A DNA stretch of 64,000 nt, taken from contig JAFZQB010000012.1 in assembly GCA_017552385.1 (NCBI GenBank), forward strand, positions 1 to 64,000, read 5' to 3'. Both the position numbers and the translations under genes were made by a program. The DNA is from Candidatus Saccharimonadota bacterium (GTDB lineage: Bacteria > Patescibacteriota > Saccharimonadia > Saccharimonadales > Saccharimonadaceae). Positions 1-64,000 of the stretch are shown here, piece after piece. Position 1 is the first letter of the stretch; every line of letters starts with the position of its first letter. The notes under the pieces were generated by a model. It was given only the letters and a program-made list of their open reading frames with translations. It was not told the origin of the DNA and made no database searches.

Positions 1-131
1 ACCGCCCGTCAAACCATGAGAGTCACCAACACCCAAAGTCCGTCTAGGCGGCCTAAGGTGGGGGAGATGATTGGGGTTAAGTCGTAACAAGGCATCGGTA
101 CGAGAACGTGTCGATGGATTACCTCCTTTCT
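1..131 (+). rRNA. 16S ribosomal RNA, 3' end (partial)
   Basis: The gene enters from the left edge. The universal 3' segments are visible: ACCGCCCGTCA at the start, AAGTCGTAACAAGG near 80-92, helix 45 at 94-115 and the anti-Shine-Dalgarno core ACCTCCTTTC near 121-130. The helix 45 arms pair over 9 bp (94-102 with 107-115). Its loop reads AGAA rather than the usual GGAA, and the two adenosines that KsgA dimethylates are kept. The exact 3' end is inferred from the position of the anti-SD sequence. Confidence 0.97.
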
Positions 132-299
132 TGAGAAGGAATAGATGCGCACGAAAGCGAAAGCTCGCGTGTAGCTAGGTCGGTCGTAATTGTGTAGTTG
201 TTAAGCTTAGTACACAATTTTATCCTTAGGGATGCGACCTCAAGCTTAAAAGTCACGGCTGAAGATGAATTAATTGCACAACTGAATGGTTAACCAGGA
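132..299 (+). other. 16S rRNA 3' trailer, no spacer tRNA
   Basis: This is the transcribed spacer between the mature 16S end and the terminator. It contains no tRNA and no start of a 23S gene. It can fold: AGGTCG near 177 pairs with CGACCT near 235, and TTGTGTA near 191 pairs with TACACAA near 211, giving a nested hairpin that may serve in processing. No coding capacity was seen. Confidence 0.6.
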
Positions 300-326
300 A
301 ATGGCGCTCGAAAGAGCGCCATTTTC
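300..326 (+). terminator. Rho-independent terminator after 16S rRNA
   Basis: A 10-bp stem (300-309 with 314-323), closed by a GAAA tetraloop and followed by TTTT, ends the 16S transcript. The T-run is short, but the stem is GC-rich. Confidence 0.8.
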
Positions 327-391
327 ATATATATTTCCTGTTGTAATTATTACAAAAACAGGTTAGAATGAATAGAAATGGATAAGATTCT

Positions 392-937
392 ATGGAAGAT
401 ACGAGAAATCTAGTAGATGAATATAAAGGGATGACAAACGAACAAGTTTTTGACGCATTGAGCAAAAAAAGAAACGAGCTTGAAGTTGCGATAGAAAATG
501 TGAGCCATGATTTTAATATTGGAACGATAGTAAGGAACGCGAACAGTTTTAATGCAAGCAAAGTGCATATAATTGGGAAGAAAAAATATAATCGTAGAGG
601 CGCGATGTGCACTGATAAATATTTAGAGATTTATCATTGGATTAATTGGGAGGACTTCGTACAGGATCAAAGAAAACGTGGTAGGGAAATGGTCGCTATC
701 GAGAATAATACTCCGCGGGCTAAAGGATTGTTTGACAAGAAATTTATTAGTAAAACTACATTAATATTTGGTAGCGAGAGCGATGGAATTACACCTGAGT
801 TGTTAGAAGCTGTGGATGATGTACGCCTTATAGAAAGTTTTGGTTCGACGAGAAGCGTAAACGTGGGCGTGGCTGGGGGAATAGCGATGTATGAATGGGC
901 AAGACAGTGCGCGATAGGAAGGGGAAGTAAGAACTAG
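392..937 (+). CDS. TrmH/SpoU-family RNA 2'-O-methyltransferase
   Basis: This is an S-adenosylmethionine-dependent ribose methyltransferase of the SPOUT class, acting on tRNA or rRNA; the target base cannot be told from sequence. The three family motifs are present: motif 1 NIGTIVRNANSF at about residues 42-53 with the conserved Asn and Arg, motif 2 IFGSESDGI at about 124-132, and motif 3 FGSTRSVNVGVAGG at about 149-162, which forms the trefoil-knot SAM site. At 181 aa it is a minimal domain without an N-terminal RNA-binding extension. It lies just after 16S on the same strand and its stop overlaps the convergent small membrane protein by 4 nt. Confidence 0.9.
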   Translation: MEDTRNLVDEYKGMTNEQVFDALSKKRNELEVAIENVSHDFNIGTIVRNANSFNASKVHIIGKKKYNRRGAMCTDKYLEIYHWINWEDFVQDQRKRGREMVAIENNTPRAKGLFDKKFISKTTLIFGSESDGITPELLEAVDDVRLIESFGSTRSVNVGVAGGIAMYEWARQCAIGRGSKN

Positions 938-1164
938 ATTTTAGGAAAGATGAGGTGGATTAGCCAACCTAAGATAACGGAGTGGAGATTGGCCATAACG
1001 ATGAAACCTATGGCAATGGTGATAATACCAAAAAGCTTGACACGGTCATACGAACTGACGCCATGTGCAAAATTATCTGCGATTTTTTGATAGAAAAGGA
1101 CACAAGCTCCACCGGCTGCGAGAATAATAAACCCAATAATTAAAGCGCCAAGATTGAATGACAT
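934..1164 (-). CDS. Small two-helix membrane protein, unknown function
   Basis: The 76-aa protein has two hydrophobic segments (about residues 5-25 and 43-70) joined by a short polar loop rich in charged residues, a typical helical hairpin topology. I do not recognise a family. It has a well-formed promoter immediately upstream (TTGGCC at 1196-1201, TATAAT at 1173-1178, spacer 17), with the -10 box only 8 nt from the ATG. The mRNA should therefore be leaderless or nearly so. It is convergent with the methyltransferase gene. Confidence 0.7.
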   Translation of the reverse strand: MSFNLGALIIGFIILAAGGACVLFYQKIADNFAHGVSSYDRVKLFGIITIAIGFIVMANLHSVILGWLIHLIFPKI

Positions 1165-1172
1165 ACATATAT

Positions 1173-1201
1173 ATTATATATAATAATTCGCAGTTGGCCA
1201 A
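1173..1201 (-). promoter_or_regulatory. Sigma-70-type promoter for the small membrane protein
   Basis: On the minus strand TTGGCC, a 17-nt spacer and TATAAT precede the ATG at 1164 by 8 nt. Confidence 0.65.
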
Positions 1202-1232
1202 GTAGATGGATTTGATATAATGAGATAGAGAT

Positions 1233-1805
1233 ATGAATAATCTAAATGATGAGCCATCTGGAGAATCCATAGAGGATGATCGTTCTACTGGTTGGGAAGA
1301 AGTTGCCGACTTGGCCGATAAGATGAATTCTGAAGAACAGATGGGTGAGACGCCAAAAGATGAGGGCGGTGTCGATAAGGAACAATCCGTGCAGAGGATG
1401 CGCCTGATGAATAAATTACGAGAGAGGGCTAGACGAGCTTCTGAGGGATATGAAATACGAAATACGGGAGGAGACTCTAAAAATGGTGGGGTGGTTATTG
1501 AAGCAAGAAAAGGGCTTTTCGGACGAAAGATTGGTGCGGGAGTACTGGACGCAGATCTCAATGATGAGGAAGCTGCGGTTCTTAATGCTGTACATGTGAA
1601 ACCTAGATATCGCGGAAGAGGTGTAGGCAGCGCGATTACTAGAGAAGCGGTGGCTCAGGCTAGAAGAGAAGGATTGAAAAGAGTCAAGTTGAACTCTACG
1701 GACATGGCGATAGAAATGTATAAAAGGCAAGGTTTTGAAACGACAGATGAAAGTAGCGGAGCTATGGTGTTAGATTTAGATAAAGAGGATGAAGAAAAGG
1801 AATAG
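1233..1805 (+). CDS. GNAT-family N-acetyltransferase with disordered N-terminus
   Basis: The C-terminal half (about residues 85-175) is a GNAT fold. The acetyl-CoA pyrophosphate loop is visible as VKPRYRGRGVGSAI near residue 115, the equivalent of the R/Q-x-x-G-x-G/A motif. It is followed by the usual helix and by MYKRQGFETT, the conserved end of the domain. The first 80 residues are acidic, low-complexity and probably unstructured. The substrate (protein amine or small molecule) is unknown. A TGATATAAT extended -10 box at 1213-1221 lies 11 nt before the ATG, so the 5' UTR is at most a few nucleotides and there is no Shine-Dalgarno sequence. Confidence 0.85.
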   Translation: MNNLNDEPSGESIEDDRSTGWEEVADLADKMNSEEQMGETPKDEGGVDKEQSVQRMRLMNKLRERARRASEGYEIRNTGGDSKNGGVVIEARKGLFGRKIGAGVLDADLNDEEAAVLNAVHVKPRYRGRGVGSAITREAVAQARREGLKRVKLNSTDMAIEMYKRQGFETTDESSGAMVLDLDKEDEEKE

Positions 1806-1927
1806 AGTAGAATAAACAAACGTAGAATTATTGAGAAAATAGCATAGAAGATTATATAAAAGAAAACCTCCGATGAAATACTCAGAGGCTTTCTTTGTGT
1901 CGCAAAACTTGTGACAATATAATGTGA

Positions 1928-2004
1928 TGGTGGGGATATGTGGACTTGAACCACAGACCTCGTCATTATCAGTGACGCGCTCTAACCAGCTGAGCTATAT
2001 CCCC
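1928..2004 (-). tRNA. tRNA-Ile (GAU)
   Basis: This is a full 77-nt cloverleaf with encoded CCA. The acceptor stem is GGGGATA/TATCCCC and the D-loop is AGCTGGTTA with the normal G18 G19. The anticodon arm CGTCA-CTGATAA-TGACG gives anticodon GAT. The T-loop TTCAAGT keeps C56. It is the second gene of an Ala-Ile pair, 10 nt downstream of tRNA-Ala on the same strand. Confidence 0.97.
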
Positions 2005-2014
2005 AAATAAATTA

Positions 2015-2091
2015 TGGTGGAGTAACAGGGACTCAAACCCTGGACCTCTGCCTTGCAAAGGCAGCGCTCTAATCAACTGAGCTATTACCCC
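2015..2091 (-). tRNA. tRNA-Ala (UGC), with A19/U56
   Basis: The cloverleaf is complete: acceptor GGGGTAA/TTACTCC with the alanine identity pair G3-U70, anticodon arm CTGCC-TTTGCAA-GGCAG (anticodon TGC), discriminator A and encoded CCA. The D-loop reads AGTTGATTA, so position 19 is A instead of G. The T-loop reads TTTGAGT, so position 56 is T instead of C. The nearly universal G19-C56 tertiary pair is thus replaced by A19-U56, a compensated change. Confidence 0.95.
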
Positions 2092-2124
2092 ATAAAAAAT
2101 TATTAAATTGCCTTAGCGTTATTT

Positions 2125-2153
2125 ATTTTACTTGATTTGGCTCAAAAATGCAA
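2125..2153 (-). promoter_or_regulatory. Promoter of the tRNA-Ala/tRNA-Ile pair
   Basis: On the minus strand TTGCAT (2148-2153), a 17-nt spacer and TAAAAT (2125-2130) lie about 33 nt before the 5' end of tRNA-Ala. Confidence 0.7.
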
Positions 2154-2164
2154 TACTCTAGGGG

Positions 2165-2246
2165 AAAAAAGACGGAGCCACTTTCTTTTGGTGGCTCCGA
2201 AGGTCATATATTTGAACAACCTCGCAGTGGATGATTTGTTCAAACT
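2165..2246 (-). ncRNA. Candidate small RNA, about 82 nt, two hairpins
   Basis: A near-consensus promoter (2253-2281) and a strong intrinsic terminator bound a short transcript with no convincing ORF. Hairpin 1 sits at the 5' end: TTTGAACAA (2211-2219) pairs with TTGTTCAAA (2236-2244) around a 16-nt loop. An 11-nt linker follows, reading AUAUAUGACCUU in the RNA, and then the terminator hairpin: CGGAGCCAC (2173-2181) pairs with GTGGCTCCG (2191-2199), followed by a U-run. The single-stranded CCUU in the linker could pair with Shine-Dalgarno sequences, as in trans-acting small RNAs; that is inference. I do not recognise the family; it lacks the conserved SRP RNA loop sequences. Confidence 0.6.
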
Positions 2247-2252
2247 ACCTCT

Positions 2253-2281
2253 AGTATATATCATAAGCTGAATAATGTCAA
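2253..2281 (-). promoter_or_regulatory. Promoter of the candidate small RNA
   Basis: TTGACA (2276-2281), a 17-nt spacer and TATACT (2253-2258) on the minus strand. It is back-to-back with the KGG-protein promoter. Confidence 0.75.
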
Positions 2282-2293
2282 GAAAAATTATAC

Positions 2294-2322
2294 TTGACAA
2301 AACTGAAGCGTTATGGTAAAAT
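2294..2322 (+). promoter_or_regulatory. Strong promoter of the KGG protein gene
   Basis: TTGACA (2294-2299), a 17-nt spacer and TAAAAT (2317-2322), which gives an mRNA leader of about 58 nt before the ATG at 2388. Confidence 0.8.
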
Positions 2323-2387
2323 AAGCATAATCATCCTAAAAGGGTGGGTTAGTTTACAAAATAAGGTGGGCAGAAGGAGAGATCCAG

Positions 2388-2591
2388 ATGGCTGGAACTA
2401 AAGCTGGCGGTCTTAAAGCTGCCGCAACTAATAAAGCTAAATATGGTAAAGAATTTTACGCCAATATCGGTCGTAAAGGTGGCCAAAATGGCCACACTGG
2501 TGGTTTTGCTGCTAACCCTGCGTTAGCTAAAATCGCTGGCGCCAAAGGCGGTCGTATTTCTCGCCGTGGCCCTGCCAAAAAGCATGCCTAA
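2388..2591 (+). CDS. KGG-motif small basic protein (stress/general-protein family)
   Basis: The 67-aa protein is glycine-, alanine- and lysine-rich. It carries two KGG-type repeats, GRKGGQNG near residue 28 and AGAKGGRISRRG near residue 51, as in the GsiB/YciG/con-10 group. These proteins are small, hydrophilic and usually abundant, often induced by stress; their molecular role is unclear and nucleic-acid binding is only a guess from the charge. Expression is probably high: consensus promoter, AGAAGGAGA ribosome-binding site about 10 nt upstream of the ATG and an intrinsic terminator directly after the gene. Confidence 0.85.
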   Translation: MAGTKAGGLKAAATNKAKYGKEFYANIGRKGGQNGHTGGFAANPALAKIAGAKGGRISRRGPAKKHA

Positions 2592-2603
2592 TTAAGAGCA
2601 TAG

Positions 2604-2632
2604 AAAAAGTCAGGAATTATCCTGACTTTTTT
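2604..2632 (+). terminator. Terminator of the KGG gene
   Basis: AAAAGTCAGGA pairs with TCCTGACTTTT around a short ATTA loop, followed by a T-run. Confidence 0.85.
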
Positions 2633-2704
2633 GTTGCGGTTAAGGTTGCATTCGGAATAACGAGACAGTTATAATGAAGGAAAGTAAGAGAAAGGAGGTA
2701 GGCC

Positions 2705-3040
2705 TTGAACGAGTATCAGGATAGTGCTAAGCAGTATGACTTGTTTAAAGCGACAGGGAACTACAACACAGTGGCTTTCGTTGAGAAGATTTTGGGACTT
2801 GCGGGAGAGGCCGGCGAAACAGCTGACAAAATTAAGAAGATTCTTCGCGACAAGGATGGAATAATATGCGAAGAGGACAAGATTGAGATTGTGAAGGAGC
2901 TGGGAGATGTACTATGGTACATAGCAAGCATTTCACGCTATTTAGGCGTGCCTTTGGAAGAAGTTGCGAGGACGAACCTTGAAAAGCTTGAGGGTAGGCG
3001 AAAGAATAATTTACTTCATGGAGAAGGAGATAATAGATAA
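2705..3040 (+). CDS. MazG-like nucleotide pyrophosphohydrolase
   Basis: The 111-aa all-alpha NTP pyrophosphohydrolase domain of the MazG superfamily hydrolyses (d)NTPs to NMP and pyrophosphate, a house-cleaning function. The Mg-binding motif is split as usual: GEAGETADKIKK near residue 35 (E-x-x-E type) and KELGDVLWYIA near residue 66 (E-x-x-D). It starts with TTG at 2705, chosen because AAAGGAGG lies at the right distance upstream and no ATG is available. The exact substrate is unknown. Confidence 0.88.
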   Translation: MNEYQDSAKQYDLFKATGNYNTVAFVEKILGLAGEAGETADKIKKILRDKDGIICEEDKIEIVKELGDVLWYIASISRYLGVPLEEVARTNLEKLEGRRKNNLLHGEGDNR

Positions 3041-3120
3041 TGCTATTTAGAATTCCACTATGGTCAGTAAGACTACTTTTCAATCCGTTTAAAAAGACAA
3101 ACAAATATATTTGGTGTTAA
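3040..3120 (+). CDS. Possible 26-aa peptide translationally coupled to the MazG-like gene
   Basis: The stop of the upstream gene overlaps an ATG in a TAATG arrangement, with GGAGAAGGAGA about 10 nt before it. The reading frame runs 26 codons to TAA at 3118-3120 and ends over the convergent metallopeptidase gene. The peptide is basic and amphipathic, with W, R, K and F residues. Nothing else supports it, so it may be a chance frame. Confidence 0.3.
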   Translation: MLFRIPLWSVRLLFNPFKKTNKYIWC

Positions 3121-3611
3121 GATTTCTTGTAGAATTTTTGGCAGAAAGGACAATAAAGACTCTCTGATGAGACTTCGAGGCAAGATAGCCCGCAGCGCTT
3201 ACAGAGAGTTTTTTGGTGAACCCAGTCGCGGTAGGTATTAAGTTCGGTTTCTGCAAGATTATCATCATATGGGATAGAGTGAAGCTGACATAGCTCACGT
3301 GTTTTTGCCCAGGCGTCACGCTCAATCTGGAGACGCTCTAGAGAGCGATCGAAGGTATAGTGGCCCAGAAGCGCGTGAGCTAGTTCATGTAGAATTAGAA
3401 GGCGGAAGTTTTCATCGGATTCTAGATAATAAATAGACTTAGGTGGTCGGAAGAGAAACTTACGGCCTGGCTTAAAGACATAGTCTGGATAGGATTCCTG
3501 AAGCATATTGAGGAAGGCAAGATTTTTCTCGGAGAGAAGGGAAGGTTGTTCTGGCAGCTTAGGTGGAGTTCTGCGAGAGCGGACGTTATCGGAATAAATA
3601 GAGGCAGGCAT
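3117..3611 (-). CDS. Zinc metallopeptidase (HExxH) with C-terminal zinc ribbon
   Basis: The protein has the zincin motif HELAH (near residue 72 of the 164-aa form), followed by a helix with a conserved Glu, then a C-terminal pair CKRC...CPFC that looks like a zinc ribbon. The layout resembles ImmA/IrrE or SprT-like putative peptidases; the substrate is unknown. I place the start at the ATG at 3611, 4 nt after the stop of the ROK gene, because the longer frame to 3704 would overlap the conserved end of ROK. It is the second gene of a two-gene unit with the ROK kinase. Confidence 0.75.
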   Translation of the reverse strand: MPASIYSDNVRSRRTPPKLPEQPSLLSEKNLAFLNMLQESYPDYVFKPGRKFLFRPPKSIYYLESDENFRLLILHELAHALLGHYTFDRSLERLQIERDAWAKTRELCQLHSIPYDDNLAETELNTYRDWVHQKTLCKRCGLSCLEVSSESLYCPFCQKFYKKS

Positions 3612-3615
3612 GTAT

Positions 3616-4443
3616 TTATTTCCCGTGGTTCTGTTTAGAATATAAGAATGCTCCGTAGATAACAGACTCGGTGGGGCGACGAGCCTTCTTGAACTCAATA
3701 TCATATTTTATTTCGCTGCGGAGTCTGCTCATAAGAGGGTTCTTAAACTGATTAAAGAGGAAACACAATGGGCCGCCGATAATGATGGTACTAGGGGACT
3801 CTTGCTTAATTATGTCGACAAGACCAAGAGATAAGCGAGCGAGAAGATCTTCTAATGTAGTATTATCTAGGGTGATATCTTGGAGCGTAGAGCATCGGTA
3901 TGCAGTGATGAGTGCTTTGGCGGAGGCTATGTCTTCCCATTCTAATGATTGACCCTGGAATTTGTATTTGACATGGCCTGGTTCGAAGGTGTCAGAAGCC
4001 TTTGACAGGTGTCCATTTTTTGCGATACCTCCGCCGATGCCGGTTGAGAAGGTGAGATAAATTGACTTACCATTTCGGCGGCCTGGTCGGGTAGCTTCAT
4101 AAAGAGTAGCTAAACTTGCATCGTTAACAAAGAAAATATCACAGCTGAACAAATTTTTTATAGGGGAAACTAGGTCAATGTCTGGCCAGTTTAGATTCCC
4201 GAGCCGGAATGAATAAATATTTGATTCGAGTTTAACGATCCCCGGAATAGCAACCGTAATGGCGCGTACGCGGTGGCGTACGGCTTGGCTAGGTAAAAAT
4301 GTTTGAAGATTTTTAGCGAGCAGTTTCGAAAAAGCAGTAGGGTCTTGAGATGTTGGAAATTTGAAACGTTTCAGACAGATGCCATGAGGCGAGAACAGAG
4401 CAAGTAAGGTCTTAGTACCTCCGATATCTATAGACAAATACAT
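3616..4443 (-). CDS. ROK-family sugar kinase or regulator
   Basis: The protein is 275 aa with the ASKHA fold. The phosphate-1 loop DIGGTKT is at residues 6-12, and FSTGIGGGIAKNG near residue 133 is the second phosphate loop region of ROK proteins. There is no N-terminal HTH, so a kinase (glucokinase or N-acetylmannosamine-kinase type) is more likely than a repressor. The CxCGxxGCxE zinc signature of many ROK proteins is not seen. The -10 box TGATATAAT lies 8 nt before the start, so the message is probably leaderless. It is divergent from rpsA. Confidence 0.85.
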   Translation of the reverse strand: MYLSIDIGGTKTLLALFSPHGICLKRFKFPTSQDPTAFSKLLAKNLQTFLPSQAVRHRVRAITVAIPGIVKLESNIYSFRLGNLNWPDIDLVSPIKNLFSCDIFFVNDASLATLYEATRPGRRNGKSIYLTFSTGIGGGIAKNGHLSKASDTFEPGHVKYKFQGQSLEWEDIASAKALITAYRCSTLQDITLDNTTLEDLLARLSLGLVDIIKQESPSTIIIGGPLCFLFNQFKNPLMSRLRSEIKYDIEFKKARRPTESVIYGAFLYSKQNHGK

Positions 4444-4465
4444 ATACCATGATTATATCACATGC

Positions 4466-4494
4466 TTTACTTTAAGGGGAGAATTTGGTATAAT
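4466..4494 (+). promoter_or_regulatory. rpsA promoter
   Basis: TTTACT (4466-4471), a 17-nt spacer ending in TGG (extended -10) and TATAAT (4489-4494). Transcription should begin near 4501. Confidence 0.8.
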
Positions 4495-4507
4495 CTAGAG
4501 ATATTCG

Positions 4508-4553
4508 GGCTTGCTCAAGAGAGGTTTTGTTATAGACACCTGTTGAGTAAGCC
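4508..4553 (+). promoter_or_regulatory. Structured 5' leader of rpsA
   Basis: GGCTTGCTCAA (4508-4518) pairs with TTGAGTAAGCC (4543-4553), 11 bp with one G-U. An inner AGGT (4522-4525) pairs with ACCT (4538-4541). The hairpin starts about 7 nt after the predicted transcription start and ends just before the GAAGGAAGG ribosome-binding site. Autogenous control by S1 is a plausible role but is inferred from position only. Confidence 0.6.
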
Positions 4554-4573
4554 TGAAGGAAGGAATAATATAA

Positions 4574-5641
4574 ATGGCTAATGCCAAAAAAATAACTTTT
4601 GACGAGCTTCTTGAACAAGAAGAAGGACTTGCCAAAAAGACTGTGGTTGGAGATACACTGAAAGGTGTTGTAACCTCGGTTAAAAAACACGAAATCTTAA
4701 TTGACCTGGGTGTTCAGGGAACCGGATTGGTTTCAAGAAAAGAGGCAGGCTTTGCGCGCAACCTAAAGGTTGGCGATGAAGTGACGGCTTCTGTTGTTGA
4801 CACAGAAATGCCAGATGGCACTGTGTTGCTTTCTCTTCGCAAGGCTGTGAAGGATAAGGGTTGGGATGAAATACAGGTTAAATTCGATAATGCGGAGATT
4901 GTTGAGATTCAACCGTTCGACGCTAATCGCGGCGGTTTGCTAGTAGAGTACGAAGGAATTCGCGGCTTCTTGCCAGTTTCTCAACTTTCAGCAGAACATT
5001 ATCCACGTGTCGGATCAGCTGATAAGGATGAAATTCTCCAAAGACTCAACTCTCTTGTTGGGAAAACTATAAAGGCCCGTATTCTTGACGCTAATAAGAA
5101 AGAGAATAAATTGATCTTCTCCGAGAAGGAAGCAATAAAGGATGGTCTTGCTGCAAGATTTGCAGAGCTCAAAGTAGGCGATGTTGTAAAAGGCGTTGTA
5201 ACTGGCGTAGTGGACTTCGGTGTATTCGTGAACGTTGATGGTATCGAGGGGCTGATTCATATCTCCGAGATTTCTTGGGAAAGAGTCAATAACCCAGCGG
5301 ATTATGTTAAAGTTGGTGATTCTGTCGAGGCGAAGATTATTGCTATTGACAAAGAGCGCTTAAGCCTTTCAATGAAGCAACTTGTAGAAGATCCATGGCT
5401 CAATGAAGTTGAGGGTCTAAAGAAGGGTACTAAAGTTGAAGGAACTGTAACTCGTATTACTCCGTTTGGCGCGTTCGTTCAGATTTCTCCAGCCGTAGAG
5501 GCACTCGTGCACGTGTCTGAGCTTGGCGAAGGATCCGACGTTGACCCAGAGAAGGTATTTACGTTGAACGAGCGTAAAAGCTTTAAGGTGCTAGACATCG
5601 ATAAAGAGGGAAGAAAAATCTCTTTATCAGTCGCTAAATAA
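4574..5641 (+). CDS. rpsA: 30S ribosomal protein S1
   Basis: S1 binds mRNA on the small subunit and helps initiation on structured leaders. The 355-aa protein holds four S1/OB repeats, beginning near residues 22, 100, 195 and 280. The third is the clearest (GDVVKGVVTGVVDFGVFVNV), and each repeat ends in a conserved VHVSEL/IHISEI-type strand. This is shorter than the six-repeat proteobacterial form and like the four-repeat Gram-positive form. The ATG follows GAAGGAAGG. The gene is flanked by its own promoter and terminator. Confidence 0.95.
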   Translation: MANAKKITFDELLEQEEGLAKKTVVGDTLKGVVTSVKKHEILIDLGVQGTGLVSRKEAGFARNLKVGDEVTASVVDTEMPDGTVLLSLRKAVKDKGWDEIQVKFDNAEIVEIQPFDANRGGLLVEYEGIRGFLPVSQLSAEHYPRVGSADKDEILQRLNSLVGKTIKARILDANKKENKLIFSEKEAIKDGLAARFAELKVGDVVKGVVTGVVDFGVFVNVDGIEGLIHISEISWERVNNPADYVKVGDSVEAKIIAIDKERLSLSMKQLVEDPWLNEVEGLKKGTKVEGTVTRITPFGAFVQISPAVEALVHVSELGEGSDVDPEKVFTLNERKSFKVLDIDKEGRKISLSVAK

Positions 5642-5651
5642 GAAAAAACAA

Positions 5652-5678
5652 AAAGCCCCTCGTAAGAGGGGATTTTTG
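5652..5678 (+). terminator. rpsA terminator
   Basis: CCCCTC (5656-5661), GTAA loop, GAGGGG (5666-5671), then ATTTTT. Confidence 0.85.
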
Positions 5679-5679
5679 T

Positions 5680-5754
5680 TGGCTCCCGGGACTGGGCTCG
5701 AACCAGCAACCTCGAAGTTAACAGCTTCTTGCTCCACCATTGAGCTACCCGGGA
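5680..5754 (-). tRNA. tRNA-Asn (GUU)
   Basis: 75 nt with encoded GCCA end. The acceptor is TCCCGGG/CCCGGGA. The anticodon loop CTGTTAA gives anticodon GTT, the T-loop TTCGAGC is standard and the D-loop contains GG. The first anticodon-stem pair is mismatched or wobble. It has its own promoter and lies tail-to-tail with rpsA. Confidence 0.95.
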
Positions 5755-5765
5755 ATGTAAGGACC

Positions 5766-5794
5766 ATTATACACTAAATTCAGGTGTTTTTCAA
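5766..5794 (-). promoter_or_regulatory. tRNA-Asn promoter
   Basis: TTGAAA (5789-5794), a 17-nt spacer and TATAAT (5766-5771) on the minus strand, 11 nt before the tRNA. Confidence 0.8.
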
Positions 5795-5817
5795 TCCGAT
5801 TTTTTAATTGTCGGCGT

Positions 5818-5826
5818 TGTGGTAAA
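5818..5826 (+). promoter_or_regulatory. Extended -10 promoter overlapping a false upstream ATG
   Basis: TGGTAAAAT ends at 5826, so transcription should start near 5833. The ATG at 5825-5829 is therefore too early to be translated, which supports the start at 5848 behind AAGGAG. Confidence 0.55.
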
Positions 5827-5847
5827 ATGAAGGAAAAGGAGCGAGAG

Positions 5848-7437
5848 ATGTTTATTGATAACAGATTATTAATTGGCAAAACAGCGGATAAGAAGGAGTT
5901 GGTCATTCTGCCACAGATGGCGAATAGGCATGGTGTAATTACTGGTGCGAGTGGCTCTGGCAAGACTATTACTCTCAAAGTAATGGCGGAGAGCTTTTCA
6001 GAGGCCGGAATCCCGGTGTTCTTAGCAGATGTAAAAGGAGATTTGGCGGGTACGGCAGTAATTGGGGAAGTAAATGAGGGTATTCAAAAGAGGCTTGATA
6101 AGCTAGGGATAAAGAATTTTGAAGCAAAGAACTTTCCGGTACGATTTTGGGATTTGCATGGACAAGCAGGACATCCGTTAAGGGCGACGGTGGAGTCGGT
6201 AGGTCCAGAAGTGCTATCGATTATGCTAGGTTTGTCCGAAGCACAAGAAGGGAATTTGGCGATAGCATTTGCTATCGCGAAGGACGAGAATTTAGCACTA
6301 GTCGATTTGAAAGATTTGAGAGCTGTACTTTCGTATGTAAGCGAGAATAGAGATCAGTACACGGTTAAATATGGGAATATCACAACGCAGAGTATGGGAG
6401 TAATTCAAAGGTCGCTTTTGACGCTCGAGAACCAAGGAGCAAATCATTTCTTTGGGCAGCCAGCATTGAATATTAATGATTTCTTTGCATTGGATGCTGA
6501 TGGAAGGGGTATAATTAATATTCTACATGCCGTGGAACTGTTTGAGAGCCCAGATATGTATGCGGCGTTTCTGTTATGGCTGCTTTCGACGCTGTTCTCT
6601 AGTTCTCCGGAGGTAGGTGATCTTGATAAGCCTAGATTAGTCTTCTTCTTTGATGAGGCGCATTTGTTGTTTAATGGGATGCCGACATATCGACTAAAGA
6701 GGATTGCACAGATTGTAAAGTTAATTCGATCAAGAGGAATAGGGCTGTATTTCATTTCACAGAGCCCGGCAGACATACCGGACGAGATTTTGGCGCAGTT
6801 GGGGAACAGAGTTCAGCATTCTTTGAGAGCGTATACGCCATCAGAACAGAAAGCAGTGAAGGTGGCTGCGGAGGCGTTTAGGGCAAATCCGCATTTCAAG
6901 ACAGAACAGGCTATTATGGAGTTAGGGACTGGCGAGGCACTAGTTTCGTTTTTGGATGAGAAGGGCGCCCCTGAAGTCGTAGAAAGAGCGACTATTTTGC
7001 CTCCCCAGAGTAAGATGGGCGCGATTGACGATATGACGCGTAATAAAGTAATCAATATGAGCGTGCTAGCAGGGAAATATGATGAGGTTGAGGATCCAGA
7101 GTCGGCCTCAGAGATAATTACGCAGAGGGCCGAAACAAAGGCGGCGGAGGCGCAGGCAGAGAAAGAGGCGCTCTTAGCGGAAAAAGCTAAGAAAGAAGCT
7201 GAGAAGGCTGAAGAAAAGGCCGAGAAGGAAAGATTAAAACTAGCCGAGAAGGAGCGTGTGGCGGCTGAACGGGAAAGAGTCAGACGTGAAAAAGAAGCTA
7301 CTTCTCAGACAAAGACGAAAGCAAAAACGTCAACTAAATCAACTGCCGATAGATTCCTAGGTAATGTGATTGGATCGGCTGGCAGCGCGATTGGACGAAA
7401 ACTCGTGAATAAAGTTCTAAAAGATTTATTGAAGTAG
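5848..7437 (+). CDS. HerA/FtsK-like P-loop ATPase (DUF853 family)
   Basis: This is a hexameric-type DNA-translocase-like ATPase of the HerA/YjgR (DUF853) group. Walker A GASGSGKT is near residue 31, Walker B FFFDEAHLLF near residue 268, and an arginine-bearing FISQSPADIP sensor segment near 305. The C-terminal 110 residues are a charged Ala/Glu/Lys coiled coil followed by a basic tail. Function in this family is poorly known; DNA pumping or repair is inferred from HerA. I chose the ATG at 5848, preceded by AAGGAG, because the first ATG in the frame overlaps the promoter -10 box. Confidence 0.85.
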   Translation: MFIDNRLLIGKTADKKELVILPQMANRHGVITGASGSGKTITLKVMAESFSEAGIPVFLADVKGDLAGTAVIGEVNEGIQKRLDKLGIKNFEAKNFPVRFWDLHGQAGHPLRATVESVGPEVLSIMLGLSEAQEGNLAIAFAIAKDENLALVDLKDLRAVLSYVSENRDQYTVKYGNITTQSMGVIQRSLLTLENQGANHFFGQPALNINDFFALDADGRGIINILHAVELFESPDMYAAFLLWLLSTLFSSSPEVGDLDKPRLVFFFDEAHLLFNGMPTYRLKRIAQIVKLIRSRGIGLYFISQSPADIPDEILAQLGNRVQHSLRAYTPSEQKAVKVAAEAFRANPHFKTEQAIMELGTGEALVSFLDEKGAPEVVERATILPPQSKMGAIDDMTRNKVINMSVLAGKYDEVEDPESASEIITQRAETKAAEAQAEKEALLAEKAKKEAEKAEEKAEKERLKLAEKERVAAERERVRREKEATSQTKTKAKTSTKSTADRFLGNVIGSAGSAIGRKLVNKVLKDLLK

Positions 7438-7459
7438 CCTACTGCAAGCTATGGCCTAT

Positions 7460-7495
7460 AAATACACCCGCTATCATGCGGGTGTATTTGTATTG
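7460..7495. terminator. Bidirectional terminator between convergent genes
   Basis: A 12-bp stem, AAATACACCCGC (7460-7471) with GCGGGTGTATTT (7478-7489), has T-rich flanks on both strands. Confidence 0.8.
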
Positions 7496-7502
7496 TTGCT
7501 TT

Positions 7503-8711
7503 CTAAGATTTTTTAGTGAGGAATGCTGGAAGAGCGAGGTTGAAATTGATAGCGTTCTTAATGAAAGAGCGAATGGTAGCGTACACGATAAGTATGCTCA
7601 ATATAGCTACTTCTGCGATTCCAATAAGTAGCTGCGGGGTTGCGAGAGTGCCGAAAGCGCTTCTGAGCATGAGTGCTATAGGTGCTGAGAACGGGAAATA
7701 GGTAAGGAATTCTACCATGATGCTGGGGTTTTGAACGAAGAACGACTGCATGAAATAGAGCGGGAACATGGTACCAATCATGACTGGCGCAATAAATTGG
7801 GAGGCATCACGAGCAGTTGGGGAGATAGAGCCAATGAAGGTGCAGGCGCCGATGATGAAAAGGATAGAAAAGGCAAATAGGGTGATGGTGAGGAGAAGAT
7901 TTAGCGGGTCTAACTCAATAAGAGAGAGAATTTGGCTGATAGTGCTATCATCTCTAAATAAGAAGATAAGGACGACGGCTGGAACGACAAAGGCTAGGAT
8001 TTGGATAATGCCCAGTAAGCACATGGCGATGATTTTGCCGACAATGAGGTGTTTTGCAGAGACGCTCGTAAGAATCATTTCGCTAATACGATTCTCTTTC
8101 TCTTCAACAACAGTCATGAGCAGTCGATTGCCGAAAAGGCAAACGAAGAGGAAGAATATGATGAGAAAAGCGAGAGGGATGATGGCTCGTCCAAGAGCGT
8201 TTGATGGTTCGCCGGTGCTAGTGAGAGGGTTGTCTGTGACGGCAAAGTTACCGGTAATGGCAGTGACGATGGACTCATCGAGGTTCTGGGATAGATATTG
8301 GCTGAGAATAGCTTTGATAGTGCTACTTTCTCTGCCGAAGATATCGATGCCTTCGGAAATATGGTAGAACTCGACGTTCTTAGCGGTAGCGAAGTCGGCC
8401 GGGATATAAAAGAATAAGTCGACAGTTTGGTCCTTAACCATTTCGACACCTGTGTCTAAATCCCCGTCAATTAAGAAAGGGGCTTCTTTTGGAAGTAAAC
8501 TGGCATCATCAACGATGGCTATAGTGGAGTTTTCGCTATATTGTTCGACTATCGATGCTGTATCGCTACTTATAAGATAGGAGAATAAGCCTACGCCGAA
8601 CATTAGAATAGGTATGAGAATGATAGAAATCCAAAAAGACGGTTTCTTTATTTGGCGAAGGAATTCGAATTTTATAACCGTGCTAGTGGCGCTGTTCTTT
8701 ATTTTACTCAT
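7503..8711 (-). CDS. ABC-2 type transporter permease (NatB-like)
   Basis: The 402-aa membrane protein has an N-terminal membrane helix near residues 30-50, a large extracytoplasmic domain (about 55-175), then five or six helices between about 178 and 390. A conserved motif of this family, NRLLMTVVEEKENRISEMIL, lies on the cytoplasmic side near residue 195. With the overlapping ATPase gene it forms an exporter of the Na+/drug/bacteriocin type; the substrate is unknown. Its start overlaps the end of the ATPase gene by 8 nt, indicating translational coupling. Confidence 0.88.
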   Translation of the reverse strand: MSKIKNSATSTVIKFEFLRQIKKPSFWISIILIPILMFGVGLFSYLISSDTASIVEQYSENSTIAIVDDASLLPKEAPFLIDGDLDTGVEMVKDQTVDLFFYIPADFATAKNVEFYHISEGIDIFGRESSTIKAILSQYLSQNLDESIVTAITGNFAVTDNPLTSTGEPSNALGRAIIPLAFLIIFFLFVCLFGNRLLMTVVEEKENRISEMILTSVSAKHLIVGKIIAMCLLGIIQILAFVVPAVVLIFLFRDDSTISQILSLIELDPLNLLLTITLFAFSILFIIGACTFIGSISPTARDASQFIAPVMIGTMFPLYFMQSFFVQNPSIMVEFLTYFPFSAPIALMLRSAFGTLATPQLLIGIAEVAILSILIVYATIRSFIKNAINFNLALPAFLTKKS

Positions 8712-9426
8712 TTTCTCCTCCGTAAACTTTTACAAATATTTGGTCGAGGGACTTGCCGTTGAATTGTTTTTTAATCTCTGAGATGGTGCCGTAAGCATGG
8801 GCTACACCGTCTTTCAGGAGGATAGCTCGGTCGCAAAGCCTCTCTACCTCATCCATATAGTGCGTAATAAGGATAACCGCGGTGCCTTTCTTATGTAGTT
8901 CGTCAATGATATCCATAAGCAGACGTCGATTGACTGGGTCAAAACCTTTAGTTGGTTCGTCGAGGATGAGGAGTTTGGGGTTGTTCATAATCGTGACACC
9001 AAGTTGGATCTTTTGTTGTTGGCCGCCTGAAAGTTTTTCAAGTTTCTCTTTAGCTTTGTCTAGAAGCCCGACTCGCGAAAGATATTTGGTGGACCATTCG
9101 ACTGGGTTGTCGATGCCCTTGAGTCTTCCGAAGTATGTTAATGTATCCAAAACGGTTTCCTTGCGGTAAAGGCCGCGCTCTTCTGGCAAATAACCTACGG
9201 TGATGGAACTATGTTCTGGGTTATAAGGTTCACCATCGATAAGTAGTTCGCCGGATGTCGGTGTGTAGAAACCGAGGAGGGCACGAAGGGTTGTGGTTTT
9301 ACCGGAGCCGTTACTCCCGAGGAAACCGAATATTTCTCCAGCATTGACATCGAAGGAGAGATCGCGGATGACGGTCTTGTTCCCGAAGTCCATGCGGAAG
9401 TGGTTAATCTCAACAATTTTTTTCAT
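8704..9426 (-). CDS. ABC transporter ATP-binding protein (NatA-like)
   Basis: The 240-aa nucleotide-binding subunit has Walker A GSNGSGKT near residue 38, Q-loop region GYLPEERGLY near 84, signature LSGGQQQK near 136, Walker B LLILDEPT near 154 and the switch His in ITHYMDE near 189. It is first in a two-gene operon with the permease. TATAAT at 9434-9439 lies 7 nt before the ATG and no Shine-Dalgarno is present, so the message is probably leaderless. Confidence 0.93.
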   Translation of the reverse strand: MKKIVEINHFRMDFGNKTVIRDLSFDVNAGEIFGFLGSNGSGKTTTLRALLGFYTPTSGELLIDGEPYNPEHSSITVGYLPEERGLYRKETVLDTLTYFGRLKGIDNPVEWSTKYLSRVGLLDKAKEKLEKLSGGQQQKIQLGVTIMNNPKLLILDEPTKGFDPVNRRLLMDIIDELHKKGTAVILITHYMDEVERLCDRAILLKDGVAHAYGTISEIKKQFNGKSLDQIFVKVYGGENE

Positions 9427-9465
9427 GAGTGTAATTATAACATTATGGGAATGAAGTAGTAAAGA

Positions 9466-9494
9466 TTGTTTTTAGACAGAGTTTGTGGTAAAAT
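9466..9494 (+). promoter_or_regulatory. infB promoter
   Basis: TTGTTT (9466-9471), a 17-nt spacer ending in TGG and TAAAAT (9489-9494). It rules out the longer infB frame that would begin inside it. Confidence 0.75.
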
Positions 9495-9528
9495 TATAAG
9501 ATATTATAAGAAGAAAGGAGCGTTTTTG

Positions 9529-11304
9529 ATGGCAGATACAGACACGAAAGTGATTCAGATAGCCGGTTCGATTACTGTTGACGAGCTCGCTAAAGCGCTC
9601 GGTCTTTCTGTAACTAGCCTAATTGGGGAGTTATTCAAAGAGGGAATAGTTGCGACCATTAATCAGAGATTGGATTTTGATACGGCATCGATTATTCTTG
9701 ATGAACTTAATATTAAAGGTGTGAAACTGGAGAAGAAGAACACTGCTACCAAAACTTCTGAGCATCGGCATGAGCTGTCGGATAAAGCCGTTGGGCGACC
9801 TCCGGTTGTGGCTGTGATGGGACATGTTGACCATGGTAAGACTACACTGCTAGACACCCTGTTGAAGAAGAAGACTGTAGAGGGTGAAGCCGGTGGGATT
9901 ACGCAACACATTTCAGCTTATCAATTGGAATATGAAGGTAGAAAAATTACATTTCTAGATACGCCTGGACATGAAGCATTTGCTGCAATTCGGCAGCACG
10001 GCGCAATGCTAACGGATATCGTAATCATTGTCGTTGCGGCAGATGATGGCGTGAAGCCACAAACGGTAGAGGCCATTAAGTTTGCCCAGAGTGCCAATGC
10101 TAAGATCATTGTAGCGATTAACAAGATTGACCGCGAAGGAGCAGATGTTCCACGGACAATGGCGGATCTTTCGCAGCATGGTTTGCAACCAGAAGAATGG
10201 GGTGGAGACATTACGATGGTGCCAATTTCTGCTAAAAGAGGTGACAATCTAGATAAATTGCTTGATATGGTTCTTTTGACTTCTGATATTGAAGAATTAA
10301 AGGCTGACGTTGATATACCGAGCGAAGGACTTGTGATTGAGAGCCATATGGAAATGGGGAAGGGTTCAGTGGTGAATCTACTTGTAACTGGTGGTGAATT
10401 AAAGACGGGCGAATTTATTGTGGCTGGGACAACATACGGTAAGGTACGAACGATGCTTGATTTTCGTGGCAAGCCTAAAGGTAAAGCTACTCCATCGACT
10501 CCTGTGACTGTGACTGGATTTAAAGAGTTGCCAAACTTTGGCGATTCGTTTGTCGAGGTATCGGACGAGAAAACCGCGCGTAAAATGGCGCTTCTAAATG
10601 CTCAAGCGGCCCAGAATGCTAACGCGAGCGCAAATGTTACATCTACTGATTTGTTACGCATGATGAATGTAGCAGATAATTCAAAAGTGTTTAATGTAAT
10701 AATCAAAGGTGATGTACTTGGCTCTGTAACGAGTGTTGTCGATTCGCTAAAAATGATTGACACAAAGGGTGAGATTACGCTCAATATTGTAGCAACTGGT
10801 GTTGGTGATGTGACCGAAAACGATGTTTATATGGCCGAAGGTGGGGAGACTGTTATATATGGCTTCAATGTGAATGTACCGACGAATATCGCTAAGATGG
10901 CAGCGCGAGACAATGTAAGCATTAAGAATTATCGTGTGATTTATGAGCTATTAGACGATGCCAAAGGCGAGATGGAGAATTTGCTTCCATCGGAGATTAT
11001 CGAAGAAGATAAAGGCGAGATGAAGGTGCTGGGTGTATTTAGAACGGAGCGTACGTCGATAATTGCAGGCGGTGAGGTACTGAAGGGTGAAGTGAAGCCG
11101 AAGATGCTAGCTAGAGTTATGCGTGGTAAGGAGTCGATTGGCGAGGTCGAAATTGAAAGTGTGCAAAAAGAGAAGCTAGCAGTGGACTCCTTGATGGCCG
11201 GCGAAACTGGTGGGATTGCACTGAAGTTGTCGAAACGACTTACACTAGAAATTGGTGATAGATTGAAATTCTTTACAAGAGAAATGAAAAAGAGAAAATT
11301 ATAA
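9529..11304 (+). CDS. infB: Translation initiation factor IF-2
   Basis: This GTPase brings fMet-tRNA to the 30S subunit. G1 GHVDHGKT is near residue 98, G3 DTPGHEAF near 144 and G4 NKID near 198, followed by domain II and the fMet-tRNA-binding C-terminal domains. The 591-aa length reflects a very short N-terminal region with one small IF2-N fold (about residues 10-60). The ATG at 9529 was chosen over an in-frame TTG at 9466 because the promoter occupies that stretch and AAGGAG lies 9 nt upstream of 9529. fmt, def and map nearby serve the same initiation pathway. Confidence 0.96.
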   Translation: MADTDTKVIQIAGSITVDELAKALGLSVTSLIGELFKEGIVATINQRLDFDTASIILDELNIKGVKLEKKNTATKTSEHRHELSDKAVGRPPVVAVMGHVDHGKTTLLDTLLKKKTVEGEAGGITQHISAYQLEYEGRKITFLDTPGHEAFAAIRQHGAMLTDIVIIVVAADDGVKPQTVEAIKFAQSANAKIIVAINKIDREGADVPRTMADLSQHGLQPEEWGGDITMVPISAKRGDNLDKLLDMVLLTSDIEELKADVDIPSEGLVIESHMEMGKGSVVNLLVTGGELKTGEFIVAGTTYGKVRTMLDFRGKPKGKATPSTPVTVTGFKELPNFGDSFVEVSDEKTARKMALLNAQAAQNANASANVTSTDLLRMMNVADNSKVFNVIIKGDVLGSVTSVVDSLKMIDTKGEITLNIVATGVGDVTENDVYMAEGGETVIYGFNVNVPTNIAKMAARDNVSIKNYRVIYELLDDAKGEMENLLPSEIIEEDKGEMKVLGVFRTERTSIIAGGEVLKGEVKPKMLARVMRGKESIGEVEIESVQKEKLAVDSLMAGETGGIALKLSKRLTLEIGDRLKFFTREMKKRKL

Positions 11305-11330
11305 AAAGATAAAAAGGAGAGGAGGTAAAC

Positions 11331-11621
11331 ATGGAGATTAATGAGGACTTTCTTAGGGAAGTAGGACTTTCTGCGATGCCAGAAGCTCAAAAGAAAGCTT
11401 TTTTGGAGTATGCGCAAGAGGAGTTGGAAGTTAGGGTGGGAGAAGAAATTGCTGAAGGAATGACGGAAGAGAAGATGCGAGAGTTTGAAGCTGCAGAGAC
11501 GGATGAAGAGACAGAAAAGTGGTTAAATGAGAACAAGCCTAACTATCGAGAAATTGTAGACAGCACCATTGCAGATCTTAAAGCCGAGATTACAAAAAAT
11601 AGAGAGAAGATATTAGGCTAG
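11331..11621 (+). CDS. Small acidic alpha-helical protein, DUF5663-like
   Basis: The 96-aa protein is rich in Glu and Lys and predicted all-helical. It has the pattern LREVGLSAMPEAQKKAFLEY near the N-terminus that I associate with DUF5663, a family common in CPR genomes and of unknown function. It follows infB by 26 nt behind a strong GGAGAGGAGG ribosome-binding site, so it is probably cotranscribed with infB. Confidence 0.75.
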   Translation: MEINEDFLREVGLSAMPEAQKKAFLEYAQEELEVRVGEEIAEGMTEEKMREFEAAETDEETEKWLNENKPNYREIVDSTIADLKAEITKNREKILG

Positions 11622-11623
11622 CG

Positions 11624-12457
11624 CTAGTTTTGTTTGCTCGATAATCCGTTTAAGAATGATTTCGCGTCCATAGGCTTTCGAGAGAGAGGTTGAAGACGGT
11701 CGATTACGACATATTGCTCATCGGCGCACTCGATATATAGTGATTTAGGATCTTGTGGACGGTCTTTTTCTGGATGAGCTGAAAGAATGATAACGTCTTG
11801 ACCGAAAAGGTTGTATTTTGGTTTAGGGTAGTCTTGAAAGGCGATAATTTTGCGGAAGGTGATTTCGGCGGAGTCTATTTCAGGAGTTAAGAGGGCTTGA
11901 GTTTTATCGAGCTTTCTAGTGAAAGTGGCTTTGGAGTCGTCTTGTAGGTGATACTCAGGGAAAAGGCTTTGATCGGGGCTGTTGTGGTACTTACAGATTT
12001 TTGCTAGATTGTTAGCTAGCCAAGTTGCTCCAGCTATGGCGAGTGTTTTGTAAATCTCTGCTTTATTGAGCGGTAAACTATCAAAGGTTTCTTGATGATA
12101 GATCGGTCCAGCATCCATGCCAGGTACGAGTTTCATAATTGATACAGAGAATTTATCATCGCCAGCTAGAATAGCCGACTCGATAGGCGAAGCTCCACGA
12201 TAGAGCGGAAGTAAGGACGGATGAATATTTAAAATGCCTTCAGGCTCGAAGAGATTTAGACAATCAGATTTGATAAGTACGCCGAAAGAGGCGAGGATGC
12301 CGATTGCGTTTGGGTGCGTTTGTTTGGAGAGCTTGACGCTTTCTAGATCTTCCTTGGTCCTAGCATGGAAAATAATATTTGTGGTTTTAGCGAGGACTTC
12401 GAATGCGGAATCGGCAAGTGGCCCATTCCCAAAGAATATGATCTCTGGCCTATTCAT
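11624..12457 (-). CDS. fmt: Methionyl-tRNA formyltransferase
   Basis: Transfers a formyl group from 10-formyl-THF to Met-tRNA(fMet). The catalytic Asn-His pair is in LNIHPSLLPLYRGASPIESAIL near residue 97 (Asn, His and the SLLP motif visible), and the catalytic Asp is in GMDAGPIY near residue 133. The C-terminal OB-like domain is short (277 aa in total). Its start overlaps the end of def by 8 nt, so the deformylase and formyltransferase are coupled in one operon. Confidence 0.94.
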   Translation of the reverse strand: MNRPEIIFFGNGPLADSAFEVLAKTTNIIFHARTKEDLESVKLSKQTHPNAIGILASFGVLIKSDCLNLFEPEGILNIHPSLLPLYRGASPIESAILAGDDKFSVSIMKLVPGMDAGPIYHQETFDSLPLNKAEIYKTLAIAGATWLANNLAKICKYHNSPDQSLFPEYHLQDDSKATFTRKLDKTQALLTPEIDSAEITFRKIIAFQDYPKPKYNLFGQDVIILSAHPEKDRPQDPKSLYIECADEQYVVIDRLQPLSRKPMDAKSFLNGLSSKQN

Positions 12458-13025
12458 CTTCGCCCCATAGCTTAGGGTTATTCTTTACTTCTGTTTCGTA
12501 GTCGACAGGTTCAAGATCGCCCTTGTCGTTCATACGGAAAAAGGCAGTTTCGTCGTCCTTGATATGATCGATAAAGAGTATACCGTCAAGGTGGTCGATT
12601 TCGTGGAGGAGAGTGCGCGCAAGGGAATCATCGGCCTTGATGCGAACAGGTGTACCATCTTCGAGTAAGGCTTTAATTTTTACTTTTGTCGGGCGAGGAA
12701 CGAGGCCATAGATTGAGGGAACGGAGAGACATCCTTCGTAATCTTTCTTAGTTTTGCCTTCTGTCTTAATAACTTCTGGATCGATGAGGGCAGTGAAACC
12801 TGTATTCTTTTTATCGTCAAGGTCGTCGCGAACGATAATAATGCGGCGGTCGAAACCGAGCTGTGGGGCTGCCATGGCAGCGGATAGCTCGTACGGGTGT
12901 GACTTTTCCCATTCCAAGGATGCCTCACGCATTTTAGCAATAATATCAGAAATCTCAGGCGTAATTTTGTTGACTTTACGACATTTGGCACGAAGGCGAG
13001 GATCAGGAGTTGTAATGATTTTCAT
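12450..13025 (-). CDS. def: Peptide deformylase
   Basis: Removes the formyl group from nascent proteins; iron- or zinc-dependent. Motif 2 EGCLS (metal-binding Cys) is near residue 97 and motif 3 HEIDHLDG (two metal His and catalytic Glu) near residue 143. Motif 1 reads SAAMAAPQ: the catalytic Gln is present, but the two usual glycines of GxGxAAxQ are Ser and Ala. The TGATATAAT box at 13032-13040 ends 6 nt before the ATG, so the message is probably leaderless. Confidence 0.94.
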   Translation of the reverse strand: MKIITTPDPRLRAKCRKVNKITPEISDIIAKMREASLEWEKSHPYELSAAMAAPQLGFDRRIIIVRDDLDDKKNTGFTALIDPEVIKTEGKTKKDYEGCLSVPSIYGLVPRPTKVKIKALLEDGTPVRIKADDSLARTLLHEIDHLDGILFIDHIKDDETAFFRMNDKGDLEPVDYETEVKNNPKLWGEDE

Positions 13026-13031
13026 GCGCTA

Positions 13032-13040
13032 ATTATATCA
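13032..13040 (-). promoter_or_regulatory. Extended -10 of the def-fmt operon
   Basis: TGATATAAT on the minus strand lies 6 nt before the def ATG, with no room for a Shine-Dalgarno sequence. Confidence 0.65.
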
Positions 13041-13062
13041 TATTGACTTTTTGGGTGCGAGG

Positions 13063-15018
13063 TCAGAGTAGACTAGGTGGGTCTATCGAAATATGACAAT
13101 CGTCAGTAACTAGATTTAACAGTTGCGATAGGGCACTACGCTTTTTGCTCTTTAATATAAGTTGCCAGGAAAAACCGGAAGGTGTGCGCTCATGGAAACA
13201 TGGCATTGGTTGAGAAATAGAAATAGAAGCAAGGTGTTGTTGCTTGCTTAGGCGGCTTATTTTGGAAGAAAGGGCGCGAATATTTCTTATTGTAGTCTGT
13301 TCGGTTTTATAGGTTATGGTAAGTTTAGCTAAATAGGTGAATGGTGGAAGATGCGCGGAACGACGTTTGCTAAGGATATAGTCGTAGAAGCTAAAATAAT
13401 CGGATTTTAAAGCGAATTGAATAATTGGTGAGTTTGGTTGATATGTCTGAATGATAACAGATGCGGCGTCGATGTGCCCGCGACCTACGCGCCCAATGAC
13501 TTGCGTGAGAAGTTCGAAAGTCCTTTCTTCGGCGGAAAAATCAGGTAGAGAGAGGCCAGAGTCGGCTTGGACGATGCCGATAGACGCGAGACGAGGAAGA
13601 TCGAGGCCACGCGAAACTGTTTGAGTGCCAATGAGGATTTTGATGTTGCCGTTTTTTACGTCGTCGTATAATTTATCTAGCGATTCATCTTTTTTATTGT
13701 CCGCATCAAAGCGTGCAATTTTGGTGGTCGGAAATAGTTTTTTTAGTTCTGATTCGAGAAGTTTGGTGCCGAACCCCTTATGGAGAATACTCGGATGGTG
13801 GCAGTCTGGACATGATGTGGGGATTTTTTCAGAGTGACCACAAGTGTGGCAAATGAGAGAATAAGAATCAGAGTGCAGGGTAAGCGGTAGATAGCAATTT
13901 GGACAGAGTGCTTGCCAGCCACATTTCTCGCAAATAGTGATTGGGGCAGAACCTCGACGATTGTGATAGATTAAGGTCTGGTACCCTTTTTTTAGGTTGA
14001 TAGAAATATTTTCGATAAGTGCGTCAGAAAAATAGCGGTTCTTAGTAAAGGAATCACGTGAGGTAAAGTCTATGATGCGCAATTTTGGCGTGATGGCCGT
14101 GTCTTTGGCTTTTTCCGTTAGCGCAACGAGTGAGCCTTTAGCCTTAGCAAGGTAAAAGTCGGATACGAGCGGCGTAGCGGATCCGAGTAAGCAGGGGATC
14201 TTGAGAGTACTTGATAGAAAGGATGCAAGACGAACGGCGGAATATTTAGGTGTGTTCTCTTGATAGTAGGCAGATTCGTGGGCTTCGTCAATGATGATAA
14301 GGCCAAGATTGCTGAGCGGTGCAAAAAGAGCGGAGCGAGGCCCGATGATGATTTGAGGATGAGCGGAGTTTAGAATTGATTCCCAGATAAGATGGCGGCT
14401 TGCTTCGGTTTGTCTGGAGTGCATTAAAGTAACCTGATGAGGAAAGGATGATTCAAATACCTGAACAAGCTGTGGCGTTAAGGCAATTTCGGGGACGAGC
14501 AAAATAACAGATCGTCCCTGTGCGAGAGTGTCTGATGCTAGTTTTAAGTAAATGTTGGTTTTGCCTGATCCGGTGATACCGTAGAGAAGCTTGGTAGGAC
14601 CAGTTGCTGCCATTATGCCTCTTAGGGCATTTGTCTGAGCTTTGTTTAGAGGAATTCCTTTTGATGATTGAGACTTAATGAAATCCTGCGAGGTATGAAC
14701 GGTTTTTCGGCGATGTTTGTCGACTCCAATGGGGAGTAAAAGCGAGGCGCAGGATGGAAGAGGGGAAATGTAATATGAGGAAAGCCATTGGGCCGCCTTG
14801 ACTAGATGCAAAGGAAGAGGAGTATCATAAAGGAGCTTCGAAATTGGTTTACAAGTGAATGTGGGTTTTGAGACCTTTTTAAAGACTATGCCAATGCAGG
14901 AGCTACGGCCGAGAGGGATAGTGACAATGTGGCCTGGATATAACTCGGTTTCAGAGAAGTAAGTGAGAACACCGGAACCATTTCGGAAGATCTTTGTAGG
15001 CATTACCTCATAGAACAT
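13063..15018 (-). CDS. priA: Primosomal protein N' (replication restart helicase PriA)
   Basis: A 3'-5' superfamily-2 helicase that reloads the replisome at stalled forks. The N-terminal 3'-OH-binding domain (residues 1-100) is followed by Walker A GITGSGKT near residue 154, DEAH near 247 and helicase motifs in the C-terminal RecA lobe (QVIGRVGRGH near 532). The zinc-binding insertion CEKC...CPNC...CHTC...CPDC lies near 365-410. The 651-aa length is slightly short. The first of two possible ATGs (15018 and 15003) sits 6 nt from a TGCTATACT -10 box, suggesting a leaderless start. Confidence 0.95.
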   Translation of the reverse strand: MFYEVMPTKIFRNGSGVLTYFSETELYPGHIVTIPLGRSSCIGIVFKKVSKPTFTCKPISKLLYDTPLPLHLVKAAQWLSSYYISPLPSCASLLLPIGVDKHRRKTVHTSQDFIKSQSSKGIPLNKAQTNALRGIMAATGPTKLLYGITGSGKTNIYLKLASDTLAQGRSVILLVPEIALTPQLVQVFESSFPHQVTLMHSRQTEASRHLIWESILNSAHPQIIIGPRSALFAPLSNLGLIIIDEAHESAYYQENTPKYSAVRLASFLSSTLKIPCLLGSATPLVSDFYLAKAKGSLVALTEKAKDTAITPKLRIIDFTSRDSFTKNRYFSDALIENISINLKKGYQTLIYHNRRGSAPITICEKCGWQALCPNCYLPLTLHSDSYSLICHTCGHSEKIPTSCPDCHHPSILHKGFGTKLLESELKKLFPTTKIARFDADNKKDESLDKLYDDVKNGNIKILIGTQTVSRGLDLPRLASIGIVQADSGLSLPDFSAEERTFELLTQVIGRVGRGHIDAASVIIQTYQPNSPIIQFALKSDYFSFYDYILSKRRSAHLPPFTYLAKLTITYKTEQTTIRNIRALSSKISRLSKQQHLASISISQPMPCFHERTPSGFSWQLILKSKKRSALSQLLNLVTDDCHISIDPPSLL

Positions 15019-15052
15019 ATTAATAGTATAGCATTAAACAAAGGTGATACTA

Positions 15053-15081
15053 TTGTAAAAAAAACTTTTCTAGTCTATAAT
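15053..15081 (+). promoter_or_regulatory. Promoter of the winged-helix gene and recJ
   Basis: TTGTAA (15053-15058), a 17-nt spacer and TATAAT (15076-15081). Confidence 0.75.
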
Positions 15082-15110
15082 GGGTTGAGTATGAGAGAGG
15101 TAGAGAAATA

Positions 15111-15410
15111 ATGTTAGATGTATTTATTACTTCTAGAGTGCGTCGGAAGATTTTGGTAGTGTTTGCTAAGTATCCTGATTTTAAAACGCATGTCAGAGGA
15201 TTGGCAAAATTAATTAAAGAGGATCCTGGAAATATTCAAAGAGAACTGAATAGATTGGAAAAAGGCAAATTCTTGATTATGTCTAAGAAGGGAAACACGA
15301 AGATTTATCAGACAAATAAGCAATTCCCTATTTTGAAAGAGCTTCAAAGCATGGTTATAAAAAGCCAGCAAATGTCTACGAATAATAAACCAAACAAAAC
15401 GATAGGATAG
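15111..15410 (+). CDS. Winged-helix DNA-binding protein (ArsR-like)
   Basis: The 99-aa protein shows a winged-helix pattern: helices at the N-terminus (SRVRRKILVVF), recognition-helix region DPGNIQRELNRLEKGKFL (about residues 43-60) and a beta-wing with SKKGNTKIYQTN. Such domains are found as small regulators or next to nucleotidyltransferases. The predicted target is unknown; autoregulation of the recJ unit is possible. recJ begins 2 nt after its stop, so the two are cotranslated. Confidence 0.8.
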   Translation: MLDVFITSRVRRKILVVFAKYPDFKTHVRGLAKLIKEDPGNIQRELNRLEKGKFLIMSKKGNTKIYQTNKQFPILKELQSMVIKSQQMSTNNKPNKTIG

Positions 15411-15412
15411 TT

Positions 15413-17053
15413 GTGTCTAGGTTGTTTAAAGAACTCGTGCGGAAGCGAGGTTTTTCTGAGGAATATTTGAACCCTAAATATGAAAGATTGCCTAGTCCAT
15501 GGTTGATGCCAGATATGGAAGCTGCTATAAAGCGGATTAAAGAGGCTGGAGAAAAGAGAGAAAGAGTAATTATATATGGCGATTATGATGCTGACGGCGT
15601 GACGGCGAGCACATTAATGGACGAGGCTTTAAGACAAGCTGGCTTAAGAGTGGTAGAGATAATGTTACCGGATAGATTTAAGGATGGGTATGGAATGAGT
15701 GAGAGAATTGCAGAGCGGGCTAAGGAGACTGAGGCTAAGTTGGTGATAACTGTAGATTGCGGAAGTGGAAATAAAGATATTGTAGACAAATTAAACGCAA
15801 TTGGGGTTGATACGATTATCACTGATCATCATGAGTGCCCGGCGGAGTTGCCAAAGGCAGTAGCGGTGGTTAATCCTAAACGTAAGGATGTTCATCTTGA
15901 GAAACTAGAATATAAAGATTATATGGAGAGCGGAATCAAAGACTTGGCTGGTGTCGGGGTAGCATTTATGGTAGCTAGAGGGATGGTGAAGAAAAAATTG
16001 ATTCCTAAGGGACAAGAAAAATGGTTGTTGGATTTAGTAGTGATTGGGACGATTTGCGATAGTATGTATATGGGATTGACGAACAGGATACTCTGTTACT
16101 ATGGAATGAAGGTTCTGGAGAAGACCCGGAGAATTGGGCTAAGGGAACTGATGAAGTCGTCGAGGGCGAATAAGATTACGACCGATACGGTCGGCTTCCA
16201 AATAGGGCCGAGATTGAATGCAGCTGGACGTATGGCAAATGCGAACATTGCTTTGAAGTTATTAAGGACGAAAAGTCGGGTTGAGGGGGCTAAGCTGGCT
16301 GAAGAGCTAGAAAAATTAAATGTTGAGCGGAAAAGCCAGCAGGCAGTCGTAATGCGCGAGTTTAGAGAGCGCGGAGCGTCGAGCGATTCTGTGCTGATAA
16401 CTGTTGGGGAATGGCATGAAGGTGTCCTTGGTATTGTTGCTGGCAAGCTGGTTGAAGAATATAGGCGTCCTGTTTTTGTGCTTTCTAGGGTTAGTGGTGG
16501 GGTTTTGAAGGGATCAGGCCGTAGTTTTGGCGAGTTTAGTTTAGCAGATGCGTTGAAGGTGTGCGAAGGAACGATTGTGGGCGGTGGCGGTCATGCTGGA
16601 GCTGCGGGTGTAAAAATTCTGGAAGAGAAGCTAGACGAATTTCGTGAAAAAATAAATGGCTATTACAATTCGCTGGGTTTGGGCAATCAAGAGAAGTTTT
16701 TGATGGCGCACGCTGATCTGGAGACGAGTGAGCTTGGCGAATTTACACTGGACTTTTTGGAAGAATTGAAAACTCTAGAGCCTTTTGGTGTAGGTAATGA
16801 AGCGCCGGTGTTTGGGATTAGAAATGTGTTTGTGCTAGATAAAAGACTTTTAGGGTCAGACGCTCGGCATTTGAGATTGTTCGTTAGGGGTGAAGATGGC
16901 AAAACGATGAAATTGATTGCTTTTTATGCGCCAGAGAGCTGGAGAAGCGTTGAAACTGGAGAAAGGCTAGATATTTTGATAAGGGTAGAAGAGAATGAAT
17001 GGAATGGACTTAAGAGCGTAGAAGGAAGGATTTTGGATTTGAGGGGTTGTTAA
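15413..17053 (+). CDS. recJ: Single-stranded-DNA-specific exonuclease RecJ
   Basis: A 5'-3' ssDNA exonuclease of the DHH superfamily. Motif I YGDYDADGVTAST is near residue 55, motif II DCGSGN near 118, motif III ITDHHE (the DHH) near 141, and the DHHA1 motif GGGGHAGAAG near 388. An OB fold follows at the C-terminus. At 546 aa it is close to the bacterial core length. It starts with GTG at 15413, directly behind the winged-helix gene. It cooperates in recombination with RecO and DprA, also encoded in this window. Confidence 0.95.
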   Translation: MSRLFKELVRKRGFSEEYLNPKYERLPSPWLMPDMEAAIKRIKEAGEKRERVIIYGDYDADGVTASTLMDEALRQAGLRVVEIMLPDRFKDGYGMSERIAERAKETEAKLVITVDCGSGNKDIVDKLNAIGVDTIITDHHECPAELPKAVAVVNPKRKDVHLEKLEYKDYMESGIKDLAGVGVAFMVARGMVKKKLIPKGQEKWLLDLVVIGTICDSMYMGLTNRILCYYGMKVLEKTRRIGLRELMKSSRANKITTDTVGFQIGPRLNAAGRMANANIALKLLRTKSRVEGAKLAEELEKLNVERKSQQAVVMREFRERGASSDSVLITVGEWHEGVLGIVAGKLVEEYRRPVFVLSRVSGGVLKGSGRSFGEFSLADALKVCEGTIVGGGGHAGAAGVKILEEKLDEFREKINGYYNSLGLGNQEKFLMAHADLETSELGEFTLDFLEELKTLEPFGVGNEAPVFGIRNVFVLDKRLLGSDARHLRLFVRGEDGKTMKLIAFYAPESWRSVETGERLDILIRVEENEWNGLKSVEGRILDLRGC

Positions 17054-17075
17054 ACTAGGGAGAATTTGGTATAAT
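17047..17075 (+). promoter_or_regulatory. rpsU promoter
   Basis: TTGTTA (17047-17052), a 17-nt spacer ending in TGG and TATAAT (17070-17075), 10 nt before the ATG. Confidence 0.8.
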
Positions 17076-17085
17076 ATGGGGCAAT

Positions 17086-17304
17086 ATGGCAATAAAAGTT
17101 ACTAGAAAAGACCAGTCTGAGGCGAACGAGAACATCATTCGTCGTTTTAACCGTAAGGTTCTTCAGAGTGGCGTGATGCCCCAAGCTAAGGCACAACTTC
17201 GTTTTTCTAAGCCGATTTCAAAGCGTGAACGCAGAATTAAAGCTATTCTTCGTGAGGCACGTAAGGCAGAGAAGACCGAAAAGATTAAACTTGGACTTCG
17301 CTAA
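17086..17304 (+). CDS. rpsU: 30S ribosomal protein S21
   Basis: The 72-aa basic protein matches bS21: an N-terminal strand-loop, the NENIIRRFNRKVLQSG segment and the KRERRIKAILREARKAEK helix. bS21 sits near the 3' end of 16S and assists initiation. The promoter leaves room for only about 3 nt of 5' UTR, and there is no Shine-Dalgarno sequence. Confidence 0.92.
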   Translation: MAIKVTRKDQSEANENIIRRFNRKVLQSGVMPQAKAQLRFSKPISKRERRIKAILREARKAEKTEKIKLGLR

Positions 17305-17308
17305 AGAT

Positions 17309-17332
17309 AAAACGCCCGAGAGGGCGTTTTTT
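17309..17332 (+). terminator. rpsU terminator
   Basis: AAAACGCCC (17309-17317), GAGA loop, GGGCGTTTT (17322-17330), then T. Confidence 0.88.
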
Positions 17333-17339
17333 GATTCCA

Positions 17340-17368
17340 TTGCTCTCTTGATGTATGTGTGCTAGAAT
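17340..17368 (+). promoter_or_regulatory. adk promoter, leaderless geometry
   Basis: TTGCTC (17340-17345), a 17-nt spacer and TAGAAT (17363-17368); the ATG begins 7 nt after the -10 box. Confidence 0.65.
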
Positions 17369-17374
17369 GAGCTT

Positions 17375-17959
17375 ATGGTTATATTATTTGGGTTAGCGGG
17401 GAGTGGAAAAAGTACACAAGGACAAATATTGGCAGAGAAATATGGTTTAGTATGGCTTTCAGTTGGTCAAGTGCTTAGGGACACTGGAAAGTTTGATAAG
17501 ATTTTGGAGAAGGGTGAGTTGGTTGACGATGAAGTAGTTGTTAAGATTATGAGCGAAAAGATCAAAGAGATAAGGGACGGTGGTAAAGACATTATTTTAG
17601 ATGGATTCCCGCGAGACATTGCACAAGCTAAGATGATATCGAAGGACTTGGCTGGAGATATAAAAAAGGCAATAATTTTAGACGTTCCGAAAGACGAGCT
17701 ATTGGTTAGGATAATGGCGCGAGGAAGAGAAGATGATACTAGAGAGGCGGTAGAGAGACGATTCGAGATTGTCGAAAAGAACCTCAGGGGCATTTTGAGG
17801 GAGCTTGAGAAGAAGGGTGTTAAAGCTAGACGTGTGTCAGGAGTTGGTAGTATCGAAATTGTAACGAGACGGTTGGAACGTGAGCTGTTTCGCGGAAAGG
17901 TGCCGGCGCGCCAAACGCAGCGACAACGAACATTGCGGCATGCTGAACATGTTAAATAA
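17375..17959 (+). CDS. adk: Adenylate kinase
   Basis: Interconverts 2 ADP with ATP and AMP. The P-loop GLAGSGKSTQ is at residues 6-15, the NMP-binding segment follows (GELVDDEVVV), DGFPRDIAQA is near residue 73, and a short LID begins at RGREDDTREAVERRF near residue 112. The LID lacks the zinc Cys quartet and is minimal, giving 194 aa. The C-terminal 15 residues are basic and atypical. map follows 51 nt downstream. Confidence 0.9.
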   Translation: MVILFGLAGSGKSTQGQILAEKYGLVWLSVGQVLRDTGKFDKILEKGELVDDEVVVKIMSEKIKEIRDGGKDIILDGFPRDIAQAKMISKDLAGDIKKAIILDVPKDELLVRIMARGREDDTREAVERRFEIVEKNLRGILRELEKKGVKARRVSGVGSIEIVTRRLERELFRGKVPARQTQRQRTLRHAEHVK

Positions 17960-17970
17960 AGCGACTTTGG

Positions 17971-17999
17971 TTGAACAAAGATTATAATGAGTATATAAT
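17971..17999 (+). promoter_or_regulatory. map promoter
   Basis: TTGAAC (17971-17976), a 17-nt spacer and TATAAT (17994-17999), 11 nt before the ATG. Confidence 0.75.
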
Positions 18000-18010
18000 A
18001 TATTTTTGTT

Positions 18011-18763
18011 ATGGATGAGCAAAAAATTAGTGCAATGAGAGAAGGTGGGAAGATCCTTGGTAATTTGCTTCGTGATTTAAAAGCGTATGTGAAGCCTGGT
18101 ATGACAGGATTAGAAATAGATGCTTGGGTTAGGAAGGAAATTAGAAAACGTGGAGCCGAGGTAGCTTATGATATGCTCCCGAAAGGTGAGGAATTTCCTG
18201 GAGCTATATGTATTTCGGTGAATGATGCTTTAGTGCACGGTGCGCCGAACGATGAGCCATTAGAAGAGGGCGATAAAGTATCTTTTGATTTAGACATATA
18301 TTTTAAAGGTTATTTCACTGACTCGGCGTTTACTATGATCGTAGGGGGAAAGGGGAACGCTGCGGTAAAGAGGATGATTTCTGTTACGGAATCGGCGATG
18401 TGGGAAGGTATAGAGCAAGTAAAGCCAGGAGCTCATATGGGTGATATCGGTGCGGCCGTGGAGAAAGTGCTTCGTGCCGGTAAGTTAGGTGTAATCGAAA
18501 ATTATGTTGGGCATGGGATTGGAAAAGGAATGCATGAAGACCCGGAGGTGCCGAATTTCGGTAAAAAAGGACATGGATATAGATTGAAGGCCGGAGATAC
18601 AATTTGTATTGAGCCGATGAGTTGTCTTGGCAAGCCAAAGAACTACGTAGATAGGACAGACGGGTGGACTGCTCGTCTTAGAGATGGCAGTATTGGCTGT
18701 CATTGTGAGCATACGATACTCGTCACTGAAGATAGCTACGAAGTGCTAACACTCCCAGATTAA
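18011..18763 (+). CDS. map: Methionine aminopeptidase, type I
   Basis: Removes the initiator Met from new proteins, after deformylase. The pita-bread fold ligands are visible: the first metal Asp in SFDLDIYFKGYFTDSAFT (two Asp, near residues 95-108), the His in GHGIGKGMHEDP near residue 171, the Glu in ICIEPMS near 205 and the last Glu in HCEHT near 236. At 250 aa it is the normal length. No Shine-Dalgarno is present and the predicted 5' UTR is about 4 nt. Confidence 0.95.
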   Translation: MDEQKISAMREGGKILGNLLRDLKAYVKPGMTGLEIDAWVRKEIRKRGAEVAYDMLPKGEEFPGAICISVNDALVHGAPNDEPLEEGDKVSFDLDIYFKGYFTDSAFTMIVGGKGNAAVKRMISVTESAMWEGIEQVKPGAHMGDIGAAVEKVLRAGKLGVIENYVGHGIGKGMHEDPEVPNFGKKGHGYRLKAGDTICIEPMSCLGKPKNYVDRTDGWTARLRDGSIGCHCEHTILVTEDSYEVLTLPD

Positions 18764-18791
18764 GGTTTTAGTTTTTTGTTGAAAAGCTAAG

Positions 18792-20009
18792 CTAAAGCTT
18801 GAATTTTTTGAACAAATTTTTTAATAATCCGCCAGAACCTTTGGATTTCTTAGAGGATGCAGCAGATGAACGACCTTCGTTTTCGACGGCGAGAAGCATA
18901 AGTCCGACTGCGGCTGAGTACTCAGGTTTTTCTATAGAGGCACCAACGCCGCTGAGGCCTTTCGGTGAGCCAATACGTACGCTCATTTCGAGAGATTCTT
19001 TGGCGAAAAGTTCAATATCGCGCATTTTAGCTCCACCGCCTACGAGGACAGCACCTTCAGGTAGACGTTTTTCGTAGCCGGCGTTACGGAGTTCCTTTTT
19101 GACTTTTTCGAAGATTTCGGCAAGGCGAGCTTTAACTACTTCATTAACGCGTTCACGCTTAAAAGTGTATTCTTCGCGGTTAATCTTTAAAGTGATATCT
19201 TTTTCGACAGAGAAAGCCCCGGTAATATGACGCTTCTTGATCTCTTCAGCTACTTCTGTATTGATCTCTAGACATATAGCGAGGTCATTAGTGATGTTAT
19301 TGGAGCCAGCGGGGACAACGCCGACATATTGGAGATCACCTTCTTCATAGATAGCTACAGATGTGGTGGCGGCTCCTAAGTCAATGATTACAACACCGTT
19401 TTCTTTTTGACGTTCGTTCAAGACGGCGTGGGCGGATGCGACGGCTGAGGGAACCAATCGCTCGACGTTTACCTTGGCTCCTTCTAGAGAGCGGCGGAGG
19501 TTGTCGCAATTAGGCTGTAAGGCGGATATGACACTAGCTTTCATTTCGAGGCGAGCGCCGGTCATACCAAGAGGGTCACGGACTGCTTCGCCACCATCGA
19601 TAGAGTAGCCAAAGGGAATTACATCAAGTATCTCGCGATTGGCTGGCACGCGACCGGTAACGGCGACGTCTTCGACTCGGTAGAGATCTTCTTCGTTTAT
19701 TTCGTGGTCTTGGGCTCCGACAGCAATCATACCTTCTGTCTTGGTGGTCAAGAGCTGAGAACCATTGACGGAGACGACTGCGGAATGAATTTCATATCCG
19801 GACATGCGCTCGACTTCCCCAAGCATACGATCAACGGCATCAGCGGGGCCGGCAAGATTAGCTAGAATACCTTTGCGCATGCCGGCATTCTTGGCTTCGT
19901 TGTAGCCTACGACGGATACTTTACCGTCCTTAGAAACGCTTGCAACTACCGCTCTTACATTTTCTGTTCCTATATCGAGCCCTACGGCATATCTAACAGT
20001 TTCATCCAT
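18792..20009 (-). CDS. ftsA: Cell division protein FtsA
   Basis: Actin-like ATPase that tethers FtsZ to the membrane. The phosphate-1 motif GLDIGTENV is at residues 9-17, the SHS2 (1C) domain spans about 85-165, phosphate 2 VIIDLGAATTSVAIYEEG is near 208, and the adenosine motif VLVGGGAKM near 327. A basic amphipathic tail, LLKNLFKKFKL, forms the membrane anchor. It stands alone; ftsZ is not in the window. The -10 TAAGAT (20016-20021) ends 6 nt before the ATG, with TTTACT 17 nt further up, so the message is probably leaderless. Confidence 0.94.
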   Translation of the reverse strand: MDETVRYAVGLDIGTENVRAVVASVSKDGKVSVVGYNEAKNAGMRKGILANLAGPADAVDRMLGEVERMSGYEIHSAVVSVNGSQLLTTKTEGMIAVGAQDHEINEEDLYRVEDVAVTGRVPANREILDVIPFGYSIDGGEAVRDPLGMTGARLEMKASVISALQPNCDNLRRSLEGAKVNVERLVPSAVASAHAVLNERQKENGVVIIDLGAATTSVAIYEEGDLQYVGVVPAGSNNITNDLAICLEINTEVAEEIKKRHITGAFSVEKDITLKINREEYTFKRERVNEVVKARLAEIFEKVKKELRNAGYEKRLPEGAVLVGGGAKMRDIELFAKESLEMSVRIGSPKGLSGVGASIEKPEYSAAVGLMLLAVENEGRSSAASSKKSKGSGGLLKNLFKKFKL

Positions 20010-20138
20010 GTTTTCATCTTAGCATAATAGGAATGTAAAGTAAATAATCTATACGTAGAAGGTTTTGACTTTAAACATTTCCTAAAGGTTTTATCTCTGT
20101 TGATTTGACAAAATAGCAAAAATAAAGCATAAGAAGTG

Positions 20139-20167
20139 TTGACAAAATCGCGAAAGTGTGCTAGACT
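20139..20167 (+). promoter_or_regulatory. Consensus promoter of the small acidic protein gene
   Basis: TTGACA (20139-20144), a 17-nt spacer and TAGACT (20162-20167). A second TTGACAAAAT copy lies 34 nt upstream (20105-20114) without a good -10 box. The 70-nt A-rich leader holds a weak TAGGA/TCCTA hairpin near 20177-20200. Confidence 0.75.
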
Positions 20168-20243
20168 TAAAACTAGTTAGGAAATAAAATAAAAATCCTA
20201 GCAAACAAAAATAAAAAATAACAAAAATAAAAAAGGCAGACAC

Positions 20244-20561
20244 ATGAGCAAAAACATTATTAACATTAACGAAAGGAGAGTAGAAGGGGAGAATGAAGTC
20301 CCTGATGTAGAAATGATTTTGCCGGACGGAGTGTATGAAGACGCGAATTGGCGTGACGACATCGACGTGGCTGAAGATGAAACAGAGGAAGCAACCAGCC
20401 AAATAGAAACCGACTATCTAACTTTTGATAACGAGGAAGGGTATAAGTCGAAGAGTGATATATCGCCAGAAGCGAAAAATAAGATTATAGCTTTTGACCG
20501 TGCGAGATTGGAAGATGCCGGAAAGAAGTTCTTGGGTTTTGTCGAAAGAAAGGCGGCCTAG
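20244..20561 (+). CDS. Small acidic protein, unknown
   Basis: The 105-aa protein is strongly acidic in the middle (DDIDVAEDETEEAT) with a short helical, mildly basic C-terminus. It has no signal peptide or membrane segment, and I recognise no family. Its consensus -35 and downstream terminator suggest solid expression as a single-gene unit. It precedes the surface-protein locus on the same strand, but a terminator separates them. Confidence 0.65.
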   Translation: MSKNIININERRVEGENEVPDVEMILPDGVYEDANWRDDIDVAEDETEEATSQIETDYLTFDNEEGYKSKSDISPEAKNKIIAFDRARLEDAGKKFLGFVERKAA

Positions 20562-20636
20562 ACCAATGTAATATTTGATCTGAGACAAGCAGATTATTTA
20601 GGTAAAGAAAGAGAGTAGAAGTATAAGAAGAGAAAA

Positions 20637-20662
20637 AGTCCCCGTGTAGACGGGGGCTTTTT
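20637..20662 (+). terminator. Terminator after the small acidic protein gene
   Basis: AGTCCCCGT (20637-20645), GTAG loop, ACGGGGGCT (20650-20658), then TTTT. Confidence 0.88.
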
Positions 20663-20757
20663 GAGGTTTACTTTCTATAATGGTTGTGGTAAAGTATTAG
20701 AGAATAGGGTCATAAAATTTTAAAATAAATAGGCGGGAAAAGGAGAAGCATAAAAAT

Positions 20758-22662
20758 ATGGAGGAAGATAAACAATCAATACCGTTGCCGGAGGACTATG
20801 CTCCATCATCGGAGGGTGAGGTTGAGCATCTTAATGAACTTCTGATGCAGAGATATAGGAGTCGAGAAATTGGGAGTAGAGTCGGCAGGGCTATGAGCAA
20901 GGAAGGCTGGGAAGCGAAATGGGAATCTGAGGAAGAGCGAAGTAAAGATTTAATGAGTCCGAAGATGGGGTCTTTGAGCGAAGAATATAGTGCTCGTCGA
21001 AAAGAAGAACTTAGAAAAGAACAAGCTGAGCATGCGGAAGATATACAGATGAGTGTAAAACCGGAGTTGCCGCCGGCATTTTTGAATCCAGAGACAAGAG
21101 AAAGCTGGGCCCCGTTTGAAGATGGCAAGAGCGGTGTTTATTTCAAAGGTGATACGGGAACAATAATTAGGCGAGGTGATAAATTCCCAAATAGCGACTA
21201 TCCGATCAAAGAAGATGCTGAGGCGGAGGCTCTGCGCAGAGAAGAAACCGAAGTAGAGGCAGCTAGAAATGCGGAGATGAAAGAACAAGTAGGTAGTATG
21301 GAATGGGACGAAGAAGATGAATTGAAGGCTAGAAGGCGAGAAGAGCGAAGAGATAATGGTTTCTGGAGAAGAATGAGAAAAGTGGGCGCAGTTGGCGCAG
21401 CGGGATTAGCAGCTGGAGCGGTAGCTCCAGCTATGGCTGAACAGCCACCGGAAGTACCAGCGATTGTAGAGAAATGGCAAGACGCCGATGATGAGGATTT
21501 TAGTATAGAGGAATTGCTGGAAGAAGAAAAGGATGCGGCGGCGTACGAGCAGGTTGGGGAAATACAGACTAACTTTGGGACAATTAGGCAATATCATTAC
21601 AGCGGGGGATTCCAGCCGAGAAAAGAGCCGTATTATATGTTTAACGATGCGGATCCGAAGGATCATCAGACTTCATGGGGGCCGAACTACGAAAGGGAAG
21701 TGACGAAGACGGACGATAGTGGTGAGATTTTAGAAACAAGGGATCGTACTCCAGCCGAGATACTGGAGCTAGACCTTAAGATGATGATGGGGAGTCCTTA
21801 TCAAATCGTTATGCAGAGATGGGAGATGGGGCTCGAATCGTTTGATTCTTGGGCTGCATTCAATGCTAGAGCGAGAGAGCTCATGAAGATGTCCGCAGGA
21901 GAATATGATGCACTGGCGAACGAGACATCGGATGAGGCGTTTAGACGAATAAGAGAGAAAGTTAATGATGGAACATTTGAAATAAATGTATCCAATAATT
22001 GGGGTTTGGAAGTGCCGCAAGGGCAGGAAGATGTGATGGAAAGTTATGAGCCGGATATGTGGTCGAGAGAAGGTGTTGATGATGATAAAAAACCGCATGC
22101 GGATATATTAATAGATTGCGGTGATGAGCTATTCCAAAATCCGGAAGTATGCGCCGTAGCAGAAAGAGAAGCAGGAGTAAAGCCTGGTACATACGGCCGA
22201 AAAATTTATCGCGATGCAAAGGAAGGGGCGGCGAGAAAGTTTAAACCTGGAACGGTAGTTACGACGACCCCGCCACCAACGGAGAAGCCAACTCCTGAAC
22301 CGACCGAAAAACCGACCGAAAAGCCAACTCCTGAACCAACGGAGAAGCCAACTCCTGAACCGACCGAAAAACCGACCGAAAAACCAACTCCCGAACCGAC
22401 CGAAAAACCGACCGAAAAACCAACTCCCGAACCGACGGAGAAGCCTAAGAGCGAAGAGAACGAGAATGCGGGCGCCAATGCTGGAGATAATAGTGGTAAT
22501 GTAACGCAAACAACGGTAGATCCCGGAGGTGTAACTGATAAGCCGGATATGCCTGCGGGTGGAGGAGAGACGGCTGAGCCGCCTAAGGTGACAGACGCGC
22601 CACAAGCCGTTCCGACGCTATCTCCAGATGAGATTGCCCAGATGGAACAAGATGGTATATAA
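20758..22662 (+). CDS. Putative envelope protein with internal export signal and PTEKP repeats
   Basis: I recognise no family in this 634-aa protein. Residues 1-200 are charged, Glu/Arg-rich and probably cytoplasmic or disordered. At about 202-227 a basic stretch (WRRMRKVG) is followed by an Ala/Gly hydrophobic segment ending in APAMA, which looks like a signal peptide or membrane anchor placed 200 residues inside the protein. Residues about 230-500 form an acidic, possibly folded region. Residues about 504-563 are Pro/Thr/Glu/Lys repeats of the units PTEKPTPE and PTEK, then a Gly/Asn/Pro-rich end. Such spacers often cross the cell wall. The start follows AAAAGGAGAAG. The LPSTG protein gene begins 11 nt downstream, so they form an operon. 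Confidence 0.75.
22273..22446 (+). repeat. In-frame tandem repeats coding for PTEKP units
   Basis: Units of 12 and 24 nt (CCGACCGAAAAA and close variants joined to CCAACTCCTGAA) repeat about seven times. Near-identical neighbouring copies suggest recent slippage or recombination, so the length is probably variable between strains. Confidence 0.85.
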
Positions 22663-22672
22663 GGAGAAAAAA

Positions 22673-24016
22673 ATGAGAGATAAAAGGGATAATAAAAAGA
22701 AGGTAATAGTTAGCGCTTTAACATTATGTATACTGGGTGGGGTTGGGCTAACCGGTGAGGTAAGCGCGTGGGGGCCGGAACGTGATACGTACACCAACGA
22801 AAATCCGGCACCGCAAGCCGTATTCAACTCGATTACTAATAATGTTGCTGTGGGCGACGAAAGAGATTTTGTGCGCATAGTTGAAATTCGCAACGATGGT
22901 CAAAAGGATGATTATACTAGCGATTTGACGATTCGTGCTGGTCATGATTATGAGGTGTATATTTACTATCACAATAATGCAAGTGCGACGTATAATGCGG
23001 TAGAATATGGCTATAAAGGTGTTGCGAGAAACGTGCGTGTATCGGCAACATTTCCGCAAAGTTTGAAAGCGGGCGAGACTGGGACGGTCGCGGCTATTCT
23101 TTCGGCTGAACGAACATTGGTTGATGAAGTTTGGGACGAAGCTAATATAACCGCCGAGGAAGATGTGACGTTGGCATATATCGCTGACAGTGCAAAGCTG
23201 TATAATCTCGGTAGGGCAAATGGGACAGTACTTTTAGCAGATGATTTATTTACAGATACTGGGGCATTACTTGGCTATAATACTCTAAATGGCGTGGTAT
23301 ATGGTTGTGATGAGTATTCTGGACATATTGTTTTTCAAATTAGAGCGACTGCGGTCGTAGAGCCTAGCTCGACTTTTGAAATTGACAAAAAGATTAGCAT
23401 AGATAATGGGGCGACCTGGCTGGACGACGCAGAAATGAAGCCGGGACAGGAGGCAGAATTCAGAATTACTTATAAGAACACTGGCACTTTAGCTCAAGAT
23501 GTAACCGCGTTTGATACACTAGAGAGTGGACAGGGGATGGAATACGTGATAGGAAGCACTAGGATTGTCGCAAATGGGACGGAGCAAATAATACACGACG
23601 AGAATGGTGGCGGGTTGTTCGATGGTGGCGTTGAGATTGGAAGAATCCAGCCTGGAGAAGTAGCAGAGATTTACTATAAGATTAAGCTAGATGAAGCAAC
23701 AAAATTCGAGTGCGGGAAAACAGTACTTTATAATCTTGCTGGCGTGAGTTCAAAGGCGGTCGGGGGGAATGATGAAGCTGCTGGCGTAGCGACGTCGCAT
23801 GACAAGGTAAAAATTGAGGTTACGCGTGACGATAGCGGATGTTTGCCAACGGAGCTTCCGAGCACAGGCCCAGCAGAAATCGTACTTTCTGGCGTCATCC
23901 TTGCTGGATTGGCGGTTGGTATATTCTATTATGTAAATAGTCAAAGAACATTGAAGAGATTAGAGAATGAGGCTAAGGGTGAGGGTTATAATCTTGATAA
24001 ACCCGAACAGATGTGA
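22673..24016 (+). CDS. LPXTG-type surface protein with DUF11-like domain
   Basis: The start at 22673 follows AAGGAG; a longer frame from 22628 would overlap the upstream gene. An N-terminal signal peptide (KKK, then VIVSALTLCILGGVGL, cleavage after EVSA near residue 31) is followed by two beta-rich modules. The second, about residues 230-385, resembles the DUF11/CARDB-type repeats of adhesins (EFRITYKNTGTLAQDV). The C-terminus has LPSTGP near residue 402, a hydrophobic helix and a basic tail, the sortase-anchoring layout; the 25-residue tail is longer than usual. A sortase gene is not in this window. Contact with a host cell surface is a plausible role, by inference. Confidence 0.85.
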   Translation: MRDKRDNKKKVIVSALTLCILGGVGLTGEVSAWGPERDTYTNENPAPQAVFNSITNNVAVGDERDFVRIVEIRNDGQKDDYTSDLTIRAGHDYEVYIYYHNNASATYNAVEYGYKGVARNVRVSATFPQSLKAGETGTVAAILSAERTLVDEVWDEANITAEEDVTLAYIADSAKLYNLGRANGTVLLADDLFTDTGALLGYNTLNGVVYGCDEYSGHIVFQIRATAVVEPSSTFEIDKKISIDNGATWLDDAEMKPGQEAEFRITYKNTGTLAQDVTAFDTLESGQGMEYVIGSTRIVANGTEQIIHDENGGGLFDGGVEIGRIQPGEVAEIYYKIKLDEATKFECGKTVLYNLAGVSSKAVGGNDEAAGVATSHDKVKIEVTRDDSGCLPTELPSTGPAEIVLSGVILAGLAVGIFYYVNSQRTLKRLENEAKGEGYNLDKPEQM

Positions 24017-24022
24017 TAAAAT
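23994..24022 (+). promoter_or_regulatory. rplU promoter
   Basis: TTGATA (23994-23999), a 17-nt spacer and TAAAAT (24017-24022). The -35 box lies inside the end of the surface-protein gene. Confidence 0.75.
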
Positions 24023-24047
24023 AGTTCGGATATAAACAAAGGATATT

Positions 24048-24356
24048 ATGAAACAAGCAGTCATTTTAGTAGGTGGCAAGCAATACGTTGCTACTGAAGG
24101 TGAGACCCTACGGGTGGACCTCCTCCCGGAAGGAACAAAAGAGCTCGAGACTGACGCTTTGCTCGTAATTGACGGCGATAAAACTGCCGTTGGTACGCCA
24201 ACCGTCAAGGGAGTGAAAGTGAAAGCTAAGGTCGTTGAGCCAGAAGTTAAAGGCGACAAAGTCCGCGTGATTCGCTATCATTCCAAGAAACGCGTTCATA
24301 AAGAGAATGGTCATCGCCAACGCTATTCTGAAATCAAAATTGAAAAAATAGCTTAA
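24048..24356 (+). CDS. rplU: 50S ribosomal protein L21
   Basis: The 102-aa protein matches bL21: IVxGGKQYxVxEGxxxxV-type start (VILVGGKQYVATEGE), central VGTPTVKG and the C-terminal KKRVHKENGHRQRYSEIKI. It has an AAAGGA ribosome-binding site. The usual partner rpmA (L27) does not follow; a terminator does. Confidence 0.95.
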   Translation: MKQAVILVGGKQYVATEGETLRVDLLPEGTKELETDALLVIDGDKTAVGTPTVKGVKVKAKVVEPEVKGDKVRVIRYHSKKRVHKENGHRQRYSEIKIEKIA

Positions 24357-24359
24357 AAG

Positions 24360-24386
24360 AAAAGGACTGGAAACAGTCCTTTTCTG
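24360..24386. terminator. Bidirectional terminator between rplU and parB
   Basis: AAAAGGACTG (24360-24369), GAAA loop, CAGTCCTTTT (24374-24383). Confidence 0.88.
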
Positions 24387-24400
24387 ATAGTCGAATAAAA

Positions 24401-25246
24401 CTATTTGTCGAGTTTGTTCAAGAGTTGCTCTAGTTCTTTGTTGTTCTTGAAGGTAATTGTTATAGACTTGCTGGTGATTTTAACTTGACGTGCGTGGAAC
24501 TTTTTGGCGAAGACTTGTTCGCGATCGTAATTTAGGCTTGCTTTGACGGCGGTAGCGGACGACTGGGGCTTCTTAGCTTTGAGGTAGTCTTCGACTTTCT
24601 TCACTGTCCAGGCTTCCTCGATGATTTTTGGAAGGATTTTTTGGATTTTATCTTCAGGTAAAACTATAAGCGGTCGCATTACGGCTTCTGGAAGATTATG
24701 TTCAATCATAGCTTTTTTTGCCGAATCAGGGAGATTTAAGAGACGCATGGTGTTGGTGACGGAAGCTTCACTTTTGCCAATGCGGTCGCCGATTTCTTTA
24801 GGGCTGAGATTAAATTGGCTTTTAAGCTTGGCGTAAGCTGTAGCTAATTCGATAGCGTTTAAATCTTCGCGCTGGGCATTCTCGATAACAGAAAGCTCGA
24901 GCCGATTTTGCGCGGCTAGCGTTCGGACAATGGCGGGTATAGTTTTGAGACCAGCAAGTTTAGCGGCACGATAGCGGCGCTCGCCCGCAACGATCTGATA
25001 GCGATTGTCTTCGCGAACGACTACGATGGGTTGTAAGACCCCATTGAACCTGATAGAGCTAGCGAGGGCTTCGAGAGCTTCTGGTTCGAAGTTCTTACGT
25101 GGCTGATCTTTGTCGCGAGAGATTTTGTCAAGCGGGATCTCTAAGAGTTCAGATACTTTCTCATCTTCGAGCGATGTGGGATCAAATTCTTCGTCAACTA
25201 AGTCGGTAGGTATTAAGCTTTCAAAACTGCGGCCTAGACCTTTCAT
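24401..25246 (-). CDS. parB: Chromosome partitioning protein ParB
   Basis: CTP-dependent DNA clamp that loads at parS. The ParB/Srx domain has the Box II motif GERRYRA near residue 88 and QPIVV near 70. A helix-turn-helix is at about 132-150 (SPKEIGDRIGKSEASVTNTM), and the dimerisation domain is at the C-terminus. At 281 aa the length is typical. Its ATG overlaps the parA stop (ATGA). No perfect parS palindrome (TGTTTCACGTGAAACA) was found in the window. Confidence 0.94.
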   Translation of the reverse strand: MKGLGRSFESLIPTDLVDEEFDPTSLEDEKVSELLEIPLDKISRDKDQPRKNFEPEALEALASSIRFNGVLQPIVVVREDNRYQIVAGERRYRAAKLAGLKTIPAIVRTLAAQNRLELSVIENAQREDLNAIELATAYAKLKSQFNLSPKEIGDRIGKSEASVTNTMRLLNLPDSAKKAMIEHNLPEAVMRPLIVLPEDKIQKILPKIIEEAWTVKKVEDYLKAKKPQSSATAVKASLNYDREQVFAKKFHARQVKITSKSITITFKNNKELEQLLNKLDK

Positions 25247-26019
25247 TTTTTACCTCCTCTGGTTCTTAATTCTACTTCGTGAGCAAGTTCCTTGTAGGCA
25301 CGCGCACCTTTACTGAATTTGTCATATTCACCAACAGGAGCGCCGTGGCTAGGAGCTTCAGCAATACGAACATTGCGTGGGATGGTGGTATCGAAGGTAC
25401 GGTCTTTGAAGTATTTGCGGATTTCTGCAAGGACCTGCGCGGAGAGGGAAGTGCGTTTATCGTACATAGTAGCGAGGACGCCGAGAAGTTGTAAGCGTGG
25501 GTTCATAGCTTTTCGTACTAATTTCATGCTTTCCAATAATTGGGCGACGCCTTCGAGCGCATAGAATTCAGTCTGAACAGGGAGAAGAAGATAATTGGAG
25601 GCAATCATGCCATTGACGGTAAGAAGCGAAAGGGAGGGTGGGGAATCGATGATGATGTAATCGTAGTGATCAGCGATGCGAGCGAGAGCGTTCTTGAGAA
25701 TACTGAAGCGGTTTTTCTTAGAAACGAGCTCGACTTCGGTATTTGCGAGCTCAGGCGTGGTAGGTAAGATATCAAGATGCTTATATTTGGTTTTTAGAAT
25801 AGCTTTTTCAAGAGTGGTAGAACCAAGCATTACTTCGACCATGCCGCTATTTAAACTAGACTTATCAATCCCGAGACCGGATGTGGCATTACCTTGGGGA
25901 TCGATGTCTACGATGAGGGTGCGATATCTGTCCTTAGCTAGGTAGTAGCCAAGATTAACCGCCGTAGTGGTTTTGCCGACACCTCCCTTTTGATTCGTGA
26001 TACATATCACAATAGCCAT
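25243..26019 (-). CDS. parA: Chromosome partitioning ATPase ParA/Soj
   Basis: Deviant Walker A ATPase: KGGVGKTTTA at residues 10-19 with the signature first Lys, Walker A' DIDPQGNATSGLG near 39, and Walker B YIIIDSPPSL near 118. At 258 aa it is the short, chromosomal type without an N-terminal HTH. TGTTATAAT (TATAAT at 26027-26032) ends 7 nt before the ATG, so this message is probably leaderless. Confidence 0.95.
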   Translation of the reverse strand: MAIVICITNQKGGVGKTTTAVNLGYYLAKDRYRTLIVDIDPQGNATSGLGIDKSSLNSGMVEVMLGSTTLEKAILKTKYKHLDILPTTPELANTEVELVSKKNRFSILKNALARIADHYDYIIIDSPPSLSLLTVNGMIASNYLLLPVQTEFYALEGVAQLLESMKLVRKAMNPRLQLLGVLATMYDKRTSLSAQVLAEIRKYFKDRTFDTTIPRNVRIAEAPSHGAPVGEYDKFSKGARAYKELAHEVELRTRGGKK

Positions 26020-26040
26020 ATACGTTATTATAACACAAAG

Positions 26041-27507
26041 TTATTCTTTTGGGAGCATTTGGCGGAGCTTTTGCCTAGCATGAGAGGTGAAGATTTTGTC
26101 GAACCAAGATGTCTTGGCGGTCTGGTTTTTACTAGTTAGGATTTCTACAATGTCGCCTTGCTCTAGCTTGCGGTTTAGGTTGCTCATTTTGCCATTGATT
26201 TTAACGCCGACGACGTGGCCGCCGATTTCGCTATGAAGACGGAAGGCGAAGTCGAGCGGAAGCGAGCCTTTGGGAAGATCAATGATGTCGCCTTTGGGTG
26301 TATATACAAATATTTTATCGGCAAATAAATTGAGACGAAGTTTTCTCAAGTCGACTTTTTTACCTTCTTTAAGTTTAGCCGCCGCATCTTGTAATTCGGT
26401 GATCCATAGGAGATTAGTGGGTAGATGTTGAATTTTGCCTTGTTTATAGTTTTCGGTAAGCTTTTGTTCGTTGTAGTAAAAGCTGGCAGCCAGCCCTCGT
26501 TCGGCATACTCATGCATTTCGCGGGTGCGGATTTGGAATTCAACGATTTTTTTATTCTTAGTTATGACGGTAGTATGGATAGATTGATAACCATTTTGTT
26601 TTGGTTTGGCGATATAATCTTTAATACGTTGGTTCATCGGCGTATACAGGGAGTGGATTAGGCCCAGGACGAGATAACAACTGGTGATATCTGGAACAAT
26701 AATACGAAGCGCAGTAAGGTCGTAGATTTCGCCGAGGTTTTGATTGTGCTTGGCGAGCTTCTTATGTAGGGAGTAAACGGACTTAATACGGCCGGAGATT
26801 TCGAATTCGATTTTTTCTTTAGTAAGAAGGTCGGAAACTTCTTGTTCTATTTGTTTTAAGGCTTTGGCGGCCTGTTTGTTGGTTTCTTCGATGAGGTTTT
26901 TAAGATAATCATAGCGTTTCGGGTCGACATAGGAGAAGGCGAGGTCGGAAAGTTCGACACGAAGGCGGCCCATGTTGAGACGGTCAGCAAGAGGAGCAAA
27001 GATTTCGAGTGTTTCTAGCGCGATCTTTTTTTGCTTGTCGGGAGGTAGGGCAGAAAGGGTACGCGCATTATGTAGGCGATCGGCAAGTTTAATAATTAAA
27101 ACACGGATGTCGTTACCGGTGGCAATCATGAGACGAAGGAAGTTGTCGCGTGTTTCTGGTAGGTAGGTATCGAGGTTATTCATGTTCTTGCGAACCTGGC
27201 CGAGCTTAGTGACGCCGTCAACGAGGAACGCGACCGACTCGCCAAATTCTTTTTTGATATCATCTAGGGTCAGGCTTGTGTCTTCGATTGTATCGTGGAG
27301 TATACCAGCAATAATGGTATCTTCGTCCATTTGCCATTCTTCTAATATTTTTTTGACGGCAAGAGGATGAATGATGTAAGGCTCTCCGGTTTTACGAAGC
27401 TGGTCTTTGTGGGCTTCGGTAGCAAGTTCGACGGCACGTTTGATGCGCTGTGACTCTTCTGGTTTCTCTGCACGCTTCTTATCAGATGGTTTTTTATTAT
27501 CGGACAT
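26041..27507 (-). CDS. rel: Bifunctional (p)ppGpp synthetase/hydrolase, Rel family, without ACT domain
   Basis: Controls the stringent response. The HD hydrolase domain carries HDTIEDT near residue 69, and the synthetase domain has RIKSVYSLHKK near 216, ALRIIV and KQNGYQSIHTTV near 298. The TGS domain is near 385-450. The protein ends about 40 residues after TGS (488 aa), so the helical, zinc-finger and ACT regulatory domains of ribosome-activated Rel (700 aa or more) are missing. The start at 27507 (MSDNKK) was chosen: the longer frame would run through the divergent rnhA, and a CATAAT box ends 6 nt before it. Confidence 0.92.
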   Translation of the reverse strand: MSDNKKPSDKKRAEKPEESQRIKRAVELATEAHKDQLRKTGEPYIIHPLAVKKILEEWQMDEDTIIAGILHDTIEDTSLTLDDIKKEFGESVAFLVDGVTKLGQVRKNMNNLDTYLPETRDNFLRLMIATGNDIRVLIIKLADRLHNARTLSALPPDKQKKIALETLEIFAPLADRLNMGRLRVELSDLAFSYVDPKRYDYLKNLIEETNKQAAKALKQIEQEVSDLLTKEKIEFEISGRIKSVYSLHKKLAKHNQNLGEIYDLTALRIIVPDITSCYLVLGLIHSLYTPMNQRIKDYIAKPKQNGYQSIHTTVITKNKKIVEFQIRTREMHEYAERGLAASFYYNEQKLTENYKQGKIQHLPTNLLWITELQDAAAKLKEGKKVDLRKLRLNLFADKIFVYTPKGDIIDLPKGSLPLDFAFRLHSEIGGHVVGVKINGKMSNLNRKLEQGDIVEILTSKNQTAKTSWFDKIFTSHARQKLRQMLPKE

Positions 27508-27527
27508 TGTGCTATTATGATAGCATA
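27507..27527. promoter_or_regulatory. Divergent overlapping promoters of rel and rnhA
   Basis: The two start codons are only about 20 bp apart. On the minus strand CATAAT (27514-27519) ends 6 nt before rel. On the plus strand TATGAT (27516-27521) ends 5 nt before rnhA. The -10 boxes overlap, so the two messages are probably leaderless and transcribed in competition. Confidence 0.55.
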
Positions 27528-27955
27528 TGACAAAGATTTTGTGGACCGATGGTAGCGCGAGCCCTAATCCTGGGCCTGGCGGTTTTGCTGTACTGGAAAA
27601 CGGTAAGCCGGTATGTCTTGGCCAAGAGAAGAATTCTTCGAACATTCGTATGGAAGGTTATGCATTGATTGCGGCGATGGAATATGCTGGAGCTGAGGGA
27701 TGTGAGATTTGGACAGACTCACAGTTTTGGGTAAATGTGTTAACGAAATGGGCGCGAGGCTGGGAGAGCCAAGGCTGGAAGAAGAAAACTGGTGCAATTA
27801 AAAACTTGGAATTAGTGAAGAAGGCCTGGAAACTGTATAATGAGTATCCCGTTGAATTAAATTTCACGCAAGGTCATGTTGGCACAGAGATGAATGAGTT
27901 AGCAGATATGTGGGCCAATAAAGCGCGTAAAGGAGCAAAGATTTCAGACAATTAA
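27527..27955 (+). CDS. rnhA: Ribonuclease H type I
   Basis: Degrades RNA in RNA-DNA hybrids. The four catalytic carboxylates are visible: Asp8 in TDGSASPNPGPGG, Glu near residue 43 in RMEGYALIAAM, Asp near 64 in TDSQF and Asp near 127 in NELADMWAN. The basic-protrusion region (GWKKKTGAIKN) is present. At 142 aa it is slightly short. The downstream CYTH gene follows within 21 nt. Confidence 0.92.
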   Translation: MTKILWTDGSASPNPGPGGFAVLENGKPVCLGQEKNSSNIRMEGYALIAAMEYAGAEGCEIWTDSQFWVNVLTKWARGWESQGWKKKTGAIKNLELVKKAWKLYNEYPVELNFTQGHVGTEMNELADMWANKARKGAKISDN

Positions 27956-27975
27956 TGGGGTCAAGGAGAAAAAGT

Positions 27976-28524
27976 ATGAAGAAAGTTGTAGTAAAGATGA
28001 AACTAAAGAATAGGGAAGACTTTGAGAATAGGTTGACGAGCCTAGGTATGGACTTTGGGGCAATTTATTGGCAACATGATCGCGTGTATGTGCCGCGTAG
28101 CTTCCGGCGAGGTGGCGGATATCCTAGATTGATAATGCGCACGGAGATGAAGGCAGTGGATAGACCGGCAAAATATAGCATGATTCTGAAACGACATATT
28201 GAGGATTCGAATGTTGAAGTTGTAGATGAGACGAAGGTCGTTAGCTATACCGAAGCAGCTAATATTATCTTGCAGCTTGGATTTAAACAAATAGCAGAAA
28301 TTTCTCGTCGTAGACAAGAGATTAGAATGGGCGAAGGAACGATGATGTATCTTGATAAAATTGAGGGTGTACAAAATTATTATTCAAAAATTGAAGCAGA
28401 TTTGAATGAGGGTGATTCGGCGGGGCAGCTCAGGGATGAAGTATTAAAGACATTTGAAAGTCTAGAAGAAAAAAACGAGGCTCCGGAGACGTACGCGGAA
28501 ATACTGTTCGGACGGATTGCGTAG
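27976..28524 (+). CDS. CYTH-domain protein (CyaB/ThTPase-like)
   Basis: CYTH proteins form a beta-tunnel that binds triphosphates; members are class IV adenylate cyclases, thiamine triphosphatases or tripolyphosphatases. In this 182-aa protein the N-terminal strand MKKVVVKMKLKN corresponds to the ExExK region but without a clear E-x-E-x-K. Basic tunnel residues (RLIMRTE, YSMILKRH) and acidic ones (KIEGVQNYYSKIEADL) follow in the usual order. With the signature modified, catalytic activity is uncertain. The start at 27976 follows AAGGAG. Confidence 0.7.
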   Translation: MKKVVVKMKLKNREDFENRLTSLGMDFGAIYWQHDRVYVPRSFRRGGGYPRLIMRTEMKAVDRPAKYSMILKRHIEDSNVEVVDETKVVSYTEAANIILQLGFKQIAEISRRRQEIRMGEGTMMYLDKIEGVQNYYSKIEADLNEGDSAGQLRDEVLKTFESLEEKNEAPETYAEILFGRIA

Positions 28525-28595
28525 CAAGAACCCAGCCTCTACTTTTATAAATTTGCCAGTTGTTTTTTATATTCGTTACGTGATATAATGGTGGA

Positions 28596-30176
28596 ATGAG
28601 AAAGAGTTCAAGTGGAGTGGATGCGAGCAATAGTTATCAAGCGCGAATTGGCCGTGCGGTTGAGCGTGCTCGGTTGGAGAGGGGATGGACCCAAGCTGAA
28701 TTAGCCGAAAAGGCTGGGACAAGCCAGTCGGCTATACATAGAATTGAAAAAGGCCAGCAGAATGTCTCGCTTGACATGATTAGACGACTTTCGTCCGTGC
28801 TTGAGCGCCAAATTCTCTCTGTTGCTGACGAAGCGAGCCAGAGCTATATTATCCATGGAGGTAAGGTGCTGCACGGTAAAATTGCGGTGAATACGAGTAA
28901 GAATGCTGCAGTAGGTCTTTTGTGCGCATCGCTGCTTAATGCGGGAAAGACGACTTTACGCGGTCTTGCGAAAATCGAAGAAGTGCATAGAATCATTGAA
29001 GTACTAGAATCGATTGGTATGAAGATTACGTGGGTTAATGGCGGAAAAGATTTGGAGATTATATCACCAGACGAATTGCGGCTAGACAAGATGGATGTGG
29101 AAGCAGCAAGGAAAACGCGATCAATTTTGATGTTCATGGGGCCGTTGCTTCATAAATATGAAGAGTTTGAATTACCATATGCAGGTGGGTGTTCGCTTGG
29201 TTCTCGGACTATTACGCCGCATCTAAAAGTACTTTCAGAATTTGGCGTAGAAGTCGATGCTAGGAAGCGAAGTGGTTTTTATAAGATTAGCGTGGATAGG
29301 GAGCGTAATGCTTGGCGAAATGAGAAAGAAGGGTGGCCGACAAAGAAGATTGTGTTAATCGAGCGTGGCGATACGGTGACGGAAAATGCGTTAATGGCAG
29401 CTGCTAAATATCCTGGAGAGACACACATTATTGGAGCTTCTTCGAACTATATGGTACAAGATATGTGCTTCTTTTTGCAAAAACTTGGCGTGAAGATTGA
29501 AGGGATCGGGACGACAAATTTGATTGTGACTGGCCTAACGAAAATCGATAAAAATGTGGAATATTATCCTTCGGAAGACCCAATTGAGGCAATGAGCTTG
29601 ATAGCAGCTGGATTGGTGACGAAGTCAGAAATAGAAGTATTGAGGGCGCCAATAGAGTTTCTTGAAGTTGAACTTGAAGTGCTAAAGAATATGGGCGCTC
29701 GTATAGAGCGAAGTGACGAATATCTATCGAGGAATGGAAGGACGAGACTAGTGGATCTTTCGATTAAGAAAGCTAGATTACGCGCTCCGGTCGATAAGAT
29801 TCACCCGATGCCGTTTCCTGGGCTCAATATTGACAACTTGCCATTCTTCTCGGTAATTGCAGCTACGGCTAAAGGAAGGACTTTGATACACGATTGGGTG
29901 TTTGAGAATAGAGCGATTTACACAACGGAATTGTCTAACCTGAACGTAAAGGTTGAGCTTCTCGATGCGCATAGGGTATATGTGGAAGGGGAGACGAACT
30001 TTAGACCGGCAGAAATGATGGCTCCGCCAGCGCTGAGGCCTGCGGTAGTGATTTTGCTGGCGATGTTGGCTGCTCCTGGGGTGTCTATATTGCGTAATGT
30101 ATATATGATTAAGCGTGGATATCAAGACTTTTCTGAAAGACTTAAAACGCTAGGCGCAGATATAGAAGCGCTTTAG
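28596..30176 (+). CDS. murA: HTH-MurA fusion: UDP-GlcNAc 1-carboxyvinyltransferase with N-terminal Cro/CI HTH
   Basis: Residues about 17-72 are a Cro/CI-type helix-turn-helix (RGWTQAELAEKAGTSQSAIHR is the core). From about residue 84 a full MurA follows: SKNAAVGLL with the catalytic Lys, the active-site Cys near residue 199 in AGGCSLGSR, and the C-terminal RPAVVILLAML region. The enzyme makes the first committed step of peptidoglycan synthesis from UDP-GlcNAc and PEP. The single uninterrupted frame, and a TGATATAAT box ending 6 nt before the ATG at 28596, show that the HTH is part of the protein. DNA binding by MurA would allow feedback on gene expression; that is inference. Confidence 0.93.
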   Translation: MRKSSSGVDASNSYQARIGRAVERARLERGWTQAELAEKAGTSQSAIHRIEKGQQNVSLDMIRRLSSVLERQILSVADEASQSYIIHGGKVLHGKIAVNTSKNAAVGLLCASLLNAGKTTLRGLAKIEEVHRIIEVLESIGMKITWVNGGKDLEIISPDELRLDKMDVEAARKTRSILMFMGPLLHKYEEFELPYAGGCSLGSRTITPHLKVLSEFGVEVDARKRSGFYKISVDRERNAWRNEKEGWPTKKIVLIERGDTVTENALMAAAKYPGETHIIGASSNYMVQDMCFFLQKLGVKIEGIGTTNLIVTGLTKIDKNVEYYPSEDPIEAMSLIAAGLVTKSEIEVLRAPIEFLEVELEVLKNMGARIERSDEYLSRNGRTRLVDLSIKKARLRAPVDKIHPMPFPGLNIDNLPFFSVIAATAKGRTLIHDWVFENRAIYTTELSNLNVKVELLDAHRVYVEGETNFRPAEMMAPPALRPAVVILLAMLAAPGVSILRNVYMIKRGYQDFSERLKTLGADIEAL

Positions 30177-30192
30177 GGGGGAGCTTTGGAAG

Positions 30193-32187
30193 ATGGATAG
30201 TGATGGTGTTTTTAGAGGCCTGAACCCACAGCAGCTTGACGCTGTGCGAAATCTTGACGGTCCTTTGTTGATTCTGGCTGGAGCCGGAAGCGGAAAGACC
30301 AGGACGCTTACGCATAGGATAGCAAATCTGTTGAAGAATGGCGTTCGTGAAAATAATATCTTGGCGGTGACTTTTACAAATAAAGCAGCGCGAGAGATGC
30401 GAGAGAGATTATGGAAGATTATCGCACCAGCAAAGGATATGAACGGCGATGGCGTGTATGCGGAGGCAGACGTGCCACGTGGGTTTATGCCGTATATGGG
30501 TACATTCCATGGAATATGCGTGAAGATATTGCATCTTGAATGTGAAGCAGCAGGATTAAGTAGTAATTTTGCAATATATGATACGGAAGATCAGATAGCG
30601 GTAATAAAAAGAGCAATTAGAGAGTTGAAGATTGACGATAAATCAGTAAAGCCAAAAACTGTTTTATCGATTATCTCAAAAGCGAAGAATGAGGGAATTG
30701 GGCCTGTTGAATATGCGGAGGGTGCGATTTACCCTAACCAGAAGTCCATTGCTAAGATATACGGAGCTTATGAAAAAGAGAAAGATAAAGCGGACGCGCT
30801 TGATTTTGACGATTTGCTGCTCAGAACGTTAGAACTCTTTAGCCAGAATGTAAGTGTGAGGGAGAGATGGCGTGAACGATTCCAATATATTCTTATTGAC
30901 GAGTACCAGGACACGAATAATGTGCAGTATCGTTTGATCAAACTATTAGTGAATGAGCGTCGTAACATTTGTGTGGTTGGAGACGATTGGCAAAGTATTT
31001 ATAGCTGGCGTGGCGCGGATTTTACAAATATTTTGAATTTCACTAAAGATTTTCCGGAAGCCAAGGTGATCAAGCTGGAAGAAAATTATCGTTCGACGGG
31101 CAATATTTTGGAAGCTAGCCAAAAAATTATTAATCAGAATAAACAGAGAACAGAAAAGGTACTTTATACAAAGGCGGGGAAAGGAGACCCAGTTGAGATT
31201 AAAACGACGCGAGACGAGACAGATGAAGCAGAGTATGTGGCTTGGCAAATCTTGCGTATGAGTAGTAAACGGCCGTTTTCAGATTTTGCAGTGCTGTACC
31301 GGGTGAATGCACAGAGTTATGCTTTCGAAAAAGCGTTTATTAACAATAGGATACCGTATAAGATTGTTGGCGGTGTGAGGTTCTATGATCGTAGGGAGGT
31401 GAAAGATGTTTTAGCCATTGTACGTCTGCTCGTGAATGGTCGAGATAAGGTTGCACTTGAGAGAGTGACAAAGAACGTGATATCTGGAATAGGGGAGAAG
31501 AGCTTGAATAAAATATTTGTTCAACTCGATAATGGGGGTGAGCTTTCAGATGAGGAACTAAAGACTGGTCTGCCGTCCAAGGCGAAGGTTGGGCTAGTAC
31601 GACTCGTGAACTTTCTTAAACAGACGAAGCAATCCAATGAGGAGCCGACTAAGATTATCGAGCTTGCGGTGAGATATTTTGATTTTGCGAGCTTGCTTGA
31701 TGATGGGACGCCAACAGGGAAGGAAAGAATTAATAATCTTGCAGTTCTTGCTGATAATGCTTCGCGGTACGATACAATAGAAGAGTTTTTGGAAGATGCG
31801 GCTTTAATGTCTAGTGCAGATGAAACATCTGGGAAGAATTCAGTAACACTGATGACGTTGCACGCTGCGAAGGGCTTAGAGTTCCCAGTTGTCTTTGTCG
31901 TAGGGCTTGAGGAAGGCTTGTTCCCGAGCAGCCGAGCTGAAAACGAAGCAGAGGTTGAAGAGGAACGTAGGTTGGCGTATGTAGGGATGACGAGAGCTAT
32001 GCAGGATTTGTTTCTTACTTGGGCACAGTCGAGGTTCTCTTTTGGTGGGCGGAATTATACAATGCCATCGAGATTTTTGATTGAGTTAGGATTCGACCCT
32101 TACGGTAGCTCTGGGGAATATGATGAATTTGCTGATTCGGATGATTTCGATCCGTTTCCGGATGACGATTTGCCGGTTTGGACGTAA
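30193..32187 (+). CDS. UvrD/PcrA-family ATP-dependent DNA helicase
   Basis: A superfamily-1 3'-5' helicase of 664 aa. Motif I AGAGSGKT is near residue 31, motif Ia TFTNKAAREM near 60, motif II IDEYQDTN near 235, motif III GDDWQSIYSWRGAD near 260, motif IV YRVNAQS, motif V TLHAAKGLEF near 556 and motif VI AYVGMTRA near 597. It functions in nucleotide-excision and mismatch repair and in replication-fork processing. It follows murA by 16 nt behind a GGGGGAG ribosome-binding site. Confidence 0.94.
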   Translation: MDSDGVFRGLNPQQLDAVRNLDGPLLILAGAGSGKTRTLTHRIANLLKNGVRENNILAVTFTNKAAREMRERLWKIIAPAKDMNGDGVYAEADVPRGFMPYMGTFHGICVKILHLECEAAGLSSNFAIYDTEDQIAVIKRAIRELKIDDKSVKPKTVLSIISKAKNEGIGPVEYAEGAIYPNQKSIAKIYGAYEKEKDKADALDFDDLLLRTLELFSQNVSVRERWRERFQYILIDEYQDTNNVQYRLIKLLVNERRNICVVGDDWQSIYSWRGADFTNILNFTKDFPEAKVIKLEENYRSTGNILEASQKIINQNKQRTEKVLYTKAGKGDPVEIKTTRDETDEAEYVAWQILRMSSKRPFSDFAVLYRVNAQSYAFEKAFINNRIPYKIVGGVRFYDRREVKDVLAIVRLLVNGRDKVALERVTKNVISGIGEKSLNKIFVQLDNGGELSDEELKTGLPSKAKVGLVRLVNFLKQTKQSNEEPTKIIELAVRYFDFASLLDDGTPTGKERINNLAVLADNASRYDTIEEFLEDAALMSSADETSGKNSVTLMTLHAAKGLEFPVVFVVGLEEGLFPSSRAENEAEVEEERRLAYVGMTRAMQDLFLTWAQSRFSFGGRNYTMPSRFLIELGFDPYGSSGEYDEFADSDDFDPFPDDDLPVWT

Positions 32188-32196
32188 CGAAATAAC

Positions 32197-32241
32197 AAAA
32201 AAAGACGAGACCGTAGGTGATTATATTATCTCGTCTTTTAA
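32197..32241. terminator. Bidirectional terminator between the helicase and the KwaB-like gene
   Basis: AAAAGACGAGA (32200-32210) pairs with TCTCGTCTTTT (32229-32239) around an 18-nt loop. Confidence 0.8.
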
Positions 32242-32250
32242 GTTGTAAAT

Positions 32251-33225
32251 TTATCCTCTAGGAGGCTCGCCCTCTGGTTCGCCCATTAGTTTTTTGGATT
32301 TAATCTCATAGCGAAGACCAGTAATTGGCGAAACGTAGTAATCCTCGTTGAGCAGGTTGACGAACATAGTGAGATCCTTATCATCCATGATGATAATGGA
32401 TTTGTCGTCGTCGGTCATGAGGTCTAGTTGCATGTCGTCGGAGTAGTCTAGCATTTGCTCTTGAGTCATAGCTTCAGCAACGTTGACGTTTTGAATTTTC
32501 TTGAGGAGAGGTTTGCGATCTTGGAGAAGTGCATCCAATGTTAGCCCTTCAGCGAAGGAGAGTTTATATTTTTCTTGTAGCTCTTTAGCTTTGGCCTCGG
32601 CAATGACCTGAGACTTGTAATCGTATTGGAAGAGCGCCTCGAACTTGGTTTGGTTGAAGACGACGATATTGCCATCGATGATAGCAACCTGATTGTCTTC
32701 TGGCATTTTGATGGCTACTTCGGCAGAGAATGGCTCGAAGCTTTCGCCGTTTAGCTCCCAACTAGTTGCGCCCTTGAGAGCAGCTGAGGCTGATAGAGCT
32801 TTGGCGATGTAGAAAGATTTGCTGCCATCATCGCCGCCTGGATAAGAGAATTTGGCGATGATACCCTTAATTTTTTTGAACTCGTATTCATTGTCGGAGA
32901 AGAAGTCGATGTCCTTATATTCATTTTCTATGAGATGGATGAGAGTTTCAGCGCGGCCGACATTCTCTAGCTTTGTGCGATAAATGACTTTGTCTTCGCC
33001 ATCAGACTTCTCGTATTCACGGCATTCAAGACCCTTGTCGGCTTCCTTGATGACATACGAAACAGCTTCTTGCATAAACATAGCCTTGACGGAATTCGTC
33101 AGCTTGTCAGAGTAGCGGACTTTGTATGGAGTGTAATTTTTGTTGAATAGAAAGAGCTCAACTGAGACATTGTTTTTTATTTCGTCGACTTCGTTAGCCC
33201 ACTGGAAGACATCAAATGATTCCAT
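32251..33225 (-). CDS. DUF4868 / KwaB-like protein (possible anti-phage component)
   Basis: The 324-aa soluble protein has the pattern I associate with DUF4868: an N-terminal SVELFLFNKNY strand pair, a middle SKSFYIAKALSASAALKG segment, the central block DNQVAIIDGNIVVFNQTKFEAL and a helical C-terminal half. DUF4868 is the KwaB subunit of the Kiwa defence system, which pairs with the membrane protein KwaA. No KwaA-like gene is adjacent: the neighbours are a helicase and an RNA/dcw region. The assignment rests on pattern recognition. A TGTTATAAT box lies about 35 nt upstream, and GAGAGG acts as a distant ribosome-binding site. Confidence 0.6.
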   Translation of the reverse strand: MESFDVFQWANEVDEIKNNVSVELFLFNKNYTPYKVRYSDKLTNSVKAMFMQEAVSYVIKEADKGLECREYEKSDGEDKVIYRTKLENVGRAETLIHLIENEYKDIDFFSDNEYEFKKIKGIIAKFSYPGGDDGSKSFYIAKALSASAALKGATSWELNGESFEPFSAEVAIKMPEDNQVAIIDGNIVVFNQTKFEALFQYDYKSQVIAEAKAKELQEKYKLSFAEGLTLDALLQDRKPLLKKIQNVNVAEAMTQEQMLDYSDDMQLDLMTDDDKSIIIMDDKDLTMFVNLLNEDYYVSPITGLRYEIKSKKLMGEPEGEPPRG

Positions 33226-33322
33226 AAATTTTTGTTACCTCTCTTTATCTTTTCATCATTATAACATACCGGCTTAGATAATAAAGTGCACCAGCAATCT
33301 GGTGGCGGATAGGGAAGAGAAG

Positions 33323-33344
33323 TTTTCCACAGTCTTGTGGATAA
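33323..33344. promoter_or_regulatory. Inverted pair of DnaA-box-like sequences
   Basis: TTTTCCACA (33323-33331) and, 4 nt later, TGTGGATAA (33336-33344), which is a perfect consensus DnaA box (TTATCCACA) in reverse. They lie in an AT-rich spacer between the divergent KwaB-like gene and the rsmH region. Two boxes are too few for a typical oriC; a DnaA-controlled promoter is as likely. Confidence 0.5.
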
Positions 33345-33382
33345 CTTTTTGAAAATATGTTGCAAAAAAGTCAAAAAAGGTC

Positions 33383-33411
33383 TTGATTTTTATTTTGAAA
33401 GTGGTTATACT
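33383..33411 (+). promoter_or_regulatory. Promoter of the structured RNA upstream of rsmH
   Basis: TTGATT (33383-33388), a 17-nt spacer and TATACT (33406-33411); start near 33418. Confidence 0.75.
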
Positions 33412-33417
33412 AATGAC

Positions 33418-33750
33418 AAGTAGATGTCATAAATAAAAACGAAACACAAAAATCTACGAAGGTACATTAAAATCGGTTTGAGAACGATTAACAGGGAGTT
33501 TTGGCGCGCGGTTACTTTTAGCGATACGCGTCAACAAAATCGTCGGTACATTCTAAAACTAACACCTCCCAATTAAAACTCTGTAAGTGGCATTTGATAA
33601 AAATGTTCACTTAGCAACCAGTTACACAATAATCTCTCAACGGCCGCAATATGAGTCGAGGCTTGCCTCAACAGATTGCGGTAGATCTAGTGTAAGGGAA
33701 AACAAAAATCGAACAAACACAAAAACGCTGAAATTTCTTGTTAAGCGTTC
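33418..33750 (+). ncRNA. Candidate structured RNA or long leader upstream of rsmH
   Basis: This 330-nt gene-free stretch begins at a good promoter and can form at least five helices: GTAGAT/ATCTAC (33420-33425 with 33452-33457), ACGATT/AATCGT (33484-33489 with 33538-33543), an 11-bp hairpin (33584-33594 with 33602-33613), a nested arm TTACAC/GTGTAA (33622-33627 with 33690-33695) enclosing CCGCAAT/ATTGCGG and GAGG/CCTC, and AACGCT/AGCGTT (33724-33729 with 33744-33749). Alternative pairings exist: GGGAG 33494-33498 can pair with CTCCC 33566-33570, or GAGTTTT 33496-33502 with AAAACTC 33575-33581. No terminator is seen. rsmH also has its own -10 box, so this may be a separate RNA. No RNase P, tmRNA or T-box hallmark was found. 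Confidence 0.5.
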
Positions 33751-33771
33751 TCAAACTAAAGAAGAAGCATA

Positions 33772-33780
33772 TGATATAAT
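33772..33780 (+). promoter_or_regulatory. Extended -10 of rsmH
   Basis: TGATATAAT ending 12 nt before the rsmH ATG. Confidence 0.6.
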
Positions 33781-33792
33781 GAAATATATCAT

Positions 33793-34668
33793 ATGGAAGA
33801 GCTTCATAAACCCGTATTATTGTCGGAAGTGCTCGAGGTCCTGGGCCCTAGACCCGGTGAGACGTATTTAGATCTCACGGCTGGGTATGGAGGACATGCG
33901 AGTAAAGTTTTGGATTTAACACGGAATTATAAAGACTCGGTCTTGGTTGATCGAGACTTATTCGCGGTAGAATTTCTAAAAGGGAAGTACTTAGGTGAAC
34001 CTATAGAGATCGTGAATGAAGATTTTTACAATTCGGTGCTGAAGGTTATAGAGTGTGGCAATACTTTTGACATGGTACTGGCTGATTTTGGAGTTTCTTC
34101 CCCGCAATTAGATAGGAGTGAAAGAGGGTTTTCTTTTCGTGCGGATGGGCCATTAGATATGCGGATGGATAAAAGCCAAGAATTGACGGCCGGAAGGGTA
34201 GTTAATCGCTATCCAGAGGGAAAATTGGCAGAGATATTTGAAAAGTATGGTGAAGAGAGGCCTGGGAATGCGAAGAGACTAGCAAGAGAGATAGTGCATG
34301 CGCGACCATTTGAGACTACTTTAGAGCTAGCTGATTTTATAAAAGCTAAGTCTGGGTATTCTAAAATGCATCCAGCGACAAAAATCTTTCAGGCGATACG
34401 GATAGAAGTGAACGATGAGTTGGGTCTAATAGAGAGGACATTGCCACTGATTCCTAAAGTATTGAACACTGGCGGAAGAGTGGCGATAATCACATTCCAT
34501 AGCCTGGAAGATAGGTTAGTAAAACAATACTTCAAAGAAGCATCAAGCTTTGGTGAAGAGTCAGAATTAGAGCTTATCAATAAGAATCCAATAATCGCGG
34601 GCGAAAATGAACTGGTTAACAACCCCAGGGCTAGAAGTGCAAAGTTAAGAGCCGCGAGAAAACGCTAA
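33793..34668 (+). CDS. rsmH: 16S rRNA m4C1402 methyltransferase RsmH (MraW)
   Basis: SAM-dependent N4-methylation of C1402 in 16S rRNA. The N-terminal HKPVLLSEVLEVL, SAM motif I LDLTAGYGGHASKVL near residue 28, DFGVSSPQLDRSERGFSFR near 97 and the C-terminal ITFHSLEDR near 233 are all family-specific. At 291 aa the length is normal. It is normally the second gene of dcw (after mraZ); here mraZ is absent and a structured RNA precedes it. Confidence 0.95.
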   Translation: MEELHKPVLLSEVLEVLGPRPGETYLDLTAGYGGHASKVLDLTRNYKDSVLVDRDLFAVEFLKGKYLGEPIEIVNEDFYNSVLKVIECGNTFDMVLADFGVSSPQLDRSERGFSFRADGPLDMRMDKSQELTAGRVVNRYPEGKLAEIFEKYGEERPGNAKRLAREIVHARPFETTLELADFIKAKSGYSKMHPATKIFQAIRIEVNDELGLIERTLPLIPKVLNTGGRVAIITFHSLEDRLVKQYFKEASSFGEESELELINKNPIIAGENELVNNPRARSAKLRAARKR

Positions 34669-34776
34669 GCTAAGAATTAGAGAGTGTGAGTGTGGATCTG
34701 GCTAGAGAGCGGAGTATTTCTTTAACCTTGGATTGTTAAAAACAAACAATAAAAATAAAAATAAAGGAGCAAAACT

Positions 34777-34842
34777 ATGCCAAAGCAAATTGTTGTTTCC
34801 AACAAGAGCCGTGCACAAAAAGTGAAAGTACACTTTTGCTAA
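34777..34842 (+). CDS. Possible 21-aa leader peptide before ftsL
   Basis: The ATG at 34777 stands 7 nt after a strong AAAGGAG and opens a 21-codon frame (starting MPKQIVV and ending VHFC) that stops at 34840-34842. The peptide is basic. Its 3' part overlaps a hairpin (34816-34824 with 34831-34838), and three further hairpins follow before the ftsL-like gene. This is the layout of a translated leader controlling attenuation, but no run of regulatory codons is obvious. Confidence 0.45.
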   Translation: MPKQIVVSNKSRAQKVKVHFC

Positions 34843-34843
34843 C

Positions 34844-34996
34844 GTCTAACCCATGGGGGATGGGGGAGACATGGCCCGAAAGGGCTGCCACAACTATGAT
34901 TGGTTGCGGAGTCTAAAAAGAGTGTGTTATATATTTATGACCTTCCCGAACCGGGCCTGGAGCACTTATTGCTCTGTTCCGGATAACCCGGTTCGG
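34844..34996 (+). promoter_or_regulatory. Multi-hairpin leader of the ftsL-like gene
   Basis: Hairpin 1: GTCT-aa-CCCAT with ATGGG-gg-AGAC (34844-34870). Hairpin 2: GCCC, GAAA tetraloop, GGGC (34874-34885). Hairpin 3: a perfect 10-bp stem CCGAACCGGG (34946-34955) with CCCGGTTCGG (34987-34996), containing an inner GAGC/GCTC stem. There is no U-run after hairpin 3, so it is not a simple terminator. It may be a riboswitch, a processing site or an RNA-binding-protein site. Confidence 0.55.
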
Positions 34997-35055
34997 ACTA
35001 AGTTATATACACCAAATCAAAATAAAAACAAAAAGGAAATATTGCGAGAAAAAAC

Positions 35056-35373
35056 ATGCGAGAATCTAGTTCGACTTGGGTCCGAAATCGGAACATTGTT
35101 AGATATACTCCAAAGACGCTCGGAAGTGTGTCGCAGGGTGTGATATTAGGTATACTTGTGCTCGTGATAGGTTTGATTTATGTAACTCAGGGAACAAAGG
35201 CAACGAGCTATGACTACGAATTGAATGAAGTAGATGATCAGATAGCTGAGCTCCAGGCGCAGATTGAAGATTTGACGCTCGAGCAAGCAAGATTAACAAG
35301 TATAGCTTCGATGGAGACAAACGAAGTGGCAACGACTATGGTGGATGGCGTAGTTAGTGGGTATGCAGAATAA
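35056..35373 (+). CDS. ftsL: FtsL/DivIC-like cell division protein
   Basis: The 105-aa protein has a short basic cytoplasmic N-terminus, one membrane helix at about residues 30-47 (GVILGILVLVIGLIYVT) and an extracytoplasmic coiled coil at about 58-85 with heptad Leu/Ile (VDDQIAELQAQIEDL). This is the FtsL/septum-formation-initiator plan, and its position after rsmH is the dcw position of ftsL. Sequence similarity in this family is low, so the name rests on topology and context. The next dcw gene, ftsI, is 7 kb away. Confidence 0.75.
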   Translation: MRESSSTWVRNRNIVRYTPKTLGSVSQGVILGILVLVIGLIYVTQGTKATSYDYELNEVDDQIAELQAQIEDLTLEQARLTSIASMETNEVATTMVDGVVSGYAE

Positions 35374-35384
35374 GAGTTAAATAG

Positions 35385-35418
35385 AAAAACCCTCGCGCAT
35401 ATTGCGAGGGCTGTTTTT
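35385..35418. terminator. Terminator between ftsL-like gene and hppA
   Basis: CCCTCGC (35390-35396) pairs with GCGAGGG (35404-35410). T-run on the plus strand, A-run upstream, so it works in both directions. Confidence 0.85.
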
Positions 35419-35426
35419 TGCCTGGA

Positions 35427-37586
35427 TTAGAGTCCCAGGAACTGGAAGAGGTTATACTGAGCGAAGATAGGTGCGAGCATGATGCCGAGAATACCGACAA
35501 TCTTCATAAAGATGTCGATACAGACGGCCACGACGTCCTTCATCCAGTCGCCGATAGTGTCGCCAATTGTGGCGGCATCATGCGCCCTGTCGTAATCTTC
35601 GGTCCCAGGTTCATACCCTTTGACCAAAGCAGCTTCAAAGCGCTTCTTACCATTGTCGGCCAGACCACCAGCATTACTGAAGTAGACAGCGCCGACTAGA
35701 CCAACCGGTACTAATCCGCTCATGAATCCACCCAAGGTTTTTATACCAAAGGTGAAACCGAGGAGAATAGTTGCGCCAACGGCAATCGCCACGGGGTTAA
35801 CCATCTTTCTAAGACCGCTTTCGGTTGCGATTTTGATACAGGCCTTGTAGTTAGGGGCTTTGTTACCAGCTTTGACATCTTTGTCTTCAAGCTGTTTGCG
35901 GCACTCTGCTGCCATTTCATCGGCAGCATCGAGTGTGTACTTTGCGAGTAATCCGCAGAATGTTCCCATGAGGCCAGCGCCAAGTAGAAGTCCTAACATG
36001 ACGTGGCCATTAAGCAAGTCCAGAATGGTTTCACCGCCAGCGTGCATGAATGTAGAGATTTGTGAAAGTACGACGGCTCCACATGAGCCAATAGCGAAAC
36101 CTTTGCCAACAGCGGCGGTTTCGTTGCCGGTAGCATCGTTTTTGTCGGTGATGATTCGAACCTTAGAAGGTAGATGACATCCTTCAGCGATACCACCAGC
36201 ATTGTCAGAGATAGGCCCAAAGGCGTCGGCGCTAATAGGTTGTGCTACGAAGCATAGCATGCCGAGCGCCATAACGGCCTGTCCATAAGGACCGCCAAGC
36301 AACCAAGCGACCCAGGAAAGTACCGCGACGACGGCAATCTCTGGGAAGCAGGAAATCCAGCCTGCCGCCTGTGCGAATGAAGCATAGAGTGCTGAACCTT
36401 GTTTAGCTTTTTCGGTAGCCCAGATACACCATTTGCTTTCCAAATCGGTAAAGTGTTGCGCGATGAAGCCGATAGCGACTCCGGCAATGATACCACAGAC
36501 CGTACTGACGAAAGGTGATCCCCAGCCGAGCTTGAATTCAGCGGGCAAAGAGCTAGCGTTGCCGAACAGGAGCAGGGAAGCGATAAAGCTTGCGACTACA
36601 GCTCCGCCGGCGGCAATCAGCATAGAGGTGTTTAGCTGACTTTTGGGGCTCTTACTATTCTTGATGTTAGATGCGTAAGCCAAACCAATAAGACTACTGA
36701 TTAGCCCGGCGACGGCCATGATAAGCGGGAAGGCAACTGTAACAGTTAGCAGATCCTGATTGCCAATGAGGCCGTAGGCGTTGACTGCCGTGACAATAGC
36801 GGTGACCGGAGTTGCCGTGAAGCTTTCTCCCAGGTCCGCTTCGTTGGCGGCGATGTCGTTGACATTATCTCCGACTTGGTCGGCGATAACGGCGGGGTTT
36901 TTGGGGTCGTCTTCTTTGAAGTGATTGGCGACTTTGCCAATGAGGTCCGCACCAATGTCAGCGGCTTTGGTATAGATTCCTCCTGGCACGCGGCAGAACA
37001 TAGCAACGATTGACCAACCTAAAGAATAGGCAGTTATTCGTGTTGCGACGGGCACCACGAAGGCAGTGGAGAAAATACCGCGCCCAGATGCTGCGGCGTC
37101 GATGCCGGTCAGCATCATGATGATAATGAGTGCAAAGACGGAAGACGCGTGAACGATAAGACCACAGATTTTGCCGCCTTTTAACGTGGTATTGACGGTG
37201 TTAGTCGTAGCAACATTCTCATCTTCATCGATATTGGCAAGAGCCGTGGCGGCTGCACGGACATTGGTGTATGTTCCGACGCTCATACCGACGATAACAG
37301 AGATTGAAGTACAAGTGAGACCAGCAAGAAATGCTAGACCACCGAATGACTCCACAAATAGACTAAGCAGGATTGCGATACCAATAGCAACTGGAACAAT
37401 TACTTTGAAGATTGACTTGGTAAAAACCTGAGAGCCTTTGCGGATACGTTCGGCGAGTTCTGACATGCCCCACTCGGGCGGGCCTTCGCTCAAGGCTTTG
37501 ACTCCATTGTACTCACGGATGATGTAAGCTGCGACGAATGCAATGATGACTAGAGATACGTAGTAGATTGCGTTCAACAAGGACAT
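35427..37586 (-). CDS. hppA: Membrane-bound pyrophosphatase (H+ or Na+ pump), K+-dependent type
   Basis: Couples pyrophosphate hydrolysis to ion export. The 719-aa protein has about 16 hydrophobic helices. The substrate-binding signature is DIGADLIGKVANHFKEDDPKNP near residue 215 (its Asp/Lys residues are clear), followed by DQVGDNVND. At the K+ selectivity site it reads GNETAAVGKGFAIGS, with Ala where K+-independent pumps have Lys, which indicates the K+-dependent subfamily. Proton versus sodium transport is not decided. A cytosolic pyrophosphatase (59066-59707) competes for the substrate. A 110-nt leader with TGCGCA-paired and CTCTGA/TCAGAG hairpins precedes it. Confidence 0.94.
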   Translation of the reverse strand: MSLLNAIYYVSLVIIAFVAAYIIREYNGVKALSEGPPEWGMSELAERIRKGSQVFTKSIFKVIVPVAIGIAILLSLFVESFGGLAFLAGLTCTSISVIVGMSVGTYTNVRAAATALANIDEDENVATTNTVNTTLKGGKICGLIVHASSVFALIIIMMLTGIDAAASGRGIFSTAFVVPVATRITAYSLGWSIVAMFCRVPGGIYTKAADIGADLIGKVANHFKEDDPKNPAVIADQVGDNVNDIAANEADLGESFTATPVTAIVTAVNAYGLIGNQDLLTVTVAFPLIMAVAGLISSLIGLAYASNIKNSKSPKSQLNTSMLIAAGGAVVASFIASLLLFGNASSLPAEFKLGWGSPFVSTVCGIIAGVAIGFIAQHFTDLESKWCIWATEKAKQGSALYASFAQAAGWISCFPEIAVVAVLSWVAWLLGGPYGQAVMALGMLCFVAQPISADAFGPISDNAGGIAEGCHLPSKVRIITDKNDATGNETAAVGKGFAIGSCGAVVLSQISTFMHAGGETILDLLNGHVMLGLLLGAGLMGTFCGLLAKYTLDAADEMAAECRKQLEDKDVKAGNKAPNYKACIKIATESGLRKMVNPVAIAVGATILLGFTFGIKTLGGFMSGLVPVGLVGAVYFSNAGGLADNGKKRFEAALVKGYEPGTEDYDRAHDAATIGDTIGDWMKDVVAVCIDIFMKIVGILGIMLAPIFAQYNLFQFLGL

Positions 37587-37704
37587 AAGGTCTTTCTCTC
37601 CCTTCCAAAGATATTAATGATCGCTCTGATTGCTAGTCAGAGATAATGAGCTTTTTGTTGCCCACACTTTTTATGCGCATCCTCCCTGTTGCGCATCGCA
37701 AGAG

Positions 37705-37713
37705 ATTATACCA
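37705..37713 (-). promoter_or_regulatory. Extended -10 promoter of hppA
   Basis: TGGTATAAT on the minus strand, about 118 nt before the ATG. The leader contains two short inverted repeats near 37630 and 37680. Confidence 0.6.
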
Positions 37714-37795
37714 CTTTTTCGAGAGAAATAAAAACTTGAGCAGAAAGGAGAGAAGGGGATGAATGGGTGTTTTGGTCGATTTTGGTACAAAAAAA

Positions 37796-37872
37796 TGGTG
37801 CGAATGAAGAGACTCTAACTCTCGACCTCTTCCTTGGCAAGGAAGCGCTCTAAACAACTGAGCTACATTCGC
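37796..37872 (-). tRNA. tRNA-Gly (GCC), with U19/A56
   Basis: 77 nt with encoded CCA. The acceptor is GCGAATG/CATTCGC. The anticodon arm CTTCC-TTGCCAA-GGAAG gives GCC. The D-loop reads AGTTGTTTA, so position 19 is T, and the T-loop reads TTAGAGT, so position 56 is A. The tertiary pair G19-C56 is thus replaced by U19-A56. The rest of the fold is intact and the promoter is strong, so it is unlikely to be a pseudogene. Confidence 0.92.
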
Positions 37873-37888
37873 ACGTTATTCGCTATGC

Positions 37889-37917
37889 ATTATAGCAAAA
37901 CTGACAAACTTTTACAA
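37889..37917 (-). promoter_or_regulatory. tRNA-Gly promoter
   Basis: TTGTAA (37912-37917), a 17-nt spacer and TATAAT (37889-37894) on the minus strand. Confidence 0.8.
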
Positions 37918-37919
37918 GC

Positions 37920-37947
37920 TTTACTTTTTTATATGTTCATATATAAT
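37920..37947 (+). promoter_or_regulatory. lemA promoter
   Basis: TTTACT (37920-37925), a 16-nt spacer and TATAAT (37942-37947); AAAGGAG precedes the ATG. Confidence 0.7.
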
Positions 37948-37970
37948 TATCTGTATAAAAGGAGAAAACA

Positions 37971-38549
37971 ATGAGCACAGGCATTATAGTCTTAATTGTT
38001 ATATTATTAGTAGTATTAATGTTGATAGCGGCCGTGTGGTCGACATACAACGGGTTAGTGAAGCTCGACGAGCGTGTAAATGAAGCTTGGTCGGATATCA
38101 CTGTCCAGTTGAAATACCGCGCAGATCTTATCCCGAATGTCGTAGAGACCGTAAAAGGTTATGCGAAGCACGAGAAAGAGGTGTTTGAGGGTGTAACCGA
38201 AGCACGCTCTGCCGTAATGGGCGCAAAGACTGTAAAATCTGCAGCCAAGGCTGAGGCGGAGATGACCAATGCACTTTCGAAAATATTCGCAATTGCAGAG
38301 GCTTATCCAGAATTGAAATCTAACAGTAACTTCCAAAAACTTCAAGAGCAACTTCAAGAGGTTGAGGATAAGATTCAAGCCTCCCGCCGTTTTTATAACG
38401 CAGGTGCAAAAGAGCTTAATACTAAGCTCAAAACTTTCCCAACAAATGTTATCAATAAAATCGTGGGGCATTTCAAGGTTCGTGATTACTTTGAGGTTGC
38501 TGAATCTGAGCGCACAAAGATTGAATCTGCTCCAGATGTAAAATTCTAA
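37971..38549 (+). CDS. lemA: LemA family protein
   Basis: The 192-aa protein has one N-terminal membrane helix (about residues 4-24), then the four-helix LemA bundle. The family pattern LVKLDERVNEAWSDITVQLK is at about 29-48 and RADLIPNVVETVKGYAKHE at about 50-68. LemA proteins are commonly cotranscribed with the HtpX protease, as here (16-nt gap). The molecular role is not established; membrane-protein quality control is implied by the neighbour. Confidence 0.93.
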   Translation: MSTGIIVLIVILLVVLMLIAAVWSTYNGLVKLDERVNEAWSDITVQLKYRADLIPNVVETVKGYAKHEKEVFEGVTEARSAVMGAKTVKSAAKAEAEMTNALSKIFAIAEAYPELKSNSNFQKLQEQLQEVEDKIQASRRFYNAGAKELNTKLKTFPTNVINKIVGHFKVRDYFEVAESERTKIESAPDVKF

Positions 38550-38565
38550 TCAGTTAGTATAATAA

Positions 38566-39424
38566 ATGTATAAAAATATCGCGGCTAACAAGCGCAACAC
38601 CGTTTTCATTATGATTGGGTTCGTGTTACTTGTGGCCGCGATTGGTGTATTGTTTGCTTATGCATACCAAGATTGGTGGATTGTGGCATGGGTAATGGGT
38701 GTAGCCGCAGCGTATGCGCTTTTTCAATATTTCGCAGCTAGTAAGATTGCAGTTGCAATGACTGGCGCTAGGAAAATTGAAAAGAAAGATTGCCCTAGAT
38801 TATATAATGCGGTTGAGAACCTAACGTTGACGGCAGGGTTGCCGATGCCGGAAGTGTATATAATTGATGACCAGGCTCCAAATGCTTTCGCCTCTGGGCG
38901 TGATCCGGACCATGCGTTAGTTTGTGCTACGACTGGATTACTTGATGTTATGGACGATAAAGAGTTGACGGCGGTTATGGCGCATGAGGTGTCGCATGTA
39001 AAGAATTACGATATTAGATTGTCGACTATTGTGTTTGGTCTAGTATGTATGATTGGATTTATTGCGGACATAGGGTGGAGGATTGCTTTTAGAAGTAGCC
39101 GAAGGAACAGTGAGGACAATAGCCCGGTAGGTATGATTATATTGCTGGTTACAATGGTGGTAGCACCGTTGGCGGCGAGCCTAGCACAAATGGCAGTATC
39201 GAGGCAGAGAGAGTATCTCGCGGATTCTTCTGCCGTAATGTTGACTAGGTATCCTGAGGGTATGATTGCAGCACTAAAGAAGTTGGAGATGCATGCTCAG
39301 CCAATGGCGCAACAGAATCCAGCGACTGAAGCGATGTTTATCGCTAATCCACTAAAGAGGAAGGGAGTTAATGGATTGTTTTCGACGCATCCGCCAATTG
39401 AAAAACGTATAGAAAGGCTAGAAA

Positions 39425-39444
<20 letters not shown>
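38566..39444 (+). CDS. htpX: Membrane zinc metalloprotease HtpX (M48)
   Basis: Degrades misfolded membrane proteins. Two N-terminal membrane helices (about residues 14-60) are followed by the active-site motif AVMAHEVSHVKN near residue 137, two further helices (about 155-210) and the third zinc ligand region SRQREYLADSSAV near 212. At 292 aa the length is standard. It overlaps the next gene by 20 nt. Confidence 0.95.
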
Positions 39445-42527
<3,083 letters not shown>

Positions 42528-42574
42528 ATTTCATCACCTATTGACAGGGGAATTTGTGATATAATAAGCATAAG

Positions 42575-44314
42575 ATGAATAATAATCGTCTAAAGTTTTT
42601 GAAGATATTATTGTATGTGGCTGTTGGAGTGATTTTGGTACGCTTGTTTATGATTCAGATAGTTCAGAAGAGTGAATGGGTTGCAAAAGCCGAAGCGCAG
42701 CACACTATGGAGAACACGATAAAAGCGAAACGAGGGGAAATATATATGATGGACGGTAATGAGCCAGTGGCTGTGGTGCTGAACGAACAAGTTTATACAA
42801 TAGCAGTTGACCCGATGATGGTCGACGAAAAGGAACTCAAAGACGTAATTTTCACGAAAGATTTGGAAAAGAATTTGACGGTTGGTCTGGATGATGTACT
42901 CGAAGATCGAGCAAGGCGATATATGATAGTGGCAAAGAATGTGAGTAGGGAACAGGCAAAGAAGATTGAAGAGAAAGACCCAGTGGGTGTTTGGCTAACA
43001 GCCACAACGAAAAGAGTGTATCCAGAAGGGACGCTAGCAGCGAGATTGCTCGGATTTGTAAACGAAGATGGGGAAGGACAATATGGCGTAGAGGGATCAC
43101 TTGACGAAGAACTGGCCGGGAAAGATGGAATGTTGAAAACGGTAGCGGATGTGAATCACGTGGCTCTATCAATTGGGAATGACAATATTAAGATCCCTGC
43201 GGAAGACGGAAAAAATGTAGTATTGAGCGTTGATCGGAACATCCAAGCTAATGTTGAGAGAATCCTGGCGCAGAAGATGGCTGAGTTTGGTAAAGACCAG
43301 GCGAGCGCGCTTGTAATGAACCCAAGGAATGGAACAGTACTTGCGATGGTGAATCTGCCTGCATATGATCCAGCAAATTATGGTAATGTTGATGGCGCGG
43401 AGGTATATGTAAATCGCGTGACAAGTGACCCGTATGAGCCAGCGAGCGTATGCAAAGGCTTTACATTTGCGACAGGAATAGACCTGGGCGCGATTAATGC
43501 TCAGACGACTTTTTATAATAATGGCTATGAGATGGTTGATGGATGGATGATAAAAAATTCGACATATGGGCAAGCGAACCTACTTGGCACGAGAACTATC
43601 CAAGAAGCATTTAACTGGAGTTTGAATACCGGAAGTATGTACGCTTTAAGAGCGATTGGTGGGGATGAGACGCAGATTACAGAGAAGGGAAGGAAGATTC
43701 TGTATGATTATTTCGTGAATCATTTCGGGCTTGGGCAAGAAACTGGCATAGAGCTGTTTGAGGCAAAAGGATTGATAAATGATCCAGTAGAGGGCGATGG
43801 GCGTGATTCAATGTATGCAAATATGACATTTGGGCAGAACTTAATGGTGACTATGATACAGGTAGCGAGTGGCTATTCGGCGTTAATAAATGGTGGCGAG
43901 TATTATGCCCCAACAATCGTGAAGGGATATATGGAGAATGGAACATTAGTAGAAAAAGAACCAATCGGTCCAGTGAGAAGAGCAGTGAAAGAAGAGACGA
44001 GCGCGCAAATGCGAGAGATGCTGTGGGGGACAAGGTCTAGTCAAAGGTTGTACGGGATTGATCGGGATGGGTATTATATCGGTGGTAAAACTGGTACGGC
44101 GCAAGTAATTCGCAACGGAGCTTATTCAATGGATGAGTGGGTGGCGACTTATATCGGATTTGGCGGGAGAACTGGTGAAATGCCAGAGTATCTTGCTATG
44201 GTGAGAATTTGGAAAGATGGAGAGACTACGGGAGCGGAACAATATGCAATGCCGGTGTTTAATGATATATCTAATTATCTGATAGATTATCTGAAAATTA
44301 AGCCAGGAGCGTAG
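42575..44314 (+). CDS. ftsI: Penicillin-binding protein, FtsI/PBP2 type
   Basis: Septal transpeptidase that cross-links peptidoglycan. One membrane helix at about residues 8-26, a PBP dimerisation domain to about 200, then the transpeptidase: the SxxK motif is SVCK near residue 291, SxN is SLN near 348 and KTGT near 504. At 579 aa the length is normal; no PASTA domains. A TGATATAAT box ends 9 nt before the ATG. mraY, ftsW, murG and an ftsQ-like gene follow in dcw order. Confidence 0.93.
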   Translation: MNNNRLKFLKILLYVAVGVILVRLFMIQIVQKSEWVAKAEAQHTMENTIKAKRGEIYMMDGNEPVAVVLNEQVYTIAVDPMMVDEKELKDVIFTKDLEKNLTVGLDDVLEDRARRYMIVAKNVSREQAKKIEEKDPVGVWLTATTKRVYPEGTLAARLLGFVNEDGEGQYGVEGSLDEELAGKDGMLKTVADVNHVALSIGNDNIKIPAEDGKNVVLSVDRNIQANVERILAQKMAEFGKDQASALVMNPRNGTVLAMVNLPAYDPANYGNVDGAEVYVNRVTSDPYEPASVCKGFTFATGIDLGAINAQTTFYNNGYEMVDGWMIKNSTYGQANLLGTRTIQEAFNWSLNTGSMYALRAIGGDETQITEKGRKILYDYFVNHFGLGQETGIELFEAKGLINDPVEGDGRDSMYANMTFGQNLMVTMIQVASGYSALINGGEYYAPTIVKGYMENGTLVEKEPIGPVRRAVKEETSAQMREMLWGTRSSQRLYGIDRDGYYIGGKTGTAQVIRNGAYSMDEWVATYIGFGGRTGEMPEYLAMVRIWKDGETTGAEQYAMPVFNDISNYLIDYLKIKPGA

Positions 44315-44349
44315 ACTTAAATGATTGTATGGAGTAAAATAGAAGAATA

Positions 44350-45381
44350 ATGTGGAAAACAGAAATAAATAACGAAATGTTCTTTGGACTGATTTTAACG
44401 CTTGGGGCGTTTCTCTTGGCGATGTTTTTGACGCCTGTTTATACTTATTTTGCATATAAATATAAATTCTGGAAGAAGCAGAAGAAGGTAACGGCTGATG
44501 GAACCGCATTGCCGATTATGACGAAATTGCACGCTCATAAATTCAAGCGCAAGTTTCCAACTATGGCGGGTATTATTGGGGCCGTAGTCGTAACATTAGT
44601 GACATTGATTTGTAATCTGGATAGGGGACAGACGTGGTTGCCGATGGCTGGTTTTTTGGGTGGGGCAGCGGTAGGCTTTATTGACGATCTTATCAACGTG
44701 TTTGGAGATGGTGAAGGTGCGGCGGGGCTAAGAGCTCCGACGAAAATGGTGCTGATTTCTATGGTGGGAATATTATTAGGTTGGTTTTTTACGGTAAAGT
44801 TAGGTTGGACAGCTGTGATGGTACCGTTCGTCGGGAGTGTGGAGCTTGGCGTGATTGGAATGACGATTCTGTTCACGTTTGCCGTGGTAGCTACTGGCAA
44901 CGCGGTGAATATATCTGATGGTCTTGATGGTTTAGCTGGTGGATTAATGATGATGGCCTATGGTGCCTACGGCGTGATCGCATTGTTCCAAGGGCAATGG
45001 ATGTTGTTTGGGTTTTGCTTTACGGTGGTAGGTTGGTTGCTCTCCTACGTATGGTTTAATGTACCGCCGGCTAGGTTTATGATGGGCGATACGGGCTCGT
45101 TTGCGCTTGGTGCTGGGTTGGGCGTGGTAGCGATGATGACGAATGCCTTTTTGCTACTCCCGATTATCGGTATAATGTTAGTGGTGGAAGCTGGCTCGTC
45201 GTTGATTCAAATGGCTTCAAAAAAGTTCTTTCATAGAAAAATATTTATTTCGGCGCCGATACACCATCATTTTGAGGCGAAAGGCTGGGGGGAAGCAAAG
45301 ATTGTAATGCGATTCTGGGTAATTGCTGGGATTGCTGCAGTATTGGGGTTGTTTATTGCAAGCGCGTCGGGGATAGCATAA
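44350..45381 (+). CDS. mraY: Phospho-MurNAc-pentapeptide transferase MraY
   Basis: Makes lipid I from UDP-MurNAc-pentapeptide and undecaprenyl phosphate. About ten membrane helices in 343 aa. Catalytic motifs are FIDDLINV near residue 110 (DD pair), NISDGLDGLAGG near 190, MGDTGSFALG near 245 and PIHHHFEAKGW near 303. It starts 36 nt after ftsI with a TAAAAT box 9 nt before the ATG and no Shine-Dalgarno. Confidence 0.96.
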   Translation: MWKTEINNEMFFGLILTLGAFLLAMFLTPVYTYFAYKYKFWKKQKKVTADGTALPIMTKLHAHKFKRKFPTMAGIIGAVVVTLVTLICNLDRGQTWLPMAGFLGGAAVGFIDDLINVFGDGEGAAGLRAPTKMVLISMVGILLGWFFTVKLGWTAVMVPFVGSVELGVIGMTILFTFAVVATGNAVNISDGLDGLAGGLMMMAYGAYGVIALFQGQWMLFGFCFTVVGWLLSYVWFNVPPARFMMGDTGSFALGAGLGVVAMMTNAFLLLPIIGIMLVVEAGSSLIQMASKKFFHRKIFISAPIHHHFEAKGWGEAKIVMRFWVIAGIAAVLGLFIASASGIA

Positions 45382-45405
45382 TGCAGAAGTCGGGTGGATT
45401 GTAAA

Positions 45406-46617
45406 ATGCGCAGGCATCGCGGAGATCGTGTAATCGTTGCGATGACGCTGCTTCTTTTGGTGGCTGGTCTTATCATTATCTATGCTATAGGACCAATGCG
45501 GGCGAATTTTCTGAATGCGGCTTATGGTGGTAATATTTCGGAAAACCATTTTTTTGTGAGACAGCTTATCAATGTAGCTATTTCGGTAATAGCTTTCGCT
45601 GTTTTCTATAAAATACCATATGAGAAGATGAAAAAATGGGGCAAGTGGGTATTGGTGCTCGGCGTAGTGCTTTCTGCCGGATTATGGATTTTGGCAAAAG
45701 CAGGCTCTGGTCTTGCAAAATGTGAATTGGGGGCGTGTAGGTGGATAAATATAGGAAGCTTTGGCAGTTTGCAGCCGGCGGAGTTTCTTAAGCTGGGTCT
45801 ACTCATGTATCTATCGCAATTAGCGGCGAGCCGAAGAGCAGAAGGGACACTAAATAAAAGTGATTTTTGGTTGCCAGTTGGCGTAGCATCTGCTATCTCA
45901 TTGTTTTTTGTGGTAGTTGTGCAGAAGGATTTAGGCACGGGTGTAGTATTGATTGCGATAATACTAGGAACAATATTTGCTAGCGGTGTTGAGCTAAAAA
46001 GATTCGCGTTGGTGCTCGGTGCGATATTGATTGCGGGCATAGGCGTGATTGTGACAAGCCCACATCGGGTGGAGCGTGTAAAAACGTTCTTCAATGGCGA
46101 GGGCGCAGACACGTATCATATTGAGAACGCAATGATCGCTATAGGCACTGGTGGGTTGACTGGTGTGGGCGTGGGGAATAGTGTACAGGCAACTGGATAT
46201 TTGCCAGAAAGCATTAATGATTCTGTATTCGCCGTGATGGGGGAAACGTTTGGCTTTGTGGGGCTGGGATTAGTAGTAATGGTATTCGTAATATTGTTAA
46301 CTCGAGTAATGCGAGTTGCCGAGCTAGTGGGCGATACGGAGCAAAAGCTAGTGGCCGTAGGTGTGTTTTCGTGGATTTCAGTGCAGATGGCGGTTAATAT
46401 TATGGCGATGACTGGCTTGATCCCGCTCACTGGTATCACTTTGCCTTTACTTAGTTATGGCGGTACGAGTATGATGTTCGTAACTATAGCGCTTGGGATG
46501 ACTTTCCAGCTTTCATGCTATACTAGGAGGGAAAAAGAAATGAAACAGGCGAAATTTAGTAATACGCATTTGAAAAAGAGGAGGCTGAATGAAGATTCTC
46601 GTAGTAGGAGGCGGTAG
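45406..46617 (+). CDS. ftsW: SEDS-family peptidoglycan polymerase FtsW
   Basis: Glycosyltransferase that polymerises lipid II, partner of FtsI. Ten membrane helices in about 403 aa. Family landmarks are GACRWINIGSFGSLQPAEF near residue 112 and the C-terminal MTGLIPLTGITLPLLSYGGT near 330, with the catalytic Asp region QKDLGTG near 168. The start may be the ATG at 45406 or the GTG at 45394; neither has a convincing ribosome-binding site. It overlaps murG by 29 nt. Confidence 0.94.
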   Translation: MRRHRGDRVIVAMTLLLLVAGLIIIYAIGPMRANFLNAAYGGNISENHFFVRQLINVAISVIAFAVFYKIPYEKMKKWGKWVLVLGVVLSAGLWILAKAGSGLAKCELGACRWINIGSFGSLQPAEFLKLGLLMYLSQLAASRRAEGTLNKSDFWLPVGVASAISLFFVVVVQKDLGTGVVLIAIILGTIFASGVELKRFALVLGAILIAGIGVIVTSPHRVERVKTFFNGEGADTYHIENAMIAIGTGGLTGVGVGNSVQATGYLPESINDSVFAVMGETFGFVGLGLVVMVFVILLTRVMRVAELVGDTEQKLVAVGVFSWISVQMAVNIMAMTGLIPLTGITLPLLSYGGTSMMFVTIALGMTFQLSCYTRREKEMKQAKFSNTHLKKRRLNEDSRSRRR

Positions 46618-47896
46618 TGGCGGACATATTACGCCGGCGATTGCCGTGGTCCGGGAAATCTTGGCAGAACGTCCTAGAACCAGGATAGAATTTTGGACCG
46701 ATCGAAAGTATTATAAGAATGTGCTGAAACTGACGGTGCTCGGCAAGACAGGGGGAGACCTTAATATGAAAGTAAAGAAGGTTTGTTCGGGAAAATTTAG
46801 GAGATATGCAGGATGGAAACTGAAAGACTATTTTGCGGCATGGCGAGTGACGTTGGTAGATTTGATAGGGAAGAACTTTATTGGTTTTTTTGGGTTTTTA
46901 GCAGGAATTATTCAAAGTGCATTTAGATTGTTCTCGAAAGGTTCTCGTCCAGACGTGATCTTTTTGAAGGGTGGGTTCGTAGGTTTGCCTGTTGGAATAG
47001 TGGCGCGGTGGTTCAAGATTCCATATGTGATACATGAAAGCGACGCCACGCCTGGATTGGCAAACAGGATTCTGATGAAGAGGGCGGAGAAAATCGCTAT
47101 GGGCGCCAGATTCGATACGACGCGCGAAGTAGAAATAGAGAAAGAAGATGGAGCTAAAGAGGTTAAAATAGAACCAATTCCTGGTCGTGAAAAGTGGGTA
47201 TGGACAGGTACGCCAATTGCAGAAGAGTTCAGGAAAGTAACAGACTCGCGAGAGGGAAGTTTAAAGAAGTCGTTTGGGTATTGTACAAATAAGCCGCTAG
47301 TGGTGATAACTGGCGGTAGCCAAGGTGCGTTGCACATAAATGAGGCCGTGAAAGTGATATTACCCGAGCTGTTAAAGTTTGCAGAAGTGGGGTTAGTAGC
47401 AGGTAGAAAGCATTATGAGGAAATGACTGAATTGAAGAAGTACGAAGAGTGGGAGGATGCAGAATTAAAGAGTGGATTTAGGATGTGGGAATTTAATTCG
47501 AATATGGCGGAACTACTTGGCGCGGCGGATATTGTTGTATCGAGAGCTGGAGCAACGACGATTGCTGAGCTTGCGAGCCTTAGTAAGGCTGTGATCTTGG
47601 TGCCTTTTGCTGAGCTACCTGGTGCGCACCAAACTAAAAATGCTGAATATTTAGCAGGAATTGGGGCCGCAAGATGTATCGATGATGCAGAAATGGTGAA
47701 ACATCCAAAGAAGTTGCTCGAAATGATTAGGGAACTTGCGCATAAGCCATCTGAAAGAGCGAAGTTAGCAGCGGCGTTGCACGAAGAAGCTAAATTGGAC
47801 TCAGCGAAGAAACTAGCGGAAATTGTGGTCGAGGTTGGAATGAAAGATTTGAAAAGTTCTTCTATGAAGGTGGAGTCGGAGCATGCAGGCAGGTAA
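46589..47896 (+). CDS. murG: UDP-GlcNAc:lipid I transferase MurG
   Basis: Adds GlcNAc to lipid I, giving lipid II. The N-terminal G-loop VVGGGSGGHITPAIA is at residues 5-19, HESDATPGLANR near 150, TGGSQGALHIN near 245 and RAGATTIAELASLSKAVILVPF near 325. At 435 aa it is about 75 residues longer than usual; the excess is a basic-hydrophobic insert at about residues 65-115 (KNFIGFFGFLAGIIQSAF), probably an added membrane-contact element, plus an acidic loop near 180. Confidence 0.94.
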   Translation: MKILVVGGGSGGHITPAIAVVREILAERPRTRIEFWTDRKYYKNVLKLTVLGKTGGDLNMKVKKVCSGKFRRYAGWKLKDYFAAWRVTLVDLIGKNFIGFFGFLAGIIQSAFRLFSKGSRPDVIFLKGGFVGLPVGIVARWFKIPYVIHESDATPGLANRILMKRAEKIAMGARFDTTREVEIEKEDGAKEVKIEPIPGREKWVWTGTPIAEEFRKVTDSREGSLKKSFGYCTNKPLVVITGGSQGALHINEAVKVILPELLKFAEVGLVAGRKHYEEMTELKKYEEWEDAELKSGFRMWEFNSNMAELLGAADIVVSRAGATTIAELASLSKAVILVPFAELPGAHQTKNAEYLAGIGAARCIDDAEMVKHPKKLLEMIRELAHKPSERAKLAAALHEEAKLDSAKKLAEIVVEVGMKDLKSSSMKVESEHAGR

Positions 47897-48422
47897 GACG
47901 ATTGCGGCCAAAAGGGAAAGATTAGAAGCCGATTCAGAAAGAGAAAGAGCTCGAAAGGTAATTCGAAAAAGGAAAGTTGCGGCTATCTTCGCGGTGATTA
48001 TACTCGCTGGTTTGTTGCTATTTCTTGCAGTGAAAGTATTCCAAGAGTGGATAGAGTGGGCATCAAAGCGAGAGGAAGTGATTTTGATTGAAAAAGAACC
48101 AAGCGTAGAAGTGATTGATGATACAACTGGCAAAGTTGCAAGTGAGTTGAGCTCGCGCGTGAAAGAGTATATCGCAAATTTGGAGGAGGAGTTTGCGATT
48201 CTTGGGCGCAAAATGGTGCGAGCGAGGATACCGGTAGGGAAGGTGCGCGAGATTGATGTAGAAACAGAAGATTTCTCTGGGCTAATTAAGATTTCGCTAG
48301 ATAGAAATGCGGCAGTGTCGGCAGAGGATGCCGTAAGAATGTTAGTATATCTAGAGGGACAGGGAATTAGTAGTTGCGAATATATAGATGTTAGGATAGA
48401 GCGGAAGGCTTATTGGAAATAG
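47883..48422 (+). CDS. Putative FtsQ/DivIB-like division protein
   Basis: The 179-aa protein has a basic cytoplasmic N-terminus, one membrane helix at about residues 31-53, then about 125 extracytoplasmic residues ending in LEGQGISSCEYIDVRIERKAYWK-like strands, as in the C-terminus of FtsQ (key residues: YIDVRI then the final Tyr-Trp-Lys). The POTRA domain of FtsQ is not obvious and the protein is short. Its position after murG, with a 14-nt overlap, is where ftsQ belongs. The name is based on topology and context. Confidence 0.65.
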   Translation: MQAGKTIAAKRERLEADSERERARKVIRKRKVAAIFAVIILAGLLLFLAVKVFQEWIEWASKREEVILIEKEPSVEVIDDTTGKVASELSSRVKEYIANLEEEFAILGRKMVRARIPVGKVREIDVETEDFSGLIKISLDRNAAVSAEDAVRMLVYLEGQGISSCEYIDVRIERKAYWK

Positions 48423-49255
48423 CGTAAGTTCCGAAGGAACTCGTTTGATTCCATTTGTTTCCCTATTCCGTTCGGTTTTTGTTCGGTGTGAAATACGAAA
48501 ATTCCAATATTGAATTTATGATCGTTGATTGGTGGGACCAAATTTAATAGGGAAAGAGAAGGGAATTGGGGAAAAATGAAAAATGGCGGATTTCGGGTAA
48601 ATTAGAGCTGATTGTTCGGGAAAATGGCTAAAAACCCGAACAAACACCGAAACTGGTGACTTTTAGGTAGAAAGTCCTTCCACTTAAGATTTCGTAGTTA
48701 TTTTTATTATTGATAAATGTATTAGTGAGTATAAGAGAAATTGGTTTTGGATAATTATATGTGAAAGATTATCTGGATAAAATGGGGTTTAGTGGAGGTA
48801 GATAAAGTATGTAAGAAGGGTGGGATGTATTGTAGTTGGATGGGTGATAAAACAAATCGATGAGTTGCCTAAAATCCGGAATTTTATTAGTCGGGATAGG
48901 GGTAGTTTCGTTCTTAGACGATTAAGTTATCGTCTCGCTAGTCTTATATTAATGTCCTAAAATAGTTATTGTGCGACATTCAGAGTGTGGGGAAAAGTAG
49001 ACGTGGGGTATTTGAAGTTTTCAAATGTAGGCTTGTGTTATGACCGATTTTTTGTGCTTAATTCTCTTTTTTTTCATGTTCCCCCAGTTTCTGTTGGTAG
49101 CTATATGTATATTCGTGATAAATCGGCTTTTATATGGTAATTTAGGACGATTTGGTTAATCAACAGGGGTGCAACAGGAGTAGATAGATATAACCTTACT
49201 GAACCGTGAGGCTATCTAACAGGGGTAGATAATGAATATAACAGGGGTCAGGGAA
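48423..49255. other. 830-bp gene-free region with inverted and phased repeats
   Basis: It lies between two convergent genes, where spacers are normally short. No ORF with coding character was seen. It contains an inverted repeat TTGTTCGGG (48612-48620) / CCCGAACAA (48635-48643), a second related GTTCGG pair near 48470-48486, a perfect 7-bp hairpin AGACGAT/ATCGTCT (48916-48935), ATTTGAA/TTCAAAT near 49010, and four AACAGGGGT-type repeats starting at 49162, 49173, 49218 and 49240. A T-rich pyrimidine stretch lies near 49060. Possible roles are an RNA gene, a protein-binding array or a decayed element; none is proven. Confidence 0.6.
49162..49248 (+). repeat. Four AACAGGGGT direct repeats, roughly helically phased
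   Basis: Copies start at 49162, 49173 (AACAGGAGT), 49218 and 49240. The distances 11, 45 and 22 bp are close to multiples of a helical turn, and two copies extend to AACAGG(G/A)GTAGATA. This resembles an iteron or operator array. Confidence 0.6.
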
Positions 49256-49276
49256 TTATTCGTTCCCTGTTTTTTC
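49249..49276 (+). terminator. Plus-strand terminator inside the 3' end of the VirD4-like gene
   Basis: CAGGGAA, 7-nt loop, TTCCCTG, then TTTTTT on the plus strand. It could end the ftsI-ftsQ operon or an RNA from the preceding gene-free region. Confidence 0.6.
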
Positions 49277-52200
49277 GCTATTGTTTCCCTTTTGCTGTTC
49301 TTCGATGAGTTTACTAAGATCTTTTAGCCCTGGTCGATCAGTTTTGTCTTCGGCTGTATTTGGAGAGACTTTGAGGTCTCGAAAAGCCTGTTGTGGGGTC
49401 TGAGCGTGGTTGCTCTTTGTTCGGTTTTTGTTCTTTTTCTTGTTCTTTTTCTTGCTGGGTCTTTGTTCGTTTGCAGATGGGGAAACAGACTCGGCAGGAC
49501 TTTGCTCGCGCCATTCAACTGTAGCTGAACGATTATCCTCATAAGTAGTTTTATGAACTGTTTGGGCGAATTTTTCTTTGGCGGCGTTTGGATTGAACGA
49601 TTTGGACTCATGTATTTTTTTGGAACTAAACATGTATGATTCGTCTTCAACGTCATCCGTTTTTTCTGCTGGCTGTTCTTCTGCTATGGGCTCTGGTTCT
49701 GGCTGTTCTACGGTCCCTGGCTTGGCTTGGTGAGACTCTTCTTTAATACGCTCGCGTTGTTCAGAGTGTTCTTTTTTGGCTGGTTTTTGGAAGACAAACT
49801 GCGCACGGGAATAATCCTGCGTGATTCCCTGTTCTCCTGCGGCACGTCCGGAATCCGAGAGCTCCTTTTTGTATTTTTCTGAAGCTTCTATAGTTTCACG
49901 GATTTCCTCTTCTACGTCGGCACGTGGGCGAGAATATTTTTCGCGTGACGACTCAATGATGGCATCCAAGTTATCTTGAGGTGGCTCAGGGATTGAAAGA
50001 GTGGTAGCGGAGAAGGCGGGGACCTTTTCGCCATTAATAATCATGGAAATAATAAAGTGGCGGTTATTCATCTGAATAAGATCCGAAGCGTCAAAGGTAG
50101 GCTCGAATTGCTTGACGAGAAGTGGAGCATCGTCTGCAGAAACACGGAAAGAAATAGTAGTACCGACGTTACCAAAGACGGCATCGCGGACTGAATCGGT
50201 CATTTGAGCGATGTATTGGTTCGCTACGGTGAGATTGAGTCCGTATTTACGAGCCTCAGAAAGAATGACTGCGAAAGAATCGGTTGCGAAGTTTTGGAAC
50301 TCGTCGACGTAGAGATAGAATGGGCGACGATCTTTAACATCGGGAATATCAGAGCGGGACATGGCGGCGAGCTGAACTTTTGTAACAAGAAAAGCGCCGA
50401 GAATACCGGCATTGTCTTCACCGATGAGACCTTTAGAGAGATTTACGACGAGGATTTTGCCTTCATCCATGATTTTGCGAACGTCGAAAGATGATTTAGG
50501 TTGGCCGATGATGTTGCGGATGATTGGATTGGCAGTGAAGGCGCCGACTTTATTTAGAACTGGAGCGATAGACTCTGTGACCTGCTTGTCTCCCCAAGTG
50601 CCAAATTCTTGCTTCCAGAATTGGAGCACAGTAACGTCTTTACAGTACTCCAGTGTTTCTTTGCGGAAGTCTTTATCGGTGAGCATACGCGAAATATCGA
50701 GGAGCGTGGTCTCTGGACGATCGAGTAGAGCTAGGAGAGTGTAACGAAGAATATGCTCGAGGCGAGGGCCCCATGATTCGCCGAACATACGTTTCAACAC
50801 GCCAATAACTTCCGAGGAAACATTTGGCTTACGCGCTGGATCGGATAGTTCTAGCGGGTTGAAAGCTACCGGATGAGCGGTATCGGCAGGGTTGAAATAG
50901 ACAACATCTTTGACGCGACTTTCTGGGACGAAACGCAGGTTGTTAACCGCAAAGTCACCATGTGGATCGATGATACAATAGCCTTGATTATAGAAGATAT
51001 CAGAAAGGGCAAAGAGCTCGAGGAGGCCAGACTTACCTGCGCCTGTTTGACCGATGATATATACATGGCGAGAGCGATCGCGACGCAACAAGCCGAATTG
51101 ATGATTGATGCCGCGGAAGTTTGTAAGCCCGAAGGCGGAAACGTTTTCGTCTTCGGCTGGGTTGCCAGTGAGAACTGGCAGCTTGGCTGGTGGCTCAGCG
51201 GTCTTGGATGCAGCCCAGACTATATTTGGCGTTTCGACTGAAGTGTGTGGCAAATGATAAACTGATGCGAGTTCGCTAATGTTTAGGATGAAGCCATCGT
51301 CGGTGAATTGGCGAAGTTTGTATGCATCTAAGGCTTCGGGTTCGAATGTGGAGCCCAAAACTTTGAAGCCATTAAGATTAGTAGAGTTGAATTGTTTAAA
51401 GGTACCTACGAGGGCTTGCATGTTAAGTTTGGCGTTGATTTCGTCAGCGCCAAGGTAGGCTAGGCGAATTTTAACTTGATAGCCGAGCTTAGTGGCTTTT
51501 TCTTCAGCTTTAGAGATACGGGTTTTGTCACGTTCGGATATTTCTACGGTCTTTGTATCACCGCCGATACCACCCTCGGGTGGTTTCCATAGCGCGGCAA
51601 ATAGTTGTGCTACCCAGCGCAAGTCGAAAGTGCCACCAAAGAGGCTCATGCCGCCACCGCTCTTGATGGTAGTGATCCATTTGTCAGTAGTGCTTTTGTG
51701 CCAGTCGTCAGCAATAGGTCGAGTGAGAATCTGGATCCAGAGCTCTTCGCCACGGTCTGCGTCAAGCTTAGCTAAGGTTCCGGTGATGCCCGCAAGTGGA
51801 TCGACTTCGAACGAGTCGAATGTCTTGATTGGAAGAGCGCTATTTTCTGTAAGTGTAAGTTCGCTGGAATAAACAACGGTATGTTTATGGCGATTGTCTA
51901 CATAATCTTCATCCATCTTATATATTTGGACGGTCGGATATTGAGAGTAAATTTGGCCTTCGACGAAGCTCTGGAGAATTCTTGGGACCCAGACATAGAA
52001 CCTGATCTGGCCTTTAGCAGAGACAATTTCAAAACTTAGATGTTCTTGAACCCCGCCTGAAGTTTTAAGCTCGTTTTTATCGCGCAGAATGCCATGTAGC
52101 GAAGCGAAAAGCTGTTCGGCGGCGAGCTCTTTTTTATCGTTAGTGCGTGGAATTTCTAGCATTAAAAGAACAGAGTCGATATTGAGGACCTTAAGGCGAT

Positions 52201-52300
52201 TACTTTTCTTGTAATTGCGGTAAGTTAGATAAGCAAAAACACCGACGAGCGGGATCCAGATAATAGGGGACAAAATGACGTGAATAATCGACGATAACAT
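49256..52300 (-). CDS. VirD4/TraG-like type IV secretion coupling ATPase
   Basis: The 1014-aa protein has one membrane helix at about residues 9-27 and a domain of unknown function to about 400. A RecA-like motor follows: Walker A IIGQTGAGKS near 424, Walker B YLYVDEFQNF near 676 and NQYIAQM near 707. A long, charged, disordered C-terminus (from about 800) ends in a Lys-rich KKKNKKKNKNR segment near 960. In CPR such proteins are proposed to drive type IV secretion or DNA uptake. No other T4SS gene (VirB4, VirB6) is in the window. The ATG at 52300 has no clear Shine-Dalgarno. Confidence 0.88.
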   Translation of the reverse strand: MLSSIIHVILSPIIWIPLVGVFAYLTYRNYKKSNRLKVLNIDSVLLMLEIPRTNDKKELAAEQLFASLHGILRDKNELKTSGGVQEHLSFEIVSAKGQIRFYVWVPRILQSFVEGQIYSQYPTVQIYKMDEDYVDNRHKHTVVYSSELTLTENSALPIKTFDSFEVDPLAGITGTLAKLDADRGEELWIQILTRPIADDWHKSTTDKWITTIKSGGGMSLFGGTFDLRWVAQLFAALWKPPEGGIGGDTKTVEISERDKTRISKAEEKATKLGYQVKIRLAYLGADEINAKLNMQALVGTFKQFNSTNLNGFKVLGSTFEPEALDAYKLRQFTDDGFILNISELASVYHLPHTSVETPNIVWAASKTAEPPAKLPVLTGNPAEDENVSAFGLTNFRGINHQFGLLRRDRSRHVYIIGQTGAGKSGLLELFALSDIFYNQGYCIIDPHGDFAVNNLRFVPESRVKDVVYFNPADTAHPVAFNPLELSDPARKPNVSSEVIGVLKRMFGESWGPRLEHILRYTLLALLDRPETTLLDISRMLTDKDFRKETLEYCKDVTVLQFWKQEFGTWGDKQVTESIAPVLNKVGAFTANPIIRNIIGQPKSSFDVRKIMDEGKILVVNLSKGLIGEDNAGILGAFLVTKVQLAAMSRSDIPDVKDRRPFYLYVDEFQNFATDSFAVILSEARKYGLNLTVANQYIAQMTDSVRDAVFGNVGTTISFRVSADDAPLLVKQFEPTFDASDLIQMNNRHFIISMIINGEKVPAFSATTLSIPEPPQDNLDAIIESSREKYSRPRADVEEEIRETIEASEKYKKELSDSGRAAGEQGITQDYSRAQFVFQKPAKKEHSEQRERIKEESHQAKPGTVEQPEPEPIAEEQPAEKTDDVEDESYMFSSKKIHESKSFNPNAAKEKFAQTVHKTTYEDNRSATVEWREQSPAESVSPSANEQRPSKKKNKKKNKNRTKSNHAQTPQQAFRDLKVSPNTAEDKTDRPGLKDLSKLIEEQQKGNNSEKTGNE

Positions 52301-52341
52301 CTAGAGCTATTTTACCATATTTTCGCCGAAAAGGCTAAAGA

Positions 52342-53382
52342 TTATGCTTTTTCTTCGTGAATAACGAAGGCGTTCTTGTCAACCTTATCGAAGAGTTTTT
52401 TGTTTTGAAGGTTTAGCAGAATTGTAGTCTCTTTGACCTTGCGAGACTTCATAACTTCGGCAACAATTTCTTCTCTAGAGAGTGGGCGACCTGCCTTTTT
52501 GAGAGCGTCGGTGATGATTTCCGAAACAGTTCCCTTCTTGTAGCCCCAACTGTCTAGCGCATAGATTCCACGACCAATGAGAACGAAGCGGGGATCCTTG
52601 ATGAGTTCATTGTGAATTGCTTGAATAGTAACGTTTTTGCGTTTGAAATTACTGTCAGCGATGGCAGTCGCAATGTCATTAAAGTGCATGGGTTCTTTGT
52701 TTGTCTCTAGAATGACATAGATTTTGTCGCGGATATTTTTTGGGTTGACTGATGGCCATTTGGTAAGGCCCCAAAGCCCATTAAGAGAAGCAAGCTGTTT
52801 GGAAACAGAAGCGACAGCGGCTATTTGTGAAGGGTGCTCGTAGTTGAGTTTGCTATCTAGCTCATCAAGAGTGAAAGGAGCCTTGTTTTCCTTGATTAAT
52901 TTAACGATAGCGTCAACTTTGTTGCGGATAGTTTTCTCGTCGCCGGCGTCAGCAATTGCAATAGCATTGAAATAACGGTCGTTCTCAGTGACGGCAGTGA
53001 GGCTAGCAGATATGTCAGCGAGGAAACAGAGAGCAGCGCGGTTTTCTGGGGTTGCTTTAGCACCAAAAACCTTATCAGCAAGCTCTGTTACTTTAGCAAC
53101 GCGCCCTAGTTCGGCAAGATTTCTGATAATGATTTTCTCTGCGCCGGCTAGATCAGGGATTCTTCCCTGGCTTGCAGCGATGCGCAGACGAACAAGAATG
53201 ACTTTTTCCAACTGGCGTACGCGTTCCCTGGTGACGGATAATGTCTCTCCGATTTGCTCGAGAGTCTCTTTTTGACCGTCGAGTCCAAAACGTTTTTCAA
53301 CGATTTTGCGCTCGCGGTCTTGGTCGATAATACTGAGACTGCCTTTAATCGCTTTTGCGACCAGGTCGGCGTTTTGTTCCAT
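52342..53382 (-). CDS. Sigma-70 region 4 fused to HARE-HTH domains (delta-like RNA polymerase factor)
   Basis: Residues about 20-70 match sigma region 4 (RKIVEKRFGLDGQKETLEQ, then the recognition helix VTRERVRQLEKVIL), which contacts -35 DNA. No sigma region 2 is present, so it cannot act as a complete sigma factor. From about residue 210, IRDKIYVILETNKEPMHFND and the following GRGIYALDSWGYKKGTVSEI form a HARE-HTH module, the fold of the RNA polymerase delta subunit; a second winged helix ends the protein. This suggests a transcription modulator bound to RNA polymerase. Its promoter is near-consensus and lies within a palindrome. Confidence 0.82.
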   Translation of the reverse strand: MEQNADLVAKAIKGSLSIIDQDRERKIVEKRFGLDGQKETLEQIGETLSVTRERVRQLEKVILVRLRIAASQGRIPDLAGAEKIIIRNLAELGRVAKVTELADKVFGAKATPENRAALCFLADISASLTAVTENDRYFNAIAIADAGDEKTIRNKVDAIVKLIKENKAPFTLDELDSKLNYEHPSQIAAVASVSKQLASLNGLWGLTKWPSVNPKNIRDKIYVILETNKEPMHFNDIATAIADSNFKRKNVTIQAIHNELIKDPRFVLIGRGIYALDSWGYKKGTVSEIITDALKKAGRPLSREEIVAEVMKSRKVKETTILLNLQNKKLFDKVDKNAFVIHEEKA

Positions 53383-53438
53383 TGGATATTTCCTTATTTT
53401 TCCACCCCGTTAATAATATATATTGAAACTTAAAATAT

Positions 53439-53467
53439 AATATAGCATAAAATGTCTGGTATGTCAA
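53439..53467 (-). promoter_or_regulatory. Promoter of the sigma4-HARE gene
   Basis: TTGACA (53462-53467), a 17-nt spacer and TATATT (53439-53444) on the minus strand; leader about 50 nt with AAGGA before the ATG. Confidence 0.8.
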
Positions 53468-53478
53468 ATGTTTTATGC
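53445..53478. promoter_or_regulatory. Palindromic operator-like repeat across the promoter
   Basis: GCATAAAA (53445-53452) and TTTTATGC (53471-53478) are perfect 8-bp arms flanking the -35 box and lying against the -10 box. A dimeric repressor bound here would block the promoter; autoregulation is possible. Confidence 0.5.
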
Positions 53479-53573
53479 TGTTATGTAAGGTGCATTTAAT
53501 CTTGGAAATTATTGTATCACAAATTTTACAAAATGTACAAGAAAATTGTAAAAAAGTTTACTTTTTATGTTTA

Positions 53574-55922
53574 TTATGCTTTTCCGCTTGTGGTTTTACG
53601 AGATGATTTTTTAGATTTAGCGTTAGCCTTTTTCGTTGTTTTTTTGAGCGCATCGTTCCCTGGTAGGGCTTTGGTCCCAAACTTCTTCAGCAGCATATCT
53701 TCAGCTTGCTTGAGGGTGATCTTTTTGGCGTCCATTTCTTTGGGGATTTTGAGATTATTACGACGACCGCAACCTTTGATGTATGGCCCATAGGCCCCAT
53801 TTAGAATCATGACACCATTTTCGAAATCTTTGATAATGCTATTTAGCTTTTCTTCGTACAAACTCTTTGCTTCGTCGAGCGTTATTTTATATGGGTCTTT
53901 ACCTTTGATAGTGATGTTGTACTTTCCAGCTTTGAGATATGGTCCAAAAGGCCCGGATGCGGCGATGATTTCGGTGCCGTCGTTAGCTTTGCCGAGATTC
54001 CTAGGAAGAGTAGGGAGGGCAAGCTGTTTGATGGCGTCTTCCAGGGTGACGTTTTTGGTCGTTTTGCCCTTTGGCAAAGGAACGAAGCGAGGTTTCTCAC
54101 CAGTTTCTTTTTCGTTTTCGCCTAATTGGATAAATCCGCCATTTTTGCCGATTTTGGCGAAGATTTTCTTGCCAGTTACTGGGTCAAGGCCTAATTCGGT
54201 AGCGGAGTTGTAGCGTTCAAGGAACGAAGAACTATCAATAAGCTTAGAAAATGGCGCGTAAAAGTCGCGTAGCATTTGTACGCGTTCGAGTTTTTTCTCG
54301 GCGATAAGATCGAGCTTTTGTTCGACATCAGCAGTGAAACCGTAGTCTACGATTTGGTCAAAGTTATCAGTGAGAAAGTCAGAGACGAGCTCGCCAATAG
54401 GTGTTGGAATGAGCTTGCCTTTGGTGGCGCCAGTTTTTTCTCCGACTTGGGATTCTGCGATGTTGGATTTCTCTAAGGTTAGTTCAATAACTTGGCGATT
54501 TTTGCCTTCTGACTCGCCTTTTTTGACGTAACCGCGGGCTTGGATGGCGGTCATAATTGAAGCATAGGTCGATGGACGGCCGATACCGAGCTCTTCGAGC
54601 TTCTTAACGAGTGAACCTTCGGTATAACGTGCGGGTGGTTTGGCGAAGGTTTGGCGAGCAAAGATTTTTTTGGCAGTGACCGTGTCGCCTTGCTTGAGAT
54701 TAGGGAGTTCTAAGTCTTTGCTTTTACCGTAGACTTTGAGGAAACCATCGAAAACTACAACTTCGCCGTGGGCTGTGAAAACTTTCGTAGGTGCTTTGTC
54801 AGGTTTCAGGGAGATGGTGGTTTTCGCTACTTTGGCATTGGTCATTTGAGTTGCAAGAGTACGTGAGCGGATAAGTTTATAAAGCTTTCGCTCGTATTCA
54901 TTTGAGCCCGCCGATTCGACTTCGATGTGAGTGGGGCGGATGGCCTCGTGAGCCTCTTGGGCGCCCGCGGAATGAGTTTTGAAGTGGCGGACACATAGAT
55001 AATTCTTACCAAAAGTTGTTTCGATATAGTGCGCAATAGCATCTAAGGCTTGTTTGGATAGGTTGAGAGAGTCGGTGCGGTGATAGGTGATATGCCCTGA
55101 TTGATAAAGCCCTTGAGCGGCGCGCATAGTTGTGCTTGAGGAGAAGCCTAGCTTACTATTGGCCTCGATTTGGAGTGCGGCGGTGGCGAATGGTATGGGA
55201 TTGGGTTTGATGCCTTCTGTGTTCTCGACAGCCGAAACGGTATAATTTGCGCCGATTAAGGACTCAAGAAGCTTTTCTGCATCTTCTTTGCTTGACGGTG
55301 AATTCTTCTCTAATGCCCCGAGGAAAGTTTGTTTTTCGCCGGCTATAAAGTCACCTGTAATTTTGAAAGAGTACTTTTCTTTAGTGCGCTCGATTTCGCG
55401 TTCTTTCTCAACAACGAGTCTCAAGGCGGGCGATTGGACACGACCGGCGGAAATGGCACCCGGAACTTTTCTACGGACGACACCGGATAGGTCAAAACCA
55501 ACTAGCATATCGAGAGTTTGCCTAGCTTGTTGTGAGGAAACCATAGCCATATCAACTGTTCTAGGTGATTTGATTGCGGCTTCTAGAGCGGGCTTGGTAA
55601 TCTCATGGAAGGTAATGCGATGAGTGTTTTTGGGGAGCCCCAGCACTTCTAGGAGGTGCCAAGAAATGGATTCGCCTTCTCGGTCTTCATCTGTCGCTAG
55701 CCAAATTGTGTCGGCAGCCTTGACGGCTTTTTTGAGTTCGGAAACTACTTTAGTATGCCCTGGGTCTATTTCATACGTAACAGCAAAATCATTTTTTACG
55801 TCGACTTTGGTATCTTTTCGGATATGTCCTACACTGGATAAAACACGAAAATCATTGCCTAAATATTTTTCAATAGTTTTGGCTTTGGCTGGAGACTCGA
55901 CGATGACTAGATTCTTAGACAT
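53574..55922 (-). CDS. topA: DNA topoisomerase I
   Basis: Type IA topoisomerase that relaxes negative supercoils. The TOPRIM domain starts VIVESPAKAKTIEKYLG at residue 5, with DEDREGE near 85. The catalytic Tyr is in ITYHRTDSLNLS near residue 275, and the central gate runs to about 560. Instead of Cys zinc ribbons the C-terminus has Topo-C repeats (FGPYLKAGKYNI and GAYGPYIKG) and a Lys-rich tail that probably binds DNA. The start is the MSKN methionine at 55922; a longer frame would run into dprA. A TATAAT box lies 4 nt before it. Confidence 0.95.
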   Translation of the reverse strand: MSKNLVIVESPAKAKTIEKYLGNDFRVLSSVGHIRKDTKVDVKNDFAVTYEIDPGHTKVVSELKKAVKAADTIWLATDEDREGESISWHLLEVLGLPKNTHRITFHEITKPALEAAIKSPRTVDMAMVSSQQARQTLDMLVGFDLSGVVRRKVPGAISAGRVQSPALRLVVEKEREIERTKEKYSFKITGDFIAGEKQTFLGALEKNSPSSKEDAEKLLESLIGANYTVSAVENTEGIKPNPIPFATAALQIEANSKLGFSSSTTMRAAQGLYQSGHITYHRTDSLNLSKQALDAIAHYIETTFGKNYLCVRHFKTHSAGAQEAHEAIRPTHIEVESAGSNEYERKLYKLIRSRTLATQMTNAKVAKTTISLKPDKAPTKVFTAHGEVVVFDGFLKVYGKSKDLELPNLKQGDTVTAKKIFARQTFAKPPARYTEGSLVKKLEELGIGRPSTYASIMTAIQARGYVKKGESEGKNRQVIELTLEKSNIAESQVGEKTGATKGKLIPTPIGELVSDFLTDNFDQIVDYGFTADVEQKLDLIAEKKLERVQMLRDFYAPFSKLIDSSSFLERYNSATELGLDPVTGKKIFAKIGKNGGFIQLGENEKETGEKPRFVPLPKGKTTKNVTLEDAIKQLALPTLPRNLGKANDGTEIIAASGPFGPYLKAGKYNITIKGKDPYKITLDEAKSLYEEKLNSIIKDFENGVMILNGAYGPYIKGCGRRNNLKIPKEMDAKKITLKQAEDMLLKKFGTKALPGNDALKKTTKKANAKSKKSSRKTTSGKA

Positions 55923-55975
55923 ACCCATTATATTAACACACGTTTCATAGGTTAGCAAACCGCTCGCGCAATAAA

Positions 55976-56857
55976 TTAGTTCAGCGTCCAGCAATTGGCG
56001 CCTAGAGAGCGAATGACGCCTTTTATTTCTAGCATAGTGATGGTTTGGTTAAAAGTAGCGACATTCATTTGAAGTTTTTCCATAATGATGTCGCCGTCAC
56101 GTATATCTTCTGATAAGAGGTTTAAGATCGCCCTTTCCTCTTCATTGTCGGCAAACAGAGAAATCTGGGCCTTTTTGGCTTGTTTTGAGCGGGTCCTTGT
56201 ATTGGGGAGTAAATATTTGATGAAGTCTTCGACTCCTAGATAAGGATTGGCGCCGCTCATGATGAGACGATTACAGCCTTGGCTAGTTTGGCGATTGATA
56301 TCACCTGGGACTGCGAAAAGATCTTTTCCCTGTTCCAGAGCATGAGCTGCGGTGTTAAGAGAACCGGATTTTTCTCTTGCTTCTACGACTACGACGACAT
56401 CGGACAGGGCAGATATGATGCGGTTGCGATAGAGGAAACTGGTTCGATGATCCCCTAAATCGTCGCCAATGTGATACTCACTGGCAACCACGCCTCCGTT
56501 CTCTATAATTTTCTCTGCTAAGGCGATGTGGCTTGTTGGATAGATGCGCTCAATCTCCGTTCCAAGGATGGCGATGGTTTTGCCACCGCCATCGAGACAG
56601 CCCTGGGCGGCGATGGAGTCGATGCCATAGGCTAACCCAGAGACAACAATGATTCCTCTTTCGCCGAGTGCTTTGGCGAGTTTATAAGCGACTTCTTCTC
56701 CGTATCGGGTGTTCTTTCGAGCGCCAACTATCGCGACAGTCTTGACTCTATTTTTCGGCCAGTTACCATAATAATACAATAATTTAGGCTTAAGCGCAAT
56801 GGATTCTAACCCCTGTAAGTATTTGCTATCTTGGGGCCGAATTTCATTGATTTTCAT
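55976..56857 (-). CDS. dprA: DNA processing protein DprA
   Basis: Loads RecA on incoming single-stranded DNA during natural transformation. The Rossmann fold shows VAIVGARKNTRYG near residue 41, VVSGLAYGIDSIAAQGCLDGG near 72 (the conserved SGxAxGID core), FLYRNRIISALSD near 142 and GSLNTAAHALEQG near 163. A C-terminal winged helix (about 225-290) is present. At 293 aa it lacks an N-terminal SAM domain. With RecJ, RecO and the VirD4-like ATPase it fits DNA uptake as a lifestyle trait. Confidence 0.94.
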   Translation of the reverse strand: MKINEIRPQDSKYLQGLESIALKPKLLYYYGNWPKNRVKTVAIVGARKNTRYGEEVAYKLAKALGERGIIVVSGLAYGIDSIAAQGCLDGGGKTIAILGTEIERIYPTSHIALAEKIIENGGVVASEYHIGDDLGDHRTSFLYRNRIISALSDVVVVVEAREKSGSLNTAAHALEQGKDLFAVPGDINRQTSQGCNRLIMSGANPYLGVEDFIKYLLPNTRTRSKQAKKAQISLFADNEEERAILNLLSEDIRDGDIIMEKLQMNVATFNQTITMLEIKGVIRSLGANCWTLN

Positions 56858-56876
56858 AAAAAATGTGAAAAAGGTA

Positions 56877-56905
56877 TTGACATTTGTTAGTTAGTGTAGT
56901 ATAAT
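56877..56905 (+). promoter_or_regulatory. Perfect-consensus promoter of the 335-nt RNA
   Basis: TTGACA (56877-56882), a 17-nt spacer and TATAAT (56900-56905); the only exact consensus pair I noticed in the window. Confidence 0.88.
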
Positions 56906-56911
56906 AGTCGC

Positions 56912-57246
56912 AAGTTAGAGCTTTTATGAGCTCTAAACTGTACCTAAATAAACTATAACAGATGTTACGCTATTAGTGTAGCAAATGTTGCATGCTTTTG
57001 AAACCCCTCGGACTTTTAATTTCTTCTTCAATGGTTTTAAGTCTTATAAGTATTACCTCCACTTTGAGAGGATCTTCGAAGGCATAGCAACCCCCATAAC
57101 CGGCGGGCCCCTATTTTGTGTGAGGTGGGTCGCGCTTCCGGGGCTTCCCCGGTATCAAATAAGAAGCGTTGTGGGGTGCCAAAAGGCTCCTTGGTGTAGG
57201 ATAGGTGATGCCCACCCTTACCTATCCTACACCAAGGAGCTTTTTG
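56912..57246 (+). ncRNA. Candidate abundant structured RNA gene, about 335 nt
   Basis: The unit runs from a perfect promoter to a very strong terminator. The 5' end forms TTAGAGCT/AGCTCTAA near 56916-56937. The middle is AU-rich with a CCTC/GAGG arm near 57056-57074. The 3' half is GC-rich: GGCA and CCCCcATAAC (near 57083-57104) pair with GTTGTGGGG-TGCC (near 57166-57179), closing a junction that holds a CGCTTC/GAAGCG arm with an inner CCGGGG/CCCCGG hairpin. The last hairpin has 21 perfect base pairs (57186-57206 with 57220-57240), extended by A-U pairs. I see no RNase P core (GAGGAAAGUCC), no tmRNA ends and no clear SRP GGAAG/AGCAGC motif, so the class is unknown. Confidence 0.7.
57181..57246 (+). 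terminator. Unusually long terminator hairpin
   Basis: A 21-bp perfect stem with a 13-nt loop, extended by one G-U and four A-U pairs, then TTTTTG. Confidence 0.88.
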
Positions 57247-57271
57247 TTTCTTATGAAAATCTTTTAGAGTT

Positions 57272-57790
57272 TTAGACTCTGTCTCGAATAATTGCAGCTA
57301 CTTTCGAAAGGATGTTGGGAAGTTCTTTTTTCTCTGATTCGTTGAATTTGGATAGTACAAAGTCAACGTCACCTATTTTTTGGCGGAGCTCATCATTTCC
57401 TGTTCCTAGACGTAAACGCGGAAAATCTTCGGTGTCTAGATGTTGGATAACTGATTTTAAACCGTTGTTGCCGCCGGCGGAGCCATGTAGGCGCTCGCGG
57501 ATCTCGCCGAACTTTAGATTGAAGTCGTCACAGATGACAAAGATGTTGTCTGGAGTAATTTTGTAGAAATCAGCAAAAGATCGAACAGCGGTGCCGATGT
57601 CATTGTAGAAGGTTTGAGGTTCGATAAAAATGGTTTCGCCTTGTTTTTTCCATAGAGCATTAAATTTCTCGTGTGGTTCCCACTCGAGATTGTTCACTTT
57701 GAAATAAAAATCTAATGCTAGAAAGCCAAAGTTGTGGCGTGTAAAGTTGTATTCTGATCCTGGGTTGCCAAAGGCGACAATAAGTTTCAT
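57272..57790 (-). CDS. pth: Peptidyl-tRNA hydrolase
   Basis: Recycles peptidyl-tRNA released from ribosomes. Conserved residues: Asn in FGNPGSEY near residue 8, catalytic His in RHNFGF near 20, Asn in TFYNDIG near 64, Asp in CDDFNLKFG near 89 and GSAGGNNGLKSV near 105. The protein is 172 aa. The start at 57790 is supported by TGGTATAAT ending 6 nt upstream (57797-57802), which makes the message leaderless. A much longer upstream frame overlaps the divergent rarA and is not real. Confidence 0.94.
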   Translation of the reverse strand: MKLIVAFGNPGSEYNFTRHNFGFLALDFYFKVNNLEWEPHEKFNALWKKQGETIFIEPQTFYNDIGTAVRSFADFYKITPDNIFVICDDFNLKFGEIRERLHGSAGGNNGLKSVIQHLDTEDFPRLRLGTGNDELRQKIGDVDFVLSKFNESEKKELPNILSKVAAIIRDRV

Positions 57791-57833
57791 GAGGAAATTA
57801 TACCACAGAAGGGCTTGTGATATAATTAAGAGT

Positions 57834-59021
57834 ATGAACAGAGTGCCGCTGGCGGAGAGGATGAGGCCACAAAAACTAAGTGATGTCGTGGGCCAGGAAG
57901 AGATTATTGGCCCAGGCAAGATTTTGACCGAAATAGTAAAAAAGGGGGAGCCGGTTAATTTGATTTTTTGGGGGCCGCCTGGGACTGGCAAAACAACAAT
58001 GGCGAAGATTCTGGCCAAAGAATATAAGGCTGATTTTGTAGAAATATCCGCCGTGACAAGCGGGAAAAAGGATATTGAGCAGGTAGTCGAACGCGCAAAA
58101 GTAAATTGGAATCTAAAGACTAGAACTGTACTTTTTGTGGACGAGATTCATCGTTTTAACAAGGCTCAGCAAGATGCGTTCCTGCCGCATGTGGAGTCTG
58201 GCTTGATAATTCTGATTGGTGCTACTACGGAAAACCCGTCTTTCGAAGTCATATCGCCGCTTTTGTCGCGTTCTAGGGTGGTCGTAGTGTCACCATTGAA
58301 CAAAGAGGCGGTAAAAAAGGTAATACGGCGAGCAGCGAAAGAAGAAGGTGTCGAGAAAAAGCTTACTAAGGAGGCGATTGACTATCTTGCCGAATTGTCT
58401 GGTGGAGATGCTAGGTCGGCATTAGGTGACTTGGAGCTTGCAATTAGCTTGGCACGCGGGAAGATTGATGTGGAGACGGTTAAAACTGCTGCTGGTAAGA
58501 AGGTGCCCGGCTACGACAAAAAAGGCGATGCGCACTATGATAATATTTCTGCATTCATTAAATCGATGCGTGGAAGTGACGTCGATGCGGCACTTTACTA
58601 TCTCGCAAGAATGGTAGAAGTTGGTGAGGACCCAAAGTTTATTGCAAGGCGTATGGTGATCTTTGCTTCGGAAGATATTGGATTGGCCGGGAATGGCGCG
58701 TTAAGCCTTGCTACGGCGTGTTTCCAGGCCGTGGAACGCGTTGGAATGCCAGAGAGCGGGTTGATTCTCGCACACGCAACAGTGGCGCTTGCGAAGTCAA
58801 AAAAGAATAGAGATTGCGCTGACGCTTGGTTTGCAGCACAAGATCTTGCGAAGAAGTCAATGGGACTGCCGGTGCCGACATGGCTCAGGAATGCGCCTAC
58901 GAAGTTGATGAAAGAACTTGGATTTGGCAAAGGTCAGAAATGGGAGTCAGGGTTTCATCTCGATAAGAACTATCTTCCAGACGAAATTAAAGATAAGAAA
59001 ATCTTCAATAGTACAATGTAA
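57834..59021 (+). CDS. rarA: Replication-associated AAA+ ATPase RarA (MgsA)
   Basis: Clamp-loader-like ATPase acting at stalled forks. N-terminal PLAERMRPQKLSDVVGQEE, Walker A GPPGTGKTTMA near residue 47, Walker B LFVDEIHRFNKAQQD near 98, sensor 1 GATTENPSFE near 131 and the C-terminal tetramerisation domain (SEDIGLAG near 280). The 395-aa length is standard. I chose the ATG at 57834, 7 nt after TGATATAAT (57821-57826); earlier in-frame ATGs lie upstream of the promoter. Confidence 0.95.
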   Translation: MNRVPLAERMRPQKLSDVVGQEEIIGPGKILTEIVKKGEPVNLIFWGPPGTGKTTMAKILAKEYKADFVEISAVTSGKKDIEQVVERAKVNWNLKTRTVLFVDEIHRFNKAQQDAFLPHVESGLIILIGATTENPSFEVISPLLSRSRVVVVSPLNKEAVKKVIRRAAKEEGVEKKLTKEAIDYLAELSGGDARSALGDLELAISLARGKIDVETVKTAAGKKVPGYDKKGDAHYDNISAFIKSMRGSDVDAALYYLARMVEVGEDPKFIARRMVIFASEDIGLAGNGALSLATACFQAVERVGMPESGLILAHATVALAKSKKNRDCADAWFAAQDLAKKSMGLPVPTWLRNAPTKLMKELGFGKGQKWESGFHLDKNYLPDEIKDKKIFNSTM

Positions 59022-59053
59022 AAATAAACCCGCTTTCACGGGTTTATTTTTTA
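59022..59053. terminator. Bidirectional terminator between rarA and ppa
   Basis: AAATAAACCCG (59022-59032), 6-nt loop, CGGGTTTATTT (59039-59049), then T-run. Confidence 0.88.
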
Positions 59054-59065
59054 GTCAGTCTCTTA

Positions 59066-59707
59066 TTATTTTGTTACGTTTTTCCAAGCTTTTTTAGCTT
59101 CTTTGGCAGCGTTCTTAAGTGCAGACTTGGCGTCTTCGGCGATGTCTTTGAGGTCTTCTTTGGCTTTCAGTTCAGGATGAGCTTCTTTGTAGCGTTCGAT
59201 AGAATCAGCAATAACTTTCTTAGCGGTCTTGACGTCGGCAAATTCTTTGACTTCGGTAGAACCAGGCTTCTTTAGGTCTTTATAGTGGTTGAAGTGGAAG
59301 CGGATTTGTTCGATGAGTTGTTTTGGAAGATCTTCGAAGGTTTGATATTTGTCACCATTGTTGCGATCGTCTTCTGGAACGGCGATAATTTTATCATCGA
59401 CTTCACCACCATCGACGAACTTCATGACACCGAGGATGCGGGTTTTGAGCCAGATACCAGTGGTGAGTGGTTGGTCGGTTATAACTAGAACGTCTAATTC
59501 ATCGCCATCTTCGTCAATAGTCTGTGGAATAAATCCGTAGTTGCAAGGTTTTGCGAAAGCAATTGGCTCAACGCGGTCTAGCATGAAGCAAGCATGCTCG
59601 CGGTCCCATTCGATTTTGTGATTTGAGCCAGTTGGAATTTCGATGACGACATTGAGTTCGCCGTTTTCATAGTCACCTGGGGTCAAAACTTTATTAAAAT
59701 CTGCCAT
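59066..59707 (-). CDS. ppa: Inorganic pyrophosphatase (family I)
   Basis: Hydrolyses pyrophosphate to phosphate. The metal-binding signature is DEDGDELDVLV near residue 65 (D-x-D-x-x-D), with EIPTGSNHKIEWD near 24 and YGFIPQT near 57. At 213 aa it is about 35 residues longer than the E. coli enzyme: the C-terminal Lys/Ala helix (KNAAKEAKKAWKNVTK) is extra. The TGATATAAT box overlaps the end of the upstream gene, and an AAAAGGAG site precedes the ATG. Confidence 0.94.
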   Translation of the reverse strand: MADFNKVLTPGDYENGELNVVIEIPTGSNHKIEWDREHACFMLDRVEPIAFAKPCNYGFIPQTIDEDGDELDVLVITDQPLTTGIWLKTRILGVMKFVDGGEVDDKIIAVPEDDRNNGDKYQTFEDLPKQLIEQIRFHFNHYKDLKKPGSTEVKEFADVKTAKKVIADSIERYKEAHPELKAKEDLKDIAEDAKSALKNAAKEAKKAWKNVTK

Positions 59708-59738
59708 AATAACTCCTTTTAATTATTTATATATTATA

Positions 59739-61709
59739 TCACATTGCACTTTTTTTGCTCTCGATCTCTGGACGTTTTTCCCATTCCCATTTAGATGGGA
59801 GAGCGATCAGTTCGCGGGTGAGATTACCAGAAAAAAGTTCGTCGATGCGGCGAGATGGCATTCCTGCTTTACGGAAGCTCTCGGTTAGACTTCCGACACG
59901 CTCAATGACGCGGGCTGAGAGCTTGCAGTAGCGTTCGGCAACATCGGTGTCTTCGTCCCAATCTTTGCCAAATTCTCGAGTGAATGAGTTCCAGAATTGC
60001 TCAAATTCGGTGGCGTTGAAGGGCTTGTCGGAGCAAGTGAGTTCGTTGAACTTGACAAGTTCTTTTAGCCCCGGATCAAAACCGAGTTCTTGATAGTCTT
60101 TTTTGCCGATGTGGCGGATTGCAAAGGTTGCCATACGCTCGGCGTAGTTTAGGGCGGAGATAAGAGAAGGCTCTAGTCCATATTTTCCTTGCTTTGATTC
60201 TAAAATTCCATTTAGATAGGCGATAAGATTGGCGACTTTTTTAAAATCGGCATCAACTTCTCCGGTGGTTTCGTTTCGGGTGGGGGCGATTGAATCGAGG
60301 AGCTCTTGAAGCTTAGCGTCTTCGACTTTTGGAGGAATTAAAAGGACTGGTTCGGTGTTTTCTTTCATGCGACGGAGAATATCGATTGCTGGTTCAGAGA
60401 CGCCACTGTAGAAAGCGGTGGCTATTTTGTCATAGTTTCTCAAGGACAGCGCCATTTCTCCGTCGAAACCATCGTACTCATAGTCGTTCTCGGGATTCTC
60501 TCGATCTTTGATGATTGCGCGGAGGCGTGACTCGGCTGGTTCGTGTGCTTCTGGATTATCTTTGGTATTATAATAGTCGACCATTGCGGAGAAGAGTTCG
60601 TGGAGGCCTGGGCGTTCGTTATGAATGAACTCGCGACTTTGCCAAAGTGTACCGCCGAGAGAAAGAGCATCTTGACGATTTACGGAGAGGCGATGAATGT
60701 CGGTGGTCGGAAGTTCTCTCGATATGGCGATGAGTTCGGAAGTTGTACGGGGAGAGACTTTTTGCACTAGAGCGTGGATGATGAAATCGGTGGAGCCGAA
60801 ATCGTGTTCGGATGAACCATAATTCCTGTCAACATCGAAAGCTCGGCGGATTGGATTGTTCACGTCTTCTAGTTGCGGAAAGAGACTCTCATGGAAACCT
60901 TTGAGTCGTTCCTCGTCTAAGCCATGAGCTTCGCAGTAGCTACGGAACATGACCATTTTATCTATAGCGACTTGTCTTTCGTGAGAGTCCCACATTTCTG
61001 TGGTGTTGACTTTTTTGAAATCGGTGTGAAGAGCGACGCATTCTTTTATGTAGGCTGGAACGAGATCGGGATTGGTGCTTTTTCGAGAAACGACCCTGAT
61101 AGCGCTTCGCAAGGAAGTGTCGAGTGCGAAATCCTCTCCGTTTTCTGGTTTTTTCTTTTCTAAAGCATAGTCGCAATATTCTCGAAAACCGTCTCCGAGA
61201 TTTTTTGCGAACTTTCCGCCGAAATGGTCTGGATTGTAGTATGTGATTGAATCCCCAATAATGTTGTTTATTAGGAGATATAGTGAGCTATTCTTTGGAA
61301 AATCTGCTGGAACGTCGGCGGTAGCAAGTAAAAGTTCGTCAAGGAGATGGTTTTCTACGAAATCATAAATCTGAGACGTTCTTTCATCACTCATTTCCAT
61401 AAGCGAAGGCAGAGTGATTGAATGACCGGCGTAGTCCCAGAGAAGAGCAGATTCGCGTTTTCGTTCTTCTGAAAGTTGGGGATATTCTATTGGCCTTAAC
61501 GAGTATTTTTTTCGTCTTTCGATTTCTTCGTCCCATTTCTTAAGGACTTCTGCTTCGTACTCGGCTCGTTCTTCTTCGGGCTTCTCGATATGTGGTTCTT
61601 CGGCGATGGGCTCTTTGTCTGAAAGCCGTTCGTCAAAAGATGATTCTTGTGCCAAATCTTCCAAAGGGTTGTAGCCTTCGATGCTTTTCTTAAGGTTTTC
61701 TCCACCCAT
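59739..61709 (-). CDS. Large soluble protein, unknown, probably lineage-specific
   Basis: I recognise no family in this 656-aa protein. It has no signal peptide or membrane helix. The first 70 residues are acidic and disordered (IAEEPHIEKPEEERAE). The rest is mostly helical, rich in charged residues, and may be an alpha-helical repeat or an all-helical enzyme fold; the only local patterns I noticed are HSITLPSLMEM and scattered DH and HD pairs with no clear metal site. It starts behind GGAGG at 61709 and lies between glyRS and ppa on the same strand. Confidence 0.8.
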   Translation of the reverse strand: MGGENLKKSIEGYNPLEDLAQESSFDERLSDKEPIAEEPHIEKPEEERAEYEAEVLKKWDEEIERRKKYSLRPIEYPQLSEERKRESALLWDYAGHSITLPSLMEMSDERTSQIYDFVENHLLDELLLATADVPADFPKNSSLYLLINNIIGDSITYYNPDHFGGKFAKNLGDGFREYCDYALEKKKPENGEDFALDTSLRSAIRVVSRKSTNPDLVPAYIKECVALHTDFKKVNTTEMWDSHERQVAIDKMVMFRSYCEAHGLDEERLKGFHESLFPQLEDVNNPIRRAFDVDRNYGSSEHDFGSTDFIIHALVQKVSPRTTSELIAISRELPTTDIHRLSVNRQDALSLGGTLWQSREFIHNERPGLHELFSAMVDYYNTKDNPEAHEPAESRLRAIIKDRENPENDYEYDGFDGEMALSLRNYDKIATAFYSGVSEPAIDILRRMKENTEPVLLIPPKVEDAKLQELLDSIAPTRNETTGEVDADFKKVANLIAYLNGILESKQGKYGLEPSLISALNYAERMATFAIRHIGKKDYQELGFDPGLKELVKFNELTCSDKPFNATEFEQFWNSFTREFGKDWDEDTDVAERYCKLSARVIERVGSLTESFRKAGMPSRRIDELFSGNLTRELIALPSKWEWEKRPEIESKKSAM

Positions 61710-61721
61710 TGTTTCCTCCTT

Positions 61722-63050
61722 CTAGAGCTCTTCGGGTTTGATGCGGATTTGGGTGGCGGTGTCGCGATCGCGCACGGTTACGGTACCGTCTTCAAGAGTG
61801 TCGAAATCGATAACGATGCATTTTGGTGTACCGATTTCGTCTTGCTTTCGGTAGCGCTTACCGATATTGCCAGAGTCGTCCCATGTCACGAAAGTGTATT
61901 TGTCTTTGAGCATGCGGTAGACTTCCTGGGCTTTTTCTACGAGTTCTGGTTTGTTTTTAAGAAGTGGCGAGACGCAGAATTTATAAGGGGCGAGGTTTTC
62001 TGGGAGCTTCAAAACGGTACGGGTTTCATCTTTGCCGTCAATCGGTTCTTCTTTGTAAGCGTCAGCCAAGACGGCCAGCACAAGACGTTCGACGCCGATG
62101 GATGGCTCGATAACATGAGGCACGAATGTCTTGCCAGTGTTCTTATCGCGGTACTCCATAGACTTTCCTGATTCATGCTCGATGTTCTTTAGGTCAAAAT
62201 CTGTGCGATAAGCAAGGCCCATAAGCTCTTCTTCGCCGTTCGGGTAATCGAACATGAAGTCAACCGTGCGCTTTGAATAATGAGCGCGATCTTTGGCGTC
62301 GACTTCAAGATGATTAATTTTCTCTAAGGACAGTCCCATTTCGTTTTCTAGAAAGTCATCGGTTTCTTTGAGTAGTTGTTCAAATTCGGTCTCCCAAGCT
62401 TCCGGATCGACGAAGTACTCAATTTCCATTTGAGTGCATTCGCGATCGCGAAGGATAAAATCGCGTGGGGAGATCTCATTTCTGAATGCTTTTCCCTGTT
62501 GAGCAATACCAAATGGAATATCTGGATAGAAGGCGTCAACTATATTTTTGTAGTTAACAAAAATGCCTTGTGCGGTCTCCGGACGGAGGTAAGCGGCGGA
62601 CGAATCATCGGTAACGGGACCGACGTGGGTTTTGAACATCATATTAAACATGCGAATTGGGCCCCAGGCTTCTTGTCCGCAAGTTGGACATTTGACGTGA
62701 AGACGGACGAATTCGGCGTCGGTGACGGATTCGTTTAACCCTTTGGCAAGTTTATCCGCGCGAAAACGACCATGACAGGCTTTGCATTCAATTAACGGGT
62801 CGGCAAACGTCTCAGTATGGCCGGAGGCTAACCAAGTACGAGGATTCATAATGATGTCAGCGTCGACGCCATAGATATCGTCGCGCTTTTCCACCCAGTA
62901 ATTCCACCATGTGTCCATGATGTTCTTCTTGAGCATGACACCGAGTGGGCCAAAGTCCCAAGTGCCTGCGAATCCGCCGTAGACATCACTGCCTGGGAAG
63001 ATAAAACCGCGGCGTTTACATAAGCTAACAATAGAATCGAGGTTTGCCAT
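61722..63050 (-). CDS. glyQS: Glycyl-tRNA synthetase (single-chain class II)
   Basis: Charges tRNA-Gly; the tRNA-Gly(GCC) gene is at 37796. N-terminal KRRGFIFPGSDVYGGFAGTW, zinc-type pair CKAC...CPTC near residues 88-130, motif 2 region FRNEISPRDFILRDRE near 200 and motif 3 PSIGVERL near 315. The anticodon-binding domain (PLLKNKPELVEKAQEVY) is at the C-terminus. At 442 aa it is a compact alpha2-type enzyme. It follows recO by 5 nt and has an AAGGA ribosome-binding site. Confidence 0.95.
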   Translation of the reverse strand: MANLDSIVSLCKRRGFIFPGSDVYGGFAGTWDFGPLGVMLKKNIMDTWWNYWVEKRDDIYGVDADIIMNPRTWLASGHTETFADPLIECKACHGRFRADKLAKGLNESVTDAEFVRLHVKCPTCGQEAWGPIRMFNMMFKTHVGPVTDDSSAAYLRPETAQGIFVNYKNIVDAFYPDIPFGIAQQGKAFRNEISPRDFILRDRECTQMEIEYFVDPEAWETEFEQLLKETDDFLENEMGLSLEKINHLEVDAKDRAHYSKRTVDFMFDYPNGEEELMGLAYRTDFDLKNIEHESGKSMEYRDKNTGKTFVPHVIEPSIGVERLVLAVLADAYKEEPIDGKDETRTVLKLPENLAPYKFCVSPLLKNKPELVEKAQEVYRMLKDKYTFVTWDDSGNIGKRYRKQDEIGTPKCIVIDFDTLEDGTVTVRDRDTATQIRIKPEEL

Positions 63051-63055
63051 GTTTG

Positions 63056-63733
63056 TTATTCCTTGTTTATGATTTTGGCTATATATAAAACTGTGGGGAG
63101 TTTGGAAACGATGTCTTTGACGCGTGAGGTAGCTTTAAGATCGTTGGAAAGTATGAGACGCATGAGTTTGATTTCTTCGGCGCCGACGTTACCGCCTAAC
63201 TGTTCTTTGAGGGCGGATTCAGTAGAGTCCCAAACGTAAGTTTTGAGTGGATCAAGTTTGTTCCCTTCGGCATCCTTGACTAGGTTGATTTGCTCGCCGT
63301 TAACTCTTGCGAGGTTGAACCAGAACCAGGTTTCGACGAGCTCGGGATTCACGCTGGCGTTGATTGCGGAAAGAACTTGCTTGAGCAAATCAAAGTATTC
63401 AGGGCCCGTTGATGTTTCGGCATACTTTGCAATTTGCTTCATGACCATACCGGCGAGCTCGAGCCCCGGAAGCTTATATGGGATCTGATCGTAGTGCTCA
63501 ATGGTCTTTGCACTGGTAAGAACGCAGAGCTTATTATTGAGACCTTTATGAAGTGTGATATCGGAAACTGTGAATAGTTCTACGGAACCTGCAAGCTTGG
63601 ATTTTTCTTTGCGAACACCTTTGGCGATGGCGGCGATGATGCCTTGCTCGGTAAGAAAGTTAATGATACGATCGGCTTCGCCGAAATTAGTACGGCGCAG
63701 AACAATCGCCTTAGTTCGTATATCGTTTGACAT
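63056..63733 (-). CDS. recO: DNA repair protein RecO
   Basis: Mediator that loads RecA on SSB-coated DNA. The N-terminal OB fold begins TKAIVLRRTNFGEADRIINFLTE, with Gly-Glu-Ala-Asp as the family mark, and the AIAKGVRKEKSKLAG segment follows. The helical C-terminal part is short and the Cys zinc finger is missing. 225 aa. Its start overlaps the end of the response-regulator gene by about 20 nt, so the genes are coupled. Confidence 0.92.
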   Translation of the reverse strand: MSNDIRTKAIVLRRTNFGEADRIINFLTEQGIIAAIAKGVRKEKSKLAGSVELFTVSDITLHKGLNNKLCVLTSAKTIEHYDQIPYKLPGLELAGMVMKQIAKYAETSTGPEYFDLLKQVLSAINASVNPELVETWFWFNLARVNGEQINLVKDAEGNKLDPLKTYVWDSTESALKEQLGGNVGAEEIKLMRLILSNDLKATSRVKDIVSKLPTVLYIAKIINKE

Positions 63734-64000
63734 AATCAGTGACCTCGGAGGGTTTCATCCTTTCTTTATTAAGTATACCCTGAATCCCGTAAATTGACAA
63801 ATCTGCTTCAGGTAGTTCGAGCGAAGTCACAAGCACAATAGGGATCTTGGCGGTGTCGGTATAGGAGGCAATTTCGTTGAGAAAGGTAAAGCCGTCTGGC
63901 CCAGGAAGAAGAATGTCTAAGAAAATGAGACTTGGTAAGGGGTCTGACAGCGAATTTATGGCGTCGATGGCGTTATTGAAAGTCTGAATTTTAGCAGACT
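63711..64000 (-). CDS. Response-regulator receiver domain protein, C-terminal part (start beyond window)
   Basis: An open frame runs from the right edge to TAA at 63711-63713, about 96 codons. It reads as a CheY-like receiver: the phospho-acceptor Asp in LIFLDILLPGPDGF, then IPIVLVTS with the conserved Thr/Ser and LNKER with the conserved Lys. The protein ends right after the receiver domain, so there is no C-terminal output domain. The N-terminal part and the cognate kinase are outside the window. Confidence 0.85.
   Translation of the reverse strand, partial: SAKIQTFNNAIDAINSLSDPLPSLIFLDILLPGPDGFTFLNEIASYTDTAKIPIVLVTSLELPEADLSIYGIQGILNKERMKPSEVTDYVKRYTN

Follow-up and report, generated by a model that had tools for sequence, protein, structure and literature searches.

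Positions 56912 to 57246 of the window, by which we mean the whole stretch of 64,000 nucleotides analyzed here, constitute a real structured RNA gene that has its own promoter and terminator, occurs in a single copy, and does not code for protein. We have little doubt that this RNA represents a new conserved class absent from Rfam 15. Taking identity and inferred mechanism jointly, the explanation that we favor by a narrow lead over doubt is that of a conserved structured RNA acting at the ribosome via the loop of one of its hairpins, P6. The elements referred to below are as follows.

55976-56857, minus strand: dprA, divergent upstream neighbor of the RNA, found at the same place in 189 of 229 loci (some genomes enter this count with duplicate records)
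56877-56905, plus strand: promoter TTGACA-17-TATAAT, with the -35 element at 56877-56882, a 17-nt spacer, and the -10 element at 56900-56905
56912-57246, plus strand: RNA gene, its transcript limits inferred from promoter and terminator
56913-56939, plus strand: P1, the 5' hairpin, whose sequence varies while pairing is kept (alignment of 28 homologues and individual folds)
56940-56959, plus strand: J1, conserved stretch ACCUAAAUAA, with an unpaired probability of 0.74-1.0
56963-56983, plus strand: P2 hairpin (28-homologue alignment and individual folds)
56988-57003, plus strand: P3, 5' strand (28 homologues: pairing in 98% of cells, double changes at 6 pairs)
57010-57045, plus strand: P4/P5 region, a variable hairpin missing in many other genera
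57048-57064, plus strand: P6 hairpin AAGU-AUUACCUCC-ACUU, loop at 57052-57060, stem covarying
57074-57090, plus strand: P3, 3' strand, with a conserved bulged A (28-homologue alignment)
57092-57100, plus strand: P7, 5' strand (99.8% of cells paired, double changes in 5 of 9 pairs)
57101-57111, plus strand: J7, CGGCGGGCCCC, near-invariant within the genus
57118-57135, plus strand: P10 hairpin GUGUGA-GGUGGG-UCGCGC, loop at 57124-57129
57138-57152, plus strand: P8 hairpin CCGGGG/CCCCGG, with a compensatory change from G-C to U-A in locus L016
57168-57176, plus strand: P7, 3' strand, pairing with 57092-57100
57181-57245, plus strand: terminator hairpin with loop GAUGCCCACCCUU at 57207-57219, CCCACC at 57211-57216
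open frame ending at 57272 (plus-strand scale), minus strand: pth, downstream of the RNA

The original prediction had proposed an RNA with a perfect promoter, a GC-rich junction domain, and a 21-bp terminator stem, and all three were recovered. The promoter matches TTGACA-17-TATAAT at 12 of 12 positions and is the sole exact copy in the 64-kb window, where shuffled sequences lead one to expect 0.03; the junction domain corresponds to the P7 domain (57092-57176); and the terminator combines a U-run and a 13-nt loop with a stem in which one G-U and several A-U pairs flank 21 contiguous Watson-Crick pairs. The description of this stem as exceptional holds at this locus but does not carry over to the class, since its length is a local trait and the stem is short in many homologues; the conserved part of the terminator is its loop, not the length of its stem. 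A TTGAC...-10 site also lies upstream of 222 distinct homologous RNAs, a set chosen for having such a site, and the spacing is 17 nt in 218 of them. That the RNA is highly expressed, as originally suggested, is an inference from the promoter alone, and its transcription as a free-standing molecule is likewise inferred, there being no expression data. The fold of 56912-57246 reaches -137.4 kcal/mol (z = -9.1), a value that none of 100 dinucleotide shuffles attained, although the terminator supplies much of this energy. A protein-coding gene was ruled out because reading frames are not conserved across 28 homologues, 3 of which lack any frame of at least 25 codons.

Compensatory changes support P3, P4, P5, P6, P7, P8, and the inner stem of the terminator, and were seen for P10 once distant members were added. 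Among 28 members of the genus, the 57-pair core has 92.3% of cells paired and a covariation score of 0.203, compared with 0.121 for shuffled and at most 0.096 for slid alignments, and 23 of its 57 pairs show double changes (12.5 in shuffles). For the P7, P10, and terminator helices, an alignment of 49 diverse sequences gave 98.7% paired cells and a score of 0.414 (0.165 shuffled, at most 0.063 slid), with covariation at all 7 pairs of the terminator inner stem. The 40 distant homologues yielded 95.5% paired cells, a score of 0.320 versus 0.095 shuffled, and double changes in 50 of 57 pairs (14 of 16 pairs in P3), but this alignment was fitted to the model and hence leans toward it. The elements kept across members are P3, J1, the P6 hairpin, the P7 helix, and the terminator loop; P5 and a large part of the P7 interior can be replaced. 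A GGGCCCC/GGGG pairing considered for the P7 interior was abandoned, since it is broken in L016, whereas a local hairpin at that place covaries.

BLAST detected homologues in 33 of 36 genomes of the genus and in none of 24 genomes from the order's other families. With a covariance model built on the 185-position core (R1), single-copy matches were found in 148 of 393 genomes, the weakest with an E value of 4.5e-5. A second model, restricted to the P7 domain plus terminator (R2), had a single match in each of 261 of the 393 genomes of the class, all within the same order: counted among the matches listed, these were about 232 of 241 sampled members of the window's own family, along with 29 genomes from 13 other families. 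Some of the nine family members missed by R2 are fragmented assemblies. In a phylum-wide sample of 380 genomes, all 27 matches fell within the Saccharibacteria order, and the roughly 340 sampled genomes outside the order held no homologue. The homologous RNAs span about 250 to 370 bases. Almost all named records that carry the pattern GAGGTGGGTC-N48..78-GATGCCCACCC belong to Candidatus Saccharibacteria, TM7 oral taxa 350 and 351 among them. The pattern also occurs on contigs labeled Clostridiales, Methanoregulaceae, Nomurabacteria, Deltaproteobacteria, or Acidimicrobiia (L162, L173, L194, L196, L215, and L236), which are possibly misbinned or mislabeled Saccharibacteria.

The original prediction had recognized no core of RNase P, tmRNA, or signal recognition particle (SRP) RNA, had left the choice between a new class and a very divergent housekeeping RNA, and had named a significant Rfam hit as grounds for refutation. 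No such hit emerged: none of 4,227 Rfam 15 families reached its gathering score in the window or in 20 distant homologous loci, 10 further homologous loci gave no Rfam match up to an E value of 0.5, and at E ≤10 the window yielded only subthreshold matches, mostly microRNA-type hairpins on the terminator. These searches support the new-class branch. RNase P RNA (RF00010) and tmRNA (RF00023) gave no match at the locus, and their genes were found elsewhere, as had been proposed for checking, at G000:C2:22643-23001 (229.7 bits) and G000:C2:26100-26456, respectively, G000 being the window's own genome. SRP RNA (RF00169 and RF01854) was excluded on other grounds. The genome has neither SRP RNA nor Ffh; SRP RNA was not found in 12 genomes, and Ffh above the curated cutoff was absent from the same number of genomes and from all 287 of a phylum sample, while all 14 controls were positive. 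With SRP absent, the conserved RNA is not SRP RNA. SRP loss thus appears phylum-wide in the 287-genome sample. We dropped it as a clue to the function of the RNA, because Ffh is missing from that entire sample while the RNA is limited to one order, and because SRP loss has already been published for Parcubacteria (PMC4508563). The open-access literature that we searched (subscription papers lay outside the search) describes no RNA of this kind from Saccharibacteria, and the main text of three large RNA discovery surveys does not mention the group. We call the class new because it fails every catalogued family tested and because no open-access report of it was found.

The proposed link to the ribosome starts from the P6 loop. 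Its sequence, AUUACCUCC, is invariant in 28 of 28 genus homologues, equals the 3' tail of the organism's own 16S rRNA (the anti-Shine-Dalgarno) over nine bases, and stays 57 to 98% unpaired across the computed ensemble. The 16S gene of the window ends in GGAUUACCUCCUUUCU, as it does in 26 other Saccharibacteria, and the tail GGAUUACCUCC is the same in 27 of 27 Saccharibacteria checked. Nearly all members of the class carry UUACC(C)UCC on a small hairpin. Some near relatives have UUACCUCC as the P6 loop, and most other genera have (C/U)UACCCUCC, with one extra C and covarying closing pairs while the 16S tail is unchanged; the loop deviates more in L085, L092, L096, and L107. Exact nine-base identity is thus limited to the window's genus and, in part, its near relatives. 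J1, for its part, reads ACCUUAUACCCCCUAUUCUAAC in most other genera. Regarding the rRNA itself, the 16S tail (window 1-135), GGAUUACCUCC, has U where Escherichia coli has C in GGAUCACCUCC, and this position falls in the 16S sequence read by Era in other bacteria. Downstream of the 16S gene, the 64 kb contain no 23S or 5S rRNA, tRNA-Ile and tRNA-Ala lie on the strand opposite the 16S gene (1928-2091), and the rRNA genes look unlinked in this genome.

A second conserved feature is the terminator loop. Every one of the 127 RNAs recovered with BLAST or covariance models, a set in which a few genomes are represented twice, contains CCCACC in this loop, although the surrounding stem changes freely, and each contains GGUGG upstream of it. 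In the window's genus, the GGUGG partner is the P10 hexaloop GGUGGG; in about 15 RNAs without the P10 site, the motif lies at the 3' flank of P7 instead, as GGGUGG(G) (e.g., L106, L125-L127, L129-L132, L134, L135, and L138-L140). Judged from sequence, this suggests a kissing contact with a movable partner. The suggestion rests on complementarity and relocation and not on covariation; the pair is invariant, and base-by-base covariation is therefore lacking. Nor is the GGUGG count fully independent, because the GGUGGG columns sit in the search models. These RNAs often contain short G-rich motifs (GGGTG in 51 of 127 and GGGGT in 62 of 127).

Under the mechanism we propose, the 3' terminator hairpin would belong to the functional fold, with its CCCACC loop kissing GGUGG(G) in the P7 domain, either in the P10 loop or, in other lineages, at the P7 flank, and this contact would lock the RNA into a compact shape. 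The compact fold may then display UUACC(C)UCC in the P6 loop as an exact or approximate mimic of the 16S tail. In this way the RNA would act in trans, either as a competitor for Shine-Dalgarno sequences or by drawing off a factor that recognizes the tail. Candidates for such a factor are Era, a GTPase, and 30S-platform proteins, but no protein partner is known. For function, we lean toward a stable housekeeping RNA that acts in trans at the ribosome or on translation via its 16S-tail-like loop, although taken by itself this role seems somewhat unlikely, and the fuller version, a new class of housekeeping RNA that carries a 16S-tail copy on a hairpin and controls ribosomes, with the terminator hairpin as a tertiary-structure clamp, we hold to be unlikely.

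An alternative that remains possible, though short of probable, is that the RNA is a protein-binding housekeeping RNA or ribonucleoprotein scaffold, with a lineage-specific protein as the partner of its CCUCC loop and no involvement of the ribosome. Order-wide presence in a single copy, invariant loops, and freely covarying stems are the pattern of a stable ribonucleoprotein, the loop in most genera is CCCUCC and not the exact 16S tail, and no recurrent mRNA target came to light (see below). However, the partner protein has not been identified, and the likeness between loop and 16S tail, an exact match of nine nucleotides within the genus, would have to be a coincidence. A protein scaffold role is at least as likely as a ribosome-linked role, and the present data cannot separate the two.

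It is also conceivable, but in our judgment quite unlikely, that the RNA is a multitarget antisense small RNA that blocks ribosome binding sites via C-rich loops in the manner of staphylococcal RNAIII. Three C-rich motifs are predicted to be unpaired (CCUCC in P6, ACCCCC in J1, and CCCACC in the terminator), the fold leaves the P6 loop and J1 mostly unpaired, and a GGAGG Shine-Dalgarno sequence precedes 116 of 714 predicted open reading frames of the window's genome. We screened the start regions of this genome (G000, complete) with the P6 loop, J1, the P5 loop, and J7; those of a complete genome from another genus (G192) with the P6 loop, J1, and J7; and those in 400 kb of a third genome (G164), ranking orthologues in all three by the P6 loop plus J1. 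In both complete genomes, the best duplexes were no stronger than those given by shuffled segments. The strongest match in G192 lies at the start of an rseP-like gene (G192:C1:697108, minus strand), where TTGGAGGGTAG-ATG could pair with the P6 loop of the same genome over about 12 bp; the G000 orthologue does not share this match. An apparent agreement on a site-2 protease target (rank 1 in G192, rank 2 in G000) fell, because the true G000 orthologue of the G192 gene scored only -4.3. DNA repair-like genes, by eye lexA, dinB, and ssb, were among the top G164 matches but did not appear in the other genomes, and we put them down to multiple testing. Orthologue ranks correlated weakly, with a rho of 0.13 between G000 and G192 and of 0.28 for G192 and G164, a pair with almost the same loops; shared Shine-Dalgarno strength would give correlations of this kind. 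No mRNA target recurred among orthologues in G000, G192, and half of G164. Since no gene was strong in all of G000, G192, and the G164 portion, a specific conserved mRNA target is not supported, while weak or lineage-specific targeting is not excluded. Moreover, the loops are far more conserved than typical small RNA seeds.

We consider it very unlikely that the RNA is a highly divergent 6S RNA regulating RNA polymerase. Its conservation is housekeeping-like, and no 6S RNA (RF00013) was found in the window's own genome; however, the window lacks a 6S match even at E ≤10, and the RNA folds into multiple domains without a long rod and central bubble. A weak 6S-like match exists in another family of the order (L037; G037:C51:16563-16716, 32.4 bits, below the cutoff), but this is a different locus, which adjoins the RNase P RNA gene. 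Less credible still is a cis-acting leader or attenuator, such as a riboswitch or T-box-like element, for a neighboring gene. The strong terminator would fit, and we counted in its favor GGUGGGUC, which we take to resemble a T-box antiterminator sequence loosely, with no tool result in support; yet there is no Rfam T-box or riboswitch match, and gene arrangement led us to reject the idea, because the downstream gene varies between genomes while the RNA persists, in the window that gene (pth) lies on the other strand, and dprA is divergent upstream. No dprA was found beside the RNA in L108, L113, L114, L144, L146, and others; lineages without adjacent dprA have pth upstream in the same orientation and often topA downstream. 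Finally, an artifact consisting of a repeat hairpin and a chance promoter, to which the long perfect terminator stem might point, is practically ruled out, being already refuted by order-wide homologues with compensatory changes.

Saccharibacteria are ultrasmall parasitic epibionts with genomes of roughly 0.6 to 1.4 Mb. These reduced genomes, which lack even the SRP, still keep the RNA as a single copy in sampled members of many families of the order, and its retention under such genome reduction means that it is probably important. Several hundred genomes gain a likely core gene in their annotation, and, if the 16S-tail-like loop is functional, the RNA would be a new way of regulating translation in trans; cultured oral strains make the RNA testable.

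Among known systems, 6S RNA (RF00013) shares the housekeeping distribution and the free-standing gene, but the new RNA does not match it and has another architecture. The raiA-motif RNA (ModT; PMC11706538) and other orphan large bacterial RNAs are likewise highly structured, widely conserved, and of unknown mechanism at discovery, but they belong to different bacteria, and the new RNA has no Rfam match to any of them. From general knowledge, staphylococcal RNAIII and other small RNAs with C-rich loops resemble it in being long RNAs whose C-rich loops can pair with Shine-Dalgarno sequences and in having a terminator hairpin that is functional, as is inferred for the new RNA; in contrast to them, the new RNA has no Rfam match, no coding part, and no recurrent targets found, and is conserved across an order. 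As for the 16S 3' tail, the P6 loop AUUACCUCC equals GGAUUACCUCC over nine bases; unlike that tail, the loop is held in a closed hairpin of a separate RNA and carries an extra C in most genera.
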